Below are positions 1 to 33,977 of a stretch of DNA of 33,977 nucleotides, in pieces. The stretch is from Bdellovibrionota bacterium (lineage in GTDB: Bacteria; Bdellovibrionota; Bdellovibrionia; Bdellovibrionales; JAEYZS01). Numbering within the stretch: the stretch's first letter is position 1; each line of letters opens with the position of its first letter. The stretch covers positions 1-33,977 of the forward strand of contig CAUJDY010000109.1 in NCBI GenBank assembly GCA_963169805.1, read 5' to 3'. The translations under genes and the position numbers were made by a program. The notes under the pieces were generated by a model. The model made no database searches. It had not been told where the DNA came from and saw only the letters and a list, made by a program, of their open reading frames with translations.

Positions 1-760
1 GCTCTGTGTCCAAAAGACCATCCACATTGAAAGTCACTTGACCTTCAACAACTTGCGAATACTCACCTTCTACTCCGCCTGTTACTTCTTTTCCGTCAAC
101 AAGTCCACGATATGTCCAAGTTCTATCTGCAGCTTTATTAAAGAAGAGAGTCACTAAGTGCTTTGTTCCTTGAGAGTCAAACACTTCAATACCAGTTGAA
201 TAATCAGAAGTAGAATGTGGATCTTTAATATCAAATACTTTACCACCTTGAATTCTTGAATCTAGGTTTAAGTGAACCACAACTTCATCTGTGGCTTTTG
301 CTGGAACAAGTGCTTTTGGAAAGCGGATATCTCCTACTTTGTTCACAACAGTACCTTTATCGTTTACTTCATAACCTTGTACGCGTCTGTCATCATTTGT
401 AACTAGAAATCCATCTTTATCAAAGTGGAAAGAACCATCTCTTGTATAAGTCTCACCATCTGAACCTCTTAAAACAAAGTAACCGTCACCAGAAATTGCA
501 AGATCTGTTGCTTTTTCTGTTTGATCAATATTACCTTGAATCATGATTGGATTCACAGCACCAATCTTCACCCCGCGACCGATTTGGTTACCGCCCAAAA
601 TACCTTTTAAGTTTTTTGCTACGATATCTTGGAATTCTGCTCTAGAGTATTTGAAACCAGTTGTTTGTGAGTTTGCAATGTTATCTCCGATAACACCCAA
701 CGCTTCACCTTGCGCCGTTAAACCCGATACACCGGTTAACATTGAAGAAAGTACGCTCAT
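1..760 (-). CDS. flgE: Flagellar hook protein FlgE, N-terminal part (C-terminus outside window)
   Basis: Not in the ORF track (no stop inside window). Reverse strand from ATG at 760 translates MSVLSSMLTGVSGLTAQGEALGVIGDNIANSQTTGFKYSRAEFQDIV..., typical flagellar rod/hook N-terminus; SD GGAGGA just upstream. Confidence 0.93.
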   Translation of the reverse strand, partial: MSVLSSMLTGVSGLTAQGEALGVIGDNIANSQTTGFKYSRAEFQDIVAKNLKGILGGNQIGRGVKIGAVNPIMIQGNIDQTEKATDLAISGDGYFVLRGSDGETYTRDGSFHFDKDGFLVTNDDRRVQGYEVNDKGTVVNKVGDIRFPKALVPAKATDEVVVHLNLDSRIQGGKVFDIKDPHSTSDYSTGIEVFDSQGTKHLVTLFFNKAADRTWTYRGLVDGKEVTGGVEGEYSQVVEGQVTFNVDGLLDTE

Positions 761-882
761 TTTGTCCTCCTGACAAAAACCACAAGTCTCATCCTAAGAC
801 TATTGTGGGTAATTTGACTTGAGCTTCAATCAATCCGCTCCAGTCAGAAGGGACCCCTCTTTAGAGTCCAGCCCCTTATAAG

Positions 883-1302
883 TTAAACTAAAATAGTACT
901 ATCAATATTCGTAAATACATTTTCTTTCATCATGCTTTTATCCATTGCAGTAATCACAGTTTTATTTTTTGCGCTTACTACAAATGCACTCTCACCCATG
1001 ATAACGAGAGTTTCTTTAGACCCTTTTTGAAGAGCTTTTTCGACAGCGTCGTTCAATTTCTTCATATCTGCTGGATCCAACTTAATTCCACGAGACTGAA
1101 TTCTTTCAATCGCATGGGAACTGAACTTTAAAGCATCAGCTGCAGAATTTGCGTTCGCAACTTGAGGTTTTGCAGTATCAGTTAACTTTTGATCTAGAAG
1201 TCCTTTGAACACATCACCATCAGCTTTTCCGAGCTGAGAAGATTTAACTCCTTCAGATGGGCTCACTGCATTTGGTTGTTGTAGTCCAATATTTTTAATC
1301 AT
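883..1302 (-). CDS. Flagellar operon protein of the TIGR02530 type (small protein between flgD and flgE)
   Basis: 139 aa with FSSHAIERIQSRGIKLDP...KGSKETLVIMGESAFVVSAKNKTVITAMD; position between flgD and flgE. Confidence 0.8.
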   Translation of the reverse strand: MIKNIGLQQPNAVSPSEGVKSSQLGKADGDVFKGLLDQKLTDTAKPQVANANSAADALKFSSHAIERIQSRGIKLDPADMKKLNDAVEKALQKGSKETLVIMGESAFVVSAKNKTVITAMDKSMMKENVFTNIDSTILV

Positions 1303-1337
1303 AGTTTTTCCTTATCCCCCTTTTTCCTTTCTAGAGC

Positions 1338-2324
1338 TTAAGCTCCATTAGTTTGTTTTGCTACGTTTTCCTTAAATTCTGCTGACATCGGAACTAAATC
1401 TATGTTTCCTTTAGGTCTCTCAGGCGCCCCTTGGTTTGCTTTATCAATAGCCTGCTGTGGCTGAGCAGCGGCACCTTGAGCTGCCGGAGATGGAATTTGA
1501 GCCTTATTATTCTCGCGCATTTCTTGCGCAAATTTTTCTGACTGATTTTCAATATTTTTAATATCACTAATTCGAACTTTTTGATCACCCACCATAAGCA
1601 CTGGCCCTTCAGGTGAAAAGTTCATTCCCGTAACTACGCCTGTAAACTGAGTTTGCCCTACTAAGCGAGAACCATTCTCCGCTGTTCCCTCAACCGTAAA
1701 AGTATAGTTACCAGAGAAAGCCGGATAGCCATCTTCTTTTGTACCATTCCAGATCAGTTTGTTCTCGCCTTTTTTAAGACCAATACCTTTCATAGTTTTT
1801 ACGACAGCTCCTGTCTCATCCATAATCGAAACATTCATTTCTTTTGCTGCATTTGGAATTGTAAATCTTAGCTCATGATTCGTGTCTCCACGATTACGAA
1901 TCACTTTATCTGTACTTGCGCTGATAGATTTTCCAATAAAATTCAGTGCCTGATAATTATGAACTGGAGTCTGAGCCTTCGTAAGCCCTTCAATATTCGT
2001 ATTGATATTAGAAAGTTGTTCAAGAGAAGAGAATTGTGCAAGTTGCGCTGCCATCTCGTGCGATTCAAGAGGATTCATTGGATCCTGATACTTCAGCTGA
2101 GTTAAAAGAAGTTTTAAAAACCCTTCTTTATCCATTTTTCCCTCAGGCCGTCTTGCTTTTTTAGGATCAACATAATTAGGGTCAGCAAGTTCGTTCAGAA
2201 ACTGCCCCATGTCTTTTCCACCAAGAAGCTCCTGTAACTGTTCAGGCGTGGCAGATTTATCTTGTTGTGGCTTCCAACTCTGCTCTGTCACTGGCGCTTT
2301 GGTTGTCATTTTTGTATTAATCAT
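1338..2324 (-). CDS. flgD: Flagellar hook assembly scaffold FlgD
   Basis: GKMDKEGFLKLLLTQLKYQDPMNPLESHEMAAQLAQFSSLEQL motif of FlgD; C-terminal FlgD Ig-like region. Confidence 0.93.
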   Translation of the reverse strand: MINTKMTTKAPVTEQSWKPQQDKSATPEQLQELLGGKDMGQFLNELADPNYVDPKKARRPEGKMDKEGFLKLLLTQLKYQDPMNPLESHEMAAQLAQFSSLEQLSNINTNIEGLTKAQTPVHNYQALNFIGKSISASTDKVIRNRGDTNHELRFTIPNAAKEMNVSIMDETGAVVKTMKGIGLKKGENKLIWNGTKEDGYPAFSGNYTFTVEGTAENGSRLVGQTQFTGVVTGMNFSPEGPVLMVGDQKVRISDIKNIENQSEKFAQEMRENNKAQIPSPAAQGAAAQPQQAIDKANQGAPERPKGNIDLVPMSAEFKENVAKQTNGA

Positions 2325-2346
2325 CTTTACTTCCTATATCTTAAAC

Positions 2347-4083
2347 TTATGCCACCAAGTGGATACGACCATTATTATTTCTACCTGTATTTTCTAGTGG
2401 CTTAATATCAGGAGTTTGGGACTGCGATGTTTTCTGATACGATCTATTTCCTGGCGAACTAAACATCGACTGTCTAAACCCATCATTATTTTGTCTAAAT
2501 TGACTTAAAAATTCTCTAGCATCTTCTCTTCTAAAATCAGAGTTTTGATTATTAAACTGATCTTGCATTTTTTCTGCTACATCCACTTTTATTGTATCAA
2601 GATTTAACTTGTGTTCAGCTAGATTCACCTTAAGATCTGCAACACTACTTTCAATCAACTTTTTTGCTTGGTGATTGTCAGTAGTCATCTGAATTCCAAC
2701 CTGCCCATCTTGAACCTTAACTTTCAAGAGAACATCGCCCATACCTTCCGGACTGAGTTGAACTTTCATTTCTCCGCCGCCTTTTTGAATTAAAACTTGT
2801 GCTTGCTCAGTAATCTTTTGCATGTTCTGAGCTTTCACTTCTGGGTTGGCAGCATTCACAATATTTTCAACAAGTTTCTGAATATTTGTGCTCTTATCAA
2901 CTGGTGCCTCTGAAAGTTGTCCTAATATATCCTGATTTAAGAACTCAGAGGCCATATCGTCTTCACCTTCAGCTAAATCAAACTCAGATGCTTGGTCTAA
3001 AATTTTATTTCTTTCCATTGCAAGCTGATTGACAAACGTATCCATATCGACAGCTTTCATCTTTGGCTGTAGTGGCACTTCAGCTTCACTTACATTCATA
3101 TTTTTTAAAAGAGCATCAAGGCTCTCTCTAGAAGACGTAGAAGATTCAGGTTGAATAACATTCTGAGTTCTTAATTGCGAGATATCCGCAGGAGTTACAG
3201 TTGTTTGAGCCTTGGCTTGTCCAGCCATCATTCTTTGAATTTGAGCTGGCTGTGGCTGCAGTTCTTGTGTTAAATTTTTTATTTCTTTTAAATTATCAAC
3301 TTTGCCATCTGTTTTAATGTCTGAAAATTCAAAAGTAGTAGAAAGCGAAGGATCCTGAGCTTTTAATCCAGCCTTATTCTTTTCTACAGACTCTATGTCT
3401 GTCACCATTTGATTAAATAAAATCTGTGCTTTTGTAAATTGACGAGGCTGAATTTCAAGTTTTTGTAGTAAATGAGTGACCGCAGCCTGTGGCTTCTGCA
3501 TCAAGGCGTTCTCAGGTAATTCCTGAAGAGCTTGCATGATTTTTTCTGGAGCAATCTTAAAATTCTCAGACATGGCTTTTAGGAATTTTAGAATTGGCAA
3601 TACTTCAGGAGATACTTTTTGTTCAAGCTTCGGATTCAAAAGCTTAGAATCCGATATTCCCTCTGTCGCATCAGCATTTTGAGGAGCAGACGCCATCTGA
3701 GCCGGCAGCACTGTAGGCATTTGCGCATTCACGATCCATGATAGATCTTGCTCTTGTCCAGAAACTGCTCGAGTACTTTCTTTTGTGTCTTCTTCTTTTG
3801 GCGGATTAATCTTTGTATTACGTGAATATTCTTGTTTTTTAGCGATAGGCTTTTCAGATGCATTAGACTGAACTCGAACTTGGTCAGCTTTTTGCTGAGC
3901 ATCCTTAGGCTGAATATCTTTTTCTGATTTTTTTTCTAAAGTTTTTTCAAGCTGTGACGAAAAGCCATTAGGAGAAGTCTTACTTGCTTCCGAATTTTTT
4001 CTTAAAGAAATAGAAGACGATTGAGTTTTATCCTCAATCTTTCTTTCTACATTCTGTAGTTTCGGTAAGCCTAAAATATCCAT
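2347..4083 (-). CDS. fliK: Flagellar hook-length control protein FliK
   Basis: Low-complexity N-terminus and C-terminal domain LSPEGMGDVLLKVKVQDGQVGIQMTTDNHQAKKLIESSVADLKVNL typical of FliK. Confidence 0.88.
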   Translation of the reverse strand: MDILGLPKLQNVERKIEDKTQSSSISLRKNSEASKTSPNGFSSQLEKTLEKKSEKDIQPKDAQQKADQVRVQSNASEKPIAKKQEYSRNTKINPPKEEDTKESTRAVSGQEQDLSWIVNAQMPTVLPAQMASAPQNADATEGISDSKLLNPKLEQKVSPEVLPILKFLKAMSENFKIAPEKIMQALQELPENALMQKPQAAVTHLLQKLEIQPRQFTKAQILFNQMVTDIESVEKNKAGLKAQDPSLSTTFEFSDIKTDGKVDNLKEIKNLTQELQPQPAQIQRMMAGQAKAQTTVTPADISQLRTQNVIQPESSTSSRESLDALLKNMNVSEAEVPLQPKMKAVDMDTFVNQLAMERNKILDQASEFDLAEGEDDMASEFLNQDILGQLSEAPVDKSTNIQKLVENIVNAANPEVKAQNMQKITEQAQVLIQKGGGEMKVQLSPEGMGDVLLKVKVQDGQVGIQMTTDNHQAKKLIESSVADLKVNLAEHKLNLDTIKVDVAEKMQDQFNNQNSDFRREDAREFLSQFRQNNDGFRQSMFSSPGNRSYQKTSQSQTPDIKPLENTGRNNNGRIHLVA

Positions 4084-4115
4084 CCTAGATATTTTCCTTT
4101 ATTTATTATGTTCGC

Positions 4116-4892
4116 TTAGTTCTTACGGTACCCAGCAAACTTTTCACTTAATCTTCTAGCCTTCTCTGCTTCAATCAAATTCATAATTTCAGCGGCAGCT
4201 GTTTTCTTCATTTTTTGGAGAATTTCAACGGCTAGATCTTCATTCATCGTCTCAAATACTTTTGCCGCCTTTTGCGGTTTCATATTTGAGTAAAACTCAA
4301 CTAGCTTATTGACCTTCTCCTCATCCGAGCTTACTCGCTCTTGCAACTGATTCCCAATTCTTGTCCTCAACTGGTCTAATTCTGCAAGACGCTTCTCCAG
4401 CTCCTCTTTTTGTTTATGCAATTCCTCTTCCAACTTTTTGAGTTCTACTTCTCTCTGGTCCAGTTGAAGCTTTCGTTCTTCTAAACTCTTGAAAAGAGCC
4501 AACTCTTCCGTCGTCATACTTGCTACACTACTTGCAGCTGTTTTTTGCTCAGGCGTACTAGACGCGGCAGAAGTTTCCTTTTTAGCAACTGAAGCAGGAG
4601 TGTTTTTCCCATCTTTCTGGCTAGTTTGAGCTGTTGCTTGCCCCAAAACGCTCACTTCAATTTTACTCAAAATCGATTCTATTTTTTCAAAATTCCAATA
4701 CGCTGTTAAAAAGAAGCCTAGTACAAGAAAGAAACCTAGTACTGAGCTTAAAGGCAAATTCTTGCGATTGGATTTTCTAACAGGCATTTTTTTGCTGTGA
4801 GAATCTTTCTTTAGAGCGAACGACTTTGCTTCGCTGATTTCTTTTTTATTCAAAGTCATTTTTTTAATGTGAGTTTTATACGGATTTTTCAC
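4116..4892 (-). CDS. MotE/MgtE-N-like flagellar protein (one TM, coiled coil, MgtE N-like C-terminus)
   Basis: TM segment LSSVLGFFLVLGFFLTAYW, coiled coil, then VEFYSNMKPQKAAKVFETMNEDLAVEILQKMKKTAAAEIMNLI (MgtE N-like); in flagellar operon next to fliJ. Confidence 0.75.
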   Translation of the reverse strand: MKNPYKTHIKKMTLNKKEISEAKSFALKKDSHSKKMPVRKSNRKNLPLSSVLGFFLVLGFFLTAYWNFEKIESILSKIEVSVLGQATAQTSQKDGKNTPASVAKKETSAASSTPEQKTAASSVASMTTEELALFKSLEERKLQLDQREVELKKLEEELHKQKEELEKRLAELDQLRTRIGNQLQERVSSDEEKVNKLVEFYSNMKPQKAAKVFETMNEDLAVEILQKMKKTAAAEIMNLIEAEKARRLSEKFAGYRKN

Positions 4893-5338
4893 TCTCTACC
4901 TCTTTGATTCTGTAGCATGCTATTTATTTCATCTGTACGTTTTTGATCTTTTTTCTTCTCTTCCCTTATATACTCATCTTTTTTCTTATCTTTTAGCTTC
5001 TCAAAAACTTTACGCTCTTTTGTAGCCTCAACAAGCCTTAATCTTTTTTCTTCCACAATCTTCTCGAGTCCTTCAATGATCTTCATTTGGCTTGCGATCA
5101 TAACTTTATATCCTTCATAAGCTTTTTGCACAAAATCTAAACTAGCAGAGACATTCTGACCAGAAGCTATAAAGTTATATCTTTCATTATATGTGTTTTT
5201 AAGACTGTTCTCTAAATCTTTGAGAATATTGAGCTGTTCGTCGAGTTTCCTCTGCATTTCTGCAAAGTCTCTCTGCGCTTGCTTCTCTAAAATATGTTTA
5301 TGTTTTAAGACCTTCTCGAGTTTAAACTGAAATTTCAC
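4889..5338 (-). CDS. fliJ: Flagellar export chaperone FliJ
   Basis: 149 aa coiled coil starting MKFQFKLEKVLKHKHILEKQAQRDFAEMQ; adjacent to fliI. Confidence 0.85.
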   Translation of the reverse strand: MKFQFKLEKVLKHKHILEKQAQRDFAEMQRKLDEQLNILKDLENSLKNTYNERYNFIASGQNVSASLDFVQKAYEGYKVMIASQMKIIEGLEKIVEEKRLRLVEATKERKVFEKLKDKKKDEYIREEKKKDQKRTDEINSMLQNQRGRE

Positions 5339-5339
5339 T

Positions 5340-6662
5340 TCATCCTCCGTTGAGGATATCCATCATGTACAAATAGCTATCCTGGTATGGAGTTGAATCT
5401 TCTATCTCTTGCCTTAAGTATTGATTCATACGATCCATGAGTCGTACGGCTAGATCAATTTTAGAATTGGTACCAGTTTTGTATGCTCCCACATTTATGA
5501 GATCTTCTGCCTCTGCGTAGGTTGCCAGTAGCTCGCGAAATTTTAAGCTCAACTTAACGTGATCTGTAGATACAACATTCCTCATAACACGACTCGTACT
5601 TTGTAGGACATCAATTGCAGGAAAATGACCTTTATGCGCAAGTTTTCTTGTAAGAACAATATGACCATCCACGATAGAACGAACCGCATCTCCAATTGGG
5701 TCATCCATATCATCGCCCTCTACAAGCACTGTATAAAGGCCTGTAATTGATCCATTCGGAAAGTTTCCCATACGCTCTAATAGTTTTGGTAATAACGCAA
5801 ATACACTTGGCGTATAACCCTTAGTTGCAGCTGGTTCCCCCACATTTAAACCAATTTCTCTTTGAGCCATTGCAAAACGAGTAACAGAATCCATCATGAA
5901 GAGAACATCTTTGCCTTGATTTGAAAAATATTCTGCAACAGTTGTAGCGACAAATGCAGCGCGCATTCTCATGAGAGGACTTTCATCACTAGTGGCTACA
6001 ATGACAACGGAGCGAGCCAATCCCTCTGGTCCCAAATCATGTTCAATAAACTCTTTAACTTCTCTACCTCGCTCACCCACAAGCGCTATAACATTGATAT
6101 CTGCCTTTGTATTACGTGCCATTTGACCCAACAAAACAGATTTTCCAACGCCGGATCCCGCCATAATACCAACACGCTGTCCTTTTCCTACAGTCAATAA
6201 TCCATTGATCGCACGAATGCCCAAGTCTAAAACATCTTCAATATTTTTCCGATTCATTGGGCTTACAGATTTATTATAGATACTTCTTTCTTCTGTAGAA
6301 TTGAGGGGCTCTTTACCATCAATAGGTTCCCCTAAACCATTTAAGACTCTTCCTAAAATATCAGGCCCAAGCTTGATAGTCGAATTTTGTCTTTGTAAAA
6401 CAATCTTTGAACCGAGCCCTATACCTTGAATATCTGCTAGTGGCATTAAAAGTGATTTTTGATCTTTAAAACCTATAACTTCTGCAAGAACACTTGGATG
6501 CCTATTACCTGGCTCTATAAAACACTGACTTCCTACTAAAGCTCCCGGCAAATACCCTTCCAATAAACTTCCAACAACACGAGTCACTTTTCCAACGTCT
6601 TTGGTTAGACTGAACTGATCAAGTGCCTTTTTATATTTATCAAGCTTCAATAGTTCGTCCAT
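5340..6662 (-). CDS. fliI: Flagellum-specific ATPase FliI
   Basis: Walker A GIMAGSGVGKSVLLGQMARNT, ALVGERGREVKEFIE, DSVTRFAMAQREIGL. Confidence 0.96.
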   Translation of the reverse strand: MDELLKLDKYKKALDQFSLTKDVGKVTRVVGSLLEGYLPGALVGSQCFIEPGNRHPSVLAEVIGFKDQKSLLMPLADIQGIGLGSKIVLQRQNSTIKLGPDILGRVLNGLGEPIDGKEPLNSTEERSIYNKSVSPMNRKNIEDVLDLGIRAINGLLTVGKGQRVGIMAGSGVGKSVLLGQMARNTKADINVIALVGERGREVKEFIEHDLGPEGLARSVVIVATSDESPLMRMRAAFVATTVAEYFSNQGKDVLFMMDSVTRFAMAQREIGLNVGEPAATKGYTPSVFALLPKLLERMGNFPNGSITGLYTVLVEGDDMDDPIGDAVRSIVDGHIVLTRKLAHKGHFPAIDVLQSTSRVMRNVVSTDHVKLSLKFRELLATYAEAEDLINVGAYKTGTNSKIDLAVRLMDRMNQYLRQEIEDSTPYQDSYLYMMDILNGG

Positions 6663-7426
6663 TATGTTCCTGCTGGTTTTGTCTCATTAAGCACAGTCCA
6701 TAACTTCTTAAATCGCTCCTCTAATGTTGCATCCACTAAGCCATGATCTGTTTCTATGATGCAACCACCTTTGGAGATATCTTGAGTTCCAATAAACTTT
6801 ATTTTTTGTAAGAAATCTAAATTCGGATTTGTCGTCCCTATTAGATGATTGATAACCGCCAAATCCTCTTCGCTCAGTTTTACAACTATATTTTCTTTAG
6901 AGTCTAAGGACCTAATAACTTCCTTGAGAGTATTGACAAGGATGTCATTCTTTTTATCAACATGCTCCATCACAACTTTTTCTGCACAGTGATATACAAG
7001 ATCTACAAGGAGCGCTTCATTCTTATCCATTAAGTTTTTTTTCATTTCACGAATAGAATTCGTAAGGTCCGATAACTCATTCAATTGATTACCAATCTTC
7101 TCATTATTTGACTCATAAGCTCTCTTTCGCCCTTCTTCCAACCCTAAATCATAGGCTTCTTTGTAAGCTTTTTCTTGAATATCACGAAGCTTCTCTATGG
7201 CCTTATCATCTATCTTTTGCTCAACACGAGATTTTTCTGATTCATAAACACCTGTTTGCTTAGCTACAAGTTCATCTAATTTAAATGGCTCAATGAGGGG
7301 TGGTGGTTGCTCGCCCATAAATGTCTCAGCAACCTCTGGGATTCCAATACCAACCTTTTTTGGTTCAAAATCCAGAATACGCTTAAACTCTTCATCTGAT
7401 GGGCGAATAATTTTAGACGAGTGCAT
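6662..7426 (-). CDS. fliH: Flagellar assembly protein FliH
   Basis: Position between fliI and fliG; FliH-like coiled coil and C-terminal domain. Track start 7447 is TTG; ATG at 7426 with GAGGTGG upstream looks better. Confidence 0.85.
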   Translation of the reverse strand: MHSSKIIRPSDEEFKRILDFEPKKVGIGIPEVAETFMGEQPPPLIEPFKLDELVAKQTGVYESEKSRVEQKIDDKAIEKLRDIQEKAYKEAYDLGLEEGRKRAYESNNEKIGNQLNELSDLTNSIREMKKNLMDKNEALLVDLVYHCAEKVVMEHVDKKNDILVNTLKEVIRSLDSKENIVVKLSEEDLAVINHLIGTTNPNLDFLQKIKFIGTQDISKGGCIIETDHGLVDATLEERFKKLWTVLNETKPAGT

Positions 7427-8450
7427 CTTCTGAACCACCTCTTGCAATTAGAATCTTTCCTTCTTGCTCTAGTCTTCTTGCAACGTTAACAATTTCTTGC
7501 TGAGCAGATTCGACATCTGAAAGTCTCGCCGGCCCCATGGATTCTAAATCCTCACGTAATAACTGCGCAGCTCTGGCAGAAATATTCTTAAATATTTTTT
7601 GTCTGATCTCTTCATTTGCAGTTTTAAGAGCAAGTAACAACTTATCGTTTGGTACTTCCTTAAGAAGGGTTTGAATTCCTCTATCATCAATTTTAACAAT
7701 GTCTTCAAATACAAACATGAGCTTACGAATTTCTTCCGCCAAAATTGGATCTTTTTCCTCGAGGCGTCCCATGATTTGTGTTTCTGTATTTTTATCCATA
7801 ATGTTCATCATTTCAGCAACAGGCTGTACTCCTCCAAGAGATGCCTGATCCACTGTGCCTACTGTAGAGAGTTCTTCTTTCAGAACACCATCTAGCTCCG
7901 TAATAAGCTCTGGAGAAATATAATCTAAATTTGAAAGTCTTAAAACTACCTCTGTCTGAATATTTTCTGGTAGACGTTTAATAACCTCAGCCTTTTTCTC
8001 TGGTTCCAAATGAGCAAGAATAACTGCTATTGTTTGCGGATGTTCGTTAATTAAAAAGTTTGAAAGAGATTTCGCATCTACGACTTCTAAACTCTCTAGA
8101 CTTCTTTGAGCCCCACCCCTATTTGTTAAGTGACCCAAAATACCTCTTGCTCTTTCTTCACCCACAGCATTCACAATATTATCTTTTGCTACAAGGTCTG
8201 AAGGAAAAATATAGTCATGACTCTCACTCAGCATTTCGTAGTACTCTTCTAAAACTTTTTTGGTAATTTCAACAGGAACCACACGGTATCTTCCCATAAT
8301 ACCGATTAGTTTTCGGATATCGGCGTCAGTAAGATACGCTAGAACTTGTCCAGTGGCTTCCTTACCAAGATAATTTAGGAGAATAGCAGCCTTTTCAAAA
8401 CCTCTAAGCTCCTCAAACTTAATGTTTTCAAGTTTTTTTAGTCCGCTCAT
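7413..8450 (-). CDS. fliG: Flagellar motor switch protein FliG
   Basis: LRGFEKAAILLNYLGKEATGQVLAYL, NEHPQTIAVILAHLEPEKKAEVIKRLP; ATG at 8450 overlaps the fliF stop as ATGA, favouring it over the track start 8471. Confidence 0.95.
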   Translation of the reverse strand: MSGLKKLENIKFEELRGFEKAAILLNYLGKEATGQVLAYLTDADIRKLIGIMGRYRVVPVEITKKVLEEYYEMLSESHDYIFPSDLVAKDNIVNAVGEERARGILGHLTNRGGAQRSLESLEVVDAKSLSNFLINEHPQTIAVILAHLEPEKKAEVIKRLPENIQTEVVLRLSNLDYISPELITELDGVLKEELSTVGTVDQASLGGVQPVAEMMNIMDKNTETQIMGRLEEKDPILAEEIRKLMFVFEDIVKIDDRGIQTLLKEVPNDKLLLALKTANEEIRQKIFKNISARAAQLLREDLESMGPARLSDVESAQQEIVNVARRLEQEGKILIARGGSEDALV

Positions 8451-10099
8451 GAATCTTTCCTCACTAGCCACAACCCAAGGGCGTCTGCAGCTTTCACATT
8501 ATTATTTTTGATTAAACCTAATATTCTGTCTTTCAAGAGTTCACTTTCTGCTTTATCAGGATCGATGGATTCTTCGAGGGACGGCAATGCAGATGACATA
8601 CCAGGAAGAGAGTTATCAACTGCTTGCAACTCTTCAAGCTCTTCAATTGTCTTAGGCAATAATTCTTCCACAGACTCTTGGAAGTTGTCTGTAATCCATC
8701 TCATGAAAGGACGGATGACAACAAAGAAGAATAAAATAAAACTCATCCCAATAATACCCCAACGGAGCATATAAGAAATAAGCTTACGTCTTTCGAGCGC
8801 ATTTAAAATATCTTCTGCCTCTTGAAAGTTTTCCTCTTCAAATCGAATATTTTCTATTGTAACTGTATCTCCACGCTTTTCATCAAATCCTATGGCATTC
8901 TTAACTAGAGATGCATATTTTTGTAATTCTTCAGGAGATCTTTCTTTCCATTGTCTTTCAGAGGTTCCATCTTCTTTTTTAACATTCGAATAGATACCAT
9001 CAACAAGAACTGCGATTGAAATTTTTTCGAGCTCACCTGGAGCTTCTTTTATATTTCTAATTGTCTTGGGTACTTCATAGTTAGTTTGCTTCAACGCCTT
9101 ATTAACATCCTGATTAAACTGAACTTGACCAGCCTCTGGAGCTCCTGGCAGGTTTGCCCTAGCTCCCGGAACTCCGGTAGGGTTTGTTCGATTTCCGTTC
9201 AGCGTTTCCTCTTCTGTCGTAATTGATTTTACCGTAGCTAGATCAGGATTGATTGTCTCCTCAACGGCTACAACATCCTTAACATTAATATCTGCATTAA
9301 CCTTAGCAATAACTTTTCCCTGACCTACAACTTTGGAAAGTATTTCTTCAATTCGCACTTCATAGGACTGCTCTGTCTTTTGCTTAATTTCCATCATTTC
9401 GCCAGAAATACGAGACGTTGAGCTTGAATTATTTTTTGATAAAACCTTACCTCTAGAATCAATAACAGTTACATCTTCAGGATTTAAACCCTCAATTGAC
9501 GCTGCCACAAGGTTTGTAATTCCTCGTATTTGATCTTCATTCAGTGTTTTTCCTGGATGTAATTCAACCGCCACTGAAGCCGTTGTCTTTCCACCTTCTT
9601 CTAAAAATGTTTTCTTAGGAGGTAAAGCTAAAATTACTTTTGATCTCTTAACAGAATCAATCGTATTAATCGCTCTCATCAATTCGCCTTGCATAGCTCT
9701 TTGATAGTTGATTCTCTGAACGTAGCTTGTAGCTCCTAGATCTTGTTTATCAAAAAGCTCTAAACCAATACTTCCAACATGAGAAGCATCTAATTCTGTC
9801 ATTAACGCCATTTGCGTTGTATACACATGCTCGGGCGGCACAAGAATATCTTTTCCGTTTGAATCCATTTTAAATGGTATATTTTTTTGCTTTAACTTTT
9901 CGACTACCAATGGGAGATTTTCAGACGATACATCTCTCATAAGAACTACATATGTCGTGCCAGACATCATCACTAGCAGAATAACTGCAGATATAAATAC
10001 GATCAAGGATGCCGCAAGCATTGATAAACGCTTTGTAGGAGTTAGATTTTTATAGAAATTTTTAAACTGAGCTAATAAGCTCGAAAATAAACGTCCCAA
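8447..10099 (-). CDS. fliF: Flagellar M-ring protein FliF
   Basis: Two TM segments and YscJ/FliF domain: ATSYVQRINYQRAMQGELMRAINTIDSVKRSKVILALPPKKTF. Confidence 0.96.
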   Translation of the reverse strand: MGRLFSSLLAQFKNFYKNLTPTKRLSMLAASLIVFISAVILLVMMSGTTYVVLMRDVSSENLPLVVEKLKQKNIPFKMDSNGKDILVPPEHVYTTQMALMTELDASHVGSIGLELFDKQDLGATSYVQRINYQRAMQGELMRAINTIDSVKRSKVILALPPKKTFLEEGGKTTASVAVELHPGKTLNEDQIRGITNLVAASIEGLNPEDVTVIDSRGKVLSKNNSSSTSRISGEMMEIKQKTEQSYEVRIEEILSKVVGQGKVIAKVNADINVKDVVAVEETINPDLATVKSITTEEETLNGNRTNPTGVPGARANLPGAPEAGQVQFNQDVNKALKQTNYEVPKTIRNIKEAPGELEKISIAVLVDGIYSNVKKEDGTSERQWKERSPEELQKYASLVKNAIGFDEKRGDTVTIENIRFEEENFQEAEDILNALERRKLISYMLRWGIIGMSFILFFFVVIRPFMRWITDNFQESVEELLPKTIEELEELQAVDNSLPGMSSALPSLEESIDPDKAESELLKDRILGLIKNNNVKAADALGLWLVRKDS

Positions 10100-10111
10100 A
10101 ACATCCCCCTC

Positions 10112-10432
10112 TTAAACCTGCATTCTCATTATTTCTTGATATGCATCGATTATTTTATTTCTCACCTGAATCATAAGCCTTAAAGCAACATCTGCTTTCT
10201 CTGCTGCAATCATAGTTTCGTGTATATTTTGACTTTTCCCTGTTACTAACTCTTGCATCTTCACATCTGCATCTTTTTGTAATTGATCTACGGATTGAAT
10301 TGCATCTTTAAGAGTTTTAGAAAAATCAGCTCCTGGCTCTTGCTGAGCAGGTTTTGATATTGATGTATTTCGAACATTTTCGAAAGCATCCGTGCCTTGA
10401 ATGTTAGTTGCATTAAATCTTATACCGTCCAT
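10112..10432 (-). CDS. fliE: Flagellar hook-basal body protein FliE
   Basis: MIAAEKADVALRLMIQVRNKIIDAYQEIMRMQV signature of FliE; next to flgC. Confidence 0.94.
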   Translation of the reverse strand: MDGIRFNATNIQGTDAFENVRNTSISKPAQQEPGADFSKTLKDAIQSVDQLQKDADVKMQELVTGKSQNIHETMIAAEKADVALRLMIQVRNKIIDAYQEIMRMQV

Positions 10433-10449
10433 GGTCTTATCCTTTTATT

Positions 10450-10887
10450 TTATCTACCAATGTCTATTGCGTCCAGCGCCATATTCTTTGAGGCATTAAA
10501 AGCCGAGATGTTAGCCTCGTACGAACGTGTTGCCTGAATCATATTTGCCATTTCTTCCATCATATTAATATTGGGGTATGCTACATATCCGTCTTCATTT
10601 GCATCTGGGTGCTCGGGTTCATACTTTAGGAGAGGTGCTTTTGTATCTACATGAATATCCGTCACCTGGACCCTATGCAAATTTCTGTCTGCTTTATCAA
10701 TTAAAATTTCGCCAAAGTTCTTTTGCTCAGGAATCGCATCTAGTATGACATCTTTCCTACGATACGGCCCACCCTCAGGGGTTTGAGTGGTATGTACATT
10801 TGCTATATTTGAAGAAATCGTGTTCATACGAGTTCTTTGAGCAGTCATACCTGAACTAGAAACTCTCATAGCAGTCATAAAATCCAT
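10450..10887 (-). CDS. flgC: Flagellar basal-body rod protein FlgC
   Basis: MDFMTAMRVSSSGMTAQRTRMNTISSNIANVHTTQTPEGGPYRRK; start overlaps flgB stop (TAATG). Confidence 0.95.
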   Translation of the reverse strand: MDFMTAMRVSSSGMTAQRTRMNTISSNIANVHTTQTPEGGPYRRKDVILDAIPEQKNFGEILIDKADRNLHRVQVTDIHVDTKAPLLKYEPEHPDANEDGYVAYPNINMMEEMANMIQATRSYEANISAFNASKNMALDAIDIGR

Positions 10888-11300
10888 TATCTACCGCCTT
10901 CGTTTGCAGAATACTTTAGAGCTGCCATTTTCTTTTTGATCAATTCTATTGCTGCCTTATAAATAATTGAGTTTTCAGCTAGGACTGCCATTTCTTTTTC
11001 TAAATCAACTGTATTTCTGTCATTCGAATAACTAATATCTGGATTTTCAGCTACATCTGCCTGGACTCTCTTGATAGCGTCTTCAATGGTCGCCTTATGT
11101 CCAGAATCTGTTGCAGCCTGTGGCGCAACACCCTCAAGTTGCAGCGCTCGCGTAAGTTCACTTTCAAAATCTACTTTCTTGGCTACATAGCCGGGTGTCT
11201 CTGCATTCGCAATATTCGCAGATGTTATATTGTGTCTGAGCTGTCTCAGATCCAAAGATTTAGCTACAGCTTCTGTTGTTCTATCAAACAGTTTGCTCAT
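10887..11300 (-). CDS. flgB: Flagellar basal-body rod protein FlgB
   Basis: LRHNITSANIANAETPGYVAKKVDFESEL; ATG at 11300 has an SD-like GGGACGGTGAG, so preferred over track start 11324. Confidence 0.93.
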   Translation of the reverse strand: MSKLFDRTTEAVAKSLDLRQLRHNITSANIANAETPGYVAKKVDFESELTRALQLEGVAPQAATDSGHKATIEDAIKRVQADVAENPDISYSNDRNTVDLEKEMAVLAENSIIYKAAIELIKKKMAALKYSANEGGR

Positions 11301-12237
11301 GCTCACCGTCCCTTTTATATTCATTGAGTTTATTACGTAGAGTACGAATACTAATGCCTAGAAGCTTAGCTGCCTGTGTTCTATTTTGCTCTGTATACTC
11401 TAATGTCTTCATAATCAAAAATCTCTCTGCATCCATTAACGTCATACCCGGAGAAAATGGCGCTACCGATGCCTGCTCGACTTGCAAGTTTAAATCTTCA
11501 ATTTCAATAATATTTTTTTGTGTTAGCAAGACAGCTCTTTCAATTGTGTTTTGCAGCTCACGAATGTTGCCTGGCCACTGAGGAATTAAAAGATGATTCA
11601 AGGCCTCTTGAGAAATTTCTTTTGTTGCCAAACCATTCATAACACAAGCATGTTCTGTAAAATGCTTTGCAAGTAATATCAGATCTTTAGGACGAGCGCG
11701 TAGCGGAGGAATATGAACAGGAATCACATTCAAACGATAATAAAGATCCTCACGGAACAATCCTTGCTGGACAAGTTTTTTTAAATCCTTATTAGTTGTT
11801 GCTATAATTCTCACATCAACTTTTATTGGCTCTCGCCCACCAACTCTTTCAATCTCATTTTCTTGAAGTGCACGTAATAATTTTGATTGAAGTAGAAGAG
11901 GCAACTCTCCCATTTCATCTAAAAGCAATGTACTTCCACTTGCTATTTCAAATTTTCCTGGCTTAGACTGATGAGCTCCTGTGAAAGAGCCTTTTTCATG
12001 ACCAAACAACTCACTTTCTAATAACCCTTCAGGAACTGCCGCACAGTTAATTGCTACCAATCGTTTTTGTGCACGAGGACTTTTTGAGTGAATATAGCGA
12101 GCAAGAAGTTCCTTACCAGTACCAGACTCACCTGTTATCAAAACAGAAGCTCTACTAGATGCGATATTTTCTGCCACCTTTAGTATTTTTCTCATATCAG
12201 CGTCTGCTGTTAAGATGGATTGATTAATCTGTATCAT
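11284..12237 (-). CDS. Sigma54-dependent transcriptional activator without receiver domain (FlrC/FlbD/FleQ-like flagellar regulator)
   Basis: AAA+ Walker A GESGTGKE, GSFTGA loop, LLDEMGELPL, WPGNIRELQNTIERAV, C-terminal Fis-type HTH NRTQAAKLLGISIRTLRNKL. Confidence 0.92.
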   Translation of the reverse strand: MIQINQSILTADADMRKILKVAENIASSRASVLITGESGTGKELLARYIHSKSPRAQKRLVAINCAAVPEGLLESELFGHEKGSFTGAHQSKPGKFEIASGSTLLLDEMGELPLLLQSKLLRALQENEIERVGGREPIKVDVRIIATTNKDLKKLVQQGLFREDLYYRLNVIPVHIPPLRARPKDLILLAKHFTEHACVMNGLATKEISQEALNHLLIPQWPGNIRELQNTIERAVLLTQKNIIEIEDLNLQVEQASVAPFSPGMTLMDAERFLIMKTLEYTEQNRTQAAKLLGISIRTLRNKLNEYKRDGEHEQTV

Positions 12238-15167
12238 CTTCTGTCTCCTGTAGAGCTATTAGATTTTTTGTCATTTGCCATTGCTGGGATTCTATTTGTG
12301 TACTTCTTATAATCATCATTCCAATTTCTATTTTTTAGATTTTCCTGTGCAAGACGGCTCCAGAGTTGAGCCTCAGGTCTATCAGCAAGAGGTGACCATA
12401 CCTTTTCTGCTTCCTTTAAATTACCTTGATCAAAATAAATTTTCCCTAGATTGTAGCGAGAAGAATATAGAGGTCGCTTTTCTTCAAACTTATCTAAGAG
12501 CGTTCGATAAGACTCTACAGCATCATCAGAATTCTTCAGCTTAAGAGAAAGTTCAGCTTTAAGTTGATATGCAGAAACCAGATCGCCTTCCTCTATGACA
12601 GCAGAGTCATTTGCCATATTAATTAAAACATTTATTGCCTTCATCGCATCAATATTCTGATTTGATTGCGACTGTAATTGAGACAATCTTAGGTATATCT
12701 TTGCGAGCTTATCAGGCTGCCCTCTCCAACTCTCTGTTAAATCTTTTAAATCTTTTAGAGCTTGGGCGCGATCTCCCAGTTTTTCATGTACAATAGAGCT
12801 CAGATAGACTCGCTCAACTTTATTCTCTTCCTTACTAAGATTATCTTCTTGCGTTTGCTTCAAGAAATCCAAGGCTTTAGAATACTCATTTTTAAAGATA
12901 TGAGTGGATGCTAATCTTAAGTTCAACTCATCTGTATTTGGCAATATCTCAAAAACATTTCTCTCTTTTTCTTCTTGAGTTCCCTTAATTGCATAAAGAG
13001 TATTCAGAACTTTCTTATACTTTGTAATGGCTTCATCTGGAACGCCAGTTTTTTCAAACGCCTCTCCCAGTAAATACTCAATATCCAAACGATTTGAGTC
13101 TTTGAGCCATGTACCAGCATTCCTTCCATAAATTTGAAAAGTTTTAAGGTAATCGCCATTGTCTATGGTGTGAATCATCTGATCTCTAAATGTCTTTACA
13201 ATTCTTTTTTTGAAGATATCTAAATAATTAGAAAGTGGGTTCTCTTGGTAGAATGCTATTAACTCACTAAGTGTTTTTTCATAATCCTTCTTTTCATAGT
13301 AACCATCAGAGATCATAATTGTTCTAAACTCTTTTAACTTTGGTAGTTGAGAGTTTTTTACAAATTCACTTATTTTAGAAACCTCATCCTTAATATCTTC
13401 TTCCTTCATGTTCTTAATTCTAGCTCTTAAGAGTCTGATCTTTGCAATTTCGGACGCCTGTGAACCAGGATATCTATAGATAGTTTCAAGAAAAGCGCCG
13501 TTATACTTAGATTCATCCGCACCAAGAATCTCTAATAACTCTCCCGCTCTTTCGACGGCATAGCTAGCATGCGTGGCTTTTGGAAATTTTCTTAAAAACT
13601 CAATATAATCATCTAATGATCGTTTTAGGTTTGCTCTTTCTTTTGTAAGCCAAAATCGAGATTCCGCTGTATTGTAATATGCATTTGGGTAATCCATCTT
13701 ATATACATCATACTTTTTTAACGATTCCTCATATGCAGCTACTGCTTTAAGATAATTTGCTGCCAGTGCATAAGCATCTCCCTTGCGGAATGAAGCCTCA
13801 ACTGCAAAAACTCCTGCATCTTTATTTTTTTCTATGCTATCAAAAACTTTTTCAGCTTCTTGCAAATTCCCCAAGTAAGAAAAACTCTCTCCTATGGACA
13901 TCTGAGTTCTAAGATTTTCTGGGGAATTAGGATATTTCGTCTGATAACTCTGCAGCCACTTAAGTGCATTTATATAATCTTTCTTATTAAAGTATGCATA
14001 GGAAATAAGCCTAGCCGTTCTCTCATGAAGAGGAGAGTTTGGAATATCGAGCAGAATCTTTGTGTACATAGATATCGCATAGTCAAAATCAGAGGGATTT
14101 TTGTTCTTTTGCCAAATATAATAGTAGGTATCTGCCTCCATAAATCTTAACGTCTCTGAGTACTTAGAGTTGGGATAGTCTTTTCTAAAAAGCTCTAGTG
14201 CTTTTAAGAAAACGGCAGTTCTTGGTTTTTCAATTATTATTTTTTCTGGAGACTCTGAATCTTCTTTGCCCTTATAAAACAAAGTTAATAGTAATCGAAC
14301 TTTTTTATTCTCATCAGACTCCTCAACTGGAAAGCTATAGCGATTAGGATTATTGTGCAAAATTTCTAATTCTTTATTAGGAACCGTCATCATTGGAAAT
14401 TCAATGTAAAGATTTAAACTGGAGGCAATGATTGCTGAGTCTTTAATATCATAGTCAGCAATTTGAAACCGCTTGTATTCAGGATCTGCACCATCAAGTA
14501 GCGCAGAGTTCTTTTTTGGATCCTCTTTTTTTGACTCTGCGGCAAGCAGCTCGCTAGCAGGCTTTCTTTGTTTTTTAGCAGGCAATGTTTTTGCTAGTTT
14601 TTTTGAATTCACAGCCGAAGTCTGTTGAGCTACAGGTTTTGGTTCTTGTTTAAAAAAATCCAAAACAAGACGCGTTGGTTGATCTGTAATATAATCAAAA
14701 CTAGCAGCACCTTTTTTGAGAGTGACTGTGACTTTGTGCTTAAGATCAACGCCTTCTTGGATATCAATCTTTTCAATAAAATCTGTAGATAGTGTTTTGA
14801 GCTCGACCAAAGACTTATCATCGAGTTTATCGATATCGAATGAAATTTGATTTTCGCTAGTTTTGACAATCTTATAATCCCAAATATCACGGTTGCTAAA
14901 TTCCAAGTGTGTCATTTCTTGCCCCTTTTCTATAGACACACGAACCGGCATATTAGCTACAGCGACCGTTGCTAGACTAACAGTCAGGAGTGAGTAAATT
15001 TTAAGCAACTTTCCAGGCTTATTTGCAAACTTGAAGAGTCGAAAAAGAGTCACACCGTCAATAGTTCCACTCGACGAAGAGATATAAAGCATTTGGGACG
15101 CCTCAGATCGTTCTGATTTAGTGAATTGTTTCAATAATTTATGAATGGCCCCTAAAACTCGACTCAT
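12234..15167 (-). CDS. Large TPR protein with N-terminal TM and AMIN-like region; first gene of the flagellar operon
   Basis: About 977 aa, many TPR-like helical pairs, AMIN-like segment KVTVTLKKGAASFDYITDQPTRLVLDFFKQ; ATG at 15167 has SD GGAGGAG (track start 15176 is GTG). Confidence 0.8.
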   Translation of the reverse strand: MSRVLGAIHKLLKQFTKSERSEASQMLYISSSSGTIDGVTLFRLFKFANKPGKLLKIYSLLTVSLATVAVANMPVRVSIEKGQEMTHLEFSNRDIWDYKIVKTSENQISFDIDKLDDKSLVELKTLSTDFIEKIDIQEGVDLKHKVTVTLKKGAASFDYITDQPTRLVLDFFKQEPKPVAQQTSAVNSKKLAKTLPAKKQRKPASELLAAESKKEDPKKNSALLDGADPEYKRFQIADYDIKDSAIIASSLNLYIEFPMMTVPNKELEILHNNPNRYSFPVEESDENKKVRLLLTLFYKGKEDSESPEKIIIEKPRTAVFLKALELFRKDYPNSKYSETLRFMEADTYYYIWQKNKNPSDFDYAISMYTKILLDIPNSPLHERTARLISYAYFNKKDYINALKWLQSYQTKYPNSPENLRTQMSIGESFSYLGNLQEAEKVFDSIEKNKDAGVFAVEASFRKGDAYALAANYLKAVAAYEESLKKYDVYKMDYPNAYYNTAESRFWLTKERANLKRSLDDYIEFLRKFPKATHASYAVERAGELLEILGADESKYNGAFLETIYRYPGSQASEIAKIRLLRARIKNMKEEDIKDEVSKISEFVKNSQLPKLKEFRTIMISDGYYEKKDYEKTLSELIAFYQENPLSNYLDIFKKRIVKTFRDQMIHTIDNGDYLKTFQIYGRNAGTWLKDSNRLDIEYLLGEAFEKTGVPDEAITKYKKVLNTLYAIKGTQEEKERNVFEILPNTDELNLRLASTHIFKNEYSKALDFLKQTQEDNLSKEENKVERVYLSSIVHEKLGDRAQALKDLKDLTESWRGQPDKLAKIYLRLSQLQSQSNQNIDAMKAINVLINMANDSAVIEEGDLVSAYQLKAELSLKLKNSDDAVESYRTLLDKFEEKRPLYSSRYNLGKIYFDQGNLKEAEKVWSPLADRPEAQLWSRLAQENLKNRNWNDDYKKYTNRIPAMANDKKSNSSTGDRR

Positions 15168-15193
15168 GCCTTGCACTCCTCCACCTAAATATT

Positions 15194-15212
15194 AAGCACA
15201 GGCAGTGCCAAC
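15194..15212 (-). promoter_or_regulatory. Sigma54 (-24/-12) promoter of the flagellar operon
   Basis: Minus strand TTGGCACTGCCTGTGCTTA: GG and GC separated by 10 nt; predicted TSS near 15184, about 17 nt before ATG 15167, leaving SD GGAGGAG in the leader. Confidence 0.75.
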
Positions 15213-15250
15213 TCATAGGATCTGTTAAAAATCCACTACGATCGATTTTA

Positions 15251-15340
15251 TTGTCAGGAGTACGTCCAGCATCCCATATTTCTTGTCAGAGCGACAACTT
15301 TCTGACACTTTATTGTCTCTCAAAACTTGAACCTAGACAA
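15251..15340. promoter_or_regulatory. Cluster of TTGTC/GACAA motifs, candidate activator (UAS) sites
   Basis: TTGTCAG at 15251 and 15283 (32 bp apart), TTGTC-N5-GACAA at 15283-15297, TCTGACA at 15301, TTGTC at 15313, GACAA at 15336; located upstream of the sigma54 promoter. Confidence 0.4.
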
Positions 15341-15483
15341 AGAGCGTGAATTTAAAAAAGTTCATCTAAATCAGATAGATAGATTTAAATTTACACTCAA
15401 AACAACCGTTAGTTAAGTAGAGAGAACCAAACAACGGAAGCCAGTGAAACACATTGGTTCCTGATACATCAGCGAGAGACAAC

Positions 15484-15978
15484 ATGATGGTGACAAAAAC
15501 TTTATTTGCAGCAGTGATTCTGGTACTCAGCGGTTGCGTTTCCGTTAATTTACCTCTGAGTCAGAAGTCAACCAAAGCAGAAAATACTTCTTATCAAGAA
15601 CCTGCAATGCCCTTCATTAAACAAACGTCTGAGAATAATTTGGATGGCCTTTGGATTTCTAAAAATACAAAAAGCACAATTGGATTCTACTCTCTCTGCC
15701 ACAAGAACCTTCCACCGCTTAGAAATGCAAGATCTAACTCACTCAACGGAATAGAGAATTCAGAAATTTTAAAGGAAGATGTTATCAGATACAATGATAG
15801 AGAAGCCCTTAGATCTATCATCCAAGGAAAATTAGAAGGTTTTATTTTTCAAATTGAATCTCTTTTGTTTATTAAAGATTCTTGTTTATTCGAGATCTCC
15901 TATGTTTCTTATAAAGAAAATTTTGATAAAGAACGTGGGATTTATAATAAATTTTTGGAAGGGTTTAAGGTGTACTGA
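15484..15978 (+). CDS. Putative lipoprotein upstream of Mla-type transporter
   Basis: Lipobox ILVLSGCVSV after a short hydrophobic segment; ATG candidates at 15484/15487 fit the signal peptide better than track start 15454; ends at the MlaE start. Confidence 0.65.
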   Translation: MMVTKTLFAAVILVLSGCVSVNLPLSQKSTKAENTSYQEPAMPFIKQTSENNLDGLWISKNTKSTIGFYSLCHKNLPPLRNARSNSLNGIENSEILKEDVIRYNDREALRSIIQGKLEGFIFQIESLLFIKDSCLFEISYVSYKENFDKERGIYNKFLEGFKVY

Positions 15979-16763
15979 TGCAACCCTTCGTAGCATCGAT
16001 TAGCCATATTTTTATTGAAATGTTTTTTTTCATAGGAAGCTTTTCGCGGCTACTACAGAAATCATTCAAAGAATCTATGACTCGTCCATTCTACTTTGGT
16101 CTTTTTGTGGAACAAATGTATTCCATAGGAATTAAGTCGGCTCCCCTCGTCGCAGTATGCGCGATGAGTACGGGTATGGTTATTACAATTCAGTTTGGCT
16201 TTGGTTTAGAGAAATATGGCGGAAAACCTTATGCTCCAAACATGATGGCCTTATCTATGGTAAGAGAACTGGGACCTGTTTTCACATCTCTTATGATGGC
16301 AGGTCGAGTAGGAGCAGGTATCGCATCTGAAATTGGATCTATGAAAGTGACTCAACAAATAGATGCCATTCGCGCACTTGGTACATCACCCATCAAAAAA
16401 ATAGTTATCCCAAGATTACTAGCCTTACTTGTCTCTCTTCCTCTTCTAACAGTACTTGCAAATACTTTAGGTATCCTGAGTGGTCTTGCAGTAGCCGCAC
16501 TAGAGCTTGGACTTGATCCAATCTATACATTTCAAAAAACTCTCATCATGATTACAGTAAAAGATTACACCGTAGGTATTGCAAAAACATTTTTCTTTGC
16601 AATATTTATCGGACTCACAGCTTGCCATTATGGAATGAGCGTAAGTGAAGGAACGCGAGGCGTGGGAATCGCCACCACTAAATCTGTTGTGGCCTCATCA
16701 ATACTGATTGTTATTAGCGATTTCGTACTAACAAAACTTTTTTGGATTGTGGAGAAGTGGTAA
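15978..16763 (+). CDS. mlaE: MlaE-family ABC transporter permease
   Basis: VRELGPVFTSLMMAGRVGAGIASEIGSMKVTQQIDAIRALGTSPIKKIVIPR, MlaE/YrbE signature. Confidence 0.93.
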   Translation: MQPFVASISHIFIEMFFFIGSFSRLLQKSFKESMTRPFYFGLFVEQMYSIGIKSAPLVAVCAMSTGMVITIQFGFGLEKYGGKPYAPNMMALSMVRELGPVFTSLMMAGRVGAGIASEIGSMKVTQQIDAIRALGTSPIKKIVIPRLLALLVSLPLLTVLANTLGILSGLAVAALELGLDPIYTFQKTLIMITVKDYTVGIAKTFFFAIFIGLTACHYGMSVSEGTRGVGIATTKSVVASSILIVISDFVLTKLFWIVEKW

Positions 16764-17509
16764 TGACAAATAAAGAACTCATCCGCGTTCAAAACTATAA
16801 GAAATCTTTTGGTGATAAAACCGTTCACCGTGGTGTCTCTTTTAGCCTTTACAAAGGCGAGTGTCTTGGATTGATAGGCGGTTCAGGGTCTGGCAAGAGT
16901 GTCATATTAAGATCTCTGATAGGACTTGAAAAGCCAGATGAAGGTGAAATTATATTTCAATCACAGAACATTGCAGCTCTACCTGAAAACGACCTACTTG
17001 AGGTACGCAAAAAAATCGCCTACGTCTTCCAAGGTGGAGCTCTTTTTGATTCTTTATCCGTATATGAAAACTTAGCCTACCCACTACGCGAACACACAAA
17101 ACTCGCTGAAAATGAAATTGCTCAAAAGATTACATCTTTACTTGCCGAATTCGGTTTACAGGGTAATGAGCATGTGATGCCAGCCGAACTTTCAGGCGGT
17201 ATGCAAAAAAGAGTGGGATTAGCACGAGCCATCATTATGAATCCTGATGTTGTTTTATATGATGAGCCGACTGCAGGATTAGATCCGTATAATACAATTC
17301 GCATCCAAGAAATGATTCTAGAGCTCAAGAAAAAAGGCGTAACATCTATTCTTGTTACCCATGATATGCCAACGGCAACTGCGGTATGCGATCGTATGGC
17401 ATTACTTGTAAAGGGCAAAATTGTATTTGAAGGCAATCTCACTGAAATTAAAAATGATGAGGACGATCCCGTTTTTAGATTCGTAAACGGAAAAGAGGTA
17501 AGCAAATGA
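16763..17509 (+). CDS. mlaF: MlaF-family ABC transporter ATP-binding protein
   Basis: Walker A GGSGSGKS, signature ELSGGMQKRVGLARAI, Walker B VVLYDEPTAGLDP; ATG at 16763 overlaps mlaE stop (TAATG). Confidence 0.93.
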   Translation: MTNKELIRVQNYKKSFGDKTVHRGVSFSLYKGECLGLIGGSGSGKSVILRSLIGLEKPDEGEIIFQSQNIAALPENDLLEVRKKIAYVFQGGALFDSLSVYENLAYPLREHTKLAENEIAQKITSLLAEFGLQGNEHVMPAELSGGMQKRVGLARAIIMNPDVVLYDEPTAGLDPYNTIRIQEMILELKKKGVTSILVTHDMPTATAVCDRMALLVKGKIVFEGNLTEIKNDEDDPVFRFVNGKEVSK

Positions 17510-18312
17510 AGAACATTGGAACAACAGAGGTAAAAGTCGGAGCCGCAGTTGGATTCTCGGTACTCCTCTTAGTAGTGACAATTATTATGCTTGGAGGAGA
17601 AAACTCCTTCTTTACAAAAACTTACACTCTAAATGTTGCATTCGATAAAGTGGAAAGCTTATCGACAGGTGGATTGGTGAGATTAAGCGGCTACCAAGTT
17701 GGAAACGTTACAAGTATTGAATTTTCCGAAAAAGAGCAAAAGATTGTTGTCTCTATGAAGATTCTTGAGAAATATAAAAATAAAATTACAACAACAGCAA
17801 AAGCGGAGCTTCGAACACAAGGTGCTCTTGGAGATAAATACGTTTATATTATTCCAGGCGCAGAGCCAGGTGAAACTTTAAAGAATGGGGATTTTGTGCA
17901 AGCAGAAAGCGCAGAAGACCTCTTCTCTTCCATTACAAAAAGAGGTGCAGAGATTACAAAAGTTTTCGACATCCTCAATGAGCTACACACATTTACAAAA
18001 TCTTTAAATCACGATGGTCGTAACGAAAAACTTATGACAAATATGACAAAAGCCTCGGAAGATTTTCAAAAAGCGATGGCAAGCCTAGCCCTTACTCTCC
18101 AAGACTTACGAGGAGAAGATGGCAGAAATATTAAGAAGATCTCAAAACATCTCGTCAGTATTTCTGAAAAAATAGATAATGGAAGTGGGACATTGGGAGG
18201 TCTAGTAAACGACTCTTCCATCCATGATAGGTTGAAATCTATACTTGGAGGCTCACAACGGACAGAGCTAAAAACGCTTCTACAAACTACAATCCAGGAA
18301 GGAAAAAAGTAG
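17506..18312 (+). CDS. mlaD: MlaD-family MCE domain protein
   Basis: N-terminal TM then TYTLNVAFDKVESLSTGGLVRLSGYQVGNVTSIEF (MCE domain); ATGA overlap with mlaF stop. Confidence 0.92.
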   Translation: MKNIGTTEVKVGAAVGFSVLLLVVTIIMLGGENSFFTKTYTLNVAFDKVESLSTGGLVRLSGYQVGNVTSIEFSEKEQKIVVSMKILEKYKNKITTTAKAELRTQGALGDKYVYIIPGAEPGETLKNGDFVQAESAEDLFSSITKRGAEITKVFDILNELHTFTKSLNHDGRNEKLMTNMTKASEDFQKAMASLALTLQDLRGEDGRNIKKISKHLVSISEKIDNGSGTLGGLVNDSSIHDRLKSILGGSQRTELKTLLQTTIQEGKK

Positions 18313-18326
18313 TTTCTTTTTTCCTT
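18299..18326 (+). repeat. Perfect 11-bp inverted repeat spanning the mlaD stop codon
   Basis: AAGGAAAAAAG (18299-18309) / TAGTTT / CTTTTTTCCTT (18316-18326); the mlaD stop TAG begins the loop. Confidence 0.7.
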
Positions 18327-18608
18327 TGCACTCTTGCGTTTTGGCTTTGGCCCTCAAAAAATCTAGTTCAGCAAAGACAGCTCTCCATAGAGATTCGCAC
18401 AACACCACTCAAGGCTGGCGAACCGTTTACAGTTCAAATTCCATTTGATAGATTTGTCCAAATAAAAGTTAATAACCTAGATCTATCACCTATAACTCAT
18501 TCTAAGTATTTTGGTTCAATTTCTATCTACGAAAAAAATGCAGTTGTTATTTCTGGATATAGCAAAATTGAAAAGCTATTATTTTCATTTCCTTCTCAAG
18601 ATTTTTTT

Positions 18609-19211
18609 ATGACAGAGAAGTCAATTCAGTCAAAGCCCTTAGATAATCCTGTATCACTACGCATACCTGCTTCTTTTTTTAGAAACCTCGAGAGCCTAGA
18701 GCAAACTGAAATTGATCAACAAAAAAATCTCATCAAATCAGCCATTAAAGAATCAAATCCTGGAGACTTTTGTTTTGAATCTGAATTACCCGTGCAAAGC
18801 AAAGTTGTCTCTCAGTTTGCTTCGTATCGAAAATTACCTACCGGATATCAGTATTTTCATACTGGATTAGATTTGCGTGCATGGACTGGGACACCTATTC
18901 AGGCTATGGCAAACGGAAAAGTTGTTTTGTCTCGCAACTTTCATGTTCCTGGAAATGCAGTTATAATCGATCATGGAAATAGTATTTTTTCGAAATATTA
19001 TCACCTGAGCGAACTTTCTGTTGCAGAGGGTAGTGATGTTCAAAAGGGCACAATCATAGGAAAATCGGGAGGGACAGGCCGCGTAGAAGCACCTCACCTT
19101 CACTGGGAAATCACATGGCGAGGAGTCCCTATGGATCCACTCGCCTTCCTAAAAATCTCTAGGCAAATATGCACAACCTCATTAGGTGCCTGGCACTTGG
19201 AAACGTTTTAA
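18609..19211 (+). CDS. M23 family metallopeptidase; annotated-length ORF is probably N-terminally truncated, same frame stays open from 18231
   Basis: YFHTGLDLRAWTGTPIQAMANGKVVLS...HLHWEITWRGVPMDPLAFL (LytM/M23 motifs). In-frame upstream translation KKVVSFFLCTLAFWLWPSKNLVQQRQLSIEIRTTPLKAGEPFTVQIPFDRF looks like a signal peptide plus domain, but lacks ATG/GTG/TTG. Confidence 0.82.
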   Translation: MTEKSIQSKPLDNPVSLRIPASFFRNLESLEQTEIDQQKNLIKSAIKESNPGDFCFESELPVQSKVVSQFASYRKLPTGYQYFHTGLDLRAWTGTPIQAMANGKVVLSRNFHVPGNAVIIDHGNSIFSKYYHLSELSVAEGSDVQKGTIIGKSGGTGRVEAPHLHWEITWRGVPMDPLAFLKISRQICTTSLGAWHLETF

Positions 19212-19238
19212 GGAAATGTTTCCAGGTGCCTGGCACCT
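19184..19238. repeat. REP-like imperfect palindrome, probable bidirectional terminator between convergent genes
   Basis: AGGTGCCTGGCACTTGGAAAC...GTTTCCAGGTGCCTGGCACCT; 26-bp arms around AAG loop with one mismatch and a few G-T pairs; contains AGGTGCCTGGCAC twice in direct orientation. Confidence 0.8.
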
Positions 19239-19242
19239 TTGA

Positions 19243-19617
19243 CTATTTCAGTAAGCTGTTATTTTTGAGTTCTGACTCTTGATCCAAGCCAGGAACATCA
19301 TGACGATTAAGAGTAAACCTAACTTGATGTGCCCACTTCTTTCCTGTGAACTCATTGATTTTGTCTTTAAGTGGGCCCGCAAGAAAGATCATCTCTTGCA
19401 TCCATACAGAATTCTTCACCCAAACATAGACAACACCTTGATGATATCCTACAGGCAAAGTTCTTTGAGAGATTGTAGGTCCTACAATCTCTTCCCACTT
19501 TCTCCATACTTTCCACCGTACAAATTGATCTGCAAGTGGAGATTTGCTAGAGGTCAATACAGCTTCAATAACTTGAGAGGCTTGGTCGAGTTGGCTTTTA
19601 CGGTTTTCGGAAGACAT
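19243..19617 (-). CDS. DUF721/DciA-like protein
   Basis: FVRWKVWRKWEEIVGPTISQRTLPVGYHQGVVYVWVKNSVWMQEMIFLAGPLKDKIN, DciA/DUF721 pattern. Confidence 0.75.
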   Translation of the reverse strand: MSSENRKSQLDQASQVIEAVLTSSKSPLADQFVRWKVWRKWEEIVGPTISQRTLPVGYHQGVVYVWVKNSVWMQEMIFLAGPLKDKINEFTGKKWAHQVRFTLNRHDVPGLDQESELKNNSLLK

Positions 19618-19631
19618 GGAGTATTTTTTAC

Positions 19632-20948
19632 ATGAGTTTTAATAAACAGACAATTCATATTGTGGGTGGAGGTCTAGCTGGAAGTGAGTGCGCTCTTCAG
19701 CTCGCATCCTTTGGATTTAATGTCGTTCTTTATGAAATGCGTAAAAAAGAAATTCTTACTCCGGCGCATAAAACAACGGATTTTGCAGAACTTGTTTGCT
19801 CAAACTCCTTTGGTTCACTCCAAGAAACCTCTGCCCCAGGTCGACTTAAAGTAGAAGCAGAAAAACTTGGCAGCTTTATCTTAAAAGCAGCAAAGCTTGC
19901 TCACGTTCCTGCCGGACAAGCTTTAGGAATTGATCGTACTTTATTCGCAAAAACAATTTCTCAATGGATAGAAGAAAATCCACGCATTGAGGTTCGTGCT
20001 GAAAAAATTGAAAGCATCTCTCAACTGCCAAGACCGTGCGTGATTGCAACCGGCCCCTTAACTGACGAAGCTCTTGCCAAAGATTTAATGAATCACCTAG
20101 GCCAAGAGTACTTATATTTCTTTGATGCCATCGCACCGATTATCGACACTGATAGCATAGATACATCAATTGCGTGGAAGGCCGACCGCTATGGAAAAGG
20201 AACCGATGACTACTATAATTGTCCTCTTAATAAAGAAGAGTACTACGCCTTTGTAGAGGAAATTCGTAACGCTAGAAAAGTAGAACCCAAAGAATTTGAA
20301 AAGAACACTCCTTACTTTGAAGGATGTATGCCCATAGAAGCCATGGTTGAGCGAGGACTTGAAACACCAAGATTTGGCCCGATGAAACCCGTGGGCCTTG
20401 ATGACCCTCGTACAGGCAGATGGCCTTATGCTGTTGTACAACTGCGCCAAGACAACAAAGAAGGCACGGCTTTTAATATGGTAGGATTTCAAACTAAAAT
20501 GGCCTACCCAGAACAACAGCGCGTGTTCCGAATGATTCCTGGCCTACAAAATGCGGAGTTTTTAAAGCTGGGCAGTATTCACAGAAATATGTATGTGAAT
20601 ACACCCCTTGTATTGAATGAAGATTTATCTTCTAAGAAAGATCCTTACTTATTTTTAGCAGGACAAATTACTGGCGTAGAAGGCTATTTTGATTCAACAT
20701 GCATGGGATTATTAGTAGCTCATTTTTTAAAACAAAAATTAAATGATCAACATTTCAATCCACCGCCGCGCGCCTCTGCCTTAGGGTCTTTACTTCATGC
20801 CATCACAAAAGAGCCGAAAGAGAACTTTCAGCCTACGAATATCAACTTTGGACTCTTCCCAAAAATTGAAGAAAAGTGTGACAAACACACAAAAAAATTA
20901 AAGCAGATTCAAAAGGCTGAATCTGCTTTTAATGAGTGGATACTTTAA
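19632..20948 (+). CDS. trmFO: Methylenetetrahydrofolate--tRNA-(uracil-5-)-methyltransferase TrmFO
   Basis: IHIVGGGLAGSECALQLASFGFNVVLYEMR...HKTTDFAELVCSNSFGS; AGQITGVEGYFDSTCMGLL. Confidence 0.96.
   Translation: MSFNKQTIHIVGGGLAGSECALQLASFGFNVVLYEMRKKEILTPAHKTTDFAELVCSNSFGSLQETSAPGRLKVEAEKLGSFILKAAKLAHVPAGQALGIDRTLFAKTISQWIEENPRIEVRAEKIESISQLPRPCVIATGPLTDEALAKDLMNHLGQEYLYFFDAIAPIIDTDSIDTSIAWKADRYGKGTDDYYNCPLNKEEYYAFVEEIRNARKVEPKEFEKNTPYFEGCMPIEAMVERGLETPRFGPMKPVGLDDPRTGRWPYAVVQLRQDNKEGTAFNMVGFQTKMAYPEQQRVFRMIPGLQNAEFLKLGSIHRNMYVNTPLVLNEDLSSKKDPYLFLAGQITGVEGYFDSTCMGLLVAHFLKQKLNDQHFNPPPRASALGSLLHAITKEPKENFQPTNINFGLFPKIEEKCDKHTKKLKQIQKAESAFNEWIL
20900..20929. terminator. Hairpin terminator (for glmS on minus strand) lying in the trmFO 3' coding end
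   Basis: AAAGCAGATTCA/aaaggc/TGAATCTGCTTT, 12-bp perfect stem; on minus strand followed by TTAATTTTTTTGTG (U-tract). Confidence 0.75.
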
Positions 20949-20954
20949 TGTTTA

Positions 20955-22787
20955 CTACTCTACAGTCACTGACTTCGCAAGATTTCTAGGTTGATCTACA
21001 TCATAACCTAAAGAATCTGATACGTGATATGCCATCAATTGTAGTGGAACGACAGCCAATATTGGATTTAAACTCCAATGAGCCTGTGGAAGTGATAAAT
21101 AATGTAAAGCCAACTTTTTCATTTTCTCATTCTGCTCTGTGCCTATGGCAATAACTTGACCTCCTCGTGCACAAGCTTCCTCTAGGTTACTGAGCGTTTT
21201 TTCAAAAACATCGTCCTCTGGAGCTACGACCACAATCGCCATTTTTTTATCAATTAAAGCAATCGGGCCATGCTTCATTTCTCCCGCTGAGTATCCTTCT
21301 GCATGCATATACGCAAGCTCTTTAAGTTTCAACGCTCCTTCAAGAGCAATAGGATAACTCACACCACGCCCAATATACAAAAATCCTTTAAATTTTTTGA
21401 GCTGCTCTGCTGTTGATTTAAAAAATGAGTTATATGCTAATACTTTATCAATCAAAGATGGAAAATCTACGATACGTCTTATTTGTTCGACATATTCCTT
21501 TTGATTTAATTCTTGCTTCAGATATCCAAGATATGTTGCAAATACGTTGAGCAATATCAGAGAGCTCGTAAATGCCTTTGTCGATGCAACTCCAATTTCA
21601 GAATCACAATTCATATACATCTTGAGATCTACAGAGCGATCCAATGTTGATAAGCGCACATTACAAAGAGCCATCGTAGGAGCTCCATGCTCCTTCACAA
21701 GCTTCATCGCGGCTATCGTATCTGCCGTCTCACCACTTTGTGAGATGAATAGATACAAAGTACTTTTTGATATAATCGGTTGTCTGTAACGAAACTCAGA
21801 GGCAAGCTCTATCTCGACAGGAATTTTTGCTAACTTCTCAATTAAATACTCACCCACCATTCCAGAGTAGTAGCTCGTACCACATGCTACTACCACAATA
21901 CGATTCACCTTACTAAGTATGTCTTCATATTTAGGAGAAAGTGATTCCATTTTAAGTTGCATCTTCTCAAGATCCACATAAGGTTGAAGCGCTTGCGCGA
22001 CAGTTCTAGGTTGCTCATAAATCTCTTTGAGCATGAAGTGCGGATAACCTTGTTTCTCTGCTTTTTCTTGGTTCCATTGTATCTTTTCAACTTTGCGCTT
22101 AATTTTCTTACCTTTATGACTATAGAGGGCATACTCTTTTCCATCGACATGAATCACTTCGTTATCTTCTATATAGAGAATATTCTTAGTATACGGCACA
22201 ATCGCCTGTAAATCGCTTGCAATAATATTTTCACCTTTACCTACACCCAAAAGTAAAGGCGGACCATTTTTAAAAGCAACAATCTCGTCTGGATACTCTT
22301 CAGAAATCACAACAATAGAAAATGCTCCTTTCAACTTAGGGAGCACTGCAAATACTGATTTTAATAAACTTTTTGTTTTTTTAAGAGAGCGTGCAATTAG
22401 ATGAGCTACTAACTCTGAATCTGTATCAGACTGAATTTTTGCTCCACTCTTAAGAAGTTCATTTTTAATCTCTACGTAGTTTTCAATAATTCCATTATGA
22501 ACAAGACTTACGCCATCGACAGTGTGAGGGTGGGCGTTTCTCTCAGAAGGAATACCATGGGTTGCCCAACGCGTGTGACCTATTCCTGTGTGTCCAGTAA
22601 AGTTCACATTTTTAAGCTGGCCCTCAAGTTTTTCTAACTTACCTTCCGCTCGTACTCGTTTAACACCGCCCTTATCAAAAATTGCAACACCCGCACTGTC
22701 ATACCCTCTGTATTCAAGAGCTTTTAACCCACTCATAATAACATTTTTAGGATTTTGATGACCATAGTAACCAACAATTCCACACAT
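20955..22787 (-). CDS. glmS: Glutamine--fructose-6-phosphate aminotransferase (isomerizing)
   Basis: MCGIVGYYGHQNPKNVIMSGLKALEYRGYDSAGVAI; C-terminal DQPRNLAKSVTVE. Confidence 0.98.
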   Translation of the reverse strand: MCGIVGYYGHQNPKNVIMSGLKALEYRGYDSAGVAIFDKGGVKRVRAEGKLEKLEGQLKNVNFTGHTGIGHTRWATHGIPSERNAHPHTVDGVSLVHNGIIENYVEIKNELLKSGAKIQSDTDSELVAHLIARSLKKTKSLLKSVFAVLPKLKGAFSIVVISEEYPDEIVAFKNGPPLLLGVGKGENIIASDLQAIVPYTKNILYIEDNEVIHVDGKEYALYSHKGKKIKRKVEKIQWNQEKAEKQGYPHFMLKEIYEQPRTVAQALQPYVDLEKMQLKMESLSPKYEDILSKVNRIVVVACGTSYYSGMVGEYLIEKLAKIPVEIELASEFRYRQPIISKSTLYLFISQSGETADTIAAMKLVKEHGAPTMALCNVRLSTLDRSVDLKMYMNCDSEIGVASTKAFTSSLILLNVFATYLGYLKQELNQKEYVEQIRRIVDFPSLIDKVLAYNSFFKSTAEQLKKFKGFLYIGRGVSYPIALEGALKLKELAYMHAEGYSAGEMKHGPIALIDKKMAIVVVAPEDDVFEKTLSNLEEACARGGQVIAIGTEQNEKMKKLALHYLSLPQAHWSLNPILAVVPLQLMAYHVSDSLGYDVDQPRNLAKSVTVE

Positions 22788-22798
22788 AACACGCTCTC

Positions 22799-24208
22799 CT
22801 ATTTTTTGATTCTCTTAGAGTAACCCTCAATATTGCGCTGCTGACCTCTTGCCACGGCAAGAGACTCGGCAGGCACATCTTTTGTGATTGTAGAACCAGA
22901 TCCAATAATTGCATTTTTACCAACACGAACAGGTGCTACAAACTGACTATCACTTCCAACAAATACACCGTCTTCTATAACGGTTTGATATTTCTTTTTA
23001 TCAACTGCGTAGTTGCAAGTAATTGTTCCGCAACCAATATTAACATCTTCACCAATAACAGCATCACCAAGATATGTGAGATGTGAAGCTTTTGATTCTT
23101 TGCCAAACTTTACTTTTTTCATCTCTACAAAGTTCCCTACTTTTGCATCTTCACCAATTTCTGTATCTGGGCGTAGACGTGCATATGGACCTACTTGAGC
23201 CTTTTCTTTTACAATTACTTTTTCTAAATGTGTTCCAAATTTAATTTGTACACCAGAGCGGATTTCAGAATCTTGAATAAAGCAATTAGGTTCAACAACA
23301 CTGAATGCGCCAATTTTGGTATTTCCTAATATAAAATTTTGAGGATATATCACGCTGCCTGCACCAATTTGTACAGCTGGCTCTACGTAGGTTGTTGAGG
23401 GTTGGATAAAAATCACGCCATCTTGCATAAGTGATTTAATTTTTTGACGAACTATATAGTCCGTTGCCTGAGAGAGTTGAATTTGATCATTCACACCAAA
23501 AGCAAAGGCTCTAGAAACCTGAATTCCTTCAACTTTTTTCTTATTCTCCACGCAAAGCCCCACAAGGTCTGTTAGATAATACTCGTTTTGCTGATTATGT
23601 GGAGTAATTTGCGGAAGGTACGTTTTTAAAATATCTGCCCTAACAATGTAGGCGCCCGTATTAATTTCTCTTATTTTTAGAGTTTCAGCAGACGCATCTT
23701 TAACTTCCACAATCGCTCTTAGCTCTCCATTATGTCTTACAATACGACCAAATTCTTTTGGATTTTTTAAGACACAGGTTAAAACTGCCAGATCAGCATC
23801 TAAGTCACGAAAACAATCGATTGCTCTCTTTAGCTCTTCTGCAGAAATCAAAGGGTGATCTCCGTTAAGTATAACAACCTCGCCCTCAAGCGAATCAACC
23901 TGCGCAGCTTGAACTGCGTGCGCCGTTCCCTTTTGCTCTTTCTGTTCAAATGTTACAACACCTTGTGGGATAATCACTTTTTCAACGAGATCTTTTCCAG
24001 CTCCCACGACTGTACGAATCTCAGAGAACTCCACAGACTTTAACATCTGAACCATGTGCGTGATCATTGGACTTCCCGCTACAGGATGTAAAACCTTTGG
24101 TAGTGGGGATTTCATGCGAGTCCCCTTCCCTGCTGCAAGCACTATTGCAGTTAATCGATCCAGACGAGTTTTATTTTTTTGATTGGTATTTTTTTGATCT
24201 CTTGTCAT
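22799..24208 (-). CDS. glmU: Bifunctional UDP-GlcNAc pyrophosphorylase / glucosamine-1-phosphate N-acetyltransferase
   Basis: LTAIVLAAGKGTRMKSPLPKVLHPVAGSPM; left-handed beta-helix hexapeptides, GCGTITCNYAVDKKKYQTVIEDGVFVGSD. Confidence 0.97.
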   Translation of the reverse strand: MTRDQKNTNQKNKTRLDRLTAIVLAAGKGTRMKSPLPKVLHPVAGSPMITHMVQMLKSVEFSEIRTVVGAGKDLVEKVIIPQGVVTFEQKEQKGTAHAVQAAQVDSLEGEVVILNGDHPLISAEELKRAIDCFRDLDADLAVLTCVLKNPKEFGRIVRHNGELRAIVEVKDASAETLKIREINTGAYIVRADILKTYLPQITPHNQQNEYYLTDLVGLCVENKKKVEGIQVSRAFAFGVNDQIQLSQATDYIVRQKIKSLMQDGVIFIQPSTTYVEPAVQIGAGSVIYPQNFILGNTKIGAFSVVEPNCFIQDSEIRSGVQIKFGTHLEKVIVKEKAQVGPYARLRPDTEIGEDAKVGNFVEMKKVKFGKESKASHLTYLGDAVIGEDVNIGCGTITCNYAVDKKKYQTVIEDGVFVGSDSQFVAPVRVGKNAIIGSGSTITKDVPAESLAVARGQQRNIEGYSKRIKK

Positions 24209-24222
24209 ACTTGAGTACTATA

Positions 24223-24897
24223 ATGGAAAACATGATTTTTGAGAATAACAATTGGAAGAAAACATCGCAGAATTCAAACATACCACTTTATACATCGAAA
24301 GATCAGCCAAAGCTCATACACAAACCAGTTTTAATTATAGGCGGCGTGCACGGTGATGAACCTGAAGGTGTTTGGTTGTGTGAAAAACTCCTCGAGCATT
24401 TACGAGGTGTGTCTTCTCCAACACACCAAGATTGGGTTTTGATTCCCTGCCTCAATCCAGACGGATTTAAGAAACGCCAACGGACGAACGCAAATGGCGT
24501 AGATCTTAATCGAAATTTCCCATCTTCAGATTGGAACCCGACAGCCAAGGAGCTCCGCTACTTCCCAGGACCCAAACCAGGTAGCGAGCTTGAAACCCAA
24601 GCTGTCATTGAAGCCATTGATACTTTTAACCCCAGACTTATCATCCATTGTCACTCTTGGAAGCCCTCTATAATTTACACCGCAAGCACAGTACCTAAAG
24701 AGGCTGAGATTCTTTCTAGAGCCTCTGGCTACGAACTCCAATCTGATATCGGCTACCCAACACCAGGAAGCCTTGGCCAGTACGGTTATTTCCAGCGCTC
24801 AATTCCTGTGATTTGTATTGAAGAAAAAGAGGGTGCTCAGAAAGAAGAAACATGGTCTCGTTTTAAAAATGCATTCGAAAGTATTTTAAATGAATAA
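24223..24897 (+). CDS. M14 family zinc carboxypeptidase, MpaA-like
   Basis: IIGGVHGDEPEGVWLCEKLL, NANGVDLNRNFPSSDW, IIHCHSW. Track start 24067 would overlap glmU; ATG 24223 or 24232 is more likely. Confidence 0.85.
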   Translation: MENMIFENNNWKKTSQNSNIPLYTSKDQPKLIHKPVLIIGGVHGDEPEGVWLCEKLLEHLRGVSSPTHQDWVLIPCLNPDGFKKRQRTNANGVDLNRNFPSSDWNPTAKELRYFPGPKPGSELETQAVIEAIDTFNPRLIIHCHSWKPSIIYTASTVPKEAEILSRASGYELQSDIGYPTPGSLGQYGYFQRSIPVICIEEKEGAQKEETWSRFKNAFESILNE

Positions 24898-26791
24898 TAA
24901 TATAACGCCAGACACTCAGAGCAATACAAGCGAGTTTAAGTCGAGTGTCGGTTTGTGCGATGATATTTACACAACAGATAATATCTTTGGCGCAGACACC
25001 ACCTCCGATATCCAACAGCTTTTGCAGAACAACTTTAGGCAAAAATACTCATGCGTTGCAATTAATCTTAGACTTACAAAAAAAACAAATCTAGATCAAC
25101 TTCTTGATAATCTTAAAAGCAATAATCCATATTTGCAGTTTATATTTTTTGAAGCTCAAAATTATCATGATCCTTTAATACCAATTATTAATAAATATAA
25201 AGTTTTTAAGATCCTGGCTGATAGAGATGAAAACATGCTCTATCGCAGTATTGTGGATGCTAAATCTGAATACGACCTATCCGCTCAGAACGATCATCTC
25301 TTAGAGTTAATTAAAGAGAAAAATTTAAAGCTCAGAGATCTAAACGTAGACTTAGAACTACGCATTCAAAACAGACAAATATCTTTAGAAGAATCTCGCC
25401 TTAAACTCATACAGGCCAACAAATACTATTCAACACTTTTACAGTGTCTAGTGGGCATTCAAAAAGCCTCTAGTCTGCCAGAAATTGAAAAATCTCTTCT
25501 GATCAATCTCTCAGAGCCATTAAAGATCAAAATTGTTAAACTGCAATTTCAAAACTCAACAGCAGAGATAGATTCAACTGCTAAGCATATCTTCAAAAAT
25601 AAAATTGATATAACAGAACCCTTTGATGCTTACATTCTTTATTTTAAAAAAGCAGATGATATCTTCAGTAAAGAGGAGCAGATATTTCTCAAACAAATTT
25701 CTAGCGCTGTATCACTAGCCCTAAAAAAAATGAGCCATGAACAAAGCTTAAAAGATCTCAAGCAACAATGGCAAATCACATTTGATGCTATAAAAGAACC
25801 AGTAAGTCTTATCACAGAAAATTACGATGTTATTCAGTGGAACTCTTCTTTTAATAAGTTTTCTCCTATAAAAAATGAAAAGTGCTATAAAAATTTATTT
25901 AATCGCACCTCTCCCTGCGAGCATTGCTCTTTAGGAGATAAATTTAAAATTCCAATTCAAAAAACATCCCTAGGGGATGAGTCTCATTTTTCAGTAGAAA
26001 GCAAATGGATAGACACCCTCAATAATCAAAAAATATTTCTAAATATATATAGAGATTTAGCAGAACAACGCCGAGTAGAAAGACAAATTCTAGAATCATC
26101 AAAACTAGGCGAACTGGGACTTATTGGCGGCAGCATTGCACATGAACTTAATAACCCTTTAGCGGGACTCATTACATTTATTCAAATGCTAAAATCTGAT
26201 ATTAAAAAGGAGCCAGATTTACTTAAAGATATTTCTGATATGGAAACAGCTGCACTTCGCTGCAAAGAAATTATACAAAACCTACTATCTTTTACTCGCA
26301 AGTCATCTGAGCAAAACGAAAAAATCCATATTAAAGATGTCTTAAATAAGACTCTACGTGTATTACAAGTCAAAACAAAACCAATAGGCCTAAATATAGA
26401 GACCCACTATAAAGTTCAACAAGACCTCATCTTAGGTCAAGCCAACCCATTAACTCAGGCCTTTGTAAATATACTAAATAATGCTCTAGAGTCTGTAGAT
26501 GAAAAAAGAAAATTACAAAAGAATTTTAACCCAAATATTCAAGTCCACGTGTCAGAAAATAAAGATTCAAAAAGTCTTACGGTTGATATTTATGACAATG
26601 GCCTAGGACTGACAACCGACCAACAACTCAAAGCATACACTCCATTCTATACAACCAAGAACGCAGAGATTCATAGAGGTTTAGGACTCACTGTTGCTTA
26701 TCAAATCATCAAAGATCACTTAGGAGATATAGACATCAGTCAAGTTTCAGACGGAAGAGTGCGAGTTCGAGTTACACTTCCAATTTTGTAA
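24890..26791 (+). CDS. Sensor histidine kinase (degenerate receiver-like N-terminus, GAF-like, PAS, HisKA/HATPase)
   Basis: H-box GLIGGSIAHELNNPLAG, N-box FVNILNNALESV, DNGLGLT, GLGLTVAYQIIKDH; PAS-like segment with PCEHC. Confidence 0.92.
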   Translation: MNNNITPDTQSNTSEFKSSVGLCDDIYTTDNIFGADTTSDIQQLLQNNFRQKYSCVAINLRLTKKTNLDQLLDNLKSNNPYLQFIFFEAQNYHDPLIPIINKYKVFKILADRDENMLYRSIVDAKSEYDLSAQNDHLLELIKEKNLKLRDLNVDLELRIQNRQISLEESRLKLIQANKYYSTLLQCLVGIQKASSLPEIEKSLLINLSEPLKIKIVKLQFQNSTAEIDSTAKHIFKNKIDITEPFDAYILYFKKADDIFSKEEQIFLKQISSAVSLALKKMSHEQSLKDLKQQWQITFDAIKEPVSLITENYDVIQWNSSFNKFSPIKNEKCYKNLFNRTSPCEHCSLGDKFKIPIQKTSLGDESHFSVESKWIDTLNNQKIFLNIYRDLAEQRRVERQILESSKLGELGLIGGSIAHELNNPLAGLITFIQMLKSDIKKEPDLLKDISDMETAALRCKEIIQNLLSFTRKSSEQNEKIHIKDVLNKTLRVLQVKTKPIGLNIETHYKVQQDLILGQANPLTQAFVNILNNALESVDEKRKLQKNFNPNIQVHVSENKDSKSLTVDIYDNGLGLTTDQQLKAYTPFYTTKNAEIHRGLGLTVAYQIIKDHLGDIDISQVSDGRVRVRVTLPIL

Positions 26792-26948
26792 TTTTTTTTT
26801 AGTCCAGTTTTAGTTTGTAAGAATCAAAAATCCGACTCGTAAAATTGACAGTGCCAAAATTTTTACGTAGTCTAAAAAAGTAGTCAGCATCGAATCGCAG
26901 CTTGACAGCTCTATGAAGGAGCTGAAGGACCTATCGGAAGGGGAACTG

Positions 26949-28337
26949 ATGCAAGAACGTAAGCTATTAATAGTTGATGATGATTCACACCTCAGAACGG
27001 CACTCTTCAGACTTTTAACTAGAAAAGATTATCAAGTCGTAACAGCACAATCAAAAGCAGAGGCTTTAGCATTTACACAGAGCCAACAAAACTTTCATCT
27101 AGCTCTCGTAGATTTACAACTTCCTGATGGAAATGGTTTAGAGCTTTTAAACTCAATCAAAATATCAAATCCACATTGCCAATTTATAGTACTCACAGGG
27201 TTTGCAACTATCGAAACAGCTATCGAGGCTACAAAAATGGGTGCCTTTCACTTTCTAACAAAACCATTTGAAGTTGAAGAACTAGTTGGTCTAGTAGATA
27301 AGGCATTTGATGTTCAAAGACTTGTAGAAGAAAACAAAAACTTAAAAAGTCAGCTCAAACAAAAATATAAATTCGACAATATAGTAGGATCCAGTGAACC
27401 AATTTTAGAAGTTCTTGAGATGATAGAAAAAGTATCAACTTCTGATTCAACAGTACTCGTTAAGGGTGAAAGTGGAACAGGCAAGGAACTTGTAGCAAAG
27501 GCGATTCACTATAATTCCAACCGCGCTAGCAAGAGACTCATTCCTGTAAATTGCGGAGCGATTCCTGCGGAACTACTTGAAAGTGAACTTTTTGGTCATA
27601 TTAAAGGAGCCTTCACTGGTGCAATTGCCAACCGAGTTGGACGATTTGAGCTAGCACACGAAGGAACAATCTTCTTGGATGAAATTGGAGAAATGAGTCC
27701 AACCCTTCAAGTTAAATTATTAAGAGTTCTTCAAGAAAGACAATTTGAGCCCGTAGGAAGCACTAAAACAGTAGAAATTGATGTTAGAATTATTGCAGCT
27801 ACAAATATTGATTTAGAAAAAGCAGTTGAAGAGGGTAAGTTTAGAGAAGATCTTTTTTATAGATTAAATGTTATCCCTATTCAAATTCCATCCCTTCGCG
27901 AAAGACGCTCAGACATCCCTCTGTTATTTCATCATTTCATACAGATTTTTAATTCTACAAAAGGGAAAAGTATTCAAGGAGTCTCTCCAGATGCTATGGA
28001 TATTCTCTCACACTACCCTTGGCCAGGAAATGTTCGTGAACTTGAGAACTTAGTAGAAAGAATATCTATACTCAAAGGATCAGGTATGATTTATCCTTCA
28101 GATCTTCCTGAAAAGTATCAGAGCAAGAGAGTGATTGCCGCAACCGAACAATTAGATTTACCAGAGAGTGGTGTCGACTTCAACTCGGCTGTAGATGCTT
28201 TCGAAAACTCTCTCATACTAAAAGCGCTCGAAAAAACAAATTGGAATCGAAATCAAGCTGCCAATCTTCTTAAACTCAACAGAACAACACTCGTTGAGAA
28301 AATTAAGAAAAAAGGACTCGCTCCTTTAGAGAACTAG
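26949..28337 (+). CDS. NtrC-family sigma54-dependent response regulator
   Basis: REC domain LLIVDDDSHLRTALFRLL, LALVDLQLPDGNG, FLTKPF; AAA+ GESGTGKE, GAFTGA, FLDEIGEM; Fis HTH NRNQAANLLKLNRTTLVEKI. ATG 26949 with SD preferred over track 26913. Confidence 0.94.
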   Translation: MQERKLLIVDDDSHLRTALFRLLTRKDYQVVTAQSKAEALAFTQSQQNFHLALVDLQLPDGNGLELLNSIKISNPHCQFIVLTGFATIETAIEATKMGAFHFLTKPFEVEELVGLVDKAFDVQRLVEENKNLKSQLKQKYKFDNIVGSSEPILEVLEMIEKVSTSDSTVLVKGESGTGKELVAKAIHYNSNRASKRLIPVNCGAIPAELLESELFGHIKGAFTGAIANRVGRFELAHEGTIFLDEIGEMSPTLQVKLLRVLQERQFEPVGSTKTVEIDVRIIAATNIDLEKAVEEGKFREDLFYRLNVIPIQIPSLRERRSDIPLLFHHFIQIFNSTKGKSIQGVSPDAMDILSHYPWPGNVRELENLVERISILKGSGMIYPSDLPEKYQSKRVIAATEQLDLPESGVDFNSAVDAFENSLILKALEKTNWNRNQAANLLKLNRTTLVEKIKKKGLAPLEN

Positions 28338-28357
28338 CACAGCATTGCAATCACTTA

Positions 28358-29713
28358 TTATTGCAAACCTATATAGAATAAGCTCGTACTATGACTTGTA
28401 AGTAAGTCATAGTGCTGTAAAATTTCGCTTTGGCCGGTGTGATAATTGTAGGAAGCTAAATTTGTATTAAATGTATCTCTAGCAAAATACGTATAGAGTA
28501 AATCTTTTTTATCGTCTCCTGTGAAATCATTCATTAATATGACTGATTGCATATTATTAAATTCAATATTTGATCTTTGATTTTCAATCGACGTTTCGTT
28601 AATTGTTTTTACAAGAGGTGGATCTAAACTTACCATTTTAATTTCATGTACTATCTCAGAAGGAGGTTGCTGGAAATGAGAAAAATATAACTCAGGAACA
28701 CCAGATCCCTCCGTTTGATCTAAGAAAAAGTTCTGTATATTAATATCTGTACCTGCAGTAAAACTATACTCAGACACGAGAGAACCCGATGGGTTTTGAA
28801 GATCCATTTTAAATATGTTTAATTGATTAAATAACCCTCCACCTACTATTCTTGTTCTTGCAATATAGAGGTCTTTTCCATTGGCATATATTTTATAGTT
28901 AGCAGAAATTACCGAAGAAGATGATTCTACTTCTTTTGAAAAAAGCATTCGACTGGCAAAGGGCACACTAGGTCTTAAATCAAGTGCAATTATGCGCCTA
29001 TAGTGAGTTACAACTCCTGACACATTTGAAGCTCCTAGACATGCTAACACTAAATCTTGAACTCCATCGTTATTCACATCACTTAAGATCCCCTCTTGCT
29101 CAGCATCTATGCCACAGTTATTAAGCAAAGCATTCACGTTTAGAAGTGGTCCATCATTTTTTATGATTGAATAGATATTTAGCTGACCATCGTTGTTAAC
29201 TAGTATTTCTTTTCTGTTATCGCCGTCCATATCATATAAAACTTCAAAACCTCGAATATAATTAGCAGGAGAATTTACCTCAAACAAGACGTCTCCAGTT
29301 CTTGAGCTAATAACTTTAACAAAAGTAGCTCCATTTGGGTTTCCACTGTATCTCATAATTACAAAATCAACCCATCCATCTCCATCCACCTCTCCGAGGG
29401 ATGCAAACTCATAGTGGTATCCCACAGGCTCTGTAGTTTTAATTAATCCTGGGTAAGTTTTTATAATATTCCCATTATTGGGATCCACAGCTACAAGCTC
29501 TGAATCCGAAGAACCTCTGCCTAACACAAGATTCAATGAAGTTAAAGGATCGACTGGATTACCTAAACTACCTCCACCAGATCCACAATTCGTGCCCTGA
29601 CATGGGTTTTCAGAACCTACTTGTGTCACTCCAATATCTGAACAATTCTGAAAAATTAGAATAGATATAATTCCTAAAAAAACTAAACTTACTGTTATAA
29701 ATTTTTTATTCAT
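28358..29713 (-). CDS. Lipoprotein with FG-GAP/VCBS-like Ca-binding repeats
   Basis: Signal peptide and lipobox-like FQNC, DGDGWVDFVI, DMDGDNRKEILV, DVNNDGVQDLVL, DFTGDDKKDLLY repeats. Confidence 0.7.
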   Translation of the reverse strand: MNKKFITVSLVFLGIISILIFQNCSDIGVTQVGSENPCQGTNCGSGGGSLGNPVDPLTSLNLVLGRGSSDSELVAVDPNNGNIIKTYPGLIKTTEPVGYHYEFASLGEVDGDGWVDFVIMRYSGNPNGATFVKVISSRTGDVLFEVNSPANYIRGFEVLYDMDGDNRKEILVNNDGQLNIYSIIKNDGPLLNVNALLNNCGIDAEQEGILSDVNNDGVQDLVLACLGASNVSGVVTHYRRIIALDLRPSVPFASRMLFSKEVESSSSVISANYKIYANGKDLYIARTRIVGGGLFNQLNIFKMDLQNPSGSLVSEYSFTAGTDINIQNFFLDQTEGSGVPELYFSHFQQPPSEIVHEIKMVSLDPPLVKTINETSIENQRSNIEFNNMQSVILMNDFTGDDKKDLLYTYFARDTFNTNLASYNYHTGQSEILQHYDLLTSHSTSLFYIGLQ

Positions 29714-29726
29714 AATAATCCTATTT

Positions 29727-31091
29727 TTACTGGCCTTTTAAAATAATTTCTTTAGTTTCAGAAAATGATCCTGTGCTATTTTGAGTGTATCTTGCTAGTA
29801 GGGATTGATTTCGCACATCTACAATAAATTTATGTCTTACTGTTACTCCAGCTGCATTTTCTTGTTTCTCAAAAAACACCTCGTTATATCCATCATTATT
29901 TAAATCTCCCAAAACATAAATATAAAGAATTGAACCTGGACTTGGTAAAAGTGCATCTAATGTAGATTGAGAGATCAGAGGATTATTTCCAATTGTACCA
30001 ACACCGACCGCTGAATAAATAAAGCCTCCGGCTGGCTCCCTAAACATTGCTTGAAAAGGGTCTGTTCCTTGAAATTTACCAAAAAATGGTCCAACAAATC
30101 CTGTAATAAAATTATTCATACTAAGACTCGGCACAAAAGCACCTGCGTCCGATCTAAAGGTATCAATAAAAGTACCTGTTGAATTTACTCCCCAAGCTAA
30201 AATTTCGGTTAATCCATCAGCATTAAAATCTTGCATCGTTACAAAGCCTCGAACTTCTTTGCCCGCATCAAATATAAATTGATCTATGATGGTCGAACTA
30301 TCTCCCCTTTGAACATTAAATTCATTTGAAGTTCGTGATTTAAATACAACCTCATATGGCGAACCACCATTTGAAGTATCTTGTGTTATATTTTCTAGCA
30401 TAGAATACGCTTCAAATGCAGTGACAACTTGAGGTGATATGGTTCTGTAGATTGAATTCAAATTCTGTCCAGAAACACAAATAGACGCACTTCTCTCCTG
30501 CAAAGTTCCAGGCATAACCGAAACAATCCCCATATAAAAATCCTCGTAGCCATCAGAGTCACAATACCCTTTACTTGCACCATCCATAAGTATCTGGCCT
30601 GCAGCCTGGTAAGATATTGAATCTAGGGATACTGCTACAAAATTTGAATTTATATTGGATATCGTTTTTTGATTTAAATTTAGCTCTACAACAAAGTTGT
30701 TAGACGGAAGCAGGGGCCTATTATTTGAATCAATTCCTCCAAACACACTAACAACAACTCGCTTAATATGAGCTGCAGGAGTTTTTAACACTCGAGAGCG
30801 CACAGAGCAGAAAGGCCGAGATGCGATTGGAAAAGTAGGTAAATCTAAGATTATTGTTTGATCAAGTTCGCCATCATAAAGTTGGAGTTTTATCTCACAA
30901 TTTGATGTGCTTGTATTTTGCGAACTATAAATATCAATACCGTAAAAATCAGTAAGGGTATTTCCTGCAGCAGGATCACAAGGCTCCTGCGTGCAACTAG
31001 CAGAAGATCGCACAGGTGCAATAGAAATATCCGCACAGTTTTGATAAAAAATTGCTACCGAAAATAGCAATAATATCAGGAGCTTTCTCAT
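29727..31091 (-). CDS. Lipoprotein with FG-GAP-like repeats, related to the downstream gene
   Basis: MRKLLILLLFSVAIFYQNCADISIAP signal from ATG 31091 (track start 31223 adds non-signal sequence); DFNADGLTEILAW, DLNNDGYNEVFFE. Confidence 0.68.
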   Translation of the reverse strand: MRKLLILLLFSVAIFYQNCADISIAPVRSSASCTQEPCDPAAGNTLTDFYGIDIYSSQNTSTSNCEIKLQLYDGELDQTIILDLPTFPIASRPFCSVRSRVLKTPAAHIKRVVVSVFGGIDSNNRPLLPSNNFVVELNLNQKTISNINSNFVAVSLDSISYQAAGQILMDGASKGYCDSDGYEDFYMGIVSVMPGTLQERSASICVSGQNLNSIYRTISPQVVTAFEAYSMLENITQDTSNGGSPYEVVFKSRTSNEFNVQRGDSSTIIDQFIFDAGKEVRGFVTMQDFNADGLTEILAWGVNSTGTFIDTFRSDAGAFVPSLSMNNFITGFVGPFFGKFQGTDPFQAMFREPAGGFIYSAVGVGTIGNNPLISQSTLDALLPSPGSILYIYVLGDLNNDGYNEVFFEKQENAAGVTVRHKFIVDVRNQSLLARYTQNSTGSFSETKEIILKGQ

Positions 31092-31249
31092 ATCTATACA
31101 TCGGACAATTGGCCAGAAATTCTGAGTAAAAAACATCTCAAAAAATAAATGCTTTATTACCCTTTCTGTACGACAGCTGTTAAAGATTTCTACAAACATT
31201 CTCTCATTTTGAGATAAAAACACCTAGGATTAAGCTCTCCCCTTACACA

Positions 31250-31265
31250 TGGCACTTCTGTTGCT
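31250..31265 (+). promoter_or_regulatory. Sigma54 promoter
   Basis: TGGCACTTCTGTTGCT: matches TGGCACG-N4-TTGCW except one base; GG/GC spacing 10 nt; ends 12 nt before the ATG at 31278. Confidence 0.75.
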
Positions 31266-31277
31266 TTAGTTCATAGT

Positions 31278-31820
31278 ATGAAGACATATTTGATTTTAAG
31301 CATATTCTTTATAAGTTGCTTAAGTGTTGCGGCGGTTCCGACTCCGCAAACACAGTTAGATATATATGCTGTGTTACCTGTAAGCCCCGAGCCTGTAGTA
31401 ACACCTGAATCTATCGCGAAGTTTATCCCTACAGATTCATCCTCTTATACAGATGAAGAAAAATGGATTCGACAAGTTGGCAAAAGAACCATTAAAGCAA
31501 TTACTAAAAGCGACTTTGTTAAAAAATCATCGCTTGGTAAAACAGCTGATTCTATCAAAGAATCAACATCTACAGAAATAAAATCCTCAACACCGACTCA
31601 CTCCAACGAAATTCAACACAAGGTCAAATTCTCTTTTGATCCTTACAATGCAGAGGCCCGCATGAGGTACTCAGGATTCTTTAACTGCAGCGCCTTTTAT
31701 GATGCCTTTGATGGTGATCTCAAAGTAGAACTGTCAGAGCAAATTGATGATACTTCAATTAAAATTCAGCACTCTACGAGCGAACAAAACTCTACACTTC
31801 TTTTAGGATGGACTTGGTAA
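31278..31820 (+). CDS. Exported protein of unknown function
   Basis: Signal peptide MKTYLILSIFFISCLSVAAVP; C-terminal SEQNSTLLLGWTW resembling an outer-membrane strand ending in an aromatic residue. Confidence 0.65.
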   Translation: MKTYLILSIFFISCLSVAAVPTPQTQLDIYAVLPVSPEPVVTPESIAKFIPTDSSSYTDEEKWIRQVGKRTIKAITKSDFVKKSSLGKTADSIKESTSTEIKSSTPTHSNEIQHKVKFSFDPYNAEARMRYSGFFNCSAFYDAFDGDLKVELSEQIDDTSIKIQHSTSEQNSTLLLGWTW

Positions 31821-31843
31821 ATAAAAACTGATTCAATTTATAT

Positions 31844-32542
31844 GTGAAACAGTTTTCTATCTATCTCATTTTAGTTTTATTCAAATTATCTTATGCAGAC
31901 GGAGCAAAAGTTTTTAATTTTAGTAGCATTGATTCCAATAAACCTTTTGTACTATTTGTACTTGGGTTTGGTGAATTTCCACAAGAAACTATAGATGCAA
32001 AACTTGTAGCAGATAATTTCTATCTAAGCCCTTATCATATGTACTTTGATTTCCGTGTAGTTCCACTGCTGTCTCCAAAAAGTGATTATGCAAGCGTCAT
32101 GCGTGCAACTAAAGATCGCGTGATTGCAATATCTCAAGAAATAAACAACCTACCACACAAAAAAATTATTCTTGCAGGTCACTCCTCTGGAAGCTTGATG
32201 GCCATTGAAATATCGAAGCGGCTCAAGAACAAAGATATTACTCTTGTGAGTATCGATGGATTTGCACCAACAAATCTTGCACCTGCTCATATTCCTCATA
32301 CATGTTGGACGGCAACCCACGGCAAGGTTCGCTCTTTAAATTACTCATCTGCTATGACTTGCAAAAATATTTATATTTACAAAGACACAAAATGTACAAG
32401 TTCAATGTGTCTGCACTTTGAACTTATCAATCTCTCAAGCGCAGCACTCAACATCACATCAAAGAACTTTAAACAGCTGGGTTATACAAATCTTCAACTC
32501 AACTTGATTTGGCTCAATCCTTTTATGCAATGGACTCAATAA
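31844..32542 (+). CDS. Exported alpha/beta hydrolase-like protein
   Basis: Signal-like N-terminus; nucleophile elbow KKIILAGHSSGSLMAIEIS. Confidence 0.6.
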   Translation: MKQFSIYLILVLFKLSYADGAKVFNFSSIDSNKPFVLFVLGFGEFPQETIDAKLVADNFYLSPYHMYFDFRVVPLLSPKSDYASVMRATKDRVIAISQEINNLPHKKIILAGHSSGSLMAIEISKRLKNKDITLVSIDGFAPTNLAPAHIPHTCWTATHGKVRSLNYSSAMTCKNIYIYKDTKCTSSMCLHFELINLSSAALNITSKNFKQLGYTNLQLNLIWLNPFMQWTQ

Positions 32543-33704
32543 CGATCGCAATTCCCTGACCACCGCCAATACATGCGCTTCCTACTGCGTATTTTTGCTT
32601 GCGACGCTTGAGTTCGTACATGAGTAAATTCATAATACGAGTTCCAGAAGCTCCCAGCGGATGTCCGACCGCTATTGCTCCACCGTTTACATTTGTGATT
32701 TCAGAATTGAGCTTTAACTCTTTTTCGACAGCTAAATATTGAGCGGAAAACGCCTCGTTGACTTCTACAAGAGACATATCATTTAGAGTAAGCCCTGCTT
32801 TTTGGAGAGATTTCTGAATTGCGTAAACCGGACCTATCCCCATAATCTTTGGATCACAACCAACTGAAGCATATGAAATTATTTTTGCCAGTGGCTTTAG
32901 ATTACGTTTTTTTGCTTCATCTTCGGACATCAAAATACTTGCAGCTGCGCCATCGACAATACCAGAGGCATTTCCTGCTGTGACCACGCCCTCTTTTTTG
33001 AATAGAGGTTTAAGTTTAGCAATGCTTTCATACGTTGCATCCATTCGTGGGTGCTCATCTTTTTGAACAAGAGTTGAGCCTTTTGAGTTTTTGATTTCAA
33101 CGGGTTTCATCTCGTCAGCAAATTTATTTTCTTCAAAAGCTTTTTTATATCTCTGTTGAGATTTGAAAGCATATTGATCGACTTCTTCCCTGGAGATTTT
33201 ATATTTCTCTGCTAAATTTTCTGCAGTTATAGCCATAGGAATTTGTACGTATTGGTCTGTTAAAGAGGCTGTCATATAATCTTCTATTTCTGAATGTCCC
33301 ATACGATTTCCCCAGCGTGCTCCTCTTAGGACATAAGGTATCTGGGACATTTGCTCGACTCCACCAGCAAGAACAATATTGGCCTCACCAGTTTGAATCA
33401 TTTGAACAGCGTTCACCCAAGATTGAAAACCACTTCCGCACAGACGATTTACGCCCAGGGCTCCTCTATCTTGAGGAATTTCTAGCTTTAAACCTATATG
33501 TCGAGGAAGGTAAATCGCGTCTTTACCACTTTGAACCACATTTCCAAAAACAACATGATCTATATCTTGCGGTTTCAGCTCTGCTTGTTGGAGGGTTGCT
33601 TGAGATGCATACACTCCCAAATCTGTTCCAGAAACATCTTTTAATGAACCGCCAAAAGCTGCAAACGGAGTTCTCTGCCCCGACACAATCACCACATTCT
33701 TCAT
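32523..33704 (-). CDS. Acetyl-CoA C-acetyltransferase (thiolase)
   Basis: NRLCGSGFQSWVNAVQMI, NVNGGAIAVGHPLGASGTRI, GSACIGGGQGIAIVIE; ATG 33704 (MKNVVIVSGQRTPF) with GGAGGA upstream rather than track start 33815. Confidence 0.94.
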   Translation of the reverse strand: MKNVVIVSGQRTPFAAFGGSLKDVSGTDLGVYASQATLQQAELKPQDIDHVVFGNVVQSGKDAIYLPRHIGLKLEIPQDRGALGVNRLCGSGFQSWVNAVQMIQTGEANIVLAGGVEQMSQIPYVLRGARWGNRMGHSEIEDYMTASLTDQYVQIPMAITAENLAEKYKISREEVDQYAFKSQQRYKKAFEENKFADEMKPVEIKNSKGSTLVQKDEHPRMDATYESIAKLKPLFKKEGVVTAGNASGIVDGAAASILMSEDEAKKRNLKPLAKIISYASVGCDPKIMGIGPVYAIQKSLQKAGLTLNDMSLVEVNEAFSAQYLAVEKELKLNSEITNVNGGAIAVGHPLGASGTRIMNLLMYELKRRKQKYAVGSACIGGGQGIAIVIESIA

Positions 33705-33712
33705 ACATCCTC

Positions 33713-33789
33713 CATAGGTACGCCGTATCTTTTGGTTAAGATTTGCGTCAATGACGCAAATCTTAACCAAAAGATACGGCGTACCTATG
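33713..33789. repeat. Perfect palindrome, 38-nt arms with 1-nt centre
   Basis: CATAGGTACGCCGTATCTTTTGGTTAAGATTTGCGTCA a TGACGCAAATCTTAACCAAAAGATACGGCGTACCTATG; checked base by base. Confidence 0.97.
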
Positions 33790-33860
33790 CTAGCTTGATT
33801 CTCTTGGGCTTGCAAACTAAGGTCTATCGTGTCAGAAGCAACTGAAACGAGAGGTTTTCA

Positions 33861-33977
33861 ATGAATATACTTATTGTTGGAAACGGTGGTCGCGAGGCAG
33901 CCATTGCACATTTTCTACGAACAAACGCAAACTCAGCACATACACTTCATGCCTCTCCACATATGCATGCTATTGAA
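33861..33977 (+). CDS. purD: Phosphoribosylamine--glycine ligase, N-terminal fragment
   Basis: ATG 33861 after GAGAGG: MNILIVGNGGREAAIAHFLRTNANSAHTLHASPHMHAIE, open to window end; absent from ORF track. Confidence 0.88.
   Translation, partial: MNILIVGNGGREAAIAHFLRTNANSAHTLHASPHMHAIE

Follow-up and report, generated by a model that had tools for sequence, protein, structure and literature searches.

The 77-nt palindrome between a thiolase gene and purD in this Bdellovibrionota genome is probably a non-autonomous dimer of a mobile repeat, resembling a REPIN or a TIR dimer: two repeat copies, of a kind that also flanks REP-associated tyrosine transposase (RAYT) genes, stand in inverted orientation with their conserved tags inward. 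A miniature mobile element is the likeliest reading; an isolated artefact and a switch dedicated to one gene are both disfavoured.

An exact palindrome at the thiolase ribosome-binding site

The DNA analysed here (33,977 nt; the window) is the whole of contig C109 from a 2.38-Mb genome assembled in 159 contigs. The palindrome is real: a repeat search recovers it at 33713–33789 with zero mismatches, exactly as the initial annotation had described it (77 nt, 38-bp arms, 1-nt centre). The left arm (33713–33750, minus strand) is one repeat copy, with its tag TGACGC running from 33750 to 33745 and its GTACC end towards thiolase, while the right arm (33752–33789, plus strand) is a second copy, with the same tag at 33752–33757 and its GTACC end towards purD. 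The arms are 38 nt each and 100% complementary, and are separated by a single unpaired base at 33751 (A on the plus strand). No other inverted repeat of this kind is found within the window, the runners-up being 74–84% complementary. By our own arithmetic, at a pairing probability of ~0.26 per position, a perfect 38-bp arm is expected by chance ~1e-18 times per 34 kb. The palindrome folds with −44.4 kcal/mol as DNA (z = −18.6, far beyond shuffled sequence) and with −67.4 kcal/mol as RNA of the thiolase strand (z = −16). An Rfam search of the window gave 0 matches at gathering score, and no intrinsic terminator (a GC-rich hairpin followed by a T run) is present at 33600–33977.

The two flanking genes are divergent, as had been proposed. 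The thiolase (acetyl-CoA C-acyltransferase; 32523–33704, minus strand; PF00108/PF02803) adjoins the palindrome and starts with the ATG at 33704–33702. The purD-like gene (33861–33977, plus strand), recognized from its reading frame and from the same neighbour in G002, which shares the family but not the genus of the window's organism, is truncated by the contig end; its start at 33861 reads MNILIVGNGGREAAIAHF. The palindrome had also been said to abut the thiolase Shine–Dalgarno sequence. The adjacency holds, but the contact is more than abutment, since GGAGG (33709–33713, minus strand, read from the sequence) shares base 33713, the last base of the palindrome. On the other side of the gene, window positions 31278–31820 encode a small uncharacterised secreted-type protein; judged by eye, two further genomes (G049 and G009) seem to carry the gene of a similar protein directly beside thiolase, and the neighbourhood around thiolase may be conserved.

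A 38-bp duplex touching the Shine–Dalgarno sequence could, hypothetically, influence translation or invite attack by RNase III, for which long RNA duplexes of this kind are substrates. The position in the leader, the one-base overlap and the strong RNA fold speak for a regulatory RNA hairpin or cruciform controlling thiolase, an option raised at the outset. We nevertheless consider this very unlikely. The element recurs in many unrelated places, in several cases at the end of a gene, and the palindrome is missing from the orthologous locus of the one usable relative, G002; a consensus scan, in itself weak evidence, found no promoter-like site upstream of thiolase. Because the repeat is distributed generally over the genome, a thiolase-specific role is disfavoured, and any effect of the hairpin on thiolase is hypothetical and probably incidental.

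The arms belong to a dispersed repeat family

A genome-wide search with the palindrome region, a check that the initial annotation had called for, retrieved both arms and further places, each of which matches one arm. The palindrome arm is a dispersed repeat of about 34–48 nt with the form TRACGCA-n9-CCAAAAGGTACGGCGTACCTTTTGG. Alignment of the genome copies gives the consensus TRACGCAnnnCTnAACCAAAAGGTACGGCGTACCTTTTGG, in which neither TACGGCGTACC nor the tag T.ACGC varies. The 3' part of this consensus folds as a small hairpin; TRACGCA is conserved 9–10 nt before its stem, and no GTAG is found there. A covariance model of this family (type A) yields 15 clear matches in the genome (E below 1e-7) together with weaker related ones. 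Among the latter we distinguish two sister types, one with GGTGCGGCGCACC and the other (type C) with CGGTGGCGCCGTACC; a sequence model of type C gives 21 genome matches, a few of which are type A copies.

Covariation in the small hairpin is weak. In 13 type A copies, base-pair counting finds three pairs changed on both sides, a number reached in 68 of 500 shuffles, and we make no claim of proven covariation. In the window copy the small hairpin is lost (GGTAC to GATAC, CCTTTTGG to CCTATG), and this copy is therefore possibly a poor RAYT substrate now. A scan of GTDB contigs, a set that may leave out the window's own record, with a strict form of the repeat pattern matched a single other genome, Bdellovibrionaceae SI075_bin85 (G058). 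We also note that contigs C101, C151, C81 and C44 of the window's genome end within or near repeats; the assembly therefore probably breaks at such sites, with some paired copies going uncounted.

RAYT genes are flanked by copies of the repeats

The genome holds nine IS200-like transposase matches. One RAYT gene (C135:4259–4897, 213 aa) is bracketed by inverted copies of the window repeat (36 nt), one on each side, both with their tags facing the gene; the two copies differ at 2 of 34 core sites. Its best NCBIfam match, NF047646 (REP-associated tyrosine transposase), scores 57 bits, below the curated cut-off of 80, and in a single-protein scan its Pfam score of 22.4 falls just below the cut-off of 23. 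An HUH motif (NNHFHML) and a Y...NP motif can be read in the protein sequence. A PDB sequence search with the RAYT gave no match, and no relative of it was found on viral contigs. A second RAYT gene (C84) is flanked by identical 44-nt inverted repeats of type C. Similarly, the RAYT genes on C63, C144 and C85 have other long flanking inverted repeats of 50, 57 and 35 nt, respectively, each locus with its own. The association extends to G058, from the same order, which has about 25 repeat matches and a RAYT gene (C26:18292–18909) that is also flanked by copies. Elsewhere in the window's genome, another perfect palindrome of unrelated sequence (27-nt arms, 3-nt loop; positions 107–163 of a locus on contig C51) stands just before a RAYT-like gene.

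Inverted doublets with closely matching arms

The window palindrome is one of a series. Besides it, the genome contains at least six inverted doublets of the type A and type C families, with perfect or nearly perfect arms of 35–49 nt and loops of 3–10 nt: on C121 (47-nt arms, 8-nt loop), C16 (37 and 3 nt), C19 (46 and 7 nt), C94 (45 and 5 nt), C40 (49 and 10 nt, one mismatch) and C30 (35 and 10 nt, one mismatch). The scan covered the surroundings of repeat matches, and the count is a lower bound. In all seven doublets, across both families, the tags face inward, the orientation seen around the RAYT genes.

This series bears directly on whether the palindrome could be an assembly or library fold-back artefact, as had been suggested. 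It lies 188 bases from the end of one of 159 contigs, and some contigs do end at these repeats. However, its limits closely match those of the repeat, the sequence beyond it runs into purD rather than back into thiolase, the seven doublets occupy separate loci with differing arm sequences and loops, and similar doublets occur in other assemblies (e.g., G002:C9 and G026:C2). An artefact is therefore highly improbable.

Arms are alike within doublets and unlike between them. Over the 34-nt type A core, copies at different loci differ at a mean of 5.7 sites, whereas no differences are found within the window pair or within the C121 pair. Five type C doublets show six within-pair mismatches in total; exchanging right arms among them raises this to a mean of 21.8, and of the 120 possible pairings the true one has the fewest. 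Consequently, the arms of a doublet either arose by copying one from the other or were brought into line by mutual correction, with a shared history that is more recent than the separation of the loci or was corrected after it. More widely spaced copies are less alike: besides the C135 RAYT pair described above, an inverted pair between two divergent reading frames (C125:18030–18192), with cores 71 nt apart, differs at 7 of 34 sites. The C84 RAYT pair is identical over 44 nt, so spacing alone does not decide how alike the arms are.

The same data leave some room for a different order of events, in which a single repeat copy already resided at the site and a template switch copied it in place, the doublet itself never having moved. 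We regard this as possible but doubtful. It involves the same repeat family and overlaps with the hairpin-templated copying that we propose below, differing only in sequence of events. Arms that are identical while loci differ, the palindromic spacer ends that lie outside the repeat in C121 and some other doublets, and the commonness of single repeat copies are all in keeping with it, and template switching is documented for perfect hairpins (PMC8794818). In contrast, copying in place does not readily account for the inward tags of all seven doublets, nor for the inner TGTATTT that C40 and C94 have in common beyond the repeat, as though one whole doublet had been duplicated. The initial annotation's recent duplication by template switching thus fits the matching arms and palindromic spacer ends, but the unit duplicated is a dispersed, RAYT-associated repeat.

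Probable insertion and proposed maintenance of the palindrome

Comparison of the intergenic region, proposed earlier as a check, was possible with one relative. In G002, the thiolase ortholog (74% identity) likewise lies divergently beside purD, and the site is empty: the gap between the genes measures 100 bp and holds no palindrome, compared with 156 bp in the window, or 79 without the palindrome. As the same neighbourhood exists there without it, the palindrome was probably gained by insertion in the window's lineage, a conclusion drawn by parsimony from a single diverged relative. No target-site footprint is readable at the locus, G002 being too diverged.

We therefore favour the following account of the mobile-repeat dimer. 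The mobile unit would be an inverted pair of repeats without a RAYT gene between them. In single-stranded form the doublet would fold into one long hairpin, to be cut and moved by a RAYT, an IS200/IS605-like HUH single-strand transposase; this step is proposed by analogy with REPINs and TIRtrons, and RAYTs are known to work on single-stranded hairpins (PMC8266576). The doublet would then have been placed between thiolase and purD after the split from the G002 lineage. Its perfect arms may have been kept or acquired by hairpin-templated copying, either through template switching at replication, a documented route to making, repairing and keeping perfect hairpin stems (PMC8794818), or through synthesis during transposition. 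The hairpin in the thiolase leader would be a by-product that might or might not tune thiolase expression.

More tentatively, some copying process in this lineage, be it correction on a hairpin template during replication or duplication of the whole hairpin by a RAYT, could actively keep dimers perfectly symmetric, with arms evolving in concert at each locus and perhaps aided by the lack of detectable SbcCD. The SbcD subunit of this hairpin nuclease was not detected in the window's genome. Of 140 genomes searched across the order, 11 have SbcD above the curated cut-off, and all 11 are from one family (f10). Since SbcD goes undetected at this cut-off in most of the order, its absence is at most permissive, and loss of SbcCD as the cause of the palindromes was set aside as non-discriminating. 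Because one genome offers perfect doublets alongside single copies and pairs around RAYT genes, the origin of REP dimers and the lasting perfect symmetry of some of them become directly testable.

Relationship to known RAYT-associated repeats

The initial annotation knew of no REP family with so long an arm, a statement that needs some qualification, since long hairpins built from inverted REP pairs (REPINs) have been published, as have TIR dimers. In a REPIN, an inverted pair of REPs folds into a hairpin, and these elements are associated with RAYTs (Bertels and Rainey 2011, PMC3116915). Here, too, two inverted copies of a genome-dispersed repeat make up one hairpin, and the same repeat flanks RAYT genes (C135; G058:C26). 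However, the arms described here are perfect and enclose a loop of 1–10 nt, whereas a REPIN has two short conserved ends and a longer spacer. In addition, the tag TRACGC stands 9–10 nt from the stem and faces inward; the GTAG-type tetranucleotide at the foot of REP hairpins is absent, and strict membership of the GTAG REPs therefore fails.

In TIRtrons (TIRYTs), long inverted repeats flank a RAYT-like gene and occur elsewhere in the genome as singles and dimers, according to Di Nocera et al. (2013, PMC3733652); the text of that paper does not name Bdellovibrio. Here, likewise, RAYT-like genes lie within long inverted repeats that have no relation to GTAG REPs (36 nt on C135, 44 on C84, 50 on C63 and 57 on C144), and there are additional single copies and dimers. 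The motif GGGGWSAS that TIRtrons share is, however, absent from the window repeat family. In CGTC REPs, the tag sits directly at an 8–9-bp stem with a CCA tail, and no transposase is associated (PMC3733652). Read on the other strand, the present tag (GCGTYA) includes CGTC in its TGACGC variant, but its position 9–10 nt off the stem and the flanking of RAYT genes place the repeat outside this class. The palindrome also recalls MITEs in being short and non-coding and in sharing its terminal inverted repeats with an autonomous relative. Classical MITEs derive from DDE transposons and carry target duplications, of which none is shown for the palindrome.

We place the window repeat among the RAYT-associated repeats, although its tag matches neither published REP tag (GTAG or CGTC). 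The known RAYT-linked repeats are thereby extended by families from a Bdellovibrio-like lineage whose tag lies outside both published classes.
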